This document shows, in pieces, positions 1 to 64,000 of a DNA stretch of 64,000 nt. Both the position numbers and the translations under genes were made by a program. Below the pieces are notes generated by a model. The model worked only from the letters and a program-made list of their open reading frames with translations, did not search any database and was not told where the DNA came from. Positions within the stretch are counted from its first letter, which is position 1; each line of letters starts with the position of its first letter. Source of the DNA: an uncultured Desulfobacterales bacterium (GTDB lineage Bacteria; Desulfobacterota; Desulfobacteria; Desulfobacterales; SpSt-501). The stretch lies in assembly GCA_938048455.1 (NCBI GenBank), contig CALIUY010000017.1:62001-126000 (forward strand), given 5' to 3'.

Positions 1-642
1 GAGGCCGAAGGCTACCCGAACGGCATCGGCTTGATCAAGCTCATGGGGCGCGAATCCGGCTTCATTGCCGCCACGGCGACCCTGGCCCAGCAAGACGTCA
101 ATTTCGTCCTCATCCCCGAGGTGGACTTTGACCTTGAGGGACCGAACGGCCTGCTCGCCAGCCTGGAGCGACGCCTTGCGGACCGCGGACACGCCGTGAT
201 CGTGGTGGCCGAAGGGGCGGGCCAGAAGTTCTTCGCCGACGAGCCCGTCGAACGCGACGCCTCCGGAAACGTCCGTCTCAAGGACATCGGTCTTTTTCTC
301 AAGCAACGGATCACCGCGCACTTCCGGCAGCGCGGCATCGAGGTCTCCATCCGCTACATCGACCCGAGCTATATGATCCGCAGCCTGCCGGCCAACGCGA
401 ACGACCGCGTCTTCTGCAACTTCCTCGGCCGCAACGCCGTCCACGCCGGCATGGCGGGCAAGACCGATCTGCTGATCGGCAACTGGAACAACCATTTCGT
501 CCACGTCCCGATGAAGCTCCTTGCCGGAAAGCGCAAGCACGTCGACCCCCGCGGCATGCTCTGGCGCAGCGTCCTCGAAGCCACCGGGCAGGGCTCGCTC
601 AAGAACCCTGGAGACGAAGGAATGCTCAATCGAGCTCGATGA
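1..642 (+). CDS. 6-phosphofructokinase, C-terminal part (partial)
   Basis: Phosphorylates fructose 6-phosphate in glycolysis in the cytoplasm. The window opens in frame inside the gene, so only about 213 C-terminal residues are visible. They include MGRESGFIA, the [10 protein letters not shown] stretch, [11 protein letters not shown], and a tail with PANANDR and [11 protein letters not shown], all typical of the PfkA superfamily branch found in deltaproteobacteria and spirochaetes. Whether it uses ATP or pyrophosphate depends on residues upstream of the window; ATP is my guess. The stop codon overlaps the end of the convergent lipoprotein gene by 17 bp. A class II aldolase 3 kb downstream continues the glycolytic theme. 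Confidence 0.9.
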
Positions 643-2569
643 ACGCCCGGCCGCGGACGCCGAGGCGTCGGAGTGTTTTTTCGGACTCGCCCGAGGCCAG
701 AAAGCGCGTCCGCCCGGTCACGCCGGAGAAGCCCTCCTGCGCCCGCAAGGCCGTGGCGACCTCCGCGGGCGCCCGCGCCCCCGTGCGGGAAAACACCTCG
801 ATCAACATCGAGGCCGAATCGAACGCCAGGGCCTCGATCAGGCCGGGCGCTTCGCCGTAGGTCTCCTCGTAGGCTGCCACAAAACGCCGCACTTGGGGCT
901 CGCGGCTTCCGGCGAAGAAGGCGTCGACGAACACCGCCCCTTGCACGTAGGGGGCGGCCAGGCGCAGCAGCGTCTCCGAGTTCCACAGGTTGGTGCCGAG
1001 CAGGTAAACGTCCCGGATGTCGTGGAAGGCGAGCTGCGGGGCGATCATCGCCACCTTGCGGGGCTCTTCCGGAAGAAAGACGGCCTGGAAGCGGCAGATG
1101 CGCACCGTGTCCGCAGGCGCCTCCCCGCGAACCCGACGGGAAGCCGTCCGCGGGGCTTCCCGTCGCTCGGCCGACGGATCCTTGGGCACCTCCTCGGTGA
1201 ACGGGATGAGCCGGGCGATGGCGGGAGCGAAATCGGTCGTGCGGGGATCGTAGGCAACCGCCGTGAGCAGCCGTCCGCCGCGATCCTCGATTCCGCGACG
1301 GAAAAGCTCCAGAAACGTCCTCCCATAAGGCTCATCGGGATACAGGGCCACCGCCTCGGTCACGCCCAAACGCTCGACGGCGAAAGCGACCAGGTCCTGC
1401 ACCTGGGCCGAGGGGGTGACGAAATTGCGGAAGACGGCCCCGCCCGGCCGCGTCACCCCTTCCCGCTGGGTAAGCACCAGAAGCGGAATGCCCAACCCCT
1501 CCGCCTCGGCCAGAGCGGACTCGACGTGCACGAGGGGCCCCACCACGGCGGAGACCCGCTGTTCGGCCAGTTCGCGCAGCGCCGGTCCGTTGCGATCCGC
1601 CTCCGAAGCCGTGTCGCGGAGCAGAAGCTCGACCGGCGGGGCTCCCCCGGCGGCGTGATGCAGGTGAAGGGCGAGCTCCAGGCCGCGCAGCGCCCGCTGC
1701 CCGACGGCCTGGTGCGATCCGCTCAACGGCAGCAGCCCGCCGATCCGGAACGGCTTCGCCGGCGAACGGGCTTCGAGTTGAGCGAGCTCGCGCCGGGCCC
1801 GGTCCGCCTCCTCGTGATCCGGGAAACGCCGCAGAAAGGCCTCCAAAAGCACCCGGGCCTCCGCGCTTCGCCCCTCGCGGGCGAAGAGCATTCCGGACTG
1901 AAACAAAAGGTAGTCCATCCGCAACGCCTCGCCGCGGCGGGCGGCGAGCTCGGGTGCATCCTCCGGGTTCAGCCGCAGGAGCCCAAGGCGCAGGCGGGCG
2001 GCCGCGGCCTCCCGCTCGGAGGCGGGCGCCTCCTGCAGGGCCCGCAGCAAAAACTCCACGGCGCCGAGACGATCGCCGCGCCGCGACCGGCCCTCGGCCC
2101 GAAGCGTCCAGGCCCGCAGCCGCTCCCCCGGAGTCTGCGCGGCGGCGAGCGCGGCGGGAAAAAGCTCCTCGATCTCCTCGGATTTGCCTTCGGCCAAAAG
2201 CAGCGCCAGCCGCTCGAGGTGCGTCTCGGCGGCCAAGGGGCTGGCGGGATACTCGGCAAGCAGACGGTCGTAGGCCCTGCGGGCCAGGGAAAACTCCCCC
2301 CGCAGCCCCCGGATCTTCCCCAGGCGCAGAAGCGCCGCCGGGGCCGAGGGTTCGGCGGGAAAGCGTTCGAGGTAGGTCTGAAACAGAACGGCGGCCTCCC
2401 CGAGCGCGCCTTGCTGGAAGCGGCGCTCGGCCTGCTCAAAGAGGCTGCGGGCCTCGGGCTGCTCGGCCGGGGGGCGGGTTCGCGGAGCACAGGAAAAGGA
2501 AAGCAAGACCGCCGCCAGCGCCGCCAAAAGCAAGCCCCCGCCCCGGCGGTTCAGGATCGGGCTGTTCAT
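626..2569 (-). CDS. Lipoprotein with TPR region and periplasmic-binding (LpoA/LppC-like) domain
   Basis: A 647-residue protein with a hydrophobic N-terminus ending at a lipobox-like Cys (LLSFSC, Cys about residue 27). Residues about 40-230 are TPR-like helical repeats. From about residue 270 to the end it resembles the periplasmic ligand-binding fold of amino-acid ABC receptors (IGGLLPLSG start). This order, lipoprotein-TPR-Peripla_BP, is that of LpoA/LppC, the outer-membrane activator of penicillin-binding proteins, but deltaproteobacterial homologues are often annotated only as substrate-binding proteins. No transporter genes lie nearby, which favours a cell-envelope role (inference). It is transcribed towards the phosphofructokinase gene and overlaps its 3' end. 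Confidence 0.75.
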
Positions 2570-2623
2570 GACCGGTCACCTCGGCATCGGGAATGCCCCT
2601 GCGGGAAGGTCCGGGAGGAAGAG

Positions 2624-2651
2624 AGCATACACGAGGGAGCCGGTTTTTCAA
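2624..2651 (-). promoter_or_regulatory. Sigma-70-like promoter for the LpoA-like gene
   Basis: Read on the minus strand: TTGAAA, 16 nt, TATGCT. This puts the transcript start about 48 nt before the ATG at 2569. Five of six and four of six positions match consensus. Confidence 0.45.
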
Positions 2652-2698
2652 CCGTCCCGGGCGACCGCCGCGATGTCCCCCCGGCGCTCGGGAAGCAT

Positions 2699-2726
2699 TA
2701 AAGTTTCCGCCGCTTTCGGCGGATAA
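2699..2726 (+). promoter_or_regulatory. FliA (sigma-28)-like promoter candidate
   Basis: TAAAGTTT, 12 nt, GCGGATAA. The -35 half equals the enteric FliA consensus and the -10 half differs at one base, but the spacer is one longer than the usual 11. An overlapping GATAAT could instead act as a sigma-70 -10 element. Transcription would begin near 2733, 38 nt before the DUF4124 gene, which rules out the in-frame ATG at 2726 as its start. Confidence 0.4.
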
Positions 2727-2770
2727 TGCGGATGAACCGCCGAAAACCGCCTGCACAGGAGAGATCACCC

Positions 2771-3328
2771 ATGAAGCCATGGCTGATCGGGATCGGGGTC
2801 ATCGCCCTTTTGCTTCCCGCATCGCTCGAGGCTCAATTTTACCGCTACACGGATGCACGAGGCAACCTTCGCTTCACCGACGACATCAACCAGGTCCCGG
2901 AAGACCAGCGCGCCCGGGTGCGCCGGTACGCCGAGGCGACGGCCCCCGAAGCGGATGCGGCTGCGACAACGGGCCCAACGCCGACCACCGCCGGAACCGC
3001 TCCCGAGCCGGCGGCTCCGCCCGAAACCGAACCCGACGCCGCAGGACCCCTCGAGGAAATTCGGGCGCGGATCGAGGAGCGCAAGAAGCGCCTCGAGGCC
3101 GAGTACCGGGAGCTCGCCGACGAACGGGCCGCACTCGCCCGGGAAAAGGAAGCCCGCAAGTCGCGGGAGCAGATCCACGCCTACAACCGCAGGGTCGAAG
3201 TCTTCAATCAGCGGGCGGCCCGCTACGAGGAGGAAACCGAGAAACTGCGCCGCGAAGTCGAGGCCTTCAACCGGCGCCTGATCGAGGAAAACGCCCGCGC
3301 CGCCCACCCCCCCCCGCCCCGAAACTAG
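2771..3328 (+). CDS. DUF4124 domain protein with coiled coil, secreted
   Basis: A 185-residue protein. The start at 2771 is chosen because AGGAG lies 9 nt upstream and the product then begins with a clean Sec signal peptide (MKPWLIGIG, cleavage after SLEA). It is followed by the DUF4124 signature FYRYTDARGNLRFTD (about residues 22-36). Next come a Pro/Ala/Thr-rich linker and a charged Glu/Arg coiled coil to the C-terminus. DUF4124 proteins are periplasmic and mostly uncharacterised; some are linked to cell-wall or surface assembly. It stands alone between the divergent lipoprotein gene and the aldolase gene. The upstream FliA-like promoter suggests expression with motility genes (inference). 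Confidence 0.7.
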   Translation: MKPWLIGIGVIALLLPASLEAQFYRYTDARGNLRFTDDINQVPEDQRARVRRYAEATAPEADAAATTGPTPTTAGTAPEPAAPPETEPDAAGPLEEIRARIEERKKRLEAEYRELADERAALAREKEARKSREQIHAYNRRVEVFNQRAARYEEETEKLRREVEAFNRRLIEENARAAHPPPPRN

Positions 3329-3357
3329 TTGCACTCCCCCTCGATTCGGACTATCCT
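3329..3357 (+). promoter_or_regulatory. Sigma-70-like promoter for the aldolase gene
   Basis: TTGCAC, 17 nt, TATCCT, starting immediately after the DUF4124 stop codon. Predicted transcription start is near 3364, leaving a leader of about 290 nt before the aldolase ATG. Confidence 0.5.
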
Positions 3358-3656
3358 GAGCCGTCGAGGTCCCCTGGCGGGTGCCCCCCGGCGTCAGGCG
3401 CATGAGCGGCATCGAAGCGCAAAGCGGCATCGTGCCTTATCGTCCCCGGCAAGCGGCGACGGATCCCCTCGGGTTCGGCCGACGGCCGCCCTCCTGCCGC
3501 GCCTTGCGCCCTGCTCGGGCCTCGGCCGCGCCTTCGCTGAAGCTCGGCACGGCTCCCGCGGCTCCGCTGATCCTGCGGGGCTACGGGGGAAAGTCCCCCG
3601 TTCTGCCTGCCGGCGCAACGATCGATCTGTTCGTCTGAAACCCACAGGAGGTTCCC
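3358..3656 (+). other. Long untranslated leader upstream of the aldolase gene
   Basis: About 290 nt with no convincing gene. It holds a direct repeat AGCGGCATCG at 3405-3414 and 3423-3432. It also holds a perfect 7-bp hairpin (ACGGGGG at 3583-3589, CCCCCGT at 3595-3601) about 55 nt before the start codon, not followed by a T-tract. I do not recognise any known riboswitch, 6S, SRP or RNase P core motif. It could be a cis-regulatory leader or an independent small RNA. Confidence 0.35.
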
Positions 3657-4952
3657 ATGGCGGCACGGAAACCCGGCATTCCCCGCGGATACCGTAAAGC
3701 GCTGGAGATCGGACGTCCCCCCAACATCCGCGCGCTGTTCCCCCATTCCTCGGCCCTGCTCGTGAGCGGCAAGTTCATCGACCGCGCGATGCTCGCCAAA
3801 GGCCGTGCCGTGGCCCTGGCGGCGAACGGCCGCAACGCCTTCGTCATCCGCGGGGCTCTGCGCGCCGCCCAGCGGGCCAACGCCGCGCTCATCGTGGAAA
3901 TCGCCAAGTCCGAAGGCGGCACGAACGCCTACTGCGCCGTCAACTTCTGGAATCTCGCCCGGCTGGTCGACACCTTCTGCAACGAGATGGGCATCACGGT
4001 GCCGGTGGCCGTTCACGCCGACCATTACGGCATCAAGGGACCGAAGGATCTGGAGACCGCCCGAACCGAAATCCCCTCCATGTTCGAGGCGGGGATCACC
4101 TCCATCGCCATCGACGCCTCCCACCTGCCCGACGCCGAAAACCTGCTCGCCAGCATCGAGCTCAACCCGCTCGTGCCGCGCTGGGCGGGGCTGGAAACCG
4201 AGGTGGGCGAGATCAAGGGCTCGCAGGGGTTGTCCACCCCCGAAGAGGCCCTCTTCTTGATCCGCGGCCTGAACGCCCACGGAATCTTTCCGGATTGGAT
4301 CGCCTTGAACAACGGGACCACCCACGGCATCGAGGAAAGCGACTCCGGCATCCAGGTCGAGCTCACCCGCCGGATTCACGAGGTCCTCGCCCCCTACGGC
4401 GTCTCGGGGGCCCAGCACGGCACCTCGGGCAACAGCAGCGAACGGCTGCGGGCCATCGCCGAGACGACCCGCACGACCAAGGCGAACGTCGCCACCTCGT
4501 TGCAGATGATCTCCTGGGGCGTCGAGGTAAACGACTACGGCAATGCCATCCTGGACGGCCAGGGACGCTTCATCAAGCACCCGGATCGCGGCATGAGCGA
4601 AGCCCTGTGGCAGGAGATGGTCGCTTACGCCGACGCCCGGAATCTCAAGCCGGGAGATTACAAGAAGCTCAATCTGCCCTTCGAAAACAAGCTCCTCGCC
4701 CAGCCGCGGGCGATCCGCGAACGCATGGTCCGGGCAGTCGAGGAATTCGCCTACCACCTGATCCGGCGCGTGTTCCATTCGGAGGACACCGCCCCGATCG
4801 CCCTCGAGCTCATCCTCGAAAGCCGCAGTTACCGCCCGCCGGCCAAGGCGCGGCGGATCGAGAAGCCCTCCGCCTGGACTGCGGAGCGCATCCGCGAGCA
4901 GGCCGCCACGCTGCAGGCCGATAAAGGGCCGAAAGGCGACTTCGACGACTGA
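3657..4952 (+). CDS. fba: Class II fructose-bisphosphate aldolase
   Basis: Cleaves fructose 1,6-bisphosphate to dihydroxyacetone phosphate and glyceraldehyde 3-phosphate, or the reverse in gluconeogenesis, using a divalent metal. The 431-residue protein shows the class II metal/catalytic pattern VHADHYG, the NNGTTHG loop and HGTSGNSS (the equivalent of HGGSG). It belongs to the longer class II branch of about 430 residues rather than the 300-360-residue E. coli form. The ATG at 3657 has AGGAG 6 nt upstream. It has its own promoter and long leader, and a GC hairpin follows the stop, so it is probably monocistronic. Confidence 0.9.
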   Translation: MAARKPGIPRGYRKALEIGRPPNIRALFPHSSALLVSGKFIDRAMLAKGRAVALAANGRNAFVIRGALRAAQRANAALIVEIAKSEGGTNAYCAVNFWNLARLVDTFCNEMGITVPVAVHADHYGIKGPKDLETARTEIPSMFEAGITSIAIDASHLPDAENLLASIELNPLVPRWAGLETEVGEIKGSQGLSTPEEALFLIRGLNAHGIFPDWIALNNGTTHGIEESDSGIQVELTRRIHEVLAPYGVSGAQHGTSGNSSERLRAIAETTRTTKANVATSLQMISWGVEVNDYGNAILDGQGRFIKHPDRGMSEALWQEMVAYADARNLKPGDYKKLNLPFENKLLAQPRAIRERMVRAVEEFAYHLIRRVFHSEDTAPIALELILESRSYRPPAKARRIEKPSAWTAERIREQAATLQADKGPKGDFDD

Positions 4953-4964
4953 TCCGCCGCCCCC

Positions 4965-4989
4965 GGGCGCCCCCCCCCACGGGGCGCCC
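4965..4989 (+). terminator. GC-rich hairpin after the aldolase gene
   Basis: A perfect 9-bp inverted repeat (GGGCGCCCC at 4965-4973, GGGGCGCCC at 4981-4989) starts 12 nt after the stop. There is no immediate T-run; the nearest T-rich stretch is 5035-5046. It is a plausible terminator or 3' stabilising hairpin. Confidence 0.45.
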
Positions 4990-5047
4990 TCCCCGCAGCG
5001 GCTTGCCGACCTCTCCTCCCCCCGGGCAAGTTCTCTTCTTTTTTTCC

Positions 5048-5074
5048 TAAAGTTTTGGGTTCCCCTGCCGATAC
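5048..5074 (+). promoter_or_regulatory. FliA (sigma-28) promoter, near consensus
   Basis: TAAAGTTT, exactly 11 nt, GCCGATAC, against the FliA consensus TAAAGTTT-N11-GCCGATAA: 15 of 16 positions match with ideal spacing. Transcription would start near 5081, giving a very short leader with the AGGAGG ribosome site at 5083-5088 and the ATG at 5097. Confidence 0.75.
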
Positions 5075-5096
5075 CTCCGGTCAGGAGGCATGCCGG

Positions 5097-5642
5097 ATGC
5101 AAATCGACGGACCCCGGGTGCAGTGCCTGCTCGAATGCTACGGCCGGAAACTGGCCGCCGCCCGCCGCAGGGGGGAAGCGCAGGCGGGGGTTCCAGCCGC
5201 CGACGCCGCCCTCTCGCGCGAAGAGACGCGGGAGGCGGCGCGGGCGAAAATCACGCGCCAGCTCTGGCGGAAAGTGAGCGGGGTCGTCGCCGGAAGGCTT
5301 GCCGACCGCGGAAGCGGGGCCTTCGGCATGGGGCAGGAAAAGGAGGAGGCCATGTTGGACGTGATCGGAGAGGCGGCAGCGCAGCAACTGCCGCGGATCG
5401 GCCTGTACGGGGGAGGCCGGGAGCAGGAACCGCTCCTTCAGAAAGCCGAGCGCCTGCGCGAAACCCGACCCGTGGAACCGGCGGGCGAAGGGGAGAAAGC
5501 CCGCGCCGCAAGCGAAGAAGGCCGGGTGCACAACCGCACCCGCCTGGAAGACGGCACGATCATCGTCGAGAAGTACGACGAGGACGGCAAGCTGATCCGC
5601 CGCACCCCCCCGGGGTACCTTCCCTTCGGCGAAATCGCCTGA
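5097..5642 (+). CDS. Conserved hypothetical protein, putative motility-associated
   Basis: A 181-residue cytoplasmic-looking protein with no signal peptide or membrane segment; function not recognised. The start is fixed by AGGAGG 8 nt upstream. The N-terminal half is helical and Arg/Ala/Glu-rich. The middle is low complexity. The last 30 residues carry a TIIVEKYDEDG-LIRRTPPGYLP motif that loosely resembles the C-terminal strand pair of FlaG-like proteins and recurs in deltaproteobacterial small proteins. A near-perfect FliA promoter sits directly upstream, so it is probably expressed with late flagellar/chemotaxis genes. It converges on hisF with 12 bp between stops. Confidence 0.6.
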   Translation: MQIDGPRVQCLLECYGRKLAAARRRGEAQAGVPAADAALSREETREAARAKITRQLWRKVSGVVAGRLADRGSGAFGMGQEKEEAMLDVIGEAAAQQLPRIGLYGGGREQEPLLQKAERLRETRPVEPAGEGEKARAASEEGRVHNRTRLEDGTIIVEKYDEDGKLIRRTPPGYLPFGEIA

Positions 5643-5654
5643 GGCACGCGCCCT

Positions 5655-6434
5655 TTACCAGCGCATGCGGACGGGAACGCCCCAGCGTTGCAGGGCGGAC
5701 TTGATGTCGGGGATCGTCCAGGTCCCGAAATGGACCAGGGAGGCGATCAGCGCGGCATCGGCGCCCCCGCGGGTGAGGACCTCCCGCAGGTGCTCGGGCC
5801 GTCCCGCCCCGCCCGAGGCGATGACCGGGATCCCCACCCGGGAGGCCATTCGGGCCGTGATCGCCAGCTCGTAACCTTCCTGCGTGCCGTCGGCGTCGAT
5901 GGAATTGAGGCAGATCTCGCCCGCCCCCCGCGCCTGCGCCTCCTCGGCCCACGCCAGCGCATCCCGACCGGTGGGAACGCGCCCGCCGTCGATCACCACC
6001 TCGTAGCCCGAGGGGATCCCCGGGCGCACCCCCACGCGCAGAACGTCCATGCCCAGAACGATGCACTGCCGGCCGAAGGCGGCGGCCCCTTCGTCGATCA
6101 GCTCCGGCCGCCGCAGCGCCGCCGAGTTGACACTGACCTTTTCCGCCCCCGCGAGCAGGACTTCGCGCATGTCCCCGACCGAGCGGATGCCGCCGCCCAC
6201 GGAAAAAGGGATGAAGATCGTTTCGGCCACCCGCCGCACGACTTCGATCAGAATGCCGCGGCGCTCGGCCGAGGCGGTGATGTCGTAGAAGACGATCTCG
6301 TCGGCCCCCTGCTCGTAGTAGTGGCGGGCCATCGCCACGGGGTCGCCGACATCGATGTTCTCGCGGAAGCGGATCCCCTTGGTCGTGCGGCCGTCGCGCA
6401 CGTCGAGGCAGACGATGATGCGCTTGCTCAGCAC
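5655..6434 (-). CDS. hisF: Imidazole glycerol phosphate synthase, cyclase subunit
   Basis: Together with HisH it forms imidazole-glycerol phosphate and AICAR from PRFAR and glutamine-derived ammonia in histidine synthesis. The 259-residue beta/alpha barrel keeps catalytic Asp11 (CLDV) and the second Asp in GMDV, plus GGGIR and ASGGAG phosphate loops. The start is GTG at 6434, overlapping the hisH stop by 7 bp. The sequence ([27 protein letters not shown]) is of the Desulfovibrio type rather than the Geobacter type. It is the last gene of cvpA-mazG-hisH-hisF; the other his genes are not in the window. Confidence 0.92.
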
Positions 6435-7081
6435 GAAGCCGCCTCCCCTCCGCCGCAGGGAACCCAGCGGCAAAAATTTTCCAGCAGGCGCAACCCCGGC
6501 CGGCCGCTCTTTTCGGGATGAAACTGCACGGCGACCAGGCTGCCGCGGCCGATCACCGCGGGAAAGACGATCCCGTGGTCGCTTTCGGCGAGCACGCAGG
6601 CCGGGTCCTCCGGCTGGGGGTAGAAGCCGTGGACGAAGTAAAAGGCCTCCTCGGCCGCCAGCCCCTCGAAAATCGGGTGCGGCCGACGCCGGCGAAGCGT
6701 ATTCCAGCCCATGTGCGGGATCTTGAGCGCCCTGCCCGCGGGGTCGCGAAGCGCCTCGGGAAAGGCGCGCACCCGGCCGGCGATCAGGTTCAGACAAACG
6801 GTGTCGTTTTCCTCGCTGTGGCCGAGCACGATCTGGCATCCGAGACAGATGCCGAGCATCGGCTTGCCCGCGGCGAACTGCCGGGCGAGTTCCCGGTCGA
6901 GTCCGGCCTCCCGGAGACTCTCCATCGCCGCCCCCGCCGCTCCGACGCCGGGGATGACGATGCGCTCGGCCCCGCCGAGAAGGGCGGGGTCCCGCGTGAC
7001 CTTCCAGGCGACGCCGAGGAAGGAGAGCGCCCGCCCCACGCTGGTCAGGTTTCCCGCCCGGTAATCGACGATCGCGATCAT
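6428..7081 (-). CDS. hisH: Imidazole glycerol phosphate synthase, glutaminase subunit
   Basis: A class I glutamine amidotransferase of 217 residues that hydrolyses glutamine and channels ammonia to HisF. The nucleophile Cys lies in GICLGCQ, and the His/Glu pair in the C-terminal FHPEKS block. The start ATG at 7081 overlaps the mazG stop (ATGA), and its own stop overlaps hisF, so translation is probably coupled throughout. GCQ in place of the more common GMQ after the nucleophile motif is seen in related bacteria. Confidence 0.92.
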
Positions 7082-7866
7082 TCGCCCGCCTTGATCTCCT
7101 CCCAGAGCCGGTCCTTTTCCGCCTGGGGCACCTCTTCCATGCGGCGGCCTTGGGCGGCGAGTCGCGTTTCCAACGTGCGGAACCGGCGCTCGAATTTGTA
7201 CACCGCCCCGCGGAGGGCGCCGTCGGCGGAAACGCCGCAGCACCGAGCGAGGTTGACGAGCGTGAAGAGAAGATCGCCGATCTCCCGCTCGAGAGCCGCC
7301 GGATCGGCGGACGCCCGGGCGGCGCGGAACTCGCTCCATTCCTCGGCGAGCTTGGCGAGCACCCCCTCGGCGTCTTCCCAGTCGAAGCCCGCCGCCGCCG
7401 CCCGCTCGCCGACCGCCTGGGCGCGCAGGAGCGCCGGCAGACCGGCCGGGAGGCGATCGAGCCGGGAGGAGGCCGGCTCCGGCGCGCCCCCTTTTTCCTG
7501 CTGTTTGATCCGGCGCCAGTTCCGCAGCACCTCGGCGCTGTCCGCCGCGCGGGCGGTGCCGAAGACGTGGGGGTGTCGGCGGGTCATCTTTGCCGTGATC
7601 CCGCGGCAGACGGCCTCGAGATCGAAGCGCCCCTCCTCCTCGTAGCACTCGCCAAGAAAGAGGATTTGGAAGAGCACATCCCCCAGTTCCTCGCGGACCG
7701 CCTCCTCGTCGCCTGAGGCCACGGCGTCGGCCAGCTCGTGGGCTTCTTCGAGCAGATGGCGAACCATGGATGCCGGGGTTTGTTCCCGGTCCCAGGGGCA
7801 GCCTCCCGGCCCCCGCAGACGCCGAATGAGCCCCCGAAGCGTTTCCAGAGCCTCTGCGGCGCTCAT
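7078..7866 (-). CDS. mazG: Nucleoside triphosphate pyrophosphohydrolase MazG
   Basis: Hydrolyses (d)NTPs to monophosphates and pyrophosphate, a house-cleaning and stress function. The 262-residue protein has the two tandem MazG domains of the E. coli type. The first has [10 protein letters not shown] and EELGDVLFQ (about residues 45-80); the second has EEWSEFRAA and [10 protein letters not shown] (about residues 180-215). These hold the acidic metal-binding residues. Four-base ATGA overlaps join it to both cvpA and hisH. The association with his genes may be operonic convenience, or may relate to nucleotide pools feeding histidine synthesis (inference). Confidence 0.92.
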
Positions 7867-8390
7867 CGGGGAGCCGTCCAGGCTTTTTTCAGGATCTCGA
7901 GCCGGGAGGAAAATTCCTTGCGGATTTCGCTCGAGACGACCGCGGCGAGCCGGTCGGAGACGACGGCGAGGGCCGGGGCGCATACCGATTCCCGCAGCCA
8001 GGGGCTGCCCTTGGGCAAAAAGGCGGTGAAAGCGAGAAAGAGGATCGAGGCGATGAGCACCGCCTTGGCCGCGCCGAACGCGAGCCCTCCGAGGCGGTTC
8101 AGCCAGCCGAGCAGGACCAGACGGGTGAGGTAGTTCAGGACCAGGGCGACGGCGTTCACCGCTACGAGAACGGCGCAGAAGAGCAGGAGAAAGGCGACCA
8201 GGTTGCGCACGGCGGGATCGTCGATCCAGCCGGACAGAAGCCGCCCCCCGGCGGGATAGAAGGTGTAGGCGCACCAAAACCCGCCGAGGACGCCCAGGAT
8301 CGAGGCCGCTTCGCGGATCAGGCCCCGGAAGACTCCCCGGATCAGGCAGTAGGCGCTCACCGACGCGATCAGGAGGTCGAAAGGGTTCAT
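7863..8390 (-). CDS. cvpA: CvpA family membrane protein
   Basis: A 175-residue inner-membrane protein with four predicted transmembrane helices and the family start MNPFDLLIA plus a Gly-rich first helix (RGVFRGLIREA). CvpA was named for colicin V production in E. coli and is linked to envelope stress tolerance; its biochemical role is unsettled. It is first in the minus-strand operon cvpA-mazG-hisH-hisF and overlaps mazG by 4 bp. A promoter candidate lies about 60 bp upstream. Confidence 0.88.
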   Translation of the reverse strand: MNPFDLLIASVSAYCLIRGVFRGLIREAASILGVLGGFWCAYTFYPAGGRLLSGWIDDPAVRNLVAFLLLFCAVLVAVNAVALVLNYLTRLVLLGWLNRLGGLAFGAAKAVLIASILFLAFTAFLPKGSPWLRESVCAPALAVVSDRLAAVVSSEIRKEFSSRLEILKKAWTAPR

Positions 8391-8448
8391 CGGCGGCTTT
8401 CGGCTCGGGAAATCCGGCGGCGGCCGCGGAGGGCCGCGACCGGGAAGG

Positions 8449-8478
8449 ACTCTACCGGTCCTCCCCTCCGGCCGTCAA
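8449..8478 (-). promoter_or_regulatory. Sigma-70-like promoter for cvpA-mazG-hisHF
   Basis: On the minus strand: TTGACG, 18 nt, TAGAGT. Predicted start is about 52 nt before the cvpA ATG. It is divergent from the phoH promoter. Confidence 0.4.
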
Positions 8479-8502
8479 GCCCCGGCAGACGGGGACGGGG
8501 AA

Positions 8503-8531
8503 TTGCATTCGCTTGCGTTTGCGTGTAGCAT
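8503..8531 (+). promoter_or_regulatory. Sigma-70-like promoter for the phoH operon
   Basis: TTGCAT, 17 nt, TAGCAT, giving a leader of about 30 nt before the ATG at 8567. The match to consensus is moderate. Confidence 0.35.
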
Positions 8532-8566
8532 CGCTCCGGTCGGGGATATCCCCCGGCCGCATCGGG

Positions 8567-9570
<1,004 letters not shown>

Positions 9571-9574
<4 letters not shown>

Positions 9575-10176
9575 AAGAGGGCCAGTCCACCGCCGCTGCT
9601 CGCCCGCGGCCGGCGAGCGCCCCCCCCTGCCGCCGCGCGGCGGCGCGGAAGCGGCCGCCCCGCCCTCCGGCAGCGTCCGCCGTCCCGGAGATTCTGCTGC
9701 TCAACCGCCAGCGGCGGATCCGCCTCCCGCTGCGGCTGCTCGCGCGCCGCGCCCGGATGCTCCTGCAGGCGCTCGGACCACCGAAGGCCGCCGTCGCCGT
9801 CGTCTTCGTGAGCGACCGGCGGATCGCGCAATTCAACCGCCGCTTTCTCGACCGCCGGGGGCCGACCAACGTGATCGCCTTTCCGGCCGCCCGGGGCGCG
9901 CAGCCCGGAGCGGGGGGCGTCCTCGGCGATGTCGTCGTCTCGGTGGAGACCGCGCGGCGCGAGGCGCAGGAGGCGGCGATCGCCCTCGGCGAGCGTCTGA
10001 CCGATCTGCTTCTCCACGGGCTGCTTCACCTGCACGGCTACGATCACGAGGCGGGCGGCCCGCAGGCGCGGCGGATGGCCCGGCGGGCGCGCACGCTCCG
10101 CGCGCGGCTTGCCGCCGCGGAAGGCGCGCGGTCTCGGCCGGGGGCGCGCGCGCGGGGGGAAGCCCGACGGAGGTGA
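9571..10176 (+). CDS. ybeY: Endoribonuclease YbeY (rRNA maturation factor) with N-terminal extension
   Basis: A single-strand endoribonuclease for 16S rRNA 3'-end maturation and ribosome quality control. The zinc motif HGLLHLHGYDH (HxxxHx5H) is intact. The only in-frame start is GTG at 9571, overlapping the phoH stop as GTGA. This gives 201 residues with about 45 Ala/Pro/Arg-rich N-terminal residues before the recognisable YbeY fold (from VPEILLLN) and an Arg-rich tail of about 25 residues. Both low-complexity ends may be disordered RNA-contacting tails or high-GC drift. Confidence 0.9.
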
Positions 10177-10178
10177 CG

Positions 10179-11759
10179 ATGTACGCGGTCACCGCGGCGG
10201 AAATGCAGGCCTTGGACCGGTCGACGATGGAGGACTTCGGCTTGCCCGGGCGGTTGCTGATGGAAAACGCCGGCCGGGAAGCCGCCCGTGTCTTTCTCGC
10301 CCATTTCGGCGACCGCGCCCGCCGGGGCGGCGTGGCCGTAGCCTGCGGCCGGGGCAACAACGGCGGCGACGGCTTCGTCATCGCCCGCACGCTTCGTCAG
10401 GCGGACCTCCCCGTGACCGTCTACCTTTTCGCCGAAGCCTCGCGCCTGCAGGGCGAGGCGCTTGAAAATTTCCGCCTTCTCGAAAAACTCCCCCTCCCCG
10501 TCCGCGAAGTGCCCGACCCGGCGCACCTCGCCGCCCGAAAGGAGGAAATGCGCCGCGCCGCCGTCTGGGTGGATGCCCTCCTGGGGACCGGGCTGAGCGC
10601 CGAACTCCGGGGATTTCTGCGTGAGGTCGTGGAGTTTCTCGACGCTTTGGGTCGCCCCGTTTTCGCCGTGGACCTCCCCTCGGGGCTCGACGCCGACACC
10701 GGCCGACCCCGGGGGGCTTGCCTGCGGGCCGAGGTCACGGCGACCTTCGGGTTTCCGAAAATCGGACTCCTCCTCTACCCCGGCGCCTCCTATACGGGCC
10801 GCCTCGAGGTTTGCGACATCGGCATCCCCGCCGTCGTGGTCGAGCGCCTCCGCCCGCGCCAGCGGCTGATCACCCCCGAGGCGGTGCGCAAGGCCCTGCC
10901 CGCCCGGCCGCCCGACGCCCACAAAGGGACGACCGGGCATGTGCTTCTGCTCGCCGGCTCCCCCGGGAAAACCGGTGCGGCGGCGCTCGCCGCCCTGGCC
11001 GCCCTGCGCGCGGGGGCGGGCCTCGTGACCGTCGGCTGCCCCGCCTCCCTGAACCCCGTGCTCGAAACGCTGCTGCGCGAGCCCATGACCTCTCCGCTTC
11101 CCGAGGAGGAGCCGGGCATTCTCGGCCCCGGCGCCCTGCCGGCGCTGGAGCGGCTGGTCGCCGGCAAAGGATGCCTGGCCGTGGGTCCCGGTCTGGGGAC
11201 CGATCCGCGGACGCGGGCCCTGGTGCGACGGCTTCCCGCCGCTTGCCCCGTTCCTCTGGTGATCGACGCCGACGGGCTGAACGCCCTGGCGGGCGAGCTC
11301 GCAGCGCTTTCGCAGGCCGCCGCCCCCGTCGTGCTGACGCCGCACCCGGGGGAAATGGCCCGCCTGCTCGGCACCTCGGTCGCGGCCGTGCAGCAGGACC
11401 GGGTGGCGAGCGCCCGGGCGCTCGCCCACGCCGCGGGCGTGCACGTCGTGCTCAAGGGGGCGCGCACGGTGATCGCCCACCCCGACGGCGGCGTCGAAAT
11501 CAACCCGACCGGCAACCCCGGGATGGCCACCGCGGGCATGGGCGATGTGCTGACCGGGGTGCTCGCCGGGCTGCTCGCCCAAGGGGCTTCCCCGCCGGAC
11601 GCCTGCCGCGCCGCGGTCTGGCTGCATGGCGACGCCGCCGACGAAGCCGCGCGCCGCCGCGGTCCGCGCGGGTATCTCGCCGGCGAGGTGCTCGACGCCC
11701 TGCCGCGGCGGATCGGCCGACAGCTCGCCCCGGAGTCGGCGGAGGACGAGGCGCCGTGA
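10179..11759 (+). CDS. nnr: Bifunctional NAD(P)H-hydrate epimerase / ADP-dependent hydrate dehydratase
   Basis: Repairs NADHX/NADPHX. The N-terminal YjeF_N domain (about residues 1-215) epimerises R- to S-NAD(P)HX and carries [11 protein letters not shown]. The C-terminal ribokinase-like domain (about 225-510) dehydrates the S form with ADP and carries the HPGEMARL and [13 protein letters not shown] motifs. The 526 residues match the full-length fused enzyme. The ATG lies 2 bp after ybeY, and the stop overlaps the tsaE GTG. The order nnr-tsaE-lysC is familiar from Geobacter relatives. Confidence 0.95.
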
Positions 11760-12298
11760 GTCTTTGTCGCCACCGCTGGCTCAGCCGCAGCCCCGAGGCG
11801 ACCCGGCAGATCGGGGCACGGCTCGGCCGACGGCTCGACGCCCCGATCGCTTTTTTTCTCATCGGCGGTTTCGGCAGCGGCAAGACCGTCTTCGTCCAGG
11901 GCCTGGCCCGCGGTCTCGGAGTGCCGGAGTCGATCCCGGTCACCAGTCCGAGCTATGTTTTGATCCAGGACTACCCCGGCCGAATGACGCTCCGCCACCT
12001 CGACCTCTATCGGCTCGAAAGCGAGCGCGAGCAGGAGGCGGCGGGGGTGTGGGAAGCGCTCGCCGAACCGGTGGTGGCGGCCGTCGAGTGGGCCGAGAGG
12101 CTTCCGCCGCGGATGCGCCGCGAGGGGCTCACGCTTCGCTTCGCCGCTGGCGGAGAGGCGGAGCGCATCCTGACCGCGGAGGCCGCTGGACAGACCGCGG
12201 CCGCTCTGCTACAAGGCGCCGGTTTTCACCGCATGCCCGCGGAAGGGGGGCCGGTGCACGCCCGCGCCACCGCCCCCGGGGAGGATGCATGGGAGTGA
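11756..12298 (+). CDS. tsaE: tRNA threonylcarbamoyladenosine biosynthesis ATPase TsaE
   Basis: A P-loop ATPase that cycles the TsaB-TsaD complex during t6A37 synthesis on ANN-decoding tRNAs. The Walker A is [10 protein letters not shown], followed by [11 protein letters not shown] and the LRHLDLYRL motif. The product is 180 residues from GTG at 11756, slightly longer than E. coli TsaE (153) owing to a Gly/Ala-rich tail. It overlaps nnr by 4 bp and lysC by 10 bp. TsaB and TsaD are not in the window. Confidence 0.92.
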
Positions 12299-13512
12299 TC
12301 GTCCAGAAATACGGCGGGACTTCGGTCGCCGATTTGGATCGCATCCGTCACGTCGCCGACCGCGTGGTCCGCACGGCCCGCGACGGGCACGCCCTCGTCG
12401 TCATCGTTTCCGCAATGGCCGGGGTCACCGACGGGCTGATCGAGCTCGCCCGCCGCATCGACCCCCAGCCGGACAAGCGGGAGCTCGACGCGCTGCTTGC
12501 CACCGGCGAGCAGACGACGGCCGCCCTGCTGGCGATGACGCTCCGCGCGAAGGGCTACCCCGCCCAATCGCTGCTCGGCTTTCAGGTCGAAGTGCGCACG
12601 AACTTCTGCTACGGCAACGCGCGCATTCAAGACATCGGGGTCGAGCGCATGCGCCGCCTGCTCGACCAAGGCCTGATCGTCGTCGTGGCCGGCTTTCAAG
12701 GTTGCGACCCCGAGGGCAACATCACCACCCTCGGGCGCGGCGGCTCGGACACCTCGGCGGTGGCGATCGCCGCCGCGCTGAAAGCCGACTGCTGCGAGAT
12801 CTACACCGATGTCCCGGGCGTTTTCACGGCCGACCCGAACGTCGTGCCGCGGGCGCGCAAGCTCTCCCGCATCTCCTATGAGGAGATGCTCGAAATGGCG
12901 AGCATCGGCGCGAAGGTGCTGCAGATCCGCTCCGTGGAATTCGCGATGAAATACCAGGTGCCGGTGCATGTACGCTCCAGCTTTTCGGAGGAGGAGGGGA
13001 CGATGGTCGTCGCCGAGGAAAACGGCATGGAACGCGTGGTGGTCTCGGCGGTCACGATGAGCAAGACCGACGCCCGGATCACCCTGAAAAACGTCCCGGA
13101 CCGACCCGGGATCGCGGCGCGGATCTTCACGCCCGTCGCCGAGGCCGGCATCTGCGTCGACATGATCATCCAGAACACGCGGGCGAGCGGGGCGACCGAC
13201 CTCACTTTCACCGTCCCGCGGGCCGACTACCGCACGGCGCTTGAGATCGAGCAGCGCGTGGCCCGCGAGATCGGGGCCGAAGAGGTGCTGGGGGACGAGC
13301 ACATCGCCAAGGTGTCGATCACCGGGGTCGGCATGCGCAGCCACCCGGGGGTCGCCGCGCGCATGTTCGCGACCCTGGCGCGCGAGGGGATCAACATCCT
13401 GATGATCAGCACCTCGGAAATCCGCATCTCCTGCGTGATCGAGCAGAAATACGCCGAGTTGGCCGTCCAGAGCCTCCACAGCGCCTTCGGGCTGGACGCC
13501 CCCGGCGCCTGA
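12289..13512 (+). CDS. lysC: Aspartate kinase
   Basis: The first step of the aspartate family (lysine, threonine, methionine). The 407-residue monofunctional enzyme has the N-terminal kinase signature KYGGTSVAD, the [11 protein letters not shown] loop, and two C-terminal ACT domains from about residue 260 (RPGIAARIF and HPGVAARMF). These usually mediate lysine and/or threonine feedback. The start at 12289 overlaps tsaE by 10 bp. It is the last recognised enzyme of the phoH-lysC run. Confidence 0.95.
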
Positions 13513-13525
13513 GGGAAGCGACCCC

Positions 13526-13621
13526 GTGCCCCGCTTCAGCCGCGGGCAGATGCTCTTCGCCGCCCTGTTCGCGGCGGTGCTGCTCGTCCTCGTGATCTGG
13601 CGCCGGCTTCAACTCTGGTGA
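13526..13621 (+). CDS. 31-residue single-pass membrane peptide
   Basis: A GTG-started ORF 13 bp after lysC with a GAGGGAAG ribosome site 8 nt upstream. The product has a short basic start (VPRFSRGQ), one hydrophobic helix of about 17 residues (Leu/Val/Ala), then WRRLQLW at the C-terminus: a positive-inside or re-entrant single-pass pattern. No function is recognised. Its 3' end overlaps the convergent pyrF by 13 bp. Base composition alone could give a hydrophobic frame here; the RBS and position after lysC favour a real gene. Confidence 0.45.
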   Translation: MPRFSRGQMLFAALFAAVLLVLVIWRRLQLW

Positions 13622-14361
13622 GGGCTCGGAAGATCGTCCCCGACGGCGGCGATTTCCCGGGCGAGCCGTCGCGCGGCCTGCCGCGGGTCGGGGGCCTCGC
13701 GGATCGGTCGCCCGATCACCAGGTAATCGGCCCCGGCGGCGATCGCCTCCGCGGCCGTCATCACCCGTACCTGGTCCTCGGAGGAGAGCGCACGTCCGGC
13801 CGCGCGGATGCCGGGGGTCACGATCAGAAAAGGCCGGGGGATCGCCCGACGCACGCGGGCCGCCTCCCGGCCGGAGCAGACGACCCCCGCGCAACCCGCA
13901 TCCCGCGCCCGGAGCGCCCGCTCGACCACCAGATCCTCCGGGTGCTCCGCCCACAAAGACCGATAGCCCGCCGCCCGCAGGTGCTCCCTGCCGACGCTCG
14001 TGAGCAGCGTGACCGCCAGCACCCCCACCCGACCGGCGGCCGCCTCCACCGCCGTCTTCAGCATCGTCGGGTTTTCCCCCCCGTGCACCGTCGTCCAACG
14101 CGCGCCGGTGGCGGCGATCGCCTCCATGGCCCGGCCCACCGTTTGCGGGATGTCGTGGAGTTTGAGATCGAGGAAGACCCCTTCGGGACGGCGCTCCCGG
14201 ATCCAGGCGACGATCGCCGGGCCGCAGCGGATGAAGAGCTCCAGCCCCACCTTGAACACCCCGACGCAGCCGGAGAGCTCCTCGACCCAGCGACGCGCCT
14301 CGCCTTCCGAGGCGACATCCAGGGCAAAAACGATGCGTGCGCCCGCTTCCTCCGGGTTCAT
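13609..14361 (-). CDS. pyrF: Orotidine 5'-phosphate decarboxylase
   Basis: Decarboxylates OMP to UMP in pyrimidine synthesis. The 250-residue barrel carries the catalytic DLKLHDIP (DxKxxD) motif, TVHGG, and the C-terminal VTPGIR and VIGRPI phosphate loops. The start at 14361 overlaps the rfbB stop as ATGA, so it is translationally coupled to the sugar-nucleotide gene, an unusual pairing with no metabolic necessity. Confidence 0.95.
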   Translation of the reverse strand: MNPEEAGARIVFALDVASEGEARRWVEELSGCVGVFKVGLELFIRCGPAIVAWIRERRPEGVFLDLKLHDIPQTVGRAMEAIAATGARWTTVHGGENPTMLKTAVEAAAGRVGVLAVTLLTSVGREHLRAAGYRSLWAEHPEDLVVERALRARDAGCAGVVCSGREAARVRRAIPRPFLIVTPGIRAAGRALSSEDQVRVMTAAEAIAAGADYLVIGRPIREAPDPRQAARRLAREIAAVGDDLPSPHQS

Positions 14362-15422
14362 GACCTTCCTTCTCCGTAATGCCGCTGCATCCAACGGCGG
14401 TACTCGCCGCTCTGAACGCGCTCGACCCAGGGGCGATGTTCGAGGTACCAGGCGATCGTCTTGCGCAGCCCGCTGTCGAAGGTCTCGCTGGGCCGCCAGC
14501 CGAGCTCGCGCTCGATCTTGCCGCAATCGATCGCGTAGCGCAGGTCGTGGCCCGGCCGGTCGGTCACGAAACGGATGAACTGCCGCCGCGGGCGGAGCCG
14601 TTGGTCGGGGACCATCTCGTCCAGAAGATCGCAGATGCGTTCCACGGTTTCGAGGTTCGTCCTCTCGCAACGGCCGCCCACGTTGTAGACTTCGCCCTCC
14701 CGGCCGTGCTGGAGAATGAGCCAGATCGCCCGGCAGTGGTCTTCGACGTGGAGCCAGTCGCGCACGTTCACCCCGCGGCCGTAGACCGGAAGCGGTTTTC
14801 CGGCCGCCGCGTGCAGGATCATCAGGGGGATGAGCTTTTCCGGAAACTGGTAAGGGCCGTAATTGTTCGAGCAGTTGGAGACGGTGACCGGAAGGCCGTA
14901 GGTGTGGTGATAGGCGCGCACGAGGTGGTCGGAGGCGGCCTTGGAAGCCGAATACGGACTGTTCGGACGGTAGGGGCTCTCTTCGGTGAAGAAGCCCTCG
15001 GGCCCGAGCGAGCCGTAGACCTCGTCGGTGCTCACGTGGTGAAAGCGTTGCAGCCCGCTCTTGCGCTGCTCCCGCGCCGCCTCGAGCAGCACGAAGGTCC
15101 CCTCCACGTTCGTGCGGATGAAAGCCTCCGGAGCGACGATGGAACGGTCGACGTGGGACTCGGCGGCGAAATGGCAGATCGTGTCCACGGCCCAGCGCTC
15201 GAGCGCGTCCTTGACCGCATCGCGATTGCAGATGTCGGCTCGGACGAGGACGTAGCGGTCGGGAAAGTCCCGTGCGATGTCGGCGAGATTCTCGGGATTG
15301 CCGGCATAGGTGATCTTGTCGAAGTTGACGACGCGACCGGCGAAGCCCGCTTCGCGGAAAAGAAAACGGATGAAATTGGACCCGATGAAGCCGCAGCCGC
15401 CGGTGACCAGAAGACTTCGCAT
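14358..15422 (-). CDS. rfbB: dTDP-glucose 4,6-dehydratase
   Basis: Converts dTDP-glucose to dTDP-4-keto-6-deoxyglucose for rhamnose and other deoxysugars of surface polysaccharide. An extended SDR of 354 residues: NAD motif TGGCGFIGS, active-site STDEVYG and YSASKAASD (YxxxK), SNNYGPYQFPEKLIP. GAGGAG lies 6-7 nt before the ATG, with a promoter about 40 bp upstream. rfbA is 21 kb away; rfbC and rfbD are not in the window. Confidence 0.95.
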   Translation of the reverse strand: MRSLLVTGGCGFIGSNFIRFLFREAGFAGRVVNFDKITYAGNPENLADIARDFPDRYVLVRADICNRDAVKDALERWAVDTICHFAAESHVDRSIVAPEAFIRTNVEGTFVLLEAAREQRKSGLQRFHHVSTDEVYGSLGPEGFFTEESPYRPNSPYSASKAASDHLVRAYHHTYGLPVTVSNCSNNYGPYQFPEKLIPLMILHAAAGKPLPVYGRGVNVRDWLHVEDHCRAIWLILQHGREGEVYNVGGRCERTNLETVERICDLLDEMVPDQRLRPRRQFIRFVTDRPGHDLRYAIDCGKIERELGWRPSETFDSGLRKTIAWYLEHRPWVERVQSGEYRRWMQRHYGEGRS

Positions 15423-15455
15423 GTCCAGCTCCTCGAGGAGAACGATCTTTCCGGC

Positions 15456-15484
15456 ACTATAGCCCAGTTTTCTCCCGGAGCCAA
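15456..15484 (-). promoter_or_regulatory. Sigma-70-like promoter for rfbB-pyrF
   Basis: On the minus strand: TTGGCT, 17 nt, TATAGT (four of six and five of six matches). Predicted start is about 27 nt before the rfbB ATG. Confidence 0.5.
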
Positions 15485-15537
15485 AGCGCCGCGGCGTGCA
15501 CCGTCCCGCGGGGCGGCCGGGAGCACGGAAAAAACGG

Positions 15538-15566
15538 TTGCGGGGGCGGCATTCCCGTGCTATGGA
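15538..15566 (+). promoter_or_regulatory. Sigma-70-like promoter for the CheD-HDOD gene
   Basis: TTGCGG, 17 nt, TATGGA. The in-frame ATG at 15562 lies inside the -10 element. If this promoter is used, the gene must start downstream, consistent with the ATG at 15646. Confidence 0.35.
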
Positions 15567-15645
15567 AAACCAATTATTTCCGACGCATCAGACACCGCAA
15601 CCACCGGATCCCGCCGGCGGATCCGCGATACGGAGTTCCTCTGGG

Positions 15646-16995
15646 ATGAGGCGCCATCACGTCAGCGCCGGCTGCTATTTCATCGGGCACACCCAGCCGC
15701 TTCTGCTTGAGGCCTATTTGGCCAGCTGCGTCGGGCTCGCCGTTTTCGATCCCCGCTCCGGCACGGGGGGAATGGCGCACTTTCTGCTTCCCGAGCCGGT
15801 GGCGGCCGAAGGGCTGATCCACCCCGAAAAATACGCCTCCACCGGCGTGCCGCTCTTCCTCCGGCGGCTCGAAGAGTCCGGCGCGCGCCGCCAGGGCCTG
15901 CGGGCGGCGATCGCCGGCGGAGCGCTCGTGGGACCCGTCGAGGAGATCGACCTCAACCTCAACATCGGCGGCCGCACGGCGGAGATCACCGAGCAGCGGC
16001 TGCAGGAGGCCGGGGTTCCCGTTGAGCGAGCGGAGACGGGGGGCTATCTCGCGAGCCGTCTGTGCCTGGACATGGAACGCTGGTCCTGGGGGATCGAGCC
16101 GACCGGTCTCGAGGCGCCCGCGGCGGACCGACTCGCACGGCCTCCCCGGCCGGAAGAGATCGCTCGTTCGATCGAGCGCCTCCAGCCGATTCCGCAGGCC
16201 GCGCTCAAAATCCTGCGGCTGATCGACGAAGAGGAATACGACATCCGCCTGCTCGCCGCCGAGCTCCGCACCGATCAGGTACTCACCGCGCAGACCCTGA
16301 AAGTCGCCAACTCGGTCATGTTCGCCAACCGCACCCCGATCGAATCGATCGATCACGCCCTGATGTTTCTCGGCGTCAACCTGTTGGCGCAGTTCGTGAT
16401 CGCCGCCGCGATCGAGCGTACCCTCTCCCAGCCTTCGGCCGGCTACTCGCTCTGCCGGGGCGGCCTCTACCGTCACGCCGTCGGCACGGCGGCCGTCTGC
16501 GAACAGCTGGCGCGAACGGTGCGCAACGGCCGTCCGGGATTGGCATACACGGCGGGGCTGCTGCACGACATCGGCAAGGCCGTCCTCGACCAGTTCGTAG
16601 CCGACGCGGCCCCCCTCTTCTACCGGCACCTGATGGAAAAGCCGACGGGCGACTTTCTCGCCGCCGAGCAGGCGGTGCTGGGAACGACCCACTGCGAGGC
16701 GGGATACGAGCTCGCCGCGCGCTGGTCCCTGCCGGAAACCCTCGCCGAGGCGATCCGCCGCCACCATGACCCCGCCGCGGCCGCGCGCCGGGAGGAACTC
16801 TGTCAGCTCGTCGCCCTCGGCAACCTGATCTTGCACCGCTTTCACGCCGGCCTGCAGAAGGACCGCCCGGAGCTTGCGGCGCTGACCCCCCGGTTCCAGG
16901 CGCTCGGCATTCCCGCCGAACGGCTCCCGCGCATCCTGGATGCGCTGCCGCTCGGCGTCTTCGCCTCGGGGACGATCGGAACGGCGGCGGCCTGA
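15646..16995 (+). CDS. CheD-HDOD fusion protein
   Basis: A 449-residue fusion. Residues about 5-155 are a CheD domain (chemoreceptor glutamine deamidase). With this start the catalytic pair falls at Cys28 (LASCVGLAVFD) and His45 (GGMAHFLLP), almost the Cys27/His44 numbering of Thermotoga CheD; GGALVG and LNIGGRTAEI follow. Residues about 175-400 are an HDOD domain (PIPQAALKILRLI, GLLHDIGK, RHHD). HDOD proteins are common in signalling and often lie near chemotaxis genes. The start at 15646 (GGAG upstream) is chosen over 15562. selA follows at 35 bp. Confidence 0.85.
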   Translation: MRRHHVSAGCYFIGHTQPLLLEAYLASCVGLAVFDPRSGTGGMAHFLLPEPVAAEGLIHPEKYASTGVPLFLRRLEESGARRQGLRAAIAGGALVGPVEEIDLNLNIGGRTAEITEQRLQEAGVPVERAETGGYLASRLCLDMERWSWGIEPTGLEAPAADRLARPPRPEEIARSIERLQPIPQAALKILRLIDEEEYDIRLLAAELRTDQVLTAQTLKVANSVMFANRTPIESIDHALMFLGVNLLAQFVIAAAIERTLSQPSAGYSLCRGGLYRHAVGTAAVCEQLARTVRNGRPGLAYTAGLLHDIGKAVLDQFVADAAPLFYRHLMEKPTGDFLAAEQAVLGTTHCEAGYELAARWSLPETLAEAIRRHHDPAAAARREELCQLVALGNLILHRFHAGLQKDRPELAALTPRFQALGIPAERLPRILDALPLGVFASGTIGTAAA

Positions 16996-17030
16996 AGATA
17001 CACGCGCACGGGAGGAAAGGCACGGCGACC

Positions 17031-18470
17031 ATGGACGCGGATGTTTCCCCGGAGGAACGGCAAGAGCGACTGCGGCGGCTGCCGGCCGTGGACCGCCTTC
17101 TCGAGACGGCTCGGGGAAACCCCGACTTCGCGGACGTGCCGCCTGCGGTTCTGACGCGCGCGGCGCGCGAAGTGATCGACGCCGAGCGCCGCCGCCTGCT
17201 CCGCCCGGAGGTCTCCGGGGAGGAGCTCCCCGCGTCGGCCCTCTGGCCGCAGCGGCTCCGGGAAGCGGTCGGGCGGCTGATGCGCCCCAATCTGCGCCGC
17301 GTCGTCAACGCGACGGGGGTCGTGATCCATACCAACCTCGGCCGCTCGCTCCTGGCCGAGGCGGCGCTCGCCCGGGTGCAGGAAGCGGCGCTTCACTACT
17401 CGAACCTCGAATACGATCTCGAGGGGGGAAAACGCGGCTCGCGCTACACCGCGGTCCGGGATCTGCTCTGCGAGATCACCGGCGCCGAAGACGCCCTGGT
17501 CGTGAACAACAACGCCGGCGCGGTGCTGATCAGCCTCGAGACGCTCGCCCGCGGCCGAGAGGTCGTGGTCTCCCGCGGCGACCTCGTCGAAATCGGCGGC
17601 TCCTTCCGCATCCCGGAGGTGATGGCCAAGAGCGGCGCTCGGCTGCGCGAGGTGGGCACCACCAACCGCACCCACCGGCGGGACTACGAATCGGCGCTCG
17701 GCGCGGAGACGGCGCTTTTGCTCAAGGTGCACTGGAGCAACTACAGCATCGTCGGCTTCACGGCCCAGGTGCCGCTCGCCGACCTCGTGGCCCTGGGGCG
17801 ACGGCACGGGCTGCCGGTGATGGAGGACCTGGGCAGCGGGACCTTCATCGATTTCTCCCGCTACGGGCTGCTCAAGGAGCCGACGGTCCAGGAATCGGTC
17901 GCCGCGGGCGCCGACATCGTGACCTTCAGCGGCGACAAGCTGCTCGGCGGCCCTCAAGCCGGGATTATCGTCGGCCGCCGGGAGCTGATCGAGGCGATCC
18001 GCAGGAACCCGCTCAACCGGGCGCTGCGGATCGACAAGTTGACGCTTGCCGCTCTCGAGGGCACCTTGCGCCTCTACCGCGACGAGGCCGAGGCCGTGCG
18101 CCGGATCCCGACGCTGCGGTTGCTGACGGAGCGCGAAGAAACCCTGCTGCCGCGGGCCGAGGCGCTCCGGGAGCGGCTGGCGGCGCTCGGGGATCCGCGG
18201 CTTACGGTGGAGATCCGCCGGCTTTCCTCCAAAGCAGGCGGCGGCTCGCTGCCGCTTCTGGATCTCCCCAGCCCTTGTCTTGGGCTGCGGGTTCAGGGTC
18301 TGCCTGCCCACCGTTTCGAGTCCGCGCTCCGGCGCTCCGAGCCGCCGATCATCGCACGCATCGAGGAAGAGGCGGTGATCTTCGATCTGCGGACGGTGCC
18401 GCCCGAGGACGAGGAGGGGATTGTCGCGGGGGTCGCGCGGATCCTGCGGGAGGTGGCAAGCTGCGCATGA
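17031..18470 (+). CDS. selA: L-seryl-tRNA(Sec) selenium transferase
   Basis: A PLP enzyme converting seryl-tRNA(Sec) to selenocysteyl-tRNA(Sec) with selenophosphate. The 479-residue protein matches the bacterial SelA length. It has the N-terminal LPAVDRLLE tRNA-binding start, VINTNLGR-type segment (VIHTNLGRS), the NNNAGAVL loop and the PLP lysine in FSGDKLLGGPQAG. It indicates a selenocysteine-using organism; selB, selC and selD are outside the window. GGAGGAAAGG precedes the ATG, and the stop overlaps the next gene (ATGA). Confidence 0.96.
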   Translation: MDADVSPEERQERLRRLPAVDRLLETARGNPDFADVPPAVLTRAAREVIDAERRRLLRPEVSGEELPASALWPQRLREAVGRLMRPNLRRVVNATGVVIHTNLGRSLLAEAALARVQEAALHYSNLEYDLEGGKRGSRYTAVRDLLCEITGAEDALVVNNNAGAVLISLETLARGREVVVSRGDLVEIGGSFRIPEVMAKSGARLREVGTTNRTHRRDYESALGAETALLLKVHWSNYSIVGFTAQVPLADLVALGRRHGLPVMEDLGSGTFIDFSRYGLLKEPTVQESVAAGADIVTFSGDKLLGGPQAGIIVGRRELIEAIRRNPLNRALRIDKLTLAALEGTLRLYRDEAEAVRRIPTLRLLTEREETLLPRAEALRERLAALGDPRLTVEIRRLSSKAGGGSLPLLDLPSPCLGLRVQGLPAHRFESALRRSEPPIIARIEEEAVIFDLRTVPPEDEEGIVAGVARILREVASCA

Positions 18471-19810
18471 ACTCCGCCGACGGCTGGTCGCCGGCGCGGG
18501 AGGAACCCGCCGGCGGATTTCTCAAGTCCCCCCCCGTCGAGGAGGCGGGCCGAGACGCTCGGCCGCAACGGGAAGCCCCGCCGGACCCCTTCTTCGCCGG
18601 GATCTTCCCGGGCCTTCCCCGGGGGGAGCGCTTTCGCCGCACGGCCGCGGAAACGCTCAACCGCTCGGATCGTTTCGGGGTGATCCTCCTGCGTCGTCTC
18701 GGGGGGGAGCGCGAATCTCCTGCCGCCCGCCCCGTCTTGGAAGCCCCCTCCCCGCCGGCGTCGCTCCGCAGCCGTCCGGAGGGCCTCTGGGGCCTCGAGG
18801 ACGAAGGCGAGCTGGCCGTGATCCTGCCGGGCGCGGGTTCCGCGGCGTGCCTGGAGTTCGCCGCGCGCCTGCAGCACGAAATCGAGGAGCTCACGGCCGT
18901 ATCCCCGATCGCCGGGATCGCCCTCTACCCGACCCTCGACGACGCTCGGCCGCGGATCTTCGAAAACGCGCGCCTGGCCCTCGATCACGCCGCCTTCTAC
19001 GGCCCCGGCGGCCGCGCTCTCTTCGACGCCACCACCCTCAACATCAGCGGGGACCGACGCTTTGAAGCAGGCGATCTCGTGGGCGCCCAGGCCGAATTCG
19101 AGCGCGCCCTCGCGCTCGATCCCGCCCACGGGAATGTCCTGAACAGCCTCGGCGTCTGTCTGGCGCTGCGCGGCGATTCCGAGGGCGCCCTCGAGCGCTT
19201 CTCGGCGGCGATCCGCCTGGACCGCGGCGAGTACATGGCCGTTTACAACCTGGGTCTCGTGCACGCACTGAACGGTCGGCTGGAAACCGCACTCGGCTTT
19301 TTCCTGCGGGCGGCCGAGCTGCGCGCCGACGTCTACGAGATCCATCTGGAACTGGGGAAGACCTACCTCGCGCTCGGGCAACCCGAGGCCGCGCGGAGCC
19401 ACCTCGAGCAGGCCGCGCGCCTGGGCGGCCGCGGCTCGGCCGTCTTCCGGCTTCTCGGCGAGTGTCACGAGCGAACCGGAAACCCGCAACGGGCGGCCTC
19501 GGCCTACCAAAAGGCCGTTCAAGTGAACCCCGCCGACGCCCAGGCCCTCTCGCGCTTGGGCACCCTGTACGCGGCCCGGGGGGAAAACGAGGAAATCGCG
19601 CTGCTCTTCTGCCGCGAAAGCGCCCGACTGGCCCCCGGCGACGCGGGCGTGCGCGAGCGGCTCGGCCGGCTGCTTCTGCGGGCCGGCCGTCTCGAGGAGG
19701 CGCTCGCCGAGCTGGAGGCGGCCTGTCGTCTGGGCGAAAACCTCGTCGAGGAAATCGCCGCGCTGCGCCGGCGGCTCGGGAAGGCCGCCGCGGGGGAGGC
19801 TGCGCCATGA
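18467..19810 (+). CDS. GGDEF-like / TPR repeat protein
   Basis: A 447-residue soluble protein. After a disordered N-terminus, residues about 55-195 resemble a degenerate diguanylate-cyclase (GGDEF) fold. The strand/helix pattern fits, with ILPGAGS where the signature should be and no GG[DE]EF, so catalysis is unlikely. Residues about 200-430 are six or so TPR units. It is translationally coupled to selA (ATGA) and to gmhA (ATGA). Homologues next to selA are known in deltaproteobacteria, but the function is unknown; a scaffolding role is inference. Confidence 0.7.
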   Translation: MNSADGWSPAREEPAGGFLKSPPVEEAGRDARPQREAPPDPFFAGIFPGLPRGERFRRTAAETLNRSDRFGVILLRRLGGERESPAARPVLEAPSPPASLRSRPEGLWGLEDEGELAVILPGAGSAACLEFAARLQHEIEELTAVSPIAGIALYPTLDDARPRIFENARLALDHAAFYGPGGRALFDATTLNISGDRRFEAGDLVGAQAEFERALALDPAHGNVLNSLGVCLALRGDSEGALERFSAAIRLDRGEYMAVYNLGLVHALNGRLETALGFFLRAAELRADVYEIHLELGKTYLALGQPEAARSHLEQAARLGGRGSAVFRLLGECHERTGNPQRAASAYQKAVQVNPADAQALSRLGTLYAARGENEEIALLFCRESARLAPGDAGVRERLGRLLLRAGRLEEALAELEAACRLGENLVEEIAALRRRLGKAAAGEAAP

Positions 19811-20448
19811 ACGTGGAGGAACAATGGCTCGAAGCCGCGCTGCAAGAGCACCAGCGGGCGGTGCGGTTGGCCGTGGACTCCCAGCGCCGCAAAATTCTTC
19901 AGGCCGCCGAAACGATCGCCGCCTGCCTCCTGCGCGGGGGAAAGGTGCTGCTCTTCGGCAACGGAGGAAGCGCGGCGGACGCCCAGCATTTCGCCGCCGA
20001 ATTCGTGAACCGCTTCCGCTTCGATCGGCCGCCGCTTGCCGCCCTCGCCCTGACGACCGACGCCGCGGTGCTGACGAGCATCGCCAACGATTCACGCTTC
20101 GAGCGGATCTTCGCCCGCCAGGTTCAGGCTCTCGGCCGCGCCGGCGATATCGCCTGGGCGTTGAGCACCAGCGGGGAATCGCCGAATGTCCTCGCGGGAA
20201 TCGCCGCCGCCCGCGAAACGGGCCTCCGGACGATCGTCTTCACCGGACGAGGGGGAAGGCTGGCGCAAGGGGGGGCCGACATCGTGCTGCAGGTCGAAGC
20301 CGCGGAAACGGCCCGGATCCAGGAAGCCCATTTGCTTCTCGGGCATCTGATCTGCGGGCTGGTGGAGGAACGGCTCTTCGGGACCGCCGCGGAATCCCGC
20401 CACGGCCCCCCGCCGTTCCCCTCCAAGGAGAGCCCCGGTCCGCCTTGA
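19807..20448 (+). CDS. gmhA: Sedoheptulose-7-phosphate isomerase / SIS-domain protein
   Basis: Converts sedoheptulose 7-phosphate to D-glycero-D-manno-heptose 7-phosphate, the first step of ADP-heptose synthesis for the LPS core. The SIS-domain hallmarks are present: FGNGGSAADAQHFAAEFVNRF, ALSTSGESPNV and FTGRGG, plus the C-terminal QEAHLLLGHLIC helix with the catalytic Glu/His. The 213 residues include a Pro-rich tail of about 20 residues. Its stop overlaps the -35 of the next promoter. Confidence 0.92.
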   Translation: MNVEEQWLEAALQEHQRAVRLAVDSQRRKILQAAETIAACLLRGGKVLLFGNGGSAADAQHFAAEFVNRFRFDRPPLAALALTTDAAVLTSIANDSRFERIFARQVQALGRAGDIAWALSTSGESPNVLAGIAAARETGLRTIVFTGRGGRLAQGGADIVLQVEAAETARIQEAHLLLGHLICGLVEERLFGTAAESRHGPPPFPSKESPGPP

Positions 20449-20473
20449 CATCGCCTTGTTTTTCGCTTTTAAG
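20445..20473 (+). promoter_or_regulatory. Sigma-70 promoter for the fmdB-hemC operon
   Basis: A perfect -35 TTGACA, 17 nt, TTTAAG, embedded in the end of gmhA and the AT-richer gap after it. It leaves a leader of about 78 nt before the fmdB-like ATG. Confidence 0.6.
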
Positions 20474-20557
20474 CCGTTATTTTCAACGGGAAGCGCGAGA
20501 TCCGAGAGGGCTTTCGTTGCCGAGCGGTTTCCGTCCGGCGGTCATCGAAGGAGGAAC

Positions 20558-20785
20558 ATGCCGATCTACGAATACCATTGTGAAAAATGCGGCGAGGACT
20601 TCGAGTGTCTCGTCCTGGGTTCCGAAAAGGTGCTCTGCCGGAAGTGCCGCAGCGGCCGCATCCGCAAACGGATTTCCGCCTGCGGCTTCGTGAGCAAAGG
20701 CTCGGGCGGGGAGACCGTGAAAAAGGCGGCCGGGTCCGCCTGCGGCTCTTGCAGCGCCGGAAGCTGCACGAGCTGCCGAAGCTGA
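20558..20785 (+). CDS. FmdB-type zinc ribbon protein
   Basis: A 75-residue protein beginning MPIYEYHCEKCG, the standard FmdB start, with a CxxC...CxxC zinc ribbon (CEKCG and CRKCR). It ends in a Ser/Cys-rich tail with five further cysteines. AAGGAGG sits 3-10 nt upstream. The family is annotated as putative regulatory proteins; the exact role is unknown. Its stop overlaps the hemC start (TGATG), an arrangement also seen in Geobacter-type genomes. Confidence 0.9.
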   Translation: MPIYEYHCEKCGEDFECLVLGSEKVLCRKCRSGRIRKRISACGFVSKGSGGETVKKAAGSACGSCSAGSCTSCRS

Positions 20786-21720
20786 TGGCCGAAACCCTCG
20801 TCATCGGCACCCGCGGCAGCCCGCTCGCCCTCCGGCAAGCCGAGACGGTGGGCGAGGCGCTCGAGCGGCTGTGGCCCGATCTCAAGGTGCGACTGGAGAT
20901 CATCCGCACGCGCGGGGACCGCTTTCTCGAGGCGCCCCTTGCGGCCGTGGGCGGCAAAGGGTTGTTCGTGAAGGAAATCGAGGAGAGTCTGCTCGCGGGC
21001 CGTGCGGATCTCGCCGTCCACAGCCTCAAGGACGTTCCCGCGGAAACCGCGGCCGGATTGACCTTCGGGGCGATCCCCGCCCGCGAGAACCCCGGCGATG
21101 CGCTGATCTCCCGCCGGGGAGAGCGCCTCGCCGAGCTTCCCCCCGGAAGCCGTGTCGGAACCAGCAGCCTGCGCCGCGCCGCCCAGCTGCGGCGGCTGCG
21201 GCCCGACCTCGAACTGCTTTCGCTGCGGGGCAACGTGGAAACGCGCCTGCGCAAACTGGACTCCGGTGAGCTCGAGGCGGTGGTGCTGGCCACGGCCGGC
21301 CTGAACCGCCTCGGCCTCGCCGCCCGGATCTGCGAGCGCTTCGATCCCGAGCGGCTGCTGCCCGCGGTCGGACAGGGGGCGCTCTGCGTTCAGATCCGGG
21401 AGGGGGATCCGCGCACGGCCGAGCGGGTCGCCCCCCTCGACCACGCGCCCACCCGAACCGCCGTCGCCGCCGAGCGGGCCTTTTTGCAACGCCTGGAGGG
21501 CGGCTGCCAAGTGCCGATCGCCGGTTTCGCCCAGCTCCGGGGCGGGACGGTCGAGCTGCGGGGGCTGGTCAGCGACTTGAAGGGGGAGCGCGTCGTCAGC
21601 GGGGCGGTCCGCGGCGATGCCGGCCGGCCGCGGGAGCTCGGTGTCGCCCTGGCCGAAGAGCTCCTCGGGCGGGGCGCAGCCGACATCCTGGCGGCGCTCG
21701 ACGGGAAAGGACGGGCATGA
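20785..21720 (+). CDS. hemC: Hydroxymethylbilane synthase (porphobilinogen deaminase)
   Basis: Polymerises four porphobilinogens into hydroxymethylbilane. The 311 residues carry IGTRGSPLAL, the HSLKDVP active-site block, GTSSLRR, and the dipyrromethane-attaching Cys in EGGCQVPI. It is coupled to the upstream zinc-ribbon gene by TGATG and to cobA/hemD by ATGA, so tetrapyrrole precursor enzymes are made together. Confidence 0.97.
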   Translation: MAETLVIGTRGSPLALRQAETVGEALERLWPDLKVRLEIIRTRGDRFLEAPLAAVGGKGLFVKEIEESLLAGRADLAVHSLKDVPAETAAGLTFGAIPARENPGDALISRRGERLAELPPGSRVGTSSLRRAAQLRRLRPDLELLSLRGNVETRLRKLDSGELEAVVLATAGLNRLGLAARICERFDPERLLPAVGQGALCVQIREGDPRTAERVAPLDHAPTRTAVAAERAFLQRLEGGCQVPIAGFAQLRGGTVELRGLVSDLKGERVVSGAVRGDAGRPRELGVALAEELLGRGAADILAALDGKGRA

Positions 21721-23258
21721 ATCCGGACCCCGCCCCCGTTTACCTGGTCGGTGCCGGCCCCGGCGATCCGGGCTTGATCACGCTGCGGGGGATCGAATGC
21801 CTCGGCCGGGCGGAGGTCGTGGTCTACGATTATCTCGCCGCCCCCGAGCTGTTGCGCCATGCGCCGGCCCAGGCGGAGAAGGTCTACGCCGGCAAACAGG
21901 CCGGCGACCACGCCCTTTCCCAGCAGGACATCAACGCCCTTCTCGTCGAGCGGGCGCGCGCCGGAAAAACCGTGGTGCGCCTGAAGGGCGGCGACCCCTT
22001 CGTCTTCGGTCGCGGCGGGGAAGAGGCCGAGGCCCTCGCGCAGGCGGGCATCCCCTTCGAAGTCGTCCCCGGGGTTTCCTCCGCGGTCGCCGCCCCGGCC
22101 TACGCCGGAATCCCCCTGAGCCACCGGCGGCTCACCTCGACCATCACCCTCGTCACCGGCCACGAGGATCCCGCCAAGGCCGGCTCCGGGATCGACTGGG
22201 CCTGCCTCGCCCGCGGGACCGGGACCCTCGTTTTCCTCATGGGGGTCAACACCCTGTCCGCCATCACCTCCAGCCTGGCCGCCCACGGACGCGACCCGGC
22301 GACGCCGGCCGCCGTCGTGCGCTGGGGAACGACCCCCCGGCAGCAGACCGTGACCGGAACCCTGGCCGATATCGCCGCGCGAACCCGCGAGGCGGGCATC
22401 CGGCCGCCGGCGCTGATCGTGATCGGAGAGGTCGTGCGCCTGCGGGAGCGGCTCAACTGGTTTGAACGTCGGCCCCTTTTCGGTCGCCGGATCGTCGTCA
22501 CCCGCGCCCGCGAACAGGCGAGCGATCTCGTTCGCCGGCTGACGGACCTGGGTGCGGAATGCCTCGAGACGCCGGCCATCCGGATCGCCCCGCCGCCCGA
22601 CTGGCGGCCGCTCGACGCAGCGATCGCCGATCTCTCCTCCACCGACTGGGTGATCTTCACCAGCGTCAACGGCGTCGACTTCTTCTTCCAACGCCTCGAA
22701 GCGACCGGCCGCGACGCGCGGGCGCTGGCGGGGGTCAAAACGGCCGCCATCGGTCCGGCGACCGCCGCGCGGCTCAAGCGCCACGGCATCCGCAGCGATC
22801 TCCTCCCCGAGACCTACCGCGCCGAAGCGATCGTCGAGGCCTTCCGGCGTGAAGCGCTCTCCGGCCGCGTCGTCCTGTTGCCGCGCGCCGCGGAGGCGCG
22901 GCCGGTTCTGCCCCGGGAGCTCGCCGCCCTGGGGGCCGTGGTGCGCGAGGTGGAAGCCTACCGGACCCTTCCGGCCGAATCCGATGCCGCCGAGCTCCTG
23001 GCCCGCCTCGAAGAGCGCACGATTGACCTGATCACCTTCACGAGTTCCTCGACCGTCAGCCATTTTCTGAAGCGGCTTCCTCCGGCGCGCCTTGCCGGCC
23101 TGATCGCCGGCATCCCCTGCGCCTGCATCGGCCCGATCACGGCCGAAACGGCCCGGCGCGCAGGCCTGGAGGTCGCGGTCGAGGCCTCGGTCTACACCAT
23201 CGAGGGGCTGGTCGAGGCGATCCTCGCCTGGGCGCGGATGCCCCGGAACACCCCCTGA
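21717..23258 (+). CDS. cobA/hemD: Fused uroporphyrinogen-III C-methyltransferase / uroporphyrinogen-III synthase
   Basis: A 513-residue fusion. Residues about 1-245 are the SAM-dependent methyltransferase CobA (VGAGPGDPGLITLRG, VRLKGGDPFVFGRGGEE, GIPLSHR), which makes precorrin-2. Residues about 255-510 are HemD (RIVVTRAREQA, WVIFTSVNGVDFF, FTSSSTV), which closes the macrocycle to uroporphyrinogen III. The fusion commits hydroxymethylbilane from HemC directly towards siroheme, cobalamin or heme d1-type products. The architecture is common in clostridia and deltaproteobacteria. Confidence 0.96.
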   Translation: MNPDPAPVYLVGAGPGDPGLITLRGIECLGRAEVVVYDYLAAPELLRHAPAQAEKVYAGKQAGDHALSQQDINALLVERARAGKTVVRLKGGDPFVFGRGGEEAEALAQAGIPFEVVPGVSSAVAAPAYAGIPLSHRRLTSTITLVTGHEDPAKAGSGIDWACLARGTGTLVFLMGVNTLSAITSSLAAHGRDPATPAAVVRWGTTPRQQTVTGTLADIAARTREAGIRPPALIVIGEVVRLRERLNWFERRPLFGRRIVVTRAREQASDLVRRLTDLGAECLETPAIRIAPPPDWRPLDAAIADLSSTDWVIFTSVNGVDFFFQRLEATGRDARALAGVKTAAIGPATAARLKRHGIRSDLLPETYRAEAIVEAFRREALSGRVVLLPRAAEARPVLPRELAALGAVVREVEAYRTLPAESDAAELLARLEERTIDLITFTSSSTVSHFLKRLPPARLAGLIAGIPCACIGPITAETARRAGLEVAVEASVYTIEGLVEAILAWARMPRNTP

Positions 23259-23288
23259 TCCTTTTGCGACCCGAGGGGAGGCCGTCGC

Positions 23289-23624
23289 ATGGAGATCGAT
23301 TGCGAGGAGAAAGAGGACGCCCTCTGCATCCGGCTGGGCGGGCGGCTGGACGCGGAGTCGGCGCCGGAGGCGGAGCGCCGGGTCCGTCAGGCTCTGGAGG
23401 AGGGCAAAAGGCGGCTGCTCTTTGACTTAAGCCGCCTCGACTACATCAGCAGCGCCGGACTGCGGGTGATTTTGATGGCGCTGAAAACGCTGATCCCCGC
23501 AGGCGGCAAGGTCGTTTTGTGCGGGCCCACACCGCACGTGCGCGAAATCTTCGAAGTCAGCCGTTTTTCGACGCTCTTGCCGATCGCCGAAACCGCCGCG
23601 GCGGGCTGGCGGCTGATGGAATGA
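23289..23624 (+). CDS. STAS-domain anti-sigma factor antagonist
   Basis: A 111-residue single STAS domain of the SpoIIAA/RsbV type with the phosphorylatable serine region DYISSAGLRVIL. Such proteins switch partner-kinase anti-sigma factors or act in other partner-switching modules. No RsbW-like kinase or PP2C phosphatase is adjacent, so the partner is unknown. GGGGAGG precedes the ATG; it lies 30 bp after cobA/hemD in the same operon. Confidence 0.88.
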   Translation: MEIDCEEKEDALCIRLGGRLDAESAPEAERRVRQALEEGKRRLLFDLSRLDYISSAGLRVILMALKTLIPAGGKVVLCGPTPHVREIFEVSRFSTLLPIAETAAAGWRLME

Positions 23625-23688
23625 GGCCTGTTTCGGAGCGGCCCCTCCTCCCGGTCGGCTGCCGCATCCGAACACGCAAGTCCACGCC

Positions 23689-24690
23689 ATGCACCGGAAT
23701 GTGCCCCATACGCTGATCGACCCTTGCAACCGGCGCCTGAACTACCTGCGGATCTCGGTCACCGACCGCTGCAACCTGCACTGCGCCTATTGCACCCCCC
23801 TCGAAGAGGACCGCAGGCTCGAACACGCCGAGATCCTGCGCTACGAGGAGATTCTGCGCCTGGTGCGGATCGGCGTACGCCTGGGAATCGAAAAAATCCG
23901 CATCACGGGGGGTGAGCCCCTCCTGCGTCGCGATCTTCCGACCCTGCTCGCCGCGATCCACCGGCTGCCCGGCATCCGCGACCTTTCGCTGACGACCAAC
24001 GGGCTTCTGCTCGAGGAGCACCTCGAACGGCTGGTCGCGGCGGGGCTCCGGCGCGTCAACGTGAGCCTCGACACGCTCCAACGGGAGCGCTACCGCCGGA
24101 TCACCGGGGTCGACGCCCTGGAGCGTGTGCTCGCAGCGATCGAGGCCGCCCTCGCCGCCGGCCTGCATCCCGTCAAGATCAACGTGGTCGCGCTGCCCGG
24201 GGTGAACGAGGACGAGCTGCTCGACCTGGCGCGGCTGTCGCTGACGCGGCCGCTTCATGTCCGCTTCATCGAGTTCATGCCGATCGGCCGCTCCCGCCTG
24301 AGCGCGCGCCCCCCGCTGCTCGTGCCCGAAATCCGGCGCCTTCTGGCCCCGCTGGGCGAGCTTTCGCCCGTTCCGCGGGACGAGATGGACGGACCGGCGC
24401 AGCGCTGGCGGATCCCGGGAGCCGCGGGAGAGATCGGCTTCATTCCCGCGATCAGCCACCACTTCTGCCGCCGCTGCAACCGCCTGCGGCTGACCGCCGC
24501 CGGAAGTCTCCGCCCCTGCCTGCTCTCGGACCGCGAGGAGGACCTCAAGGGGCCGCTGCGCGCCGGAGCGAGCGACGAGGCGCTGGCGGCGATCTTCCTC
24601 GCCGCCGCCCGTCACAAACCCTCGGATCACGCGCTCGCCGCCGGCGAGCCGGCCCATGTCTGCTGTCAGATGCAATCGATCGGCGGCTGA
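23689..24690 (+). CDS. moaA: GTP 3',8-cyclase MoaA
   Basis: A radical SAM enzyme that, with MoaC, converts GTP to cyclic pyranopterin monophosphate for molybdenum/tungsten cofactor. The N-terminal cluster motif is CNLHCAYC, followed by TGGEPLLR. The C-terminal second cluster site is CRRCNRLRLTAAGSLRPC, and the protein ends in the conserved Gly-Gly (SIGG). The 333-residue length is canonical. No other moa gene is in the window. Confidence 0.96.
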   Translation: MHRNVPHTLIDPCNRRLNYLRISVTDRCNLHCAYCTPLEEDRRLEHAEILRYEEILRLVRIGVRLGIEKIRITGGEPLLRRDLPTLLAAIHRLPGIRDLSLTTNGLLLEEHLERLVAAGLRRVNVSLDTLQRERYRRITGVDALERVLAAIEAALAAGLHPVKINVVALPGVNEDELLDLARLSLTRPLHVRFIEFMPIGRSRLSARPPLLVPEIRRLLAPLGELSPVPRDEMDGPAQRWRIPGAAGEIGFIPAISHHFCRRCNRLRLTAAGSLRPCLLSDREEDLKGPLRAGASDEALAAIFLAAARHKPSDHALAAGEPAHVCCQMQSIGG

Positions 24691-24720
24691 TCCCTTGGCA
24701 ACCCCCGAAAGGAGGAATCC

Positions 24721-25209
<489 letters not shown>

Positions 25210-25233
25210 GAACCTTCGGGAGCAGAAGCCTCC

Positions 25234-26364
25234 ATGGAGCGTCGCCGTTTCCTGAAGAGTCTTTTCGCCGCCGCGGCGGCCGGCCTTTTCGGCCGCCCCT
25301 CCCGGTCGCCGGCCGCGGCCGATGCCGCCGCGGCCGGCGGGGTCATCGACTTCTACGGCCATTTCTCGAGCCTGCGGGTCATCGATTTCCTCGAGTCCCA
25401 CGGCGGGTTGCGGCCGCACCCCTTCCGCCGGTTGTTCGCGAACACCGCCGAGCTGATCGATCCCGGCCGGCGCCTCGCCCTGATGGAGGAATGCGGCATC
25501 GACCACTCCGTTCTCGTGCCGCTGCCATGGCTCGAGACCGCCCCCGCCGTGTGGGCCGACCCCCGGCGCTGCCTCGAGGCCGCGCGCCTCTTGAACGACG
25601 ATCTCGCCGCCGTGGCGGCGAGTCACCCGAAGCGTTTCTCGGCGGTCGCGGTCCTGCCCACCCCAAACCGCGAGGTGCTGCTCGAAGAGTTCCGGCGCGC
25701 GCTCGACGAACTCGGCATGGTGGGCGGGCTTTTCGTCACCGGCCCCACGGTCAAGCGCCCCGACCACCCCGACCTCGAGGCGCTTTACGCCGAGGCCGCC
25801 CGACGCGATGTGCCGCTCTGGATCCACCCCTCGCGCCCCCCGAGCGTCGCCGATTACCTCGATGAGCCCGAGTCGCGCTATCAGATCTGGCAAACCCTCT
25901 CCTGGCTCCAGGACAGCTCGGCCGCCATGGTGCGAATCGTCTTCGCCGGCGTCTTCCTGCGCCATCCCGGCCTCAAGCTCGTGATCCATCACCACGGGGC
26001 GCTCGTTCCCCTCTTCGCCCAACGCATGCAGTACGGCTGGGACTATTTCGAGCAGAACACGGGGATGCGGCAGCCCACCCCGATCCGGCCTCCCTACATC
26101 GAGCATTTCCGAAACTTCTACTGCGACACGGCCACCCAGGGAACCGCCCCGCCGCTGATCGAGATGGCGGTCTCCTTCTTCGGCGCCGAGCGCGTGCTCT
26201 TCGGCTCGGATGCCCCGATGGACGCCTCCGGGGGGCGACACTTCACGCGCGACGCGCTGGCAAGTGTGGGCCGGGCGGGGCTTCGGGCCGAAGAGAAGGA
26301 AAAGATCCTGCGCCGCAATGCGCTCCGGTTGCTGAAAAGGGCGGAAATCCCCGGGAAGGGCTAG
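25234..26364 (+). CDS. Exported amidohydrolase-family protein with altered metal motif
   Basis: A 376-residue TIM-barrel protein of the amidohydrolase-2/ACMSD-like family. A twin-arginine-type start (RRRFLKSLF) and Ala-rich hydrophobic stretch suggest Tat export. The family DxHxH motif reads D39-F-Y41-G-H43: the first metal His is replaced by Tyr, while WIHPS, IHHHG and FGSDAPM near the C-terminus remain. It may bind metal differently or act on another substrate. It is the last gene of the fmdB operon, and its TAG overlaps the convergent gene's TAG in a shared CTAG. Confidence 0.75.
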   Translation: MERRRFLKSLFAAAAAGLFGRPSRSPAAADAAAAGGVIDFYGHFSSLRVIDFLESHGGLRPHPFRRLFANTAELIDPGRRLALMEECGIDHSVLVPLPWLETAPAVWADPRRCLEAARLLNDDLAAVAASHPKRFSAVAVLPTPNREVLLEEFRRALDELGMVGGLFVTGPTVKRPDHPDLEALYAEAARRDVPLWIHPSRPPSVADYLDEPESRYQIWQTLSWLQDSSAAMVRIVFAGVFLRHPGLKLVIHHHGALVPLFAQRMQYGWDYFEQNTGMRQPTPIRPPYIEHFRNFYCDTATQGTAPPLIEMAVSFFGAERVLFGSDAPMDASGGRHFTRDALASVGRAGLRAEEKEKILRRNALRLLKRAEIPGKG

Positions 26365-27320
26365 AAGGTCTTCGCCAGGCGGAAGACCCCCTTGTTTCCC
26401 TGAGGACGGTTTTCCGCCTCGAACTCGCGGTAGGCGTGGAGGAACACCGACCAGCTCCCCCAGCGGAACTTGAGGCCGGGGCCGATCCCCAGAACTCGCT
26501 CGCGCGAGCGGGAAAGAGGCTCCCCGTCCAGGCGGTCGTCGCTCACCTGTTTCAACCCGTAGGCCGACAGCCCGAGCCGCAGCCCCTCGATCGCTTCGAA
26601 GGAGACCGCGACATTGGCGTGGACGGCCTGGCCCGGCTGCGCCCGTTCGGCTCCCAGCCGGTCGAACGGATCGCGGTTCTCGAAGTTGTAGAGGTAATGA
26701 AGGCGCGTGCTCGCCTCGAGCCGGGGCGTCGGCACCCAGGTCGCGGCGTAATAGGGGTTGAAGCTCACGAGATGGGTGCCGACGTTGACCGCGGAGCGGC
26801 TCGCGTAGTCGCCGGTCGGCAGTTTGAAGAGCAGGTTCACCCGCTGGAAGAGGGAGGTCCCGCCGAGCCTCGCCTCGGGCCACTGGAGGAAGGCGGGGCA
26901 GACCGTGACATCGCCGAAACCGCGGTCCGTGTCCCGCGGGCCGAAGTCGGTATCGAGGTCGATCCGGACCAAGGGAACCAGGACCTCCAGCCCGTACCAG
27001 GCGCCGAGGAGCTTCGTGCGGCTCATCCAGGCGACGTGGGTGACGGCGGAGAAGATCTCCGCACGGTTTTCCCCCGGGCGCCGACCGCCGTCGGCGTCTC
27101 GGAAGCTGCCGGCGCGATAAAGGCTCAGGGTTTCCTGGACGAGCCAGCCCGGAAAGGCGATCCCGTCCTGGAAATTCGTGTCCCCGAGGTTGACGGGGGG
27201 AAGGGAGAGATCGGCCGCCAGGCCGGCGGCGGCGCTCCAGAGCCCGAACGCCGCAACCGCCAAGATGCGTCCTCCGCGCCGACGAAACCCCCCGCCGCGC
27301 GGCGATCTTTTCGACCGCAT
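26361..27320 (-). CDS. Outer-membrane SphA-like (phenol meta-pathway) family protein
   Basis: A 319-residue predicted beta-barrel of the 'MetA-pathway of phenol degradation' transporter family, suggested to take up hydrophobic or aromatic compounds. Features are a signal peptide ending near AAGLAAD and alternating amphipathic strands such as LLFKLPTGDYAS and GIGPGLKFRWG. The chain ends in Phe (RLAKTF), the usual signal for BAM-mediated assembly. The start at 27320 is preferred because GGAGG lies 7 nt upstream, although ATGs at 27347 and 27395 are in frame. It has its own TTGACA promoter. No aromatic-degradation enzymes are nearby. Confidence 0.75.
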   Translation of the reverse strand: MRSKRSPRGGGFRRRGGRILAVAAFGLWSAAAGLAADLSLPPVNLGDTNFQDGIAFPGWLVQETLSLYRAGSFRDADGGRRPGENRAEIFSAVTHVAWMSRTKLLGAWYGLEVLVPLVRIDLDTDFGPRDTDRGFGDVTVCPAFLQWPEARLGGTSLFQRVNLLFKLPTGDYASRSAVNVGTHLVSFNPYYAATWVPTPRLEASTRLHYLYNFENRDPFDRLGAERAQPGQAVHANVAVSFEAIEGLRLGLSAYGLKQVSDDRLDGEPLSRSRERVLGIGPGLKFRWGSWSVFLHAYREFEAENRPQGNKGVFRLAKTF

Positions 27321-27412
27321 CTTACGCCTCCGCCCGCCGTGCCCCATGGCCTCTTCCTTTCTCCTTCCGCGACCGGGCATCGCGCGCCCCCCCAAGGCGC
27401 GAACCGTGCGCG

Positions 27413-27441
27413 CTTTTAGGACACCGGCCGACGGCTGTCAA
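27413..27441 (-). promoter_or_regulatory. Sigma-70 promoter for the SphA-like gene
   Basis: On the minus strand: TTGACA (perfect), 17 nt, TAAAAG. The -35 overlaps the patB stop codon. The leader would be about 86 nt. Confidence 0.6.
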
Positions 27442-28595
27442 CCTCCGGGGCGGAAGGCGTTCTCGAGCGCCCGCGACATGCGCTCGAGCGCGGTCTGAAG
27501 GAGACGGCGCGGGCAGCCGAAATTGAGCCGCAAAAAGCCGGGACCGGCGAAGTCGCGGCCGTCCTGCAGCCCGACCCCTGCGGCTTCGAAAAAGGCGGCC
27601 GGATCCTTCAGCCCGCTGGCACGGACGTCGATCCAGGCGAGATAGGTCCCCTCGATCGGGGCCGCGGCGAGCCCGCCCGGCATGCCGGCCAGCGCCCGGG
27701 TCAGCCGATCGCGGTTTTCGCGCAGATAGGCGATCAGGGCGCGCCGCCAGGGCTCTCCTTCGCGGTAGGCCGCCTCGGCGGCGGCATAGCCGAAGGGGTT
27801 GATCATCGGCACGATCCCGGCCATCGCCCGGCGGAAGCGGCGGCGCAGCTCCTCGGAGGCGATCACGGCGAAACCGCATCCCAGACCGGCCAGGTTGAAG
27901 GTTTTGCTGGGCGAAAGCAGGGTGATCGTGCGGCGGGCGATCTCCGGGTCGAGGGCGGCGAGGGGTCGGTGCTCGAGGCCGGGCTCGAGAACGAGGCCGG
28001 CGTGGATTTCATCGGAGCAGACCGTGAGCCCGAAGCGCAGGCAGAATTCGGCCACGGCCTCCAGTTCCCGGCGCCGGTAAACCCGACCCACGGGGTTGTG
28101 GGGGTTGCAGAAGAGGAAAAGGCGGCTGCGGGGGGTCAGCGCCGCCTGGAGGCGCTCGAAGTCGATCTCCCAGCGACCCTGCGCTTCGGCGAGGCGTACG
28201 GCGATCAGACCGCGCCGGGCGAAGCGCGGCGCGGAAAGAAAGGGCGGGTAGATCGGAACCAGCGTGAGAACGTCGTCGTGGTCCTCGCCGATCGCCCGGC
28301 AGACGACGTTCAGCCCGGTGCCCAGGCCCGGAAGAAAGACGATCCATTCGGGGGCGACCTCCCAAGCGTAGGCCGCCGCAAGATGCACGCGGATCGCCTC
28401 CCGCAGTCCGGCCGGCGGGGCGGTGTAGCCGAACACCCCGTGATCCGCGCGCCGGTGCAGGGCCGCGATCACGGCCGGGGGCGATCGAAAGTCCATGTCC
28501 GCGACCCACATCGGCAGGATGTCCCGGCCGGCGTAACGCTCCCATTTCTCGCTGGCGGTGCCGCGGCGGTCGACCACGGTATCGAAGTCGAACAT
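27438..28595 (-). CDS. patB: PatB/MalY-type cysteine-S-conjugate beta-lyase (aminotransferase class I/II)
   Basis: A 385-residue fold-type I PLP enzyme of the MalY/PatB group, which cleaves cystathionine or related C-S bonds. Characteristic stretches are LPMWVADMDF near the N-terminus, NPHNPVGR, SDEIHAGL and the PLP lysine in LSPSKTFNLAGL, with the C-terminal LRLNFGCPR. It lies 52 bp downstream of the J-domain gene on the same strand. A cystathionine beta-lyase role in methionine synthesis is plausible; substrate cannot be read from sequence. Confidence 0.92.
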   Translation of the reverse strand: MFDFDTVVDRRGTASEKWERYAGRDILPMWVADMDFRSPPAVIAALHRRADHGVFGYTAPPAGLREAIRVHLAAAYAWEVAPEWIVFLPGLGTGLNVVCRAIGEDHDDVLTLVPIYPPFLSAPRFARRGLIAVRLAEAQGRWEIDFERLQAALTPRSRLFLFCNPHNPVGRVYRRRELEAVAEFCLRFGLTVCSDEIHAGLVLEPGLEHRPLAALDPEIARRTITLLSPSKTFNLAGLGCGFAVIASEELRRRFRRAMAGIVPMINPFGYAAAEAAYREGEPWRRALIAYLRENRDRLTRALAGMPGGLAAAPIEGTYLAWIDVRASGLKDPAAFFEAAGVGLQDGRDFAGPGFLRLNFGCPRRLLQTALERMSRALENAFRPGG

Positions 28596-28647
28596 GGCGA
28601 AGACCTTTTTTTGCTTGCGCCGGGTGGAGGCGCCCCGGCGGGGGGAT

Positions 28648-29643
28648 TCAGCGCCGGCCGCGCAGCAGCGCCTGGTAGGCTTCGGCGAGCCGGATGAAGC
28701 GTTCATGACTTCCGCCCCGGTCGGGGTGCAGCTCGCGCGCCCGCCTCCGGTAAAGCCGCGCGAGCTGACGGCGGTTCAAGGCCCGCAGATCGGCGATCGG
28801 GCGACCGAAGGCCTCGGCGACGGCCTCCGGTTCCGGGGTGCGGGGGGCGGCGGGACGAAAAGCCTGCCGGCGGTAGAGAAACTCCTGCAGGAACTGCGCC
28901 AGCGGCGGAGGACCGAAATCGTAGTCGAAGTACATCACGACATAACGGAAAAGATAGCTTCGCAGCCGCTCGCGCGGCTCCAGCCCCCCCCAGAAGCGGG
29001 CATCTTCGAGCAGCCCGCACAGGCTCTCGAGGAAACGCTCGTCCATCGCCTCGAGGTCGAGAAACTGCGGGTTCTCCCGGGCGTAGCGTTGCGGGAAGAA
29101 TCGCTGCAGGTCGAAAATGGCGTAGGTGTAAGCTTTGAGCTCCCGCGGGCGAAGCGCGGTCTCCTGATCCATGAACCCTTGTTCGATCTCGTCCCGCGAT
29201 TTCCCGGCGAAGCGCCCCCACAGCGAGGCCGGCAGGCGCTCGCTGCCCCTCGAATCGGTCTGACCGGTCCGCAGAAAGAACAAGCGGCGGCGGTCGAAGG
29301 GGTGAACCTCCGCCGCGGGGACCTCCCGGCGCGGGCGGCGGTCGCCCTGGGCCCGCTGTTCCCGGCGCCGGAAGGGCTCAAGGCGGCGGCGGATCGCCTC
29401 CTCGAGAAAGGGCCAGAAGAGGTCCTCCAGTTCCTCCGTCGTGGGCTCGACCCCGCCGGCCTGGAGCGCTTCGAGCAGCTCCTCGGCGAAGGTGAAGGCG
29501 TTGCCCCCCGGGTAGACGAGAAAGCGCTGGGGCTCCGGCCCGAGATCGCAGAGATCCCGGTGTCGGAACCCATCCCCGGCGGGGACGGACTGGCGAAGGA
29601 TGTAACGGGTTTTTCCCCCCTGAATCGATCGGGCGAGGTACAT
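28648..29643 (-). CDS. J-domain protein with long unassigned N-terminal region
   Basis: A 331-residue protein whose last 60 residues form a DnaJ J-domain (LYRRRARELHPDRGG..., HPD at about 306-308). It should therefore stimulate a DnaK-type chaperone. The 260-residue N-terminal part (starting MYLARSIQGGKTRYIL) is rich in Arg, Glu, Phe and Tyr, has no membrane segment and matches no domain I can name; it presumably selects the client. A perfect TTGACA promoter lies just upstream. A C-terminal J-domain is unusual compared with DnaJ itself. Confidence 0.82.
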   Translation of the reverse strand: MYLARSIQGGKTRYILRQSVPAGDGFRHRDLCDLGPEPQRFLVYPGGNAFTFAEELLEALQAGGVEPTTEELEDLFWPFLEEAIRRRLEPFRRREQRAQGDRRPRREVPAAEVHPFDRRRLFFLRTGQTDSRGSERLPASLWGRFAGKSRDEIEQGFMDQETALRPRELKAYTYAIFDLQRFFPQRYARENPQFLDLEAMDERFLESLCGLLEDARFWGGLEPRERLRSYLFRYVVMYFDYDFGPPPLAQFLQEFLYRRQAFRPAAPRTPEPEAVAEAFGRPIADLRALNRRQLARLYRRRARELHPDRGGSHERFIRLAEAYQALLRGRR

Positions 29644-29676
29644 GGACGGCCGTCCGGACTCGGGTTCTTCGCCCCG

Positions 29677-29705
29677 GCTATAGGGCCGGAGGAAAGGGTT
29701 GTCAA
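29677..29705 (-). promoter_or_regulatory. Sigma-70 promoter for the J-domain gene
   Basis: On the minus strand: TTGACA (perfect), 17 nt, TATAGC. The start would be about 27 nt upstream of the ATG at 29643. It lies back-to-back with the aldo/keto reductase promoter. Confidence 0.65.
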
Positions 29706-29714
29706 ATTCCGCCC

Positions 29715-29743
29715 TTGAGGATCGGCCGGGGGCGGCGTATGCT
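29715..29743 (+). promoter_or_regulatory. Sigma-70-like promoter for the aldo/keto reductase gene
   Basis: TTGAGG, 17 nt, TATGCT. The start near 29750 leaves about 46 nt before the preferred ATG at 29796. Its -35 lies 10 bp from that of the divergent promoter. Confidence 0.45.
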
Positions 29744-29795
29744 GATTCGCGCGATCATGAACCGCGCTTTCGCGACAGACGGAAAGGAAAATGCC

Positions 29796-30767
29796 ATGGT
29801 TCTCCCGAGGGAAAACCGCCCGCTCGGGCGAAGCGGGATCCGGATCTCGCCGATCGTCATGGGCCTCTGGCAGGCCGGGAAAGAGATGTGGGCCGGGATC
29901 GACGACGCCGAGATCCGCCGCGGCATCCGGGCCGCCGTCGACGCCGGCATCAACGCCTTCGATACGGCCGAGGTCTACGGCAAGGGGTACTCCGAGCGCA
30001 TGCTGGCCGCCGCCACCGCGGAGGTGCGCGACCAGGTGGTCTACTGCACCAAGGTCTTCGCCAACCACCTGCGCTACGACCAGGTGATCGCCGCCTGCGA
30101 GCGCTCGCTCAAGAACCTCCGGACGGACCGCATCGACCTCTACCAGATCCACTGGCCCTCGACGAGCTGGTCGACTCCCCGGGTCCCGATCGAGGAAACG
30201 ATGGGCGCCCTGAAGGACCTCCAGGCGCAGGGCAAAATTCGGGCGATCGGGGTTTCCAATTTCTCGCGCGCCCAGCTCGAAGAGGCGCTCGCCTGGGGTC
30301 GCATCGACAGCCTGCAGCCGCCCTACTCCCTCTTCTGGCGGCATGTCGAGCGCGACGCGGCGGCGTTCTGCCGCGAGCACGAAATCACGATTCTCGCTTA
30401 CTCGCCGCTCGCCCAGGGCATCCTCGCCGGCCGCTTCGCGGCCAAGCCGCACTTCGCTCCCGGCGACCACCGGGCGAAAAACCGTCTGTTCCGCCCGGAG
30501 ATCTATCCCCGCGTGCAGCGCGCCCTCGAGGAGTTGCGGCCGATCGCCGCACGCCTCTCCATCAGCCTCGCGCAATTGGCGCTCGCCTGGGTGATCGCGC
30601 AGCCGGGCACCTGTGCCGTGGCCGGGGCCCGCAGCGCATCCCAGGTGCGCGAAAACGCGGCCGCGATGGACGTGCGCCTCGGCGCGGCGGACCTCGCGGA
30701 GCTCGACCGCGTCAGCCGGGGGGTCATCGAGTTGCTCGACGACAACCCCGTCCTCTGGGATTTCTGA
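29796..30767 (+). CDS. Aldo/keto reductase
   Basis: A 323-residue NADPH-dependent (beta/alpha)8 oxidoreductase. The catalytic tetrad is visible as Asp/Tyr in FDTAEVYGKG, Lys in YCTKVF and His in YQIHWP. The family block IGVSNFSRAQL follows, as does the C-terminal cofactor loop near VAGARSASQV. The start MVLPREN at 29796 is chosen for the GGAAAGGA site 6-13 nt upstream; 29757 is an alternative. It resembles the general stress/YajO-like group; substrate unknown. It is monocistronic, convergent with a small gene. Confidence 0.9.
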   Translation: MVLPRENRPLGRSGIRISPIVMGLWQAGKEMWAGIDDAEIRRGIRAAVDAGINAFDTAEVYGKGYSERMLAAATAEVRDQVVYCTKVFANHLRYDQVIAACERSLKNLRTDRIDLYQIHWPSTSWSTPRVPIEETMGALKDLQAQGKIRAIGVSNFSRAQLEEALAWGRIDSLQPPYSLFWRHVERDAAAFCREHEITILAYSPLAQGILAGRFAAKPHFAPGDHRAKNRLFRPEIYPRVQRALEELRPIAARLSISLAQLALAWVIAQPGTCAVAGARSASQVRENAAAMDVRLGAADLAELDRVSRGVIELLDDNPVLWDF

Positions 30768-30775
30768 GCCGCCCC

Positions 30776-31039
30776 TCAGCAGCGGAAGGGGTAGAAGTGG
30801 TGATAGCAGAAGCCGCCGGGATCGCCGTAAGCGACCTCGACGTCGGCCAGGCAGGCGCCGATCGCCTCCCGGGAGCGCTCCTCGTAGTCGGGCCGCTCTT
30901 CCTCCCTTCGCTTGCAGGGCAGGCAGATTGGTTCATGGTCCCAGACCGACAGGATGCGCGGCTCCTGGGGCGTGAGCGCCCCGCCGCAGCGCGCGCAGGC
31001 GGTTGCACAGCGCAACGACTCTTTCCAGTTCCGGCTCAC
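30776..31039 (-). CDS. Small cysteine-rich protein, probable zinc-binding
   Basis: An 87-residue protein starting with GTG, preceded by an excellent AAAGGAGG site. Two CxxC pairs (CARCG and CLPCKRR, about residues 15-44) suggest a zinc finger; a Cys/His-rich C-terminus (CYHHFYPFRC) may add metal ligands. No function recognised. It lies 36 bp downstream of the 70-residue helical protein gene on the same strand and may be the last cistron of the holA run. Confidence 0.65.
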   Translation of the reverse strand: MSRNWKESLRCATACARCGGALTPQEPRILSVWDHEPICLPCKRREEERPDYEERSREAIGACLADVEVAYGDPGGFCYHHFYPFRC

Positions 31040-31075
31040 GAAACCCTCCTTTGGGCAAAGTGAACCCCGGGCCCT

Positions 31076-31288
31076 TTACTTTCGGGCCAGCATCTCCCGG
31101 GCCAGCTCCTTCAGGATCTCGACGAGATTTCCTCCCCGCTCCCGGCCGATGCGGTGCGCCTCCTCCACGATGCGCGCGGCATGGCGCCGGAGCTCGGCCT
31201 CCTCGAGCGGAGGTCCCGGCCGCCGCGCCAGCTGCCAGCGAAGAATCCGCAGGGCGAGTTCCTCCTCCCGCCGCCGGAAGAATCCCAT
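31076..31288 (-). CDS. Small helical protein of unknown function
   Basis: A 70-residue, highly charged, all-helical protein (about a quarter Arg, a fifth Glu) with no membrane segment. AAGGGAG lies 7 nt before the ATG, and the gene starts 1 bp after the holA stop, so it is translationally coupled to the DNA polymerase delta subunit gene. Function not recognised. Confidence 0.6.
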   Translation of the reverse strand: MGFFRRREEELALRILRWQLARRPGPPLEEAELRRHAARIVEEAHRIGRERGGNLVEILKELAREMLARK

Positions 31289-31289
31289 G

Positions 31290-32729
31290 TCAGCTCCCTT
31301 CGCCGCGCGACCGGCAGATCCGTTCCGCCAGCCGCTCGAGGACAAGCCGCGGCGCAAGGGTGGAGGATTTGAGCGCCGCCTCCACCGCGACGGCCTGCTC
31401 GAGGGCACCGGCGAGCTCGGCACGGGAAAAGCCGGCCGCTTGGCCCAGCAGCACATAAACAGGGTAAGCGCTCGTCGGGTTGCGGGCAAGCCGCAGCTCG
31501 GCGGCGGCCGGGCTCTCCCCTGCGCTCTCCGCGCCGGAGTCTTCCCCGCCCCCCAGCCCCCGGTCGTAGGCGAGCACCGCAGGCCAGAAGGTCTTCTGAA
31601 AGGTTCCGTACTCCGGCCGTCTGCGCCGCAAAACCGCGCCCGGTCCGGAGAGGAAATCTTCGGCGACGATCAGGCGGCGCAGCAGGTTGGTCACGGCGGC
31701 GAGCACAGCGAGGGGGTGGGTTCCGAAGTCGAGAAGCGACTTCATCACCGTTCGTGCCCGATCGCGGTCACGGTCTCCCAGCGCCTGGGTGAGCTCGAAG
31801 AGAGGATCGGTCCGCGAGCGCGAAAGAACCGCGGCGACATCCGCCGCCGTGACCTCCGATCGCTCCCCGACATAGGCGATCAGCGTCTGCAGGTGCGCGA
31901 CGAAGACCCCGGGGTCGAAGCCGGTCAGGTCGCGAAGCGCCGCCAGAGCGGCGGGCCCCATGGTTTTTCCCGCGGCGGCGAGTCGGGGGCGCGCCAGCTC
32001 CTCAAGGATCGCCTCCCGCGCCGTCTTTTCCGCGCGGCGCTCCCCGCGGGGAACCGAGCAATCGATGACGACCCCGAGGCGCTGCACGGCCCGGAAGAGA
32101 CTCCGCCGCCGATCGACCGCCGCGCAGGTGAGGATCAGATGATGCCCGGCGGGAAGCTCCGCGGCGAGCGCTTCCTCGATCCTTCGGGCGGTCTCGGCGA
32201 CGGGGACCGGCGTCGGCTCCCCGCTCTCTTCCGCCAGAAGCGCGCGCATCCAGGCCGCCTCCGCCGCCGGGTCGGCGCCTTCGGGAAGCCAAGCCGCGGG
32301 AAGGCGCTCGAAGCCCCGAGGCTCCGAGATGCCCTCGAGAGCGAAGGCCTCGAACAGCCGCGACCGCGCCCGGAGGCGGTCGCCTGAGGAGAGGGCGCGG
32401 CGCGCCTCCTCGACAAGCGTCGCGGCGCGGCCGCCTTCGGCGAAGAGGGGCGCCTGCCGCCAGAGAACCACTTTTCCCGACCCGAGAAGCGAATAGGTCC
32501 GCAGCGCGGAGAGGACCTCGGCCGCGGAAACGGCCGTCCCCTCGAAGGTCTCGAGGGCGAAACGGGCCGCTCCTCGGGGAAGGAGCGTCGCCACGAGGCG
32601 GTCGCACACCTCACGCACGAACCAGGGCTCGCCGTGGATCAGGACGACGCCGGGCGGAGGGGTTGCCGAGGTCCGCCGCGCGAGCGCGTCCGCCCACCCC
32701 GCGAACTCCCGGAAGGTGATCTCGGCCAT
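31290..32729 (-). CDS. holA: DNA polymerase III, delta subunit
   Basis: The clamp-loader subunit that opens the beta clamp. The 479 residues, longer than E. coli HolA (343), follow the delta pattern. A degenerate N-terminal AAA+ module has VVLIHGEPWFVREV in place of a Walker A and LILTCAAVDRRR where sensor 1 would be. The central helical part contains DLTGFDPGVFVAHLQTLIAYVG, and a C-terminal collar domain follows (HPLAVLAAVTNLLRRL). Extra length lies in a mid-protein insertion of about 100 residues and a Gly/Ala/Glu-rich loop. It is 22 bp after lspA. Confidence 0.9.
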   Translation of the reverse strand: MAEITFREFAGWADALARRTSATPPPGVVLIHGEPWFVREVCDRLVATLLPRGAARFALETFEGTAVSAAEVLSALRTYSLLGSGKVVLWRQAPLFAEGGRAATLVEEARRALSSGDRLRARSRLFEAFALEGISEPRGFERLPAAWLPEGADPAAEAAWMRALLAEESGEPTPVPVAETARRIEEALAAELPAGHHLILTCAAVDRRRSLFRAVQRLGVVIDCSVPRGERRAEKTAREAILEELARPRLAAAGKTMGPAALAALRDLTGFDPGVFVAHLQTLIAYVGERSEVTAADVAAVLSRSRTDPLFELTQALGDRDRDRARTVMKSLLDFGTHPLAVLAAVTNLLRRLIVAEDFLSGPGAVLRRRRPEYGTFQKTFWPAVLAYDRGLGGGEDSGAESAGESPAAAELRLARNPTSAYPVYVLLGQAAGFSRAELAGALEQAVAVEAALKSSTLAPRLVLERLAERICRSRGEGS

Positions 32730-32751
32730 CGTCTTCCCCTTCCGTCTGCCG

Positions 32752-33291
32752 TCAGGGAGCTTCGGGCGGCGGAGCCGGCCGCTTGCGCGCGGGAAAGAAG
32801 AGCTGCAAGGCGCAAAGCCCCACCCCCACGGTGATCGCGCTGTCGGCCACGTTGAAGGCCGGCCAGTGCCACCGCCCTACGTAGAAATCGAGGAAATCGA
32901 CGACCTCCCCGAAACGGAAGCGGTCGACGAGATTGCCCAGGGCTCCGCCGAAGACGAGCGTCAGCCCCCAGGAGAGCCGCCGCTGCGAAGACGGAGTCTG
33001 CAGATACAGGGCGAGCAGCACGAACACGGCGGCGATCGAGGCCGCCGCGAACAGCGTCAGCCGCCATGCGGGGTCAAGCTGCTGGAGGAACCCGAAGGCG
33101 CCGCCGGGGTTGCGCACGTGGGTAAGATCGAAAAACCCCGCAATGACGGGAAGGCTTTCCCCCGGGGCCAGACCGGCGAGCACGAGCGCCTTGGTCGCCT
33201 GGTCGATGACCAGAAGGCCTCCGGCCGTGCACAAAAGCCGCGGCAGCCCGGCCAGACCCGGAAAGCGGTCGCGGAGAGCCCGCCGTCTCAC
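32752..33291 (-). CDS. lspA: Lipoprotein signal peptidase (signal peptidase II)
   Basis: An inner-membrane aspartyl protease that removes signal peptides from prolipoproteins. The 179 residues have four transmembrane helices. The catalytic aspartates are in GALGNLVDR and [23 protein letters not shown] is the family signature. The GTG start at 33291 overlaps the ileS stop (GTGA); ileS-lspA adjacency is widely conserved. The many lipoproteins encoded in this window would be its substrates. Confidence 0.95.
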
Positions 33292-36089
33292 GCGGACTCC
33301 TCGAGAGCCCGACGGCAGCGGGGGCAGATGTCGGGGTGATCGGGAAAGGTTCCGACCTCGGGGTCGAAGACCCAGCAGCGGGCGCATTTGCGTCCGGGGG
33401 CCGGCTCGACCCGCACGGAAACCGGCGCCGCCGCGCCCTCTTCCCCCGGGACGGCGCCGGGGGGTTCGCCCCGCCGGAGGTCGACCGCGGAGACGATGAA
33501 GACCGCCGGCAGCTCGGCCGCGAAGGGACGGAGCTGCACGTAGAGCTCGTCGGCTGCTTCGAGAACGATTTGCGCCTCGAGCGACTGGCCGATGCGCTTT
33601 TCGGCCCGCGCCTGCTCGAGCGCCCGCGTCACCTCGGTGCGCACGCGGAAGACGGGCTCCCAGCGCGCGGCAAGCTCCGGGTCGGTCCAGAGGGGATCGG
33701 GCTCCGGGAGCGAGGCGAGATGGACGCTTTCCTCACGGCCGGGGCGGGACGGCAGGTGACGCCAGATCTCCTCGGCCGTAAACGGCAGGATCGGGGCGAC
33801 CAGCCGCGTGAGGCCCTCGAGCAAAAGGTAAAGCGCCGTCTGGGCGCTCCGCCGCAGCGGAGAGCCGGCCGCCGAGGCGTAGAGGCGGTCCTTGAGAATA
33901 TCGAGGTAGAGGGCGGAGAGATCGTTGGCGCAGAAGTTGTGCAGGCCGTGAAAAATCGAATGGAATTCGTATTCGCCGTAGGCGCGCCGGGCTTTCTCCA
34001 CGAGGCGCTGCCAGCGGTGGAGGAAGAGACGGTCGATCTCCCGCATCGCCGGCGGGTCCACGGCATGCCGCGCCGGCTCGAAGTCGTAGAGGTTTCCGAG
34101 CAGAAAGCGGCAGGTGTTGCGAATCCGGCGGTAGGCGTCGCTCAGCTGGGAGAGGATGGTCTCCGAAATGCGGATGTCGTCGCGGTAGTCGGAGGCCGCC
34201 ACCCACAGGCGCAGGATCTCGGCCCCGAAGCGGTCGATCACCTCCTTGGGGGCGATCACATTGCCGAGCGACTTGGACATCTTGCGGCCCTCGGCGTCGA
34301 CCACGAAGCCGTGGGTCAGGACCGCTTCGTACGGGGCGCGCCCGCGCGTTCCGACCGCGGTCAACAGCGAGCTGTGAAACCAGCCGCGGTGCTGGTCGCT
34401 GCCCTCGAGGTAGAGGTCGGCGGGCCAGCCGAGGTCCTCACGCTCCTCGAGGACCGCGGCATGGCTCACTCCCGAGTCGAACCAGACATCGAGGATGTCG
34501 CTCTCCTTGCGCAACCGCTCCTCGCCGCAGGCCGGGCAGCGCGTGCCGGCAGGAACGAGCTCGCCGGCCTCGCGCTCGAACCAGACGTCGGCGCCGTGAG
34601 CGCAGAAAAGACGAAAGACATGATCGGCGATCGCCTCGTTCAACACGAGCGCCCCGCAGCCCTCGCAGGTGAAGACCGGGATGGGGACGCCCCAGGCACG
34701 CTGCCGGGAGACGCACCAGTCGGGGCGGTTCTGGATCATGCCGTAGATCCGCTCCCGCCCCCAGGCGGGGATCCAGCGCACACGGTCGATCGCCTCGAGG
34801 GCCCGCCGCCGCAGGCCGTTTTTGTCCATGGCGATGAACCACTGCGGGGTCGCCCGGAAGATCACCGGCCGCTTGCAGCGCCAGCAATGAGGATAGCTGT
34901 GGGTGTAGGTCTCGGCGTGGATCAGGCTGCCGCGCGCCCGCAGCGCCTGGAGGATCCGCGGGTTGGCTTCGAAAACGGCGAGCCCCCCGAATTCCGGAAC
35001 CTCGGGCAGGAAACGGCCGTCGTCGTCGACCGGCGAATAGGCCTCCAGTCCGTAGCGGCGGCCGACGTCGTAGTCCTCGCGCCCGTGGCCGGGAGCGGTG
35101 TGGACGCAGCCGGTCCCGGCATCGAGCGTGACATGGGAGGCGAGCACGACGAGCGAATCGCCGCCGCTCAGCGGGTGTCGGCAGCGTAAGCCCTCGAGGC
35201 GCCGCGGGTCGATCGCCCCGAGCACGCGGGCCCCGCTGCGGCCGAAGGCCTGGAGGCAGGGCGCGAGCCGATCGCGCGCGATCAACCACGCCTCCCCGGG
35301 ATCGCCCTCCACGGCGACGTAGGCGTAGTCGGGATGCAGCGCGACGGCAAGATTCGCCGGAATCGTCCACGGGGTCGTCGTCCAGATCACGGCCACGAGC
35401 CGCCGCCCCGCGAGTTCCGGAGACATCCCCTCCGGCGGGCCCTCCAGAGGGAACTTGACGTAGATCGAGGGCGAGGATTCCTCCTCGTACTCGATTTCCG
35501 CCTCCGCGAGCGCGGTGCGGCAGGTGAAGCACCAGTGAATCGGCTTGCGGCTGCGGACGAGATCGCCCGAAAGACCGAAATGCAGGCACTCGCGGGCGAT
35601 GATCGCCTCGTAGCGGGGATCCATCGTCAGGTAAGGCCGCTCCCAGTCGCCCATCACGCCGAGCCGCTTGAACTCCTCGCGCTGGATGGCGATGAAGCGT
35701 TCGGCGTATTGCCGGCAGCGCTGGCGCACCTGGGCAAGGCTGAGGGCACGTTTGCGATCGCCCAACTCTTTGTCCACGTTGTGCTCGATCGGCAGCCCGT
35801 GGCAGTCCCAGCCGGGGACGTAGACCGCATCGTATCCGGCCATCTGGCGCGAGCGGACGATGATGTCCTTGAGGATCTTGTTCAACGCCGTGCCGATGTG
35901 GATGTGTCCGTTCGCGTAAGGGGGGCCGTCGTGCAAAATGAAGCGCCGGCGGCCCTGCGAGGAGGCCCGGATCTTCTCGTAGAGCCGCGCCTGCTCCCAG
36001 CGGGCGAGCTGCTCGGGCTCGCGCCGGGCGAGGTCGGCCCGCATCGGAAAGGCGGTGGAAGGCAGGTTCAGCGTCGCTTTGTAGTCCAT
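33288..36089 (-). CDS. ileS: Isoleucyl-tRNA synthetase
   Basis: A class I aminoacyl-tRNA synthetase of 933 residues (bacterial type). It has the HIGH motif [10 protein letters not shown], the CP1 editing domain with the TTPWTIPAN block, the WFDSGVSH region and [11 protein letters not shown]-terminal zinc finger reads CARCW...CPRC. It is coupled to lspA by GTGA. The gap of 105 bp to rfbA shows no clear promoter or T-box-like element. Confidence 0.97.
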
Positions 36090-36194
36090 AGCCTCCTCCA
36101 GGCCCGCGGCGAGAAGCGCCGCGGGACGGTGTTCTTCCGGCTTCGGGCGGGGGCAAGCGGAAGCGCGGGGCCGGGCGAAACGCTCCGGCGGCGG

Positions 36195-37076
36195 TCAGAG
36201 CGGCCGGCGGTCCTCGTAGGCGACCTCGAGCAGGTAGCGGCCGTACTCGTTGTTGCGGAAGCCGTCCGCGAGGCGGACCAGCTGCTCGCGGTCGATGTAG
36301 CCCAGGCGGTAAGCGATCTCCTCGATGCAGGAGATCTTCAGCCCCTGCCGCTCCTGGATCGCCTGGACGTAGCTCGCCGCCTGTTGGAGCGCCTCGTGGG
36401 TGCCGGTGTCCAGCCAGGCGAAGCCGCGCCCCAGCGGTTCGACCCGCAGGTCTCCGCGCCGCAGGTAGGCGAGGTTCACGTCGGTGATCTCGAGCTCCCC
36501 CCGCGCCGAGGGCTTGAGTGCGGAGGCGATCGCGATCACGTCGTTGTCGTAAAAGTAGAGGCCCGGAACGGCGTACATCGACTTCGGCTGGGCGGGCTTT
36601 TCCTCGATGCCGATCACGCGGTGGTCGCCGTCGAATTCGACCACCCCGTAGCGGTGGGGGTCGCGCACGGGGTAGCCGAAGATCAACCCGCCCCGCCGCA
36701 GCTGGACCGCCGAGCGCAGGATCTTCGTCAACCCCGGCCCGTAGAAGATGTTGTCGCCGAGGATCAGACAAACCGTATCCCCGCCGATGAATTCGCGGCC
36801 GATCAGGAAGGCCTGGGCGAGCCCTTCGGGGCGGGGCTGTTCGGCGTAGAGGATGTTGAGCCCGATCCGGGAGCCGTCCCCGAGAAGGCGTCGGAAAAAG
36901 GGAAGATCGACCGGCGTCGTGATGATCAGGATGTCCCGCAGCCCCGCGAGCATGAGCACGGAGAGGGGATAATACACCATCGGTTTGTCGTAGACCGGGA
37001 GCAGCTGCTTGCTCACCCCGAGGGTGAGCGGGTAGAGCCGGGTCCCCGAGCCGCCGGCGAGGATGATGCCCTTCAT
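36195..37076 (-). CDS. rfbA: Glucose-1-phosphate thymidylyltransferase
   Basis: Makes dTDP-glucose from glucose 1-phosphate and dTTP, supplying RfbB. The 293-residue protein has the nucleotidyltransferase signature [12 protein letters not shown], then [17 protein letters not shown] and [16 protein letters not shown]. It follows the HNH gene at 16 bp and precedes ileS on the minus strand. Separation from rfbB, with no rfbCD nearby, means the dTDP-sugar genes are scattered in this genome. Confidence 0.96.
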
Positions 37077-37092
37077 GGTCTTGGTTGTCCTC

Positions 37093-37596
37093 TCAGGAAG
37101 TCAGATCCGCCAGCAGCCCTTCCAGGCCCAGGTAGGCGAATTTCAGGCGCAGAAACTCGGAGATCGTCGGCTGCGTGGGCCGGACGCGGAGATACATCCC
37201 GGCCTCGCTCGGCGTCCGTCCGCCTTTTTTCAGGTTGCAGGCCTTGCACGCGGCAACGCAATTCTCGAAGCTCGTGCGCCCTCCGCGCGAGCGGGGGATG
37301 ACGTGGTCAATCGACAGCCGCTCGCGTTTTTCGCCGCAGTAGGCGCAGCGGAAGCCGTCGCGGATGAGGATGTTGCGCTTCGTGAAGGCGACCCCGGCAC
37401 GGTAGAGGGTCCGGATCAGCTTGATCAGCCGCAGCACCGCCGGGATGCGCAGCAGGCGCCCGCCGGCGCTGCGGACCGTGGCGGCGGAATCCCGCACCAC
37501 CTCGGCCTTGCCGCTCGCCATGAGGCAGACGGCGCGCTTCCAGTGCACGACGTTCAGAAAGGAATAGTCCGCGTTCAGAAGGATGCACGATTGCAT
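37093..37596 (-). CDS. HNH endonuclease family protein
   Basis: A 167-residue stand-alone HNH nuclease of a broadly conserved bacterial type that begins with an [12 protein letters not shown] segment. The HNH core is near the middle: [35 protein letters not shown], with paired CxxC zinc ligands. No phage or intron context is present, so it is likely a resident repair or processing nuclease; the biological role is unknown. Its divergent promoter lies about 80 bp upstream. Confidence 0.88.
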
Positions 37597-37682
37597 GGGT
37601 CCCGCGCCCTCTCCCGGCGCTCCGGGTACGGATTCCCGCGGCGTCGCCGACCGAGGTTGTCGGCGCCGTCCGCCGGACTGCG

Positions 37683-37711
37683 CTAGTACTCCATCCCGGC
37701 ATCGAAGTCAA
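37683..37711 (-). promoter_or_regulatory. Promoter candidate for the HNH-rfbA run
   Basis: On the minus strand: TTGACT, 17 nt, TACTAG. Good -35, weak -10. Leader about 80 nt. Confidence 0.35.
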
Positions 37712-37733
37712 ACCGAGCCGGGACCGAGCCGAC

Positions 37734-37762
37734 TTGCCAGCCTGCGGCCGGAAGGCTACAGT
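37734..37762 (+). promoter_or_regulatory. Sigma-70-like promoter placed for a leaderless start
   Basis: TTGCCA, 17 nt, TACAGT. The predicted +1 falls at about 37769, exactly the A of the next gene's ATG. Confidence 0.4.
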
Positions 37763-37768
37763 ACAGGG

Positions 37769-38698
37769 ATGACATTTGCCTCGCCGCGAGCTTCCCACCC
37801 GCCCCGGCGCCGCCTCCTCCGCGGCGGGCTGCGGCGGCTCGGGTTCGCCCTTTCGGCCTGGGCGGCGATCTCCTGCAGCCTGCCCTTTCTTCCCGACCCG
37901 GCGCTCCGCACCGGGCTCGAGCCCGTTCGCGACCTTTCCGCGGTCGGACGGGCCATCGAGCGGGCCGATGCGGCTTCGCCTCATCTTCTCGCGGTGGAGA
38001 TCGGGCGGGTGACCGCCGGAGAGTTCCAGGCCCCGCTCTGGTACGCGGCCTTCCGGCCTTTCCGCTCCGGCCGCCCCCGGGCGCTGATCCTCGCCGGCAC
38101 CCGCGGGGAGGATCGAGCCGCCGTGCAAGCGGCGCTCGACCTGCTGCGCGACCTCGCCGCCGCGCCGCAAGAGTTTTCCGGCTGGGACCTTGACCTGCTT
38201 CCGCTCCTGAATCCCTGGGGGTTCGTCCACGACCAGCCGGGAAACGCCTACGGGATTGACATCGACCGCGATTTCGTTCAGTTTCGCTCGGCGGAAGCGC
38301 GCCTGCTGCGAAAGTTTTTGCGGGAAAAACGCTACGATCTCGTGGTCGAGCTGCGCGAGGACGCCGGCGCGCGCGGGTTTGCGATCGGATGGACGGGGGC
38401 CGAAGATCCGAGCGCCTCCGCCCGCCTGATCGCGCGGATGCGCCAGGCGGGTTTTCCCGTCGCCTCCGACACGCTTTTCTTTCTCGGCCCGAAGGAAGGC
38501 GTCGCCCACACGCCGTTGTGGGGACTGAGAGTGCTCGGCTGGTTCCGGCAGGCGACGCTGGCGGGCTATCTCCGCCAGCGCGTGAGCCCCGCGGTCTGCG
38601 CGCTCGTCACCCCCCGGGAAGCGCCCCTCGAAGAGCGGATCGCCATGCACCGCCTGGCGCTTGCCGAGCTGCTCGGGGGGGCGGATGCCCAACCCTGA
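37769..38698 (+). CDS. M14-like (zinc carboxypeptidase fold) lipoprotein lacking zinc ligands
   Basis: A 309-residue protein with a basic start, hydrophobic helix and lipobox-like AISC (Cys36). The body follows the M14/succinylglutamate desuccinylase fold, with a LILAG-x5 loop, LLPLLNPWGF, and IDIDRDF in place of the usual DLNRxF. The three zinc ligands expected in HxxE...H are not all there: Thr111 replaces the first His (TRGE, Glu114 kept) and Arg196 stands where DLH has His. It is probably catalytically inactive or altered. First gene of the 38-56 kb run; no good ribosome site. Confidence 0.6.
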   Translation: MTFASPRASHPPRRRLLRGGLRRLGFALSAWAAISCSLPFLPDPALRTGLEPVRDLSAVGRAIERADAASPHLLAVEIGRVTAGEFQAPLWYAAFRPFRSGRPRALILAGTRGEDRAAVQAALDLLRDLAAAPQEFSGWDLDLLPLLNPWGFVHDQPGNAYGIDIDRDFVQFRSAEARLLRKFLREKRYDLVVELREDAGARGFAIGWTGAEDPSASARLIARMRQAGFPVASDTLFFLGPKEGVAHTPLWGLRVLGWFRQATLAGYLRQRVSPAVCALVTPREAPLEERIAMHRLALAELLGGADAQP

Positions 38699-38718
38699 CC
38701 CGCATCGGAGGGATCGCC

Positions 38719-39102
38719 ATGAACACGCAAGCCGTCGTCGAACCCCTCACGCGCATCCGCGCGGAGCTCCAGGTCGGCCCGCCCGGTGCCGCCGGGGAGC
38801 CGCGCCGGGCGGAGCTCGACTTCATCGTCGGCGTCGGCTCGGGGGGATTCCTTCCGCTCGAGGGACTGCTCCTCGGACGGCGCCCGGGGGAGCGGATTTC
38901 CTTCCGCCTCCGCGCCGGAGAAATCGATCGTTTCTGCGGCCACCTCGGGCTTCTGCTCGCCCCCGTGCTCGAGGGACTGGAGGAAGCCGACATCGCTCTC
39001 GAGCTGCGGGCCGTGGATCCGGCCGCGCCGCGCGAGATCCTGCGCGCCATGGCCGAGGCCGCAGCCTGCGGACCGGCCTGCGGCTGCGGCTGCGGGCCCT
39101 GA
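38719..39102 (+). CDS. FKBP-like small protein with Cys-rich tail
   Basis: A 127-residue cytoplasmic protein. The middle (DFIVGVGSGGFLPLEGLLLGRRPGE, about residues 36-60) follows the FKBP/SlyD pattern of a beta strand, a PLE-containing loop and a turn before a strand, suggesting a divergent peptidyl-prolyl isomerase or chaperone fold. It ends in a short Cys/Gly tail with four cysteines reminiscent of the metal-binding tail of SlyD. GGAGGG precedes the ATG. The assignment is tentative; nickel handling would fit the LarA-like neighbour (inference). Confidence 0.5.
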   Translation: MNTQAVVEPLTRIRAELQVGPPGAAGEPRRAELDFIVGVGSGGFLPLEGLLLGRRPGERISFRLRAGEIDRFCGHLGLLLAPVLEGLEEADIALELRAVDPAAPREILRAMAEAAACGPACGCGCGP

Positions 39103-39179
39103 AGGCCGCACCACGCCTTGACCGCCCCGGCTCGGAGCCGACCCCGGGGCGAATTCTCTCCACGACCCGGGAGGTCCGG

Positions 39180-40070
39180 ATGAAGACAAAGAAGAAGCTC
39201 ACACGGTTCGATCTGCAACAGATGAAGGAGCGCGGGGAAAAGGCCGTCTGGATGACCGCCTACGACTACACGACCGCCCAGCTCGCCGAACAGGCCGGCA
39301 TGGACATGCTGCTCGTCGGCGACAGCCTCGGCATGGCCGTTTACGGCTACCCGGGCACGGTTCCGGTCACCGTCGAGCAGAGCCTCTACCATACCGAGGC
39401 CGTGCGTCGCGGCGCGCCCAATACCTTCGTGATCGGGGACCTGCCTTTCGGCTCCTACCACGGCAGTGTGAACGACGCCGTGCAGAACGCCGTGCGCTAT
39501 TTCAAGACCTGCGGGGTCGATTGCATCAAGCTCGAGGGCGGAGTGCGCGTGGCGCATATCCTGCGCGCGATCGCCGACAACGGCATGCTGGTCATGGGCC
39601 ATGTCGGTCTCACCCCGCAGAGCACGGCGGCGCTGGGAGGGTTCAAGGCCCAGGGACGCACCGCCGAGTCGGCGCTCGCCGTGATCGAGGACGCCCGGGC
39701 CGTCTGCGAGGCGGGCGCCTTCGCCCTCCTCGTCGAGGCCGTGCCGCCCGAGGTGACGCGGTTGATCGCCCGCGAGTTGCCCATCCCCGTTTACGGCATC
39801 GGGGCGGGGGCGGACTGCGACGGCCAGGTGATGATCGTCTCGGACATCCTGGGGATCTTCCAGGCCTTCACGCCGAAGTTCGTGAAGAAGTACGCGGATC
39901 TCGGTGCGGAAATGCTCCGCGTCTTCGAGGCCTACATCCGCGACGTGAAAACCGGGGCCTTCCCGGCCCCCGAACACACCTACAGCATGCTCGAGGGCGA
40001 GCTCGCGCGGCTCGAGCGCCTGCGGCGGCCGCGGTCGAAGAAAGGCGCCGCCGCGGGAAAGCGGCGATGA
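39180..40070 (+). CDS. panB: 3-methyl-2-oxobutanoate hydroxymethyltransferase
   Basis: The first committed step of pantothenate/CoA synthesis: adds a hydroxymethyl from methylene-THF to alpha-ketoisovalerate, making ketopantoate. The 296-residue barrel carries TAYDYTTAQLAE, VGDSLGM with the magnesium Asp, KLEGG, GHVGLTPQ and the GIGAGADCDGQV loop. GGGAGG lies 6 nt before the ATG. Its stop overlaps the LarA-like start (ATGA). panC, panD and panE are absent, but a DUF2520 dehydrogenase lies 7 kb downstream. Confidence 0.96.
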   Translation: MKTKKKLTRFDLQQMKERGEKAVWMTAYDYTTAQLAEQAGMDMLLVGDSLGMAVYGYPGTVPVTVEQSLYHTEAVRRGAPNTFVIGDLPFGSYHGSVNDAVQNAVRYFKTCGVDCIKLEGGVRVAHILRAIADNGMLVMGHVGLTPQSTAALGGFKAQGRTAESALAVIEDARAVCEAGAFALLVEAVPPEVTRLIARELPIPVYGIGAGADCDGQVMIVSDILGIFQAFTPKFVKKYADLGAEMLRVFEAYIRDVKTGAFPAPEHTYSMLEGELARLERLRRPRSKKGAAAGKRR

Positions 40071-41371
40071 AGACGCGGCGTTTCCGGCTGCGATACGGCC
40101 GCGGCGAGATCGCCTTCGGGCTGCCCGAGGCCCGCCTGTTGCACGTCCTTGAGGGCCGGGAACGGCCCGCCCTTGCCGATCTGCCCGCCGCCCTGCGGCA
40201 AGCCCTCGAGCATCCCGTGGACGCGGCCCCCCTGCGCGAAATCGTGAAACCCGGCGACCGGGTCGCGATCCCGGTAAGCGACATCACCCGCGGCTGGCAA
40301 CGCATGCCGGAGACGCTTCCGGTGCTGCTCGACGTCCTGAACGAAGCCGGCGTGCCCGACGAGCGGGTCACGATCCTGATCGCCGTCGGCGCCCACCGCC
40401 GGAACACGCCGGAGGAATTCCTGGAGATCTGCGGACCCGAGGTCTGTCACCGCGTGCGCGTCGTCAACCACGAGGCGGGCCGGCCGGAGTGCTCGGTCGT
40501 TCTCGGCACCACGAGCCGCGGCACCCCCGTCGCCGTGAACCGGATTGCGGTCGAGGCCGACCGTCTGATCCTGACCGGCGGGGTGATTTACCACTACATG
40601 GTCGGCTACGGGGGAGGACGCAAGAGCGTCATGCCCGGCATCTGCGACAACCGCACCATCCAGGCGAGCCACCTCTGGTCGATGGAACCCCGCCCCGGCG
40701 GGGGGCGCAGCCGGCTGGCGCAATCGGGGATCACCGACGGCAACCCGGCCCACGAGGACATGATGGAGTGTGCTTCCCTGGCGGCCCCCGACTTCATCGT
40801 GAACGTCGTCCCCAACCTCGCGGGCCGGATCTGCGGGGTGTTCGCCGGAAATTGGGTCTCGGCCTGGCGCCGGGCCACCCGTCTCGTGGACGAGATCTAC
40901 GGGGTGGAGATCCGCGACAAGGCCGACATCGTGATCGCCACCGCCGGCGGCTACCCCAAGGACATCAACCTGTACCAGACGACGAAAACCATGGACAACG
41001 CCGTCCATGCCGCGCGCGAGGGCGGCGTGTGCGTGATCCTCGCCGAATGCGTCGACATCCGCGAGCCTCTCGAATTCTTCCGCTGGTTCGATCACCCCAC
41101 GATCGAGGAACACGACCGCGCGCTGCGCGCGGATTACACGATCGCCGGCTGGTGCGCGCTGATCACCCGCGAATACTGCCGGCGCTGCCCCACGATCCTG
41201 CTCACCCGCCCCGAGAACGCGGACTTCGCCCGTCAGGCGGGGTTGATCCCCGTCGCGACGATCGAGGAAGCTCTGGCGCTCGCGCGGGAGCGCTGCGGCA
41301 AGGACGACCCCACCTACACGGTGATGCCGAACGGCGCGAACACCTTGCCGCGGATGGCGGGCGAACGATAG
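40067..41371 (+). CDS. LarA-like nickel-dependent racemase family protein (DUF2088)
   Basis: A 434-residue protein of the lactate racemase superfamily, which uses the nickel-pincer nucleotide. Visible are GAHRRNTPEEF (first catalytic His region), YHYMVGYGGGRKSVMPGI with the cofactor-anchoring Lys, and SDITRGW near the N-terminus. Many LarA relatives act on other 2-hydroxyacids, so the substrate is open. The larB/C/E genes for cofactor synthesis are not in the window. Coupling to panB by ATGA is notable. Confidence 0.85.
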   Translation: MKTRRFRLRYGRGEIAFGLPEARLLHVLEGRERPALADLPAALRQALEHPVDAAPLREIVKPGDRVAIPVSDITRGWQRMPETLPVLLDVLNEAGVPDERVTILIAVGAHRRNTPEEFLEICGPEVCHRVRVVNHEAGRPECSVVLGTTSRGTPVAVNRIAVEADRLILTGGVIYHYMVGYGGGRKSVMPGICDNRTIQASHLWSMEPRPGGGRSRLAQSGITDGNPAHEDMMECASLAAPDFIVNVVPNLAGRICGVFAGNWVSAWRRATRLVDEIYGVEIRDKADIVIATAGGYPKDINLYQTTKTMDNAVHAAREGGVCVILAECVDIREPLEFFRWFDHPTIEEHDRALRADYTIAGWCALITREYCRRCPTILLTRPENADFARQAGLIPVATIEEALALARERCGKDDPTYTVMPNGANTLPRMAGER

Positions 41372-41390
41372 GCGAAAGGGGGCGACGCCC

Positions 41391-42392
41391 ATGCTCCGCA
41401 GGATGGCCTCCCCGGCTTGCTTCCGCCTCGGATCGGCAATCGCGCTCCTCGCCTACGCCTGCACCTTCGTTCCCGAAAGAACCTGGCAGCAGTCGCGGGA
41501 GCTCTACCGGAGCGGCGAGCAAGAACTCGCGCACGGCCGCGCCGCGGAGGCCGAAAGCCGCCTTTCCGCGGCGCTCGCCCTGCGGGAGCCCGATTTCGGC
41601 TTAAACGACGATCTCGCCGCTCGCTGGCCAGACGAGATCGGGAGCGCCCGGCTCGCCCGCGGCGATCCCGCGGCCGCCGAGCAAAGCTTTCGGCGGGCGC
41701 TTGCGGTCTATGTCGCTTACGACTGCGTGAACGCCGATCGGGCCCGCATCGTGCTTCACCTCGGCGAATCCCTGCTGCGGCAGGACCGGGCCGCCGAGGC
41801 GGCGCGCCTCGTGGCCGCAGAACGCGATCGGGCCCTCGAACGGCTTTCCCCCGAGGACGCGGCGCCGGTTTGGCTGGAAATCGCCTGGGCGATCTCCGCC
41901 GTCGCCCCGGCCAGTCTGGGGGTCGCCCGCCTGGGGGTGGAAGAAGCGGCACGCCGGCTGGCGACGGACGGCTCCCCGGCCGACGCCGCATGGGGATTTT
42001 ACCTCTCCGGGCTTCTCGCCCATGTCCTCGGCGACGCCCGTGCGGCCGGGGAGGCTCTCGAGGAGGCAAGCCGCCTCAGCCTCGAACAGCGGGGTCCGGT
42101 CCACCCCCTCACGCTGGCCTGCCAGAGCGCCCGCGCCCGGGCCTGGGCGGCCGCGCTTTCGGCCACGGCGGCGCCCGAAATGACGCTTTCCCCGCGGCGC
42201 TCGAAATTCGAGGAGTTCCTCGCTCTCTTCGAACCCGGCCGCGATGCGGACTGGCGGCTGCGAAATCTCGAAAATCTCCTGGACGACCCCGTGGACGACG
42301 TGAAACACCGGCTGCACGGGATGCGGCTCGGAGCCCACCGGATGTTTCTTCCCCGCGTGCTGATGCGCGGCTCCGGCGACCCCTGCAAGTAG
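41391..42392 (+). CDS. Putative TPR-like lipoprotein of unknown function
   Basis: A 333-residue protein with a hydrophobic N-terminus ending at a lipobox-like LAYAC (Cys about residue 24). It is almost entirely Ala/Arg/Glu/Leu helices in paired repeats (for example residues 34-70 and 80-115), consistent with TPR or Sel1-like solenoid structure. No catalytic motif seen. It starts 19 bp after the LarA-like gene with GGGGGCGACG upstream, and the next gene follows 14 bp later. Confidence 0.6.
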   Translation: MLRRMASPACFRLGSAIALLAYACTFVPERTWQQSRELYRSGEQELAHGRAAEAESRLSAALALREPDFGLNDDLAARWPDEIGSARLARGDPAAAEQSFRRALAVYVAYDCVNADRARIVLHLGESLLRQDRAAEAARLVAAERDRALERLSPEDAAPVWLEIAWAISAVAPASLGVARLGVEEAARRLATDGSPADAAWGFYLSGLLAHVLGDARAAGEALEEASRLSLEQRGPVHPLTLACQSARARAWAAALSATAAPEMTLSPRRSKFEEFLALFEPGRDADWRLRNLENLLDDPVDDVKHRLHGMRLGAHRMFLPRVLMRGSGDPCK

Positions 42393-42406
42393 GATCGGCG
42401 CGGATC

Positions 42407-43423
42407 ATGCCTTTCCCGGCGGCAAGAGGATTCCGGGTCGGGGGTCTGCTCCTGGCGGCCGTCCTGGCCGGGCCGGCATTGCCGTTTCCGGCGATCGCCT
42501 GCACCCTCTGGGCCGCAGCCGGAGAGGCGGTCGAAGGCGGGGGGGCACTCGTCGCCAAGAACCGTGACTTCCGCCCCGACCACCGCCAAGAGATCGCATT
42601 GCTGCGCCCCCGGCAGGGCTGGGCGGCGCTCGTCCTGCGCGCGGTCGGCGGGGCGGCACCCGGGATCAAGGCCGGCATCAATGAGCGCGGCCTCGTGATC
42701 CTGAGCGCCACCGCGGGCGAAGTTCCGGCCGAGCTGCGGCGGTCCTCCGGCGCGGAGCCCGGACTCCTCCGCCGCTTGCTCTCCGGTTGCGGCGGCATCG
42801 ACGAGGTGCTGCGGGAGATCGAACGCTTCCGCCGGCCGGTCTTTTATCTCCTGGGGGACCGTCGGGGGGTCGCCGCGATCGAGGTCGCCCCGGACGGCGG
42901 CTTGGCCGTCGAGCGCCTCGCCTCGGGGACGCTCCACCACGCCAACCACTACCGCTGGCTCATGGCCGAGGCCTCTCTGCGCCCGCCCAGCGTGAGCAGC
43001 CGGGCGCGGGAGGCACGCATCGCCGGATGGCTGGCGACGGAACCCGGCCCCTTCACCGCGGAGGATTTTCTGCGCTGGAGCCGCGACCGCAGCAACGGCC
43101 CCGACCGCAGCCTCTGGCGCACCGGTCGGAATGCCTCGGCCGTGCGCACCCTCGCCACCTGGATCGCCCGCATCCCCCCCCGCGGCGACCCCGAGCTGAT
43201 CGTCCGCATCGCCGATCCCGGGGAACCCGAGCGCTTCTGCCGCATCCCCGTCGGCGAGTCTCTGTGGCGGACCGCCGGGTCGGCCATGCCGGCCGGGAGC
43301 CTCCTGTGCCCCCCGCACCTGCCTCCGGACGCAGACTCCGCTTCGACCCGCCTCACCGCCCCCGTGGACCGACCGGACCGTTCCCTTCCCGCCGGTGGAC
43401 ATCCGCGCGGCGCTGGCCTATAG
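42407..43423 (+). CDS. Exported C45/choloylglycine-type Ntn hydrolase
   Basis: A 338-residue protein. A Sec signal peptide ends in AIA, and the next residue is Cys32 of CTLWAA, the N-terminal nucleophile position of C45 (acyl-CoA:6-APA acyltransferase-like) and bile-salt/penicillin V acylase families. The expected GGALVAKNRDF (Asn-Arg-Asp) and GINERGLVI follow. It would hydrolyse an amide bond in the periplasm; substrate unknown. The C-terminal 60 residues are Pro/Asp-rich and unassigned. It lies between a lipoprotein and a DUF2059 protein. Confidence 0.72.
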   Translation: MPFPAARGFRVGGLLLAAVLAGPALPFPAIACTLWAAAGEAVEGGGALVAKNRDFRPDHRQEIALLRPRQGWAALVLRAVGGAAPGIKAGINERGLVILSATAGEVPAELRRSSGAEPGLLRRLLSGCGGIDEVLREIERFRRPVFYLLGDRRGVAAIEVAPDGGLAVERLASGTLHHANHYRWLMAEASLRPPSVSSRAREARIAGWLATEPGPFTAEDFLRWSRDRSNGPDRSLWRTGRNASAVRTLATWIARIPPRGDPELIVRIADPGEPERFCRIPVGESLWRTAGSAMPAGSLLCPPHLPPDADSASTRLTAPVDRPDRSLPAGGHPRGAGL

Positions 43424-43505
43424 GGAGACCGACGGATTCCGCCCGGCCGAGATCGGCTTTCCGCTGCTTGCCCGACCGCCCCGAAAAACAGAAAGGATGA
43501 CTTCC

Positions 43506-44348
43506 ATGAACCCGTTTTCCCCTCCAGCCCGGATTTTCGTCCTCTGGCTGCTTTTCCTTCTTCCCCTCCCCTGCTCCGCCGGGCCCTCTTCGGACGAGGA
43601 ATGGCGTCGGGCGCTCGCCGGCCCCTGGGTCGAAGCCTATGTCATGGGACTCGAGCGGAAAACCTATCACCCCGACGGCGCTTTCGAGTCGCATCTGCGC
43701 ATCCCGCTTCCCGAACGTGACCTCGAAATCCGCAGCCGCGGCTCCTGGTCGGTTGCAGACGGCCGTCTCCGGCTCGTGGTGAGCGAGTCCAGTCGGCCGG
43801 AGTTTCTCGCCCCCGGGAAAGAAAACCGCTTCCGCCTCCTTGCCCTCGAGGGGCCGCGGCTTTTGACCGAGGATGCGGACGGGGTTCCGGGCGTTCTGTG
43901 CCGGCCGCTCGAGCCGGAGCACCGGGCGCTGATCGAGCGCTACATCGACGAGGTCGAAGCCGCACAGGTCAAAACGGCGCTCGAAGCTCAGCGCCGGGAG
44001 ATGATCGAGCAGCTCAAGGGCTACGAGTATTCCGGCAAGTCCGAGGCCTCCGACCGGCTGCTCACCGAGCGCGTGCTCGCCTTCCTGGAAAAGGCGGGCC
44101 GTTTCGACTCCTTCCGCGAATACTACATCTATCTCTACGGGAGCACCTTTTCCGCCTCCGAAATCCGCGCCATTTTGGACTTCTACGCCTCCGAGGCCGG
44201 CCGCGCCATCCGCCGCAAGCAGCCCGAGATCTTCGAGCGCGCCCAGCGCGATGCGCGCAACCGCATGGCGCTCCTCTCCCCCGGGCTGAACCTGCTCATC
44301 CAATCGACCCTGCGCGAGATCCAGCGGTCGGGCGGCTCCGGAAGATGA
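43506..44348 (+). CDS. Exported DUF2059 domain protein
   Basis: A 280-residue protein. The start at 43506 (AGGA 9-12 nt upstream) gives a signal peptide MNPFSPPARIFVLWLLFLL ending near CSAG. The N-terminal half is beta-rich and lipocalin-like (LRIPLPERDLEI, GSWSVADGRLRLV). The C-terminal about 100 residues match DUF2059 (FREYYIYLYGSTFSASEI, DFYASEAGRAI), a helical periplasmic domain of unknown function. Its last 4 bp overlap the radical SAM start. Confidence 0.7.
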   Translation: MNPFSPPARIFVLWLLFLLPLPCSAGPSSDEEWRRALAGPWVEAYVMGLERKTYHPDGAFESHLRIPLPERDLEIRSRGSWSVADGRLRLVVSESSRPEFLAPGKENRFRLLALEGPRLLTEDADGVPGVLCRPLEPEHRALIERYIDEVEAAQVKTALEAQRREMIEQLKGYEYSGKSEASDRLLTERVLAFLEKAGRFDSFREYYIYLYGSTFSASEIRAILDFYASEAGRAIRRKQPEIFERAQRDARNRMALLSPGLNLLIQSTLREIQRSGGSGR

Positions 44349-45397
44349 CGGCGGAACCCTTGCCCGGTCTGTTTCTCGATCTGGCGCTCACGAACCGCTG
44401 CCCGCTGCGCTGCCGCCTCTGCAGCGTCTCCCGCAAGGCCGTCCCCGAACTTCCGGCCGCGGCCTGGGCGGAGCTCGTGCGGGCGCTGGCCGAGGAGGTG
44501 CCGCTCGTCCGGATCAGCCTTGAGGGCGGCGAGCCGCTGATCCGGGAGGACCTTGCGGCCATTCTCGATGCCTGCCTCGAGCGGGCCGAGGAGGTCAAGG
44601 TCGTCACTGGCGGCAGCCTTCCGCTCTCGCGCCTTCCCCGGGATCTCAGGCGCAACCCCCGCTTCCTCCTCGAGGTGAGCCTCGACGGGCCGCAGCCGAT
44701 CCACGACGGTTTGCGCGACGGAAGCTACCGCCGGGCCCGGCGGTTTCTCGAAGAGGCCCTGCAGGACGGGCTGCGCGTGCGCGTGCGCTCGGTCGTCTCC
44801 GCCGTGAACCGCGCCGCGCTTCCGCCCTGGCTGGCGGACCTCGACCGGGAAATCGCCGCCCACGGCCGCCCCCTCGGCTTCCGCTTTGATGCCCTGGTCG
44901 ACCCCGCGCGCCTCGCGCGCACGGGCGGGCCGCGGCCGCGGCTCGGAACACGGAGGCTGCCGCGAGGGGAGCTCGTTCCCGCGGTCCGGGAACTCTTCGA
45001 CCTCTACGAGGCGCTTCGCCGCAGCACGTTCGCGGCGCTTCGCCTCGAGCAGGCCGAGGCCCTGCGCGGTTGCGGCGCCGGAAGGCTTCCGGCCGCATCC
45101 TTCGACCCCTCCGGGGGCTTTTCGCTCTGCTGCGAGGCGCCGGCCGGCTTCGGGGCGCTTGCGGAACTGACCCCCGCCGGCTGCCTGCGGCGCATCGAGC
45201 GCGCCTGGCGCCGGCTTCCCTGCCGGAGCTGCCCCCATTTGGCGGCGGCACGCTGCGAGGGCTGCTGGACGGGACGAAAATGCGGGCTCGCCTCCGCCTT
45301 GCGCGAAAGGGACTGCCGGAGCCTCTTTGCCGACTCTCGCTTCCCAGCCGCGAAAGCGTCGCGTCGCCCGATTGATCTTCCCGCCGAAACGGGCTAA
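44345..45397 (+). CDS. Radical SAM protein with SPASM-like Cys-rich C-terminus
   Basis: A 350-residue enzyme. The cluster motif C19PLRC23RLC26 and SLEGGEPLIRED are canonical. The C-terminal region has about nine cysteines (CCEAP, CRSCPH, CEGCW, CGL, DC) typical of SPASM/twitch auxiliary clusters, as in peptide-modifying and heme/quinone-cofactor maturation enzymes. I found no short Cys- or Gly-rich precursor peptide next to it. It is coupled to the DUF2059 gene and lies 11 bp before the gamma-glutamyltransferase gene. Function unknown. Confidence 0.8.
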   Translation: MTAEPLPGLFLDLALTNRCPLRCRLCSVSRKAVPELPAAAWAELVRALAEEVPLVRISLEGGEPLIREDLAAILDACLERAEEVKVVTGGSLPLSRLPRDLRRNPRFLLEVSLDGPQPIHDGLRDGSYRRARRFLEEALQDGLRVRVRSVVSAVNRAALPPWLADLDREIAAHGRPLGFRFDALVDPARLARTGGPRPRLGTRRLPRGELVPAVRELFDLYEALRRSTFAALRLEQAEALRGCGAGRLPAASFDPSGGFSLCCEAPAGFGALAELTPAGCLRRIERAWRRLPCRSCPHLAAARCEGCWTGRKCGLASALRERDCRSLFADSRFPAAKASRRPIDLPAETG

Positions 45398-45408
45398 GCA
45401 GGACGGCG

Positions 45409-46989
45409 ATGGTTTCCTGGAATTTTCCCTACCCTTCGCAGCGGATGCCCGTTTGCGCGCGCAACGCGGTGGCGACCTCGCAGCCGCTCGCCGCCCAGGC
45501 CGGCCTGCAAATGCTCTATCGGGGGGGGAACGCCGTGGACGCCGCCCTCGCCGCCGCCATCGCGCTGACTGTGGTCGAGCCGACCGGAAACGGGATCGGC
45601 GGCGACGCCTTCGCCCTGCTCTGGGACGGAAACGCCCTGCACGGGTTGAACAGCTCCGGTCGCTCGCCCCGCGCCTGGAACCGCGAACGGTTCGCCGAGT
45701 CCTCGGCCATGCCATCCGGCGGATGGGACACGGTCACCGTCCCCGGGGCGGTCGCCGCCTGGGCGGAGCTCTCCCGCCGCCACGGGCGTTTGGCCTTCCC
45801 CGAATTGTTCGCCCCGGCGATCGAGTACGCCCGCAACGGCTTCCCCGTCGCCCCGATCACCGCGCGGCGCTGGCGGGAGTCGACGGCCCTCTACCCGCCC
45901 GGAAGCGAGATCCGCCGCGTTTTCTTTCCCGGGGACCGCGCGCCGCGGCCGGGGGAGATCTTCCGCTGTCCGGATCAGGCCGCAACGCTCGCCGCCATCG
46001 CCGAAAGCGGCGGCGAAGACTTCTACCGCGGAGAGATCGCCCGCCGGATCGCCGCCTGCGCGGCTGCCGAAGGCGGGGCGTTGACCGTCGAGGATCTCTC
46101 CTCCCATCGCGCCGAGTGGGTCGAACCCCTCGCCGTGGACTTCCGCGGGGTCCGCCTCCACGAGATTCCCCCGAACGGCCAGGGGATCGCCGCCTTGATC
46201 GCCCTCGGCATCCTCGAACGGATCCCCTTCGAGCGTCACCCCGTCGATTCGCCCGACAGCCTGCACCTGCAGATCGAGGCCATGAAAGCCGCCTTCGAGG
46301 ACCTCTTCCGCGAAGTGGCCGACATCGACCACATGCGCGTGCGTCCGGAGACGCTTCTCGACCCCGGCCGGCTCGCCGCCCGCGCCGCAGCCATCCGCCC
46401 CGACCGCACCGCTCCGGCTTCTCCCGCGGCGACCCCGGCCGGCGGGACGGTGACGCTCGCCGCGGCCGATGCCGAGGGCCGGATGGTGTCTTTCATTCAG
46501 TCCAACTATACGGGCTTCGGCGCGGGGATCGTCGTCCCCGGAACCGGCATCGCCCTTCACAACCGAGCCCGGGGCTTCGTCCTGGAAGCGGGCCACCCCA
46601 ACTGCGTGGACGGGGGCAAGCGGCCGTTCCACACGATTCTTCCCGGCTTCGTCACCCGCGAAGGCCGGCCGCTTCTCGCCTTCGGCCTCATGGGGGCCCA
46701 CATGCAGCCCCAGGGGCACGTGCAGATGATGGCGCGGATCTTCGCCTACGGTCAGAACCCGCAGGCGGCCCTGGACGCCCCCCGCTGGCACGTTTCCGCC
46801 GACGGCGGCGTGCAGCTCGAGGCCGGCACTCCTGCGGGGGTCGTGGAGGAGCTCCGTCGCCGCGGGCACCGCGTTGAGGAGGTCGCCTCGCGGGACCTCT
46901 TCGGCGGCGGGCAGATGATCCTTCGGCTCGAGGACGGCTACGCCGCCGCCTCCGACCCCCGCAAAGACGGCCAGGCCGTGGGGTTTTGA
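45409..46989 (+). CDS. Gamma-glutamyltransferase family protein, cytoplasmic type
   Basis: A 526-residue Ntn hydrolase. The nucleophile Thr is in AGGTVTLAAADAEG, where autocleavage would separate large (about 345 residues) and small subunits. RGGNAVDAALAAAIALTVVEP and GNGIGGDAFAL are family signatures. There is no signal peptide, unlike E. coli Ggt, so it probably works inside the cell on glutathione-like or other gamma-glutamyl/amide substrates. It sits between a radical SAM gene and a 114-residue protein. Confidence 0.88.
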   Translation: MVSWNFPYPSQRMPVCARNAVATSQPLAAQAGLQMLYRGGNAVDAALAAAIALTVVEPTGNGIGGDAFALLWDGNALHGLNSSGRSPRAWNRERFAESSAMPSGGWDTVTVPGAVAAWAELSRRHGRLAFPELFAPAIEYARNGFPVAPITARRWRESTALYPPGSEIRRVFFPGDRAPRPGEIFRCPDQAATLAAIAESGGEDFYRGEIARRIAACAAAEGGALTVEDLSSHRAEWVEPLAVDFRGVRLHEIPPNGQGIAALIALGILERIPFERHPVDSPDSLHLQIEAMKAAFEDLFREVADIDHMRVRPETLLDPGRLAARAAAIRPDRTAPASPAATPAGGTVTLAAADAEGRMVSFIQSNYTGFGAGIVVPGTGIALHNRARGFVLEAGHPNCVDGGKRPFHTILPGFVTREGRPLLAFGLMGAHMQPQGHVQMMARIFAYGQNPQAALDAPRWHVSADGGVQLEAGTPAGVVEELRRRGHRVEEVASRDLFGGGQMILRLEDGYAAASDPRKDGQAVGF

Positions 46990-46998
46990 CAGGGAGCC

Positions 46999-47343
46999 AT
47001 GGAGCCTTCCGTCGACTTCAGCCGGATCGCCTGCTACGAGGAGGAGCGCCGCGGGATTTTCATCCCCCGGAAGCTTTTGCAGGACACCCCTTTCCGGCCG
47101 GGCGACCGTTTTTCCCTCCAGCCGCGGCCGACCCAGATCTTCTCGCTCACCCTCGTGCGCGACCCGGCCGGGGAGATCCTCTTCGACCGGCTCGGCATGT
47201 TCATCGAGCGCACGCGCCGCATCGACATCCTGCTCGGCGGGATCTTCGAGCGCTATGTCGTGCTGCTCGACCCTGCGGCCCCGGAGACGATCCGCCTCCG
47301 GCCGCTCGAGGTTTTGCTCGACGATGAACAGCGATGGTTCTGA
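46999..47343 (+). CDS. Conserved hypothetical protein
   Basis: A 114-residue, probably soluble protein with alternating beta strands (GIFIPRKLL, FSLTLVRD, YVVLLDP, TIRLRPLEVLL). The first segment (an IPRKLL strand followed by RPGDRFSL) vaguely resembles an AbrB/SpoVT-like swapped-hairpin, but the match is too weak to call. GGGAG precedes the ATG, which is 9 bp after the gamma-glutamyltransferase stop. Function unknown. Confidence 0.6.
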   Translation: MEPSVDFSRIACYEEERRGIFIPRKLLQDTPFRPGDRFSLQPRPTQIFSLTLVRDPAGEILFDRLGMFIERTRRIDILLGGIFERYVVLLDPAAPETIRLRPLEVLLDDEQRWF

Positions 47344-47371
47344 AACATCCCCGCAGTTCAGGAGAACGAAC

Positions 47372-48262
47372 ATGAAACGGATCGGATTCGTCGGCGCCGG
47401 CCCCGTAGGGACGACCTTCGGGGTGCGCCTGGCGGAACAGGGCTACCCCGTCGTCGGGGTGGCGGATTTGCAGGAAGAATCCGCCGCGCGTTTCACCCGG
47501 CTCGTCCCCGGGGCCCGCCGCTTCGGCGGGGCTCAGGAACTCGTCGACGCCGTAGAGGTCGTCTTCCTCACGACCGCCGACGACGCCATCGCCTCCCTTT
47601 GCGCGGCGCTCCGCTGGCGGCCCGGGCAGATCGCGCTCCACTGCAGCGGGGCGAGCACCGTCCAGGCGCTCGAGGCGGCGCGCGCCCAGGGCGCCCTCGT
47701 CGGCTCGATCCATCCCTGCCAGAGCTTCGCCGACGTGGAGCAGGCGATCGCCAACCTTCCCGGCTCGACGTTTGCGATCGAGGCCGAAGAGCCGGTGCGC
47801 GGCTTGCTGCTCGAGATGGCCCGGGCGTTGCACGGCGACACCGTCGTGCTGAGTTCGGAGGACAAGGTTCTCTACCACGCCGCCGCGGCCATCGCCTGCA
47901 ATTACTTCACGACGATCGTGAAAATCGCGGCCGACCTGTGGACCCGTTTCGGCAAGACTCCGGCCGACGCCGTGAAAGCCTACCTGCCGCTTTTGCGCGG
48001 GACGCTTGCCAACATCGAGGCCGTGGGCTACCCCCGCTGCCTCACCGGCCCGATCGCCCGCGGCGATGTCGCCACCGTGCGGCGGCACCTGGCGGCGCTG
48101 GAAAGCCAGGCGCCGGAGATCGCGGTTCTCTACCGCGAGCTCGGCCGCCACACGGTCCCGATCGGGCGCGAAAAGGGAACCCTCGCGCCGGAGAAAGCCG
48201 AGGAGATTCTCCGCCTGCTCTCCGGGGGAGGGGAAGACGCCGCCCGGAGAGTGCAGCCATGA
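47372..48262 (+). CDS. DUF2520 Rossmann-fold dehydrogenase-like protein
   Basis: A 296-residue protein with an N-terminal NADP-binding motif (IGFVGAGPVGTTFG) and F420/ketopantoate-reductase-like core (LTTADDAI, HCSGAST, GSIHPCQSF), then a helical DUF2520 domain. Such genes are repeatedly found beside panB/panC in other bacteria, leading to the idea that they act as, or assist, ketopantoate reductase; this is unproven. AGGAGA lies 8 nt before the ATG. It overlaps the following aldolase gene by 4 bp. Confidence 0.85.
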   Translation: MKRIGFVGAGPVGTTFGVRLAEQGYPVVGVADLQEESAARFTRLVPGARRFGGAQELVDAVEVVFLTTADDAIASLCAALRWRPGQIALHCSGASTVQALEAARAQGALVGSIHPCQSFADVEQAIANLPGSTFAIEAEEPVRGLLLEMARALHGDTVVLSSEDKVLYHAAAAIACNYFTTIVKIAADLWTRFGKTPADAVKAYLPLLRGTLANIEAVGYPRCLTGPIARGDVATVRRHLAALESQAPEIAVLYRELGRHTVPIGREKGTLAPEKAEEILRLLSGGGEDAARRVQP

Positions 48263-49011
48263 TCCCGGACCTGAAAGCGCGTCTGCGCGGCACAGACGCC
48301 CTGATCGGGGCTTTTCTCTGCCTGCCCTCCCCCGAAACGGCCGAGATCTTCGCCGAGTCCGGCTTCGACTGGCTCATTCTCGACACCGAACACGGCCCTT
48401 ACGACGTCCTCACGGCCCAGCGCATGCTCCAGGCGGTCGGCGGCCGCTGCCCCTGCGTCGTGCGCGTGCCTTCCTTCGAGGAGGTCTGGATCAAGAAGGC
48501 CCTGGACATCGGCGCATCCGGCGTGCTCGTGCCGCTCGTGCGCACGGCCGCGGAAGCCGAACGCGTCGCACGCGCCTGCCGCTACGCCCCCGAGGGAACC
48601 CGCGGCATGGGGGGAGCCCGCGCCCACCGCTACGGCCTCGGTTTTCAGGAGTACGTGGACAACGCCGACCGGCGCACGGCGGTCATCCTCCAGGCCGAGC
48701 ACATCGAGGCGGTCCGCGCGATCGACGAGATCGTCCGCGTTCCGGGGCTGGACGCCGTCTTCATCGGACCCTACGATCTCTCGGCCAGCATGGGAAAACC
48801 CGGTCGGATCGACGATCCCGAAGTCGTCCGGGCCATCCGTGCGGTGCGGGATTCCGTGCTCGAGGCGAACCTCGTGCTCGGCATCTACTGCTCGGATCCC
48901 CGGGCCGCCCGGGAGTACATCGCCCAGGGTTTCCGCTTGATCGGCTTCGGGACCGATCTCGGCCACCTCACGCGCTCCCTCAGGGAGTCGCTCTCCGCCT
49001 TGCGGGTCTGA
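48259..49011 (+). CDS. HpcH/HpaI-type class II aldolase
   Basis: A 250-residue metal-dependent pyruvate-type aldolase/citrate lyase superfamily barrel. Hallmarks are DWLILDTEHGPYD, the metal site around QAEHIEAV...FIGPYDLSASMG, and GASGVLVPLV. Characterised relatives cleave 4-hydroxy-2-oxoacids or 2-keto-3-deoxyaldonates to pyruvate and an aldehyde. It is coupled to the DUF2520 gene by ATGA, suggesting linked 2-oxo/2-hydroxyacid chemistry. Confidence 0.88.
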   Translation: MIPDLKARLRGTDALIGAFLCLPSPETAEIFAESGFDWLILDTEHGPYDVLTAQRMLQAVGGRCPCVVRVPSFEEVWIKKALDIGASGVLVPLVRTAAEAERVARACRYAPEGTRGMGGARAHRYGLGFQEYVDNADRRTAVILQAEHIEAVRAIDEIVRVPGLDAVFIGPYDLSASMGKPGRIDDPEVVRAIRAVRDSVLEANLVLGIYCSDPRAAREYIAQGFRLIGFGTDLGHLTRSLRESLSALRV

Positions 49012-49037
49012 CCCCGCGGGCCCCCGCCTTCGTCCCC

Positions 49038-49670
49038 ATGGCCCCGCGATGGACCGATTCCCCGACCGAGCGCGTGAGCGCCGCCACCGACCTCGGGGTC
49101 GCCTTGCTTTGCGCCTTCTTCGCCCTGGCGATCGGCCTTTCCCCGGACTCGGAGGATCCCCGCGGGCCCCTGTGGGTCGTCCTTTTCGTCGCCGCAGGAG
49201 CGGCCGCGCTCGCGGGCGCGGCCTATCACGGCCTGGCCCTCTCCCCACCCACCCGGCGCCGGCTCTGGCGGGGGGTGAGCTTCGGCCTCGCCTTCGGCGC
49301 GGCGGCCTTCGCCGCCATCCTCCGGGTGGAAACCGGGGGGGTCCTCTCCGCCGCGGGCGTTGCGGGCCTTTTCGCCGCGGCGCTCCTCTGGTCGTTTGTC
49401 GCCGCAAACCGGCCGTGGGGCCTCGCCGCACAGATCCTCCTCCAGGCCGCCCTGCTCGCCGCCGGAGGGGCGATCTGGTCCGGCCTCGTCGCCTCCCGGG
49501 CCAACCCCTGGCTCGCCGCGGGATGCGCGGTGAGCCTGCTCGCCGGCGTCGTGCAGACGACCCGGCGGGTGCGCCTGCGCCTCTTTTGGCAGTTCGATCA
49601 CAACGGGCTCTATCACCTGCTTCAAGCCGCGGGGCTTGCGCTCTTCGCCGCGGGGGTGCGAGGGTGGTAA
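49038..49670 (+). CDS. Multi-pass membrane protein, possibly CREST/ceramidase-like
   Basis: A 210-residue protein with about seven hydrophobic segments. A His in the second helix region (GAAYHGLAL) and a last-helix FDHNGLYHLLQ pattern resemble the histidine arrangement of the CREST superfamily (alkaline ceramidases, PAQR, DUF6962). That would imply a membrane-embedded zinc hydrolase, but conserved Ser/Asp partners are not certain. The start at 49038 follows the aldolase gene by 26 bp; the stop overlaps SMUG1. Confidence 0.6.
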   Translation: MAPRWTDSPTERVSAATDLGVALLCAFFALAIGLSPDSEDPRGPLWVVLFVAAGAAALAGAAYHGLALSPPTRRRLWRGVSFGLAFGAAAFAAILRVETGGVLSAAGVAGLFAAALLWSFVAANRPWGLAAQILLQAALLAAGGAIWSGLVASRANPWLAAGCAVSLLAGVVQTTRRVRLRLFWQFDHNGLYHLLQAAGLALFAAGVRGW

Positions 49671-50395
49671 GCCGAACCCCGCCGCCGAACCGGTTGGAGA
49701 CGATCGCGCAGCGGCTTTGCCGCGAAGTCGCGAAGCTTTCCTTTCCGCCGCCCGTGGCCTTCGTTTACAACCCCCTCGCCTACGCCTTCGCCCCCTACCG
49801 GCTCTATGTCCGCCGCTACGGGGCACCGCCCAAAACGGGACTTCTGGTGGGCATGAACCCCGGCCCGTGGGGCATGGCCCAGACGGGAATCCCTTTCGGG
49901 GAAATCGCCGCCGTGCGCTCGTGGATGGGCATCGAGGCGCCGGTCGGAAGGCCCGCGCTCCTCCACCCCCGGCGTCCCGTTTCGGGGTTTGCCTGCCGGC
50001 GCAGCGAGACGAGCGGTCGGCGCCTCTGGGGCCTCGCCGCCCGGATCGGACCGCCGGAGGGATTCTTCCGGCGCTTTTTCGTCGTCAACTACTGCCCGCT
50101 TCTTTTCTTCGACCGGCAGGGGGTCAATCTGACCCCCGACCGGCTGCCCGCGGCGGCGGGCGCGCCGCTGTTTTCCGCCTGCGATCGGGCGCTCGCCGAT
50201 ACCGTGGCCTTCCTCCAACCCCAAGCGGTCGTCGGCATCGGCCGTTTCGCCGCGGAACGCGCGCGGATCGCGCTCGCCGGCTTCGGAGTCGTGATCGGAA
50301 TGCTCCCCCACCCCAGCCCCGCCAACCCGGCCGCGAACCGCGACTGGGAGGGGCAGGCGCGGGCTGCGCTTGCCCAGCTGGGGCTGCCATGCTGA
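49664..50395 (+). CDS. SMUG1-like uracil-DNA glycosylase
   Basis: Excises uracil and oxidised pyrimidines from DNA. The 243-residue protein (GTG start overlapping the upstream stop) has both SMUG1 motifs: GMNPGPWG at 63-70 and HPSPAN at 216-221. Between them are the highly conserved IPFGE, HPRRPVSGF, ETSGRRLWGL, NYCPLLFF, NLTP and VVGIGRFA blocks. SMUG1 is known mainly from animals and from a small set of bacteria such as Geobacter. Asn65 in GMNPGP and His216 would be the catalytic pair by analogy. Confidence 0.93.
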   Translation: MVSRTPPPNRLETIAQRLCREVAKLSFPPPVAFVYNPLAYAFAPYRLYVRRYGAPPKTGLLVGMNPGPWGMAQTGIPFGEIAAVRSWMGIEAPVGRPALLHPRRPVSGFACRRSETSGRRLWGLAARIGPPEGFFRRFFVVNYCPLLFFDRQGVNLTPDRLPAAAGAPLFSACDRALADTVAFLQPQAVVGIGRFAAERARIALAGFGVVIGMLPHPSPANPAANRDWEGQARAALAQLGLPC

Positions 50396-50934
50396 GGACC
50401 GTTTTTTTCCGGATCGGGCTGCTTTTCTGCCTCGCCCTTTTTTGGGCTTGCGCCGGAGCGCCGTGGAAAGGCGAGAGCGAGCGGGAATGGGAGGAAGGAC
50501 GGATCGCCGAGCTCCAGGCCGCGCTGCTCGCCCTCGGCCCCGAAGTCGACCGGGAAGAGGCAGGGCGGACGGCGAGGACGGCGATCGCGACCTCCCGGCG
50601 GCTCGCCGCCGCTTACCGCGTCACCCCGCCCGCCCGATGGCATAACCTGCTCGTCCGGCTCGGGGCCCGCGAACGCGGCCTGTGCTATCATTGGGCCGAG
50701 GACCTGCTGCAGGAGATTCAAGCCCTCGAGCTGCGGACCCTCGAGGTGCACTGGGGGGTCGCTCACCGCGGCAGCGACCTCCGCGAACACAACAGCGTCG
50801 TGGTCACCGCCGTCGATCGTCCTTTTGCCGAGGGCCTCGTGCTCGATCCCTGGCGCGAATCGGGACGCCTCGTCTGGGTCCGCGTCCGCGAGGACCGCTA
50901 TCCCTGGGAACCGCTGCCGCGGGAGGCCTGGTGA
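50389..50934 (+). CDS. Putative lipoprotein with transglutaminase-like Cys-His-Asp triad
   Basis: A 181-residue protein with an N-terminal hydrophobic segment ending at Cys21 (a loose lipobox, FWAC). The C-terminal part arranges Cys99 (RGLCYHWAEDLL), His134 (EHNSVVV) and Asp153 (LVLDPW) in the order and spacing of papain-like transglutaminase/cysteine protease folds, where the Asp lies in an LDPW-type strand. I infer an envelope cysteine hydrolase or amidase. It is coupled to SMUG1 by 7 bp overlap. Not previously recognised by me as a family. Confidence 0.6.
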   Translation: MLRTVFFRIGLLFCLALFWACAGAPWKGESEREWEEGRIAELQAALLALGPEVDREEAGRTARTAIATSRRLAAAYRVTPPARWHNLLVRLGARERGLCYHWAEDLLQEIQALELRTLEVHWGVAHRGSDLREHNSVVVTAVDRPFAEGLVLDPWRESGRLVWVRVREDRYPWEPLPREAW

Positions 50935-50957
50935 GGGCAACCCCGCAAGGAGGCGCC

Positions 50958-51929
50958 ATGGAAGCTTCGCTCGCCGAATGGACGCCGCGGCTGGAAGAGG
51001 CCGCCCGGGTGCTGGCATCGGTGGCCCACCGCACCCCGGTCTTCACCGCGCGCAGCCTGAACCGTCGCTTCGACTCCGAGCTTTTCTTCAAGTGCGAAAA
51101 CCTGCAACGCGCCGGCGCCTTCAAGTTCCGCGGCGCCTTCAACGCCATCTTTCGCCTGTCGGACGAGGAGCGCGGCCGCGGCGTGATCACCTTCTCCTCG
51201 GGCAACCACGGCCAGGCCGTCGCCCTGGTGAGCCGGATTCTCGGCCTGCGCGCCACCGTCGTCATGCCGCGGGATGCGCCGCCGCCCAAACGCCGGGCGA
51301 CCGAGGGCTACGGAGCGCGGGTGATCCTCTACGACCCCCGCGAGCGTTCACGCGAGGAAATCGCCCGCACCCTGCAGGCCGAAGAAGGCTCCGTCCTGAT
51401 CCCGCCCTTCGACCACCCGGAGGTGATCGCCGGCCAGGGGACGGCGGCGCTCGAATTCCTGGAGCAGACCGGGGGACTCGACCGCCTGCTCGTCCCTTGC
51501 GGCGGCGGCGGGCTGCTCAGCGGCTGCGCCCTGGCGATCAAAAGCCGCCGCCCCTCCTGCGCCGTGATCGGTGTGGAGCCCGCGCTCGCCGACGATGCCA
51601 CGCGCTCCTTCCGCACCGGCGTGCTGCACACGGTCCAGCACCCGCCCACGATGGCCGACGGAACGCGAACCCCCAGCCTCGGCCGGATCACCTTTCCCCT
51701 GGTGCGGGCTTTCGTGGACGACATGGTGACCGTGCGCGAGGAATCGATCGCCGCGGCGGTGCGTCTGCTCCTCGAGCGTCTCAAGCTCGTCGTCGAGCCC
51801 TCGGGGGCTCTGGGTCTCGCCGCCCTCCTCGAAGGCGCCGTACCCCGAGGGGGGCGGATCGGCGTGCTCTTGAGCGGCGGCAACATCGATCCCGCGGTGT
51901 TGCGGGAGATCCTGGCCGCGGCGGATTGA
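50958..51929 (+). CDS. Serine/threonine dehydratase-type PLP enzyme
   Basis: A 323-residue fold-type II enzyme: PLP lysine in GAFKFRGAFNAI, SSGNHGQAVAL, phosphate loop CGGGGLLSG and C-terminal LSGGNID. The length and lack of an ACT domain match catabolic threonine dehydratase, threo-3-hydroxyaspartate ammonia-lyase or serine racemase; sequence alone does not separate these. AAGGAGG is 5-11 nt upstream. Confidence 0.9.
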   Translation: MEASLAEWTPRLEEAARVLASVAHRTPVFTARSLNRRFDSELFFKCENLQRAGAFKFRGAFNAIFRLSDEERGRGVITFSSGNHGQAVALVSRILGLRATVVMPRDAPPPKRRATEGYGARVILYDPRERSREEIARTLQAEEGSVLIPPFDHPEVIAGQGTAALEFLEQTGGLDRLLVPCGGGGLLSGCALAIKSRRPSCAVIGVEPALADDATRSFRTGVLHTVQHPPTMADGTRTPSLGRITFPLVRAFVDDMVTVREESIAAAVRLLLERLKLVVEPSGALGLAALLEGAVPRGGRIGVLLSGGNIDPAVLREILAAAD

Positions 51930-52001
51930 CTCTTTCGGCGACGGCCGGCTTGACCCCTTTTGCCGGATGCGTTACGCAGAGGCCGGAAACGGGGGGAACG
52001 C

Positions 52002-52574
52002 ATGAAGATCTCCACGGGCAGCGGAGACCGCGGGCGGACGAGCCTTTTCAGCGGCGAGCGTGTGCGCAAGGACGACATGCGCCTGGAGGCCGCAGGCGAC
52101 TTGGACGAGCTGAACGCCGTGATCGGCTGTCTGTCCGCCGGCCTCCCCGCCGCCGCGGCGGAGCTCAAGCCGGAGCTCGGCACGGTGCAGGCGGATCTTT
52201 TTTCGATCGGCGCCTGGCTCTCGCTGAGCCGAACCTCTCCGGCCGCCGAACTCCTTGCGCCCCTCGATCCCGCTCGTACCGGCCGGCTGGAAAAAGCGAT
52301 CGCCCGGATGGAGGGGGCTCTTCCGGAGCTGCGCTCGTTTCTCCTGCCGGGGGGAGGCGCGGCCGCCGGATGGGCGCACCTGGCCCGCACGGTCTGCCGG
52401 CGCACCGAACGCCGGGTCGTCCGCCTTTTCGATCTCCGGCCCGAGGATCCGCCGGCGGCGCTGCACGAAGCCGTCCGGTACCTGAACCGGCTCTCCGATT
52501 ACTTTTTTCTGCTCGCCCGGACCCTGAACCGTCTCGAGGGCATCGAAGAAATCCCATGGCGCAAGGAAGCTTGA
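52002..52574 (+). CDS. Cob(I)yrinic acid a,c-diamide adenosyltransferase, PduO type
   Basis: Transfers the adenosyl group from ATP to cob(I)alamin, making coenzyme B12. The 190-residue helical-bundle protein starts with the PduO signature ISTGSGDRGRTSLFSGERVRK and has the LDELNAVIG and RTVCRRTERRVVRL helices plus LNRLSDYFF. GGGGGGAA precedes the ATG. Complements the upstream cobA/hemD by completing cobalamin coenzyme formation. Overlaps the next gene by 19 bp. Confidence 0.93.
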   Translation: MKISTGSGDRGRTSLFSGERVRKDDMRLEAAGDLDELNAVIGCLSAGLPAAAAELKPELGTVQADLFSIGAWLSLSRTSPAAELLAPLDPARTGRLEKAIARMEGALPELRSFLLPGGGAAAGWAHLARTVCRRTERRVVRLFDLRPEDPPAALHEAVRYLNRLSDYFFLLARTLNRLEGIEEIPWRKEA

Positions 52575-53245
52575 GGCGCGGAACCGAACCGTCCGGATGG
52601 CGGGGATCCACGCGCATCCTCTCCCGCCGCTTCCTCGCCCCGGCGGTGTTCGAACTCGAACTGGAACGGCCGGCGGCCCTCGGCTTTCGCCCGGGGCAGC
52701 GGTTGCGCCTGCGGCGGGAGGGCTGCGAACGGGACTACTCGATCGCCTCGAGCCCGGGGGAAGACGGACTGCGGCTTCTGATCCGCCTTTTCCCCGGGGG
52801 GAAAATGACCTCCAACCTCGCCGCCTCCGCCCCCGGCACCGTGATCGAGGGCTCGGGGCCGCACGGCTACTTTTTGTTCGATGCGGCGGGGAAAACTCCG
52901 GTGTTCGTCGCCGCCGGGACCGGCATCGCCCCCTTTCGATCGATGGCGGCTTCCGGCGCGGCGGGTTTCGTCCTGCTCCACGGGGCACGGACCGCGGCCG
53001 AGCTCTTCTACCGCGGCTTCCTCGAGGCCCGAGCCGCCCGCTACGTGGGCTGCCTCACGCGCGCAAGGCCTCCCCTGCCCGCCGGAACCCGCCCCGGGCG
53101 GGTCACCGACGCCCTGCGCGAGGATCTCGCGCCGGGAGCCTACGATTTCTACCTTTGCGGGCGCAGCGAAATGATCCGCGACGCCCTCCAGGTGATCGAT
53201 GCGCGCTTTCCCCAGGCGCGCGTCTTCACCGAGCCGTTTTCCTGA
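52556..53245 (+). CDS. FAD/NAD(P)-binding oxidoreductase (ferredoxin reductase-like)
   Basis: A 229-residue flavoprotein. The FAD motif RDYSIASSPG lies in the N-terminal barrel, and the nucleotide-binding AGTGIAPFRSM and YLCGRSEMI in the C-terminal lobe, as in FNR family members. No iron-sulfur motif. Because it overlaps the cobalamin adenosyltransferase gene by 19 bp, it could be the reductase that generates cob(I)alamin for that enzyme (inference). Confidence 0.85.
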   Translation: MAQGSLRRGTEPSGWRGSTRILSRRFLAPAVFELELERPAALGFRPGQRLRLRREGCERDYSIASSPGEDGLRLLIRLFPGGKMTSNLAASAPGTVIEGSGPHGYFLFDAAGKTPVFVAAGTGIAPFRSMAASGAAGFVLLHGARTAAELFYRGFLEARAARYVGCLTRARPPLPAGTRPGRVTDALREDLAPGAYDFYLCGRSEMIRDALQVIDARFPQARVFTEPFS

Positions 53246-53264
53246 AACGGGCAAGGAGCCGACG

Positions 53265-54299
53265 ATGGACTTCGCCGTGCAGGAAAAGCAAGCCGAACTC
53301 CTCGACCCCTTCGCGGGGATGACCCCGCGGACGATCCCGATTGAGATCCGCCGCGACCCCTTGACCGGCCGCAGCGCGCGCATCTGCCATTTCCGGCCGC
53401 TCGCCTTCGAGCCTCCGGACACCGCCGCCCTGGCCGCGCGGACCCGCGAAGCCTGTCCGTTTTGTCCCGAGCGGGTACACACCCACACCCCCGCCTTTGC
53501 CCCGGATTTCGCTCCCCAGGGGCGCCTCCGCCGCGGGGAGAAGATCCTGTTTCCGAACCTCGCCCCCTACGACGCCCTGGGCGCGGTCGCCACCCTGGGG
53601 CCCGAGCACCACCTGCCCCCGCAGGCGATCTCCGCCGCGAGGATCGCCGAAGGGCTCGCCCTCGCGGGGGAGTTTTACGAGCTCGCCCTCCGCCGCCGCC
53701 ATCCGGAGGCGGTCTATTTTCTGCTGAGCTGGAATTATCTCCCCGCCTCGGGCAGCTCGCTCATCCACCCGCATCTCCAGGTCTTTTGCAGCTCCACCGC
53801 GCCCAACCGCCTGCGCGAGGAGCTCGCCGCCTCCGCGGCCTGGTGGCGGAGCACGGGCCGGAGCTACTGGGAGGAGCTCGTCGCCGAGGAGGCCGACCGC
53901 GGAGAGCGTTTTCTCGGCCGCATCGGCGGGGTCGCCTGGCTCGCCGCTTTCGCCCCTTCCGGCGTCGCCGGGGACGTGGTCGGCGTGGTCGAGGGCCGTC
54001 GGACGATGCTCGACCTCGACGCGGTCTCCCGCAGCGACATCGCGCGCGGGCTGGAGGCCGCGATCGCCGGCTACGCGGAAATGGGGATCTCCAGCTTCAA
54101 CGTCTGCTTCTTTCCCGGCCGGGGGGAGGAAAAGCACTTCCGGCTCCATCTCGTCTTCACCCCGCGCATTTACTACAACCCGCAACTGGCGACTCCCGAT
54201 GCGACGGCCCTGCGGACGCTCTACGACGAGAGCATCTGCATCGGATACCCCGAAGAGATCGCCGGCCGCCTCCGCGGCCGCTTCGCCGCCGCGGCTTGA
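53265..54299 (+). CDS. GalT-like HIT-superfamily nucleotidyltransferase
   Basis: A 344-residue protein of the galactose-1-phosphate uridylyltransferase family. It has a zinc-type CPFCPE near residue 67, the catalytic HxH in SSLIHPHLQVF (the nucleophilic second His followed by L-Q rather than G-Q), and a C-terminal HFRLHLVFTPR block. Deltaproteobacteria often carry this divergent form without galK/galE beside it; a non-galactose substrate is possible. GCAAGGAG lies 6-13 nt upstream of the ATG. Confidence 0.82.
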   Translation: MDFAVQEKQAELLDPFAGMTPRTIPIEIRRDPLTGRSARICHFRPLAFEPPDTAALAARTREACPFCPERVHTHTPAFAPDFAPQGRLRRGEKILFPNLAPYDALGAVATLGPEHHLPPQAISAARIAEGLALAGEFYELALRRRHPEAVYFLLSWNYLPASGSSLIHPHLQVFCSSTAPNRLREELAASAAWWRSTGRSYWEELVAEEADRGERFLGRIGGVAWLAAFAPSGVAGDVVGVVEGRRTMLDLDAVSRSDIARGLEAAIAGYAEMGISSFNVCFFPGRGEEKHFRLHLVFTPRIYYNPQLATPDATALRTLYDESICIGYPEEIAGRLRGRFAAAA

Positions 54300-54347
54300 A
54301 AGGCGGACATGCCCTCCGCCGTCCGGCAAAGAAATCAGGAGGCGCCC

Positions 54348-55595
54348 ATGCGCATCGAAAAGTTCGACTTCCCCGGCTCCCGGGGGCAGCGACTGGCCGC
54401 GCTGCTCGACCTGCCGCTCGACGGTCGGCCTTCGGCCTACGCGCTTTTCGCCCACTGTTTCACCTGCTCGAAGAACGTGAAGGCGGCCCACCATCTGTGC
54501 CGCGCCCTCACCCGCGAGGGGATCGCCGTTTTGCGTTTCGACTTCACCGGCCTGGGCGAAAGCGGCGGAAATTTCGCCGAGACGGGCTTCCGTTCGAACG
54601 TGGATGACGTGATCGCCGCGGCCCGCGCCCTCGCCACCGCCTACGAAGGGCCGCGGCTCCTCATCGGCCATTCCTGGGGCGGGGCGGCGGTGCTGCAGGC
54701 GGCCCCCGCCGTCCCCTCTTGCCGTGCCGTCGCCACCCTGGCCGCGCCCTACGACCCGCGTGACGTCTTTCGCTTTCTCGGCTCCGCCGCACAGGAGATC
54801 TCCGCCCGCGGCGAGGCCGAAGTGCCGATCGGCGGCCGCCCCTTCCTGCTGCGTCGGAAATTTCTGGAAGACCTCGAGGGGCTCGACCCCGAGCGGACGA
54901 TCCGCGAGCTGAACCGCGCGCTGCTGGTCCTGCACGCCCCGGAGGACGAAACGGTCGACATCACCCACGCCCAGCGCATTTTTGAAACCGCACGCCATCC
55001 GAAGAGCTTCGTCGCCTTGGCGGGGGCCGACCACCTGCTCTCCAACCCCGCGGACTCGCGCTACGCCGCGGCGGTGATCGCCGCCTGGGCCCGCCGCTAC
55101 CTCGGATCCGAGACGCTTCCGGAGGCACCCGACGAAGCCGCACCCCGCCCCATCACCGCACGGACCGCGGCCGGCGGGCTGCTGACCGAGATTCACGTCC
55201 AGCGCCATCACCTGGTCGCCGACGAACCGATCGCCCTGGGCGGGACCGACCAGGGGCCGAGCCCTTTCGATCTGCTCATCGCCTCGCTCGGCGCCTGCAC
55301 GGCGATGACCCTGCGCATGTTTGCCGATCGCAAGGGGTGGCCGCTTGAAGCGGCGACCGTCCGGCTGCGGCACGAAAAGATCCACGCCGCGGCCTGCGCG
55401 GAGTGCGAAACGCGCGAGGGTTGGATCGACCGCATCCGGCGCGACATCGAGCTCGAGGGCCCGCTCGACGCCGAGCAGCGGACCCGATTGCTCGCCATCG
55501 CCGACCGCTGCCCGGTCCACCGCACGCTCACGGGCGAAGTGAACATCGTGACGCGCCTGCGGGAAGCCGGGGCTCCGGAGGAGCCCGAGGCATGA
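54348..55595 (+). CDS. Alpha/beta hydrolase-OsmC fusion protein
   Basis: A 415-residue fusion. Residues about 1-260 are an alpha/beta hydrolase (nucleophile in GHSWGG, C-terminal His in GADHLL). Residues about 275-405 are an OsmC/Ohr-type domain with the redox pair of cysteines in LGACTAMTLRMF and DRCPVHRTL. OsmC proteins reduce organic hydroperoxides, so a combined ester-hydrolysing/peroxide-detoxifying enzyme is implied. The ATG at 54348 with AGGAGG 5 nt upstream is preferred over 54309. The architecture is known elsewhere. Confidence 0.92.
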   Translation: MRIEKFDFPGSRGQRLAALLDLPLDGRPSAYALFAHCFTCSKNVKAAHHLCRALTREGIAVLRFDFTGLGESGGNFAETGFRSNVDDVIAAARALATAYEGPRLLIGHSWGGAAVLQAAPAVPSCRAVATLAAPYDPRDVFRFLGSAAQEISARGEAEVPIGGRPFLLRRKFLEDLEGLDPERTIRELNRALLVLHAPEDETVDITHAQRIFETARHPKSFVALAGADHLLSNPADSRYAAAVIAAWARRYLGSETLPEAPDEAAPRPITARTAAGGLLTEIHVQRHHLVADEPIALGGTDQGPSPFDLLIASLGACTAMTLRMFADRKGWPLEAATVRLRHEKIHAAACAECETREGWIDRIRRDIELEGPLDAEQRTRLLAIADRCPVHRTLTGEVNIVTRLREAGAPEEPEA

Positions 55596-55999
55596 ACGCC
55601 TCCTCCGATCGCGGGGAACCGAGCCGCCGGGCTTCCCCTGCCGAGCTTCCGCCTTGCCCGCCGGCGCCCTGCTGCGTGTCGAGCCTTTCTTCCCGCCGGC
55701 GACAGTTCGTCGAGCCGCTTTCGTTTTCGGGCCCCGCCGCTGCCGCCCGCCAACGTCTGCTCGCCGCGCTGCGGGCGCTTCCCCGCACGCGCATCGTCGC
55801 CGTCAACACCCACAGGGTGCGGGCGGAGTGCCGCTCCCGGGTTTTCGGCTTCGTCGACGAGCTCGACTTCCGGATCGACGAAACCGCCGGCGTGATTCAC
55901 GTCCGCTCGGCCTGCCGCTTCGGCTTCTGGGACCTCGGGGTCAACCGCCGGCGCATCGCACGCCTCCGGCGGGCCTTCGCCGCCGACGACCTCCGCTGA
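55592..55999 (+). CDS. DUF1499 family protein
   Basis: A 135-residue protein. CPPAPCCVSS opens the DUF1499 pattern (Pro-Asn-Cys-Val-like), followed by VDELDFRIDETAGVIHVRSACRFGFWDLGVNRRRI, the conserved core. The family has no established function. It is translationally coupled to the hydrolase-OsmC fusion (ATGA) and ends the long plus-strand run. Confidence 0.85.
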   Translation: MNASSDRGEPSRRASPAELPPCPPAPCCVSSLSSRRRQFVEPLSFSGPAAAARQRLLAALRALPRTRIVAVNTHRVRAECRSRVFGFVDELDFRIDETAGVIHVRSACRFGFWDLGVNRRRIARLRRAFAADDLR

Positions 56000-56048
56000 A
56001 CCCCGGCGTGCACGGCCGAACCCGGCCTTTCGCCGGCGTCCGTCCCTC

Positions 56049-56076
56049 TCAAGTCCACCCCGGCTTCGGGCGATAA
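56049..56076 (+). promoter_or_regulatory. FliA (sigma-28)-like promoter candidate
   Basis: TCAAGTCC, 12 nt, GGCGATAA: one mismatch in the -10 half and a TCAAG-type -35 half as in Pseudomonas FliA sites; the spacer is one longer than ideal. It lies 21 bp upstream of the HDOD gene. Confidence 0.4.
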
Positions 56077-56097
56077 CGGCTTCAGGAAGTCTTTGCC

Positions 56098-57381
56098 GTG
56101 AACGTTTCCGGGGCAGCCCCCCGCCCCGGGGAGATCGAGGAGCCGATGGGCATCACCGCACTGGCGCAGATCCGTCCCGGCATGGTTCTGGCCGAAGATG
56201 TACGCGATGTGAACGGCCGCCTGCTGCTTTCCCGCGGCAAGACGATCGCCCCCGAGCACATCCGGGTCTTCAAGATCTGGGGGGTCAGCCGCGTGGCCGT
56301 TTTGGGCGCCCGCGAGAGCGCCCCCGCCGAGCCGCCGGCCGTCGACCCGCAGCGGATCGAGGCTGTTCGACGGGAGCTCGAGCCCCGCTTCCGCCACACC
56401 GACCGCCGCCACCCCGCCGTGGCCGAAATGTTTCACAGCGCGGTCCTCTTCCGCGCCGGAGGCGAGCCGCCCTTTCCGCCCGAGCCGGAGCTTTCGCCCG
56501 CGGAAGCCTCCGGGGCGGGCCGCCTGCCGCGGCGGGAGTTCCTCGAAGGATTCATGGAAAAGGAGATCGCACTTCCCGAGATCTCCTCGATCGTCTTCGA
56601 GTTAAACGAGGTCATCGCCAACCCGCTCTCCACGGCCGACCAGATGGCCCAAGTGATCCACAAGAGCCCGAGCCTGACGGCGCTCTTGCTGAAAATCGTC
56701 AATTCCGCCCTCTACAGCCTGCCCACCCCCGTGGATCGGGTCTCGCTCGCCGTCACCCTGATCGGCACGCGGGAGCTCTCGGCGCTGGCGCTCGGGCTGA
56801 GCGTCATTTCCGCCTTCAACCACATTCCGCGCCGCGTGATCGACATGCGCCGGTTTCTCGAACACAGCCTGGCCTGCGGCATCGCCTGCCGCCTTCTGGC
56901 CGCACAGAAGAATCTGCGTCAGACCGAGCAGCTCTTCTCCGCCGGCCTGCTGCACGACCTCGGCCGGCTGATTCTCTATCTCTTTTTCCCCGACGACATG
57001 CTGGCGGCCCTGCGGACCGCCCGCCGGGAGGGGATCTGCCTTTACGAGGCCGAGCGGCGGGAGCTCGGCTGCATCCACGCCTGGATCGGGCAGGTCTTGC
57101 TCAAGAAGTGGCACCTGCCGCTGCTCCTTGAGCACGCCTCCTGTTTTCACCACGAGCCCGAGGCCTCGCCCGACCCCCTGCCGGCAGCGATCGTGCATGT
57201 GGCCGACGTCTTGGTGAACGCTCTGGGCATCGGCTCGAGCGGCGAGATCCTGGTCCCGCCGTTGCGCCCCGCGGCTTGGGAAGCGCTCGGCCTGCCGCCG
57301 GAATGCCTGGCGACGGTCGCCCTGCAGACCGCGCGTCATCTCGAGACGATGGAGTTCCTGCTGCGGGAGACGCTGCCATGA
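56098..57381 (+). CDS. HDOD-domain signalling protein
   Basis: A 427-residue protein. An N-terminal region (LAQIRPGMVLAEDVRDVNGRLLLSRGK) is the short beta domain that often precedes HD-GYP/HDOD output domains. The HDOD domain spans about 155-390 (SPSLTALLLKIVNSALY, GLLHDLGRLI). The catalytic HD metal residues are partly degenerate, as in all HDOD proteins. The GTG at 56098 (AGGAAG 8-13 nt upstream) is chosen; ATG at 56146 is an alternative. Coupled to the histidine kinase by ATGA, with a FliA-like promoter in front. Confidence 0.85.
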   Translation: MNVSGAAPRPGEIEEPMGITALAQIRPGMVLAEDVRDVNGRLLLSRGKTIAPEHIRVFKIWGVSRVAVLGARESAPAEPPAVDPQRIEAVRRELEPRFRHTDRRHPAVAEMFHSAVLFRAGGEPPFPPEPELSPAEASGAGRLPRREFLEGFMEKEIALPEISSIVFELNEVIANPLSTADQMAQVIHKSPSLTALLLKIVNSALYSLPTPVDRVSLAVTLIGTRELSALALGLSVISAFNHIPRRVIDMRRFLEHSLACGIACRLLAAQKNLRQTEQLFSAGLLHDLGRLILYLFFPDDMLAALRTARREGICLYEAERRELGCIHAWIGQVLLKKWHLPLLLEHASCFHHEPEASPDPLPAAIVHVADVLVNALGIGSSGEILVPPLRPAAWEALGLPPECLATVALQTARHLETMEFLLRETLP

Positions 57382-59180
57382 ACCGGCCGCCGCTTTCCGA
57401 TCCCGAGCACCTGCTCGCCCGCATCGAGTACCTCGAAGAGCATCGGCGCTTCGTCCAAAATGTCCTCGAGATGGCGCTTTCGCTGGTCGACTTTCAGGAA
57501 AACGTTCTCAACAGCTACGGGGTCGAGACCATTCTCCAGGAAGCGCAGCGCCGGATCCGCTACCTCATCCCGTTCGAGGCCGACGCCTTTTACCTCGTCC
57601 AGGAGGAGACTTCGGATTTCCGCCCGGCGCTCTGCACGCCGCAGGCCGCGCGTGCGGCGGTCGAGGCCGAGGTGGAGGATCTGATCGAACAGGGCTATTT
57701 CGCCTGGGCGATCCGGGAGCGCCGCGGCATCACCGTCGCCTCGCGCGACCGCAGCCGGCGGATCCTGCTCCATGCGATCGCCACCCAGTCGCGCGTGCGC
57801 GGCATGCTGGTGGGCCTGCTCGACGCGCGCCGGCAACAGATCCCGGACACCGCCCTTACGTTGCTCTCCATTCTGCTGCTCAACACGGCGAACGCCGTCG
57901 AGAGCCTCGAATTCTACCGCCTGCTGCGTCAGCAGAAGGCGACGCTCGAAAAGGAGATCGAGGAGCGCACCCAGGCCCTCGCCGAGTCCGAGCGGCAAAT
58001 GCAGCAGGTCCTCAAGCTCCAGGCCATCGGCACGCTCGCCGGCGGCATCGCCCACGATTTCAACAACATTCTTTTTCCCATCCTCGGCTTCGCCGAGATC
58101 GCCCTGGACGACATCCCCCCGGAGCATCCGGCGCGCCGCAGCTTGGAGGAGATTCTCAAGGCCGCCAACCGCGCCAAGGACCTCGTGCAGCAGATCCTCA
58201 CCTTCAGCCGGAGAAACGGCCGCGAGCGCAAGCCGACCCGCGTGCCGCAAATCGTCCGCGAAGCGCTCGCCTTGATGCGCGCCTCGATTCCCAAGACCAT
58301 CGAGATCGTCTGCGAGCTGGACGATTCCTGCCGTCCCATTCTGGGGGACCCCACCCAGATCCACCAGGTCGTCGTCAATCTCTGCACGAACGCCTACCAA
58401 GCGATGCAGGAGACGGGCGGGCGGCTGCAGGTCCGGCTGGAGGAGACGGAGATCGACTACGAACAGACCCGGCGCCACGTCGGCACCCGCATGGGACCGC
58501 ACCTGCATCTGAGCGTGCGCGATACGGGCGTGGGCATGGAGCCGAGCGTGCTCGCCCGCATCTTCGAGCCGTATTACACGACCAAGGAGCCGGGCAAGGG
58601 AACGGGGTTAGGGCTCTCGGTGATCCACGGAATCGTCAAGCACCACGGCGGCTTCATCACCGTGGAAAGCGCCCCCGGCCGCGGGAGCACCTTCCACGTC
58701 TACCTCCCCGCCCTCGAGGAGGCCGACATCGTCCCGGAAACCGAGCCCGGGGTTTCTCCCCAGAGCGGCAGCGAGCGCATCCTGCTCGTGGACGACGAGC
58801 CCCAGGTGCTCGACATCGAGCGGCAGTTGATCGAACGGCTGGGCTACCGGGTCACGGCCTGCGCCGATCCCGGCGAGGCCCTGCAGCGTCTGCGACAGGC
58901 CTGCCGGGACTTCGATCTCTTGATCACCGACATGACCATGCCGCAGATGACCGGGGACCGCCTCGCCCAGCTCGCCTGGGAGATCCGTCCCGACCTGCCG
59001 GTGATTCTCTGCACCGGCTACAACGAAATGATGTCGGAAGAGAAGGCCCATGCTTTAGGCATCCGGCGCTTTTTGCTCAAGCCGGTCGACTCGGAAGAGC
59101 TGGCGCTCGCCATCCGCCGGGCGCTTTCCGCCTTCCTGGAAGCGCCGGCCGGCCGGCCGGCGGCCTGGGCTTCCGCCTGA
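57378..59180 (+). CDS. Hybrid histidine kinase with GAF domain and C-terminal receiver
   Basis: A 600-residue soluble kinase. N-terminal coiled coil and GAF domain (about 35-190), then a coiled coil, HisKA with phospho-His in GGIAHDFNNILFPI (about 230), HATPase with NLCTNAYQAM, DTGVGM and GTGLGLSVIHG, and a receiver domain (about 475-590: LLVDDEP, phospho-Asp in LITDMTMP, LLKPV). There are no transmembrane helices, so it senses a cytoplasmic signal through GAF. Paired with the HDOD protein; no DNA-binding partner adjacent. Confidence 0.93.
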   Translation: MNRPPLSDPEHLLARIEYLEEHRRFVQNVLEMALSLVDFQENVLNSYGVETILQEAQRRIRYLIPFEADAFYLVQEETSDFRPALCTPQAARAAVEAEVEDLIEQGYFAWAIRERRGITVASRDRSRRILLHAIATQSRVRGMLVGLLDARRQQIPDTALTLLSILLLNTANAVESLEFYRLLRQQKATLEKEIEERTQALAESERQMQQVLKLQAIGTLAGGIAHDFNNILFPILGFAEIALDDIPPEHPARRSLEEILKAANRAKDLVQQILTFSRRNGRERKPTRVPQIVREALALMRASIPKTIEIVCELDDSCRPILGDPTQIHQVVVNLCTNAYQAMQETGGRLQVRLEETEIDYEQTRRHVGTRMGPHLHLSVRDTGVGMEPSVLARIFEPYYTTKEPGKGTGLGLSVIHGIVKHHGGFITVESAPGRGSTFHVYLPALEEADIVPETEPGVSPQSGSERILLVDDEPQVLDIERQLIERLGYRVTACADPGEALQRLRQACRDFDLLITDMTMPQMTGDRLAQLAWEIRPDLPVILCTGYNEMMSEEKAHALGIRRFLLKPVDSEELALAIRRALSAFLEAPAGRPAAWASA

Positions 59181-59255
59181 GGCCTTGCCAGAGAGCGGAA
59201 AACCGGATAACCATCCGGCGATCCGACCGTCTGTGCCGGCTTGCGGAGGGAGGCC

Positions 59256-59504
59256 ATGGGGCGCCACAGCCATCGCTTCGTTGAAGAATACGAGGGGCTC
59301 GTCGGCTTCGGGCTGGACCGCAAAACCGACGAGCACACCGTCGCCTACCTGTTGCAGAAGTTCTCCGACGATGCCCTGCTGGCCGTCCTGATGCCGCGGC
59401 TCACCGACGAGGAACTGGCGGAGCTCTTCGAGCGGGTGAACCGCCTCCTGCGCCGCCATCTCGATGAAGCCGAATACCACCGCCTCTTCCTCAAAGACGA
59501 CTGA
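59256..59504 (+). CDS. Small conserved cytoplasmic protein
   Basis: An 82-residue, acidic, helical protein with a strong GGAGGGAGG site. The pattern HSHRFVEEYEGLVGFGLDRK-TDEHTVAYLLQKF-DDALL and the C-terminal LTDEELAELF-LLRRHL-EYHRLFLKD matches a short family found in deltaproteobacteria (annotated cytoplasmic protein). No biochemical function known. A small inverted repeat CCGGAT-AACC-ATCCGG (59203-59218) lies upstream. Confidence 0.75.
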   Translation: MGRHSHRFVEEYEGLVGFGLDRKTDEHTVAYLLQKFSDDALLAVLMPRLTDEELAELFERVNRLLRRHLDEAEYHRLFLKDD

Positions 59505-59521
59505 GGCCGGATCGCCCGCAG

Positions 59522-59556
59522 CGGCGACCTCGGGGCCGGCGGCGCGGTCGCCGTTT
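59522..59556 (+). terminator. Weak intrinsic-terminator-like hairpin
   Basis: A perfect 8-bp stem (CGGCGACC at 59522-59529, GGTCGCCG at 59546-59553) followed by TTTC, after the 82-residue protein gene. It could separate this gene from the aminopeptidase gene. Confidence 0.3.
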
Positions 59557-59576
59557 CGCTCGGAGGCCGGGAAGCG

Positions 59577-60842
59577 ATGCTGAAGGAACACGAGCTCGAG
59601 GGTTTATCCCGGGTGCTGTGGTGGGGCCTGTGCACCGCCCGCCGGGAACCCTTCCGCCGCGGCGACATCGTCGCCCTCCGCTGCCAGGAGGGGGCGCTCC
59701 CCCTGGCCGAGCGGCTCTATGCGGAGCTGCTCCGCCGCGGGCTCCATCCCGTGCTGCGCCTGGCGCCGACCCCGGCGATGGAGCGAACCCTCTGCGAGCA
59801 GGGGTCGCCGCGACAGCTCGATTTCATCGCCCCCGGGGAGACGGTGTTCGCCCGACGGCTGAACGGCACCGTCTCGCTGCTCGCCCCCCGGGCCCTGACC
59901 CACCTCGAGCAGGCGGATCCCGCCGCCGTCACCCGCATGCTCGCCGCGACGCGCGGGATCCGCGGGATTCTCGAGCGGCGCGAAGCGCTCGGCCGCTACG
60001 GCTGGACCCTCTGCGTGCTTCCCACCGCGGCGCTCGCCCGTCAGGCGGGAATGAGCCCCGCGGCCTACGCACGCGCGGCGGCCCGCGCCTGCCTGCTCGA
60101 CCGCCCCGACCCCGTCGCCGCCTGGCGGGAGGTGCACCGCCGCGTCGCGGCGATCCGGGCACGGCTGGATGCGCTCGCGCCCCGCGAGTTCGTAATCGCC
60201 TCGGCTTCCTGCGAGCTGAAAATCCGCACCGGCGACAGGCGTCGTTGGATCGGGGTGAGCGGGCGGAACCTCCCCAGCTTCGAGATCTTCCTGAGCCCCG
60301 ACTGGCGGGGCACCGAGGGGGTCTTCACCGCGGACCAGCCTTGCTTTCGCCAGGGGAACCTCGTGCACGGCGTATCCCTCGAGTTCCGCGACGGCCGGCT
60401 CGTCCGTGCCCGGGCGCGGGAGGGGCAAGCCTTCCTCCGCGCGCAGCTGGCACTCGATCCTGGAGCCTCCCGCGTGGGGGAATTCTCCCTGACCGACCGA
60501 CGCCTGTCGCCGATCGACCGTTTCATGGCCCAGACCCTCTTTGATGAAAACTTCGGCGGCCCATACGGCAACTGCCACATCGCCCTCGGCTCCGCCTACG
60601 CCAATACTTACGCCGGCGACCCCCGTCGCCTGAACGCCGCGGCACGGCGTCGGCTCGGTTTCAACGACTCGGCGCTGCATTGGGATTTCGTCAACACGGA
60701 ACCCAAGCGCGTGACGGCGATCCTGCGGGACGGCTCGCGGATGACGATCTACGAGAACGGCGAGTTCTGTGCCGCGCTCTGGGGGGAAAGCGGGGTCAGG
60801 CGGCAGCCTCGGCCGCCTCGGGTCGGATCACCAAACGGTTGA
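59577..60842 (+). CDS. M29 family aminopeptidase
   Basis: A 421-residue metallopeptidase of the thermophilic aminopeptidase T family. The two-metal ligands are visible as Glu in FEIFLSP and VGEFSL, then NCHIALGSAY and the HWDFVNTEP block (His and Asp). GGAGG lies 11-15 nt before the ATG. It probably trims cytoplasmic peptides. Its last 47 bp overlap the convergent receiver-protein gene, an unusually long tail-to-tail overlap. Confidence 0.88.
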   Translation: MLKEHELEGLSRVLWWGLCTARREPFRRGDIVALRCQEGALPLAERLYAELLRRGLHPVLRLAPTPAMERTLCEQGSPRQLDFIAPGETVFARRLNGTVSLLAPRALTHLEQADPAAVTRMLAATRGIRGILERREALGRYGWTLCVLPTAALARQAGMSPAAYARAAARACLLDRPDPVAAWREVHRRVAAIRARLDALAPREFVIASASCELKIRTGDRRRWIGVSGRNLPSFEIFLSPDWRGTEGVFTADQPCFRQGNLVHGVSLEFRDGRLVRARAREGQAFLRAQLALDPGASRVGEFSLTDRRLSPIDRFMAQTLFDENFGGPYGNCHIALGSAYANTYAGDPRRLNAAARRRLGFNDSALHWDFVNTEPKRVTAILRDGSRMTIYENGEFCAALWGESGVRRQPRPPRVGSPNG

Positions 60843-61170
60843 CCGCATCCAGAAGCTGGCGCAGAGGAAAGGGCTTCGCCAGCACGACATCGAAACCGGC
60901 GTCCTGCATCAGCCAGGGAGTGCCGGAGATGCCGATCGCGGGCAGGCGCCGCCCGGGGAGCAAGCGGCGGATCTGGGCGAGAACAGCCGCTCCGTCCACA
61001 TCGGGAAGCAAAAAATCGCTGATCACGATATCGAAAGTGCCGACATCGAACTTGCCCAGACCCTCCCGGCCGTCGCCCGCCGTCTCGACGCTGTGCCCGA
61101 AGCGCGTGAGCGCCGCTTGGATCAACTGCCGGATGTTCGGGTCATCCTCAATCACGAGCACCGATGCCAT
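60796..61170 (-). CDS. Single-domain response regulator (receiver only)
   Basis: A 124-residue CheY-like receiver: acidic pair in VIEDD, phospho-Asp in VISDFLLPD, switch Thr in ISGT and Lys in AKPF. There is no output domain, so it probably acts by protein-protein contact, perhaps with the hybrid kinase 1.6 kb away (inference). It has its own promoter. Its 3' end overlaps the aminopeptidase gene. Confidence 0.92.
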   Translation of the reverse strand: MASVLVIEDDPNIRQLIQAALTRFGHSVETAGDGREGLGKFDVGTFDIVISDFLLPDVDGAAVLAQIRRLLPGRRLPAIGISGTPWLMQDAGFDVVLAKPFPLRQLLDAVNRLVIRPEAAEAAA

Positions 61171-61222
61171 GCGCCGCGCCCTCTCTGTTTAGCGGGAAAG
61201 CCCTTTGGGAGGAACCGGCGCT

Positions 61223-61251
61223 GTTTTAAGCGCAGCGGCGCCGGGCGTCAA
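61223..61251 (-). promoter_or_regulatory. Sigma-70 promoter for the receiver gene
   Basis: On the minus strand: TTGACG, 17 nt, TAAAAC (five of six and four of six). Leader about 46 nt. Confidence 0.5.
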
Positions 61252-61480
61252 ACCGGAAATTCCGCCTTACACCCGAAGCGGCGCTTTGTTTTCGACAAGT
61301 TTTATCCCCTCGAATCCACCGTCTTTTTTTAAGCCTCCGACAGGCCGGGCTTGATTTGCCGATGGTTGGCGAACGAGAGGTGGATTGGATGAGATTTCGG
61401 CAGGCTGCATTCCGGGAAGAACGTGTCGACAAGGAAAGAAGGACAGAAGATCTGCGATTTTCACCGATTTTCGGACGATT
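61252..61480. other. AT-richer intergenic region, no gene seen
   Basis: About 230 bp with lower GC than the surroundings between the receiver promoter and the nuclease gene's 3' end. It contains a T7 tract and the repeat AAGCC...GGCTT around 61333-61354, but no convincing terminator, RNA or reading frame. Short ORFs on the minus strand have no ribosome site. Confidence 0.3.
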
Positions 61481-61978
61481 TCACACTTTGTACTTACCGA
61501 AATCCTCCGCCGAGAGCTTTTCAAGGTAATCCGCCCATTTCTTGCCCTCTTCACTGGTGTCGGCCACCTCGACGTCGGTGTCTTTCACCCGCGAACGCTC
61601 GATGACTTCCTCGTGGATGAAAATGGGGGCGTCGAAGCGCAGGGCGAGCGCGATCGCATCGCTGGGACGGGCGTCCATGTCGAAGCGCCGCTCTTCGGAA
61701 GAAAAGTAGATGCGCGCGAAAAAGGTGTTGTCCCGGAGATCGCAGACCTCGATGCGCTCGATGGCCATGCGGTTCTCCTCGATGAAGTTCTTGAAGAGAT
61801 CATGGGTCATCGGACGCTCATAGGAGATTTTCTGCAACGCCGAGGCGATGGAGGTGGCCTCGAGCAGGCCGATCCAGATCGGCACCACCTTCTCGTCGTC
61901 CTCGGTCTTGAGCAACACGATCGGCGTGTTGGAAGCGGGGTCCATCGTCAGCCCCGCGATTTGCACCCTGCGCATCAT
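61481..61978 (-). CDS. Bifunctional nuclease family protein (DUF151)
   Basis: A 165-residue protein of the BFN/DUF151 family, whose plant and bacterial members cut DNA and RNA. Recognised by VVPIWIGLLEATSIA, FFARIYF and the RPSDAIALALRFDAPIFIHEEV signature near residues 100-125. AGGAGGGG precedes two consecutive ATGs at 61978 and 61975. It lies 36 bp downstream of miaB and is probably co-transcribed with it. Confidence 0.92.
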   Translation of the reverse strand: MMRRVQIAGLTMDPASNTPIVLLKTEDDEKVVPIWIGLLEATSIASALQKISYERPMTHDLFKNFIEENRMAIERIEVCDLRDNTFFARIYFSSEERRFDMDARPSDAIALALRFDAPIFIHEEVIERSRVKDTDVEVADTSEEGKKWADYLEKLSAEDFGKYKV

Positions 61979-62014
61979 GGCCCCCTCCTTTCCACGCCGG
62001 CGACCCGGAACGGT

Positions 62015-63379
62015 TCAGCTCTCGTCGAGCAGTCCGGAAAGCGAATGGGCGTGCGCCTGGGTGATGCGCACGACCACGACGTCCCCCGGACGCGGGATTT
62101 TCCCCCGCGGGCCTCCGGTCTCGAAGTGGACGATCTTGTTGCCGGGAGTCCTTCCTGTCCAGCGTGAGACCCCCTCCTTGCCCTCCAGGCTTCGCAGCGG
62201 CCGCCCCGGCCCCTCGACCAGCACCTCCTGCCGGGTGCCCACAAGGGCGCGGTGAATCGCCGCGGTGATCTCTTCCTGCATCCGGAGCAAAACCTGCAGT
62301 CGCCTGCGTTTCTCCGGCGGGGGAACCTTCGGCGCCAATCCGGCCGCGGCGACGTTGGGGCGGTCGGAGTACATGAAGGCGAACACCCCGTCGAAGCGGA
62401 CCTCCGCGAGCAGGCGCAAGGTCGCTTCGAAGTCCTCTTCCGTCTCGCCCGGAAAGCCGACGATCAGGTCGGTGGTGACGGCGATCCCGGGAAGACTATC
62501 CCGCAGACGGGCCACCTTGTCAAGGTAGTGCCGCCGGGAGTAGCGGCGGTTCATGGCCGCAAGCACGCGGTCGGATCCCGACTGCACCGGCAGGTGGATG
62601 TGGGGGCAGAGCTTTTCGAGACGGCCGAACGCCGTGGCGAGCTCGTCGGTCAAATCCTTGGGGTGTGAGGTCGTGAAGCGGATGCGCCGCAGGCCCTCGA
62701 TCTCGTTCACCGCCGCCAGCAGCCGGGGAAAAGGTCCCCAGCCCTCCTTGGCGCCGTAGCTGTTGACGTTCTGCCCGAGGAGCACGACCTCCCGGGCGCC
62801 CTCGGCGACGTAGGCTTGGATTTCGGCGAGAATCCGATCGGGCGGCCGGCTTCGCTCCCGGCCGCGCACGTGGGGAACCACACAGTAGGCGCAGAAGTTG
62901 TCGCAGCCCTGCATGATCGTGACGTAACGCGAAACCCCCGCCGGGCCCTCGCCAGGAAGGGCTTCCGCCTCCGGCGGCGATTCCTCGTCCGTGCCGACAG
63001 CGACAAGCGGTTTGCGCTCCCGCAGCCGCTTTTCGACGAGTTCCGGCAACCGCTCGACGGCACGGGGGCCGAAGACGAGATCGACGTGCGGCGCCCGCTC
63101 GAGGATCCGCCCGCCCTCTTGTTCGGCGACACAGCCGCCCACGGCGAGCAGACGTTCCGGACGCCCGCGTTTCAGGGGTTCGAGCCGTCCGAGCAGACTC
63201 CAGGCTTTCTGCTCCGCCTTGGCGCGCACGGAGCAGGTGTTCACCACCACGAGGTCGGCCGCCTCGGCCGACGGCGCCGCGGACCAGCCGCGTCCGCGCA
63301 GGAAACGGGCGATCCGCTCCGCGTCGTAGGCGTTCATCTGACAGCCGAACGTATAGATGTAAAAGCTTTTCCCGTCCAT
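62015..63379 (-). CDS. miaB: tRNA-2-methylthio-N6-dimethylallyladenosine synthase
   Basis: A radical SAM methylthiotransferase that adds ms2 to i6A37 of tRNAs reading UNN codons. The 454 residues have all three parts: N-terminal UPF0004 with three cluster cysteines (GCQMN, NTCSVR, GGCVAE), the radical SAM motif CDNFCAYC, and a C-terminal TRAM domain (EVLVEGPGR). NSYGAKEGWGPF and HLPVQSGSD are conserved MiaB blocks. It has its own promoter with a very short leader. Confidence 0.96.
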   Translation of the reverse strand: MDGKSFYIYTFGCQMNAYDAERIARFLRGRGWSAAPSAEAADLVVVNTCSVRAKAEQKAWSLLGRLEPLKRGRPERLLAVGGCVAEQEGGRILERAPHVDLVFGPRAVERLPELVEKRLRERKPLVAVGTDEESPPEAEALPGEGPAGVSRYVTIMQGCDNFCAYCVVPHVRGRERSRPPDRILAEIQAYVAEGAREVVLLGQNVNSYGAKEGWGPFPRLLAAVNEIEGLRRIRFTTSHPKDLTDELATAFGRLEKLCPHIHLPVQSGSDRVLAAMNRRYSRRHYLDKVARLRDSLPGIAVTTDLIVGFPGETEEDFEATLRLLAEVRFDGVFAFMYSDRPNVAAAGLAPKVPPPEKRRRLQVLLRMQEEITAAIHRALVGTRQEVLVEGPGRPLRSLEGKEGVSRWTGRTPGNKIVHFETGGPRGKIPRPGDVVVVRITQAHAHSLSGLLDES

Positions 63380-63394
63380 CCGCAGACCTGCGCC

Positions 63395-63422
63395 AGTATA
63401 GCCACACGTCGCCGGATTGCAA
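63395..63422 (-). promoter_or_regulatory. Sigma-70-like promoter for miaB
   Basis: On the minus strand: TTGCAA, 16 nt, TATACT (five of six in the -10). The predicted start is only about 9 nt before the miaB ATG. Confidence 0.5.
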
Positions 63423-63456
63423 CCCGGGTCCGCCCCGGCGGGAAAAGAGACGCGCG

Positions 63457-63485
63457 TTGTGGAAGGGGGCCTCTTCGGCTATAGA
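63457..63485 (+). promoter_or_regulatory. Sigma-70-like promoter for recJ, leaderless geometry
   Basis: TTGTGG, 17 nt, TATAGA. The expected +1 at about 63492 coincides with the ATG at 63493. Confidence 0.4.
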
Positions 63486-63492
63486 GACGGCG

Positions 63493-64000
63493 ATGAAAAA
63501 ACCTCTTCTCTTCGCCCGGCCGCCGGAGCGGGCCCTGCGTGAACTGGAGGAGGGGCTGGGACTTTCGCCGCTTTTGGCCCGGCTGCTCGTCAACCGCGGA
63601 CTCACCGGTTGCGCGGCGGCGCGGGACTTCCTGGCCCCCCCGGCCGCCGGCCGCCTGCGCCCCCCGAGCGGACTGCGGGACCTCGAACCCGCTCTGGAGC
63701 GGCTCGCGCGCGCGGTCCGAACCGGCGAGCCGATTTTGGTCTTCGGCGACTACGACGTGGACGGCGTAACCGCGGGGGTGACGCTGCAGAGGTTCCTCGC
63801 CGCCTGCGGCGCCCCCGCCCGGCTCTATCTCCCTCATCGCCTCGAGGAGGGCTACGGGCTCAAACCCCGACACATCCGCGAGGAGGCTTGCCGCCGGGGA
63901 ATCCGCCTCGTCGTCACCGTGGACTCCGGCTCCACGAGCCACGCGGCGATCCGCGAGGCGGCCGACCGCGGCGTCGACGTCATCGTCACCGACCACCACA
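63493..64000 (+). CDS. recJ: Single-stranded-DNA exonuclease RecJ, N-terminal part (partial)
   Basis: The first 169 residues of the 5'-3' ssDNA exonuclease of recombination and repair; the gene runs past the window end. The DHH-family motif I FGDYDVDGVTAG, motif II VTVDSG and motif III VIVTDHH are in the expected order. No clear ribosome site precedes the ATG. Starts 113 bp from the divergent miaB. Confidence 0.93.
   Translation, partial: MKKPLLFARPPERALRELEEGLGLSPLLARLLVNRGLTGCAAARDFLAPPAAGRLRPPSGLRDLEPALERLARAVRTGEPILVFGDYDVDGVTAGVTLQRFLAACGAPARLYLPHRLEEGYGLKPRHIREEACRRGIRLVVTVDSGSTSHAAIREAADRGVDVIVTDHH

Follow-up and report, generated by a model that had tools for sequence, protein, structure and literature searches.

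A fused two-part gene behind a conserved FliA-type promoter as a probable late flagellar gene in a Desulfobacterales bacterium

Within a 64-kb stretch of DNA from an uncultured Desulfobacterales bacterium (here referred to as the window) lies a gene of 181 codons which, judging from its promoter and those of its homologues, very probably belongs to the late flagellar regulon and depends on FliA (sigma-28) for its transcription. The gene is composed of two parts, A and B, which are separate neighbouring genes in relatives of the same genus and order and form a single fused gene in the window. A reading of the window from sequence only had taken the gene for a candidate member, so far undescribed, of the late (FliA) flagellar regulon, and this proposal is supported both by conserved sites upstream of homologues and by their co-occurrence with flagellin. 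The sequence shows the site itself, its conservation, the fusion, the flagellar association and, for the B genomes tested, the absence of FlaG. Taken as a whole, the explanation that we favour, a FliA-dependent late flagellar gene that was formed by fusion of A and B and has a FlaG-like role, is reasonably probable; the FlaG-like role on its own, namely the tuning of filament export or length, is put forward tentatively, from sequence comparison and analogy. The late regulon itself is known and the family of gene A has already been named; the B family and the fusion have no Pfam or NCBIfam entry. With them, a protein family that has no name, and whose promoter is conserved and open to test, would join the late flagellar regulon in bacteria related to sulfate reducers, a group for which no regulon study was among the papers listed by our literature search.

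The predicted FliA promoter consists of a -35 element, TAAAGTTT, at positions 5048–5055 and a -10 element, GCCGATAC, at 5067–5074 of the forward strand, separated by a spacer of 11 nt; sites of this type are conserved upstream of gene A. TAAAGTTT-N11-GCCGATAC agrees with the consensus at 15/16 positions with N11 spacing, as the sequence-only reading had stated. It is the sole site with ≤3 mismatches in the 64-kb window (mean of 0.07 in dinucleotide shuffles). The same architecture and spacing are found in the Escherichia coli tar promoter, TAAAGTTT-N11-GCCGATAA, as given in excerpts of PMC4183435. Transcription would start just after position 5074, leaving a leader of about 15 nt. A ribosome-binding site, AGGAGG, can be read from the sequence at 5083–5088 (forward strand) with the ATG 8 nt downstream; this site and the 181-residue frame, which runs on the same strand from the ATG at 5097 to 5642, stop codon included, are likewise as first described. 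The -10 octamer lies 22 nt from the ATG, and the start position at 5097 is conserved among the homologues. The fused gene is flanked by an aldolase-like gene (3657–4952) and a convergent hisF-like gene (5655–6839; both named by eye), and among 18 distinct genomes in which the neighbouring genes were inspected, eight have an aldolase-like gene upstream (by eye). The earlier statement that no flagellar gene lies within 60 kb agrees with our own inspection by eye, in which none was recognised from the first 70 residues of the 54 long ORFs that a simple script listed for the window.

Flagellar genes are present elsewhere in the host genome (3.38 Mb, 96.5% complete). It encodes FliA (TIGR02479, 245.9 bits, above the cut-off) as well as FlgM, flagellin and FlgL, and a large flagellar gene set was seen by eye on contigs C38 and C49; all recognised flagellar genes are on contigs other than C17, which carries the fused gene, and flgM, located on C4, is not its neighbour. 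Sigma-28 promoters fire once FlgM has been exported and FliA is free. Across the host genome, 4 sites have ≤1 mismatch to the FliA consensus, 8 have ≤2 and 15 have ≤3, and the reversed pattern used as a control gives 7 sites with ≤3 mismatches. When 6 Mb of sequence was simulated with a third-order Markov model trained on the window and searched on both strands, there were zero sites with ≤2 mismatches, and the scaled expectation for sites with ≤3 mismatches is 3.9 per genome. FliA-like sites in the host genome precede flagellin (1 mismatch), flgM (2 mismatches), a gene for a Cache-domain methyl-accepting chemotaxis protein (MCP; 3 mismatches) and cheX (3 mismatches).

The promoter is conserved among homologues. 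When spacers of 10–12 nt are permitted, a FliA site with ≤3 mismatches lies within 800 bp before B in 49 of 58 loci with B (including five extra copies, in G200, G169 (twice), G093 and G129), compared with 1 locus for the reversed pattern, 3 for the box-swapped pattern, 1 for the opposite strand and 2 for the downstream control; of the two downstream matches, one follows the gene in G058 and the other that in G105, and both look like real sites. The check that the initial reading had suggested, namely for upstream FliA sites at homologues, thus came out in its favour (49/58 versus 1–3/58 in controls), and two of the three homologues outside the order also have such a site. At four of the 58 loci the best site has 4 mismatches, a level also reached by some controls, and five loci are without a site: those in G058 and G105, that in G161, where the contig ends 139 bp upstream of the homologue, and the additional copies of B carried by G093 and G129. 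All 50 loci with a recognisable A have, within the 20–90 nt before the A start to which this search was confined, a best site with 0–4 mismatches (0, 1, 2, 3 and 4 mismatches at 1, 14, 15, 16 and 4 loci, respectively). In 47 of them, the -10 octamer is 19–23 nt from the A start codon, a clustering that is informative because the site was free to lie anywhere within the 20–90 nt. Within the -10 core CCGAT, conservation ranges from 43 to 50 of the 50 loci per position. The spacer is 11 nt long in 26 loci and 12 nt in 24, and this about equal use of both lengths sets the family apart from the E. coli FliA genes. To our knowledge, the fused gene has no counterpart in E. coli.

Among the 53 genomes with B, A and B are separate in 48 and fused in two, B is found alone in two, and in one the locus is cut by a contig end; A was located by a start-motif pattern, so the A counts favour typical A genes (one spurious A, in G169b, was removed before the count of 50). 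Gene A encodes about 80–150 residues and gene B about 97. In alignments, the first ~75 residues of the window protein (5097–5321) correspond to the first, N-terminal half of A, and residues 86–181 (5352–5639) to the whole of B, both on the forward strand; the second half of A is absent from the window protein. The genome of a sister species (G003/L001), which comes from another assembly, contains the same fusion, also of 181 residues and with 78% identity. Between these two orthologues dN/dS is 0.22, indicative of purifying selection, and substitutions number 61 at third codon positions versus 23 and 23 at the other two; since they are mostly at third positions, translation of the fused frame, and selection on it, are very likely. 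The recurrence of the same fusion, at equal length, in a different species and a separate assembly rules out a sequencing error as its origin, and a mis-called ORF was likewise considered and rejected. In the proposed model, two neighbouring genes of a small operon were fused in the lineage of the window species and its sister, with the first half of A being kept and joined to B.

The A part resembles the DVU0524 family (NF041863, ‘FlgM-associated protein’), with which gene A shares its N-terminal ~60 residues (YQ[MI]HNVLxxY[SR]KQLS ... DxVxLS). NF041863 matches residues 7–56 of the window protein with an E-value of 0.0043 and 17.4 bits, so that the curated cut-off of 40 bits for membership is not reached. 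The separate A proteins match NF041863 in 15 of 15 cases at E ≤0.1 (best 2.3e-17), and it is on these separate genes that the link between A and DVU0524 rests, because weak matches are found in control genomes too: in a genome-level search the window protein scores 20.1 bits, and 7 of 14 control genomes also have a match at E ≤10, none of them over the cut-off. The window protein further differs from DVU0524 in that the second half of A is missing and B is attached, and in that the flgM neighbourhood implied by the family name is absent (C4 versus C17). The initial description of the gene as unrecognised therefore fails for its N-terminal half, which has this weak match to a named family, and stands for the rest. 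Our literature search by term returned no mention of ‘DVU0524’ or ‘FlgM-associated’.

No Pfam or NCBIfam family matches the window protein above its cut-off. Pfam scans of 15 separate A proteins and 16 B proteins, and an NCBIfam scan of the 16 B proteins, identified no family; where one or two proteins of a set did match a family (best E 0.0019), this was attributed to chance. A further five B homologues have weak and scattered Pfam matches (best E 0.0067), and the four of them scanned against NCBIfam have none. In addition to an RPVE motif, B carries the C-terminal motif EKYDxxGxLIxRxPP, which had been picked out beforehand as conserved-looking and is indeed the best-conserved stretch of the family. 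The AlphaFold models are poor, with a mean pLDDT of 62.1 for the fusion and 62.6 for B, and within them a C-terminal β-hairpin is predicted with a block pLDDT of 73–84. A Foldseek search of the PDB with this B model (mean pLDDT 62.6) returned nothing at E ≤0.001, the top match being a monellin chain at E 0.5, and profile searches of PDB sequences reached a best E-value of 0.071 for A and 1.8 for B. The product would be small and mostly helical or disordered, with a C-terminal β-hairpin resembling that of FlaG.

Of the 340 Desulfobacterales genomes searched, 53 carry B, and a flagellin-family match was found in 48 of these 53 compared with 133 of the 287 genomes without B (p = 4e-10); the test used PF00669, which also matches FlgL, as seen for the host genome (G000), so the match in some genomes may be FlgL, which would still mark a flagellum. 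That homologues should occur in flagellated genomes is borne out by these counts, with five exceptions, G161, G174, G255, G267 and G315, which are 64–98% complete. A FliA site is still present in four of the five, the exception being G161, whose contig ends too soon. A search at the level of the phylum found B in 5 of 395 genomes, G000 and G058 among them, and the other three, G468, G563 and G603, are outside the order. In G563 (locus L174) and G603 (L175), B is located behind its own FliA site with 1 mismatch, whose -35 box begins 91 and 85 nt, respectively, before the B start codon; neither locus has an A within the stretch examined, and in G468 there is no FliA site upstream of B. B without A is thus seen in 2 of the 53 genomes, in the five extra copies and in L174 and L175 as far as these were fetched.

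In a sample made up of the first 92 genomes, FlaG (PF03646) is found in 27 and B in 16, and the two are never found together; the exclusion has a p-value of 7e-8 among the 49 flagellin-positive genomes and of 1e-5 when counted by family (n = 39; B in 10, FlaG in 23, shared by none). The p-values ignore phylogeny below the family, and seven of the 49 flagellin-positive genomes have neither B nor FlaG. By comparison with PF00669, the flagellin of B genomes is of a divergent type: an E-value stronger than 1e-25 is reached in 1 of 48 B genomes versus 25 of 26 FlaG genomes. With its genomes carrying a different flagellin, B may therefore mark another filament lineage rather than a replacement of FlaG. 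Profiles were built from 51 B and 23 FlaG proteins, with four of 27 FlaG and two of 30 FlgM loci left out at contig edges, and HHalign aligns B with FlaG at a score of 29.5 and a probability of 60% over 23 columns covering EKYDxxGxLIxRxPP. The maximum in 150 column shuffles, an easy null, is 13.7, and the reversed template scores 14.4; among comparisons of real families, B versus FlgM scores 11.2 and A versus B 17.2. The second half of A versus FlaG gives a weaker signal than B does, with a score of 22.5 and a probability of 9%. The likeness of B and FlaG, a weak profile similarity, concerns the C-terminal β-hairpin ending in [IV]R.[IT]PP. B differs from FlaG in ending soon after this PP, whereas FlaG continues for about 20 residues, and in having the conserved RPVE block, of which none was seen by eye in the FlaG set. 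Pfam FlaG is absent from the 22 B-carrying proteins scanned, namely the window protein (E ≤10), 16 B proteins (E ≤1) and five more (E ≤10). According to excerpts of PMC12445086, FlaG of Campylobacter jejuni is a secreted protein that binds FlhA in competition with FliS and restricts the length of the filament.

A FlaG-like role is proposed, tentatively, as the most likely function because of the mutual exclusion of B and FlaG, the divergent flagellin, the weak match of the hairpin profiles and the precedent of C. jejuni FlaG. Like FlaG, the product would act at a late stage of assembly by binding the export gate or flagellin, and would in this way tune filament export or length in bacteria that are without FlaG and have a divergent flagellin. 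A more far-reaching version, in which the A-B unit is a lineage-specific replacement of FlaG, with the two being either strongly diverged or unrelated late-flagellar regulators swapped together with the type of flagellin, and in which the window fusion controls flagellin export, seems rather doubtful. If the FlaG-like reading is true, control of filament length was replaced along with flagellin in this lineage, and the fusion would be a single small protein with which to probe FlaG-like hairpins at the export gate.

Other functions can be considered for a late flagellar gene of this kind. The neighbours of B in some genomes suggest an accessory protein of the motor or of chemotaxis, acting on stators, switch or receptors and not on filament assembly: B follows a MotA/TolQ/ExbB-family gene and a gene for an OmpA-domain, MotB-like protein (MotB_plug below the cut-off) in G563, and a similar ORF in G603 (by eye), an MCP-like ORF is found upstream of B in G058 (locus L173; by eye), and FliA controls chemotaxis genes in E. 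coli (excerpts of PMC4183435). This is nonetheless unlikely, as such a neighbour was recognised solely in G058 among the 18 distinct genomes inspected and the filament is what the mutual exclusion of B and FlaG suggests as the place of action. We consider it distinctly unlikely that the A part is a relative or partner of FlgM and that the product regulates FliA in a feedback loop, either as a second anti-sigma factor or as a helper of FlgM. FlgM (PF04316) is likewise a short late-regulon protein with a faint N-terminal profile similarity to A, NCBIfam terms the A family FlgM-associated, the HHalign score of A versus FlgM (25.4) is above the shuffle maximum of 17.5, and flgM is present in 15 of the 16 B genomes of the 92-genome sample. 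The HHalign probability is, however, 16%, and the alignment spans the N-terminal half of FlgM (‘Y..Q...D.V.LS’) and leaves its second half uncovered; true FlgM is encoded elsewhere in the host genome, on a separate contig, B sometimes occurs without A, and neither the window protein nor any of the 15 A proteins has a Pfam FlgM match. It is very unlikely that the flagellum exports the product to serve as an effector or as an extracellular component: the low-complexity middle part and late timing of expression would suit an export substrate, and C. jejuni FlaG is a secreted protein (excerpts of PMC12445086), but conservation in B is confined to a small hairpin and not to an enzyme or adhesin domain. 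A chance promoter match at a gene unrelated to flagella, for which one could cite the roughly four sites with 3 mismatches expected by chance and the lack of a convincing gene downstream of C44:1062, one of the four best host sites, is hardly credible and already contradicted by the zero sites with ≤2 mismatches in 6 Mb of simulated sequence and by the conservation of the promoter at 50 loci, among which the leader varies little in length.

Some further sites and loci are of interest beyond the fused gene. The flagellin gene with the 1-mismatch FliA site in the host genome (L172; G000:C49:3-275, minus strand) is truncated by the contig end; at the N-terminus its best matches are PRK12688 and PRK14708, models of long flagellins, and not the common FliC. 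Additional FliA-like sites in the same genome precede genes for a DUF4388 protein (1 mismatch), a PP2C phosphatase (2 mismatches), a T2SSF/PilC-type protein (2 mismatches) and a helix-turn-helix (HTH) protein (2 mismatches). The first of these (L027; G000:C2:22394) is 72 nt upstream of a gene for a 351-residue protein whose DUF4388 match is borderline, and by its promoter this gene is another candidate for the late regulon. The same sequence, TCAAGTTT-N11-GCCGATAG, is found at G000:C17:26323 (L033), where the T2SSF/PilC-type gene lies 120 nt after the beginning of the site, and at G000:C11:26776 (L032), where the HTH-domain gene lies 59 nt after it. A gene for a type IV pilus or for secretion may be under the control of the late regulon here. 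Among the homologues, B in G058 (L173) and G105 (L104) has no FliA site upstream, and a site with 1–2 mismatches directly after it points downstream. The extra copies L109, L110 and L113 (in G200 and G169) are shortened B paralogues without an adjoining A, which have their own FliA-like sites, with 2–3 mismatches, 117–145 nt upstream of the match.
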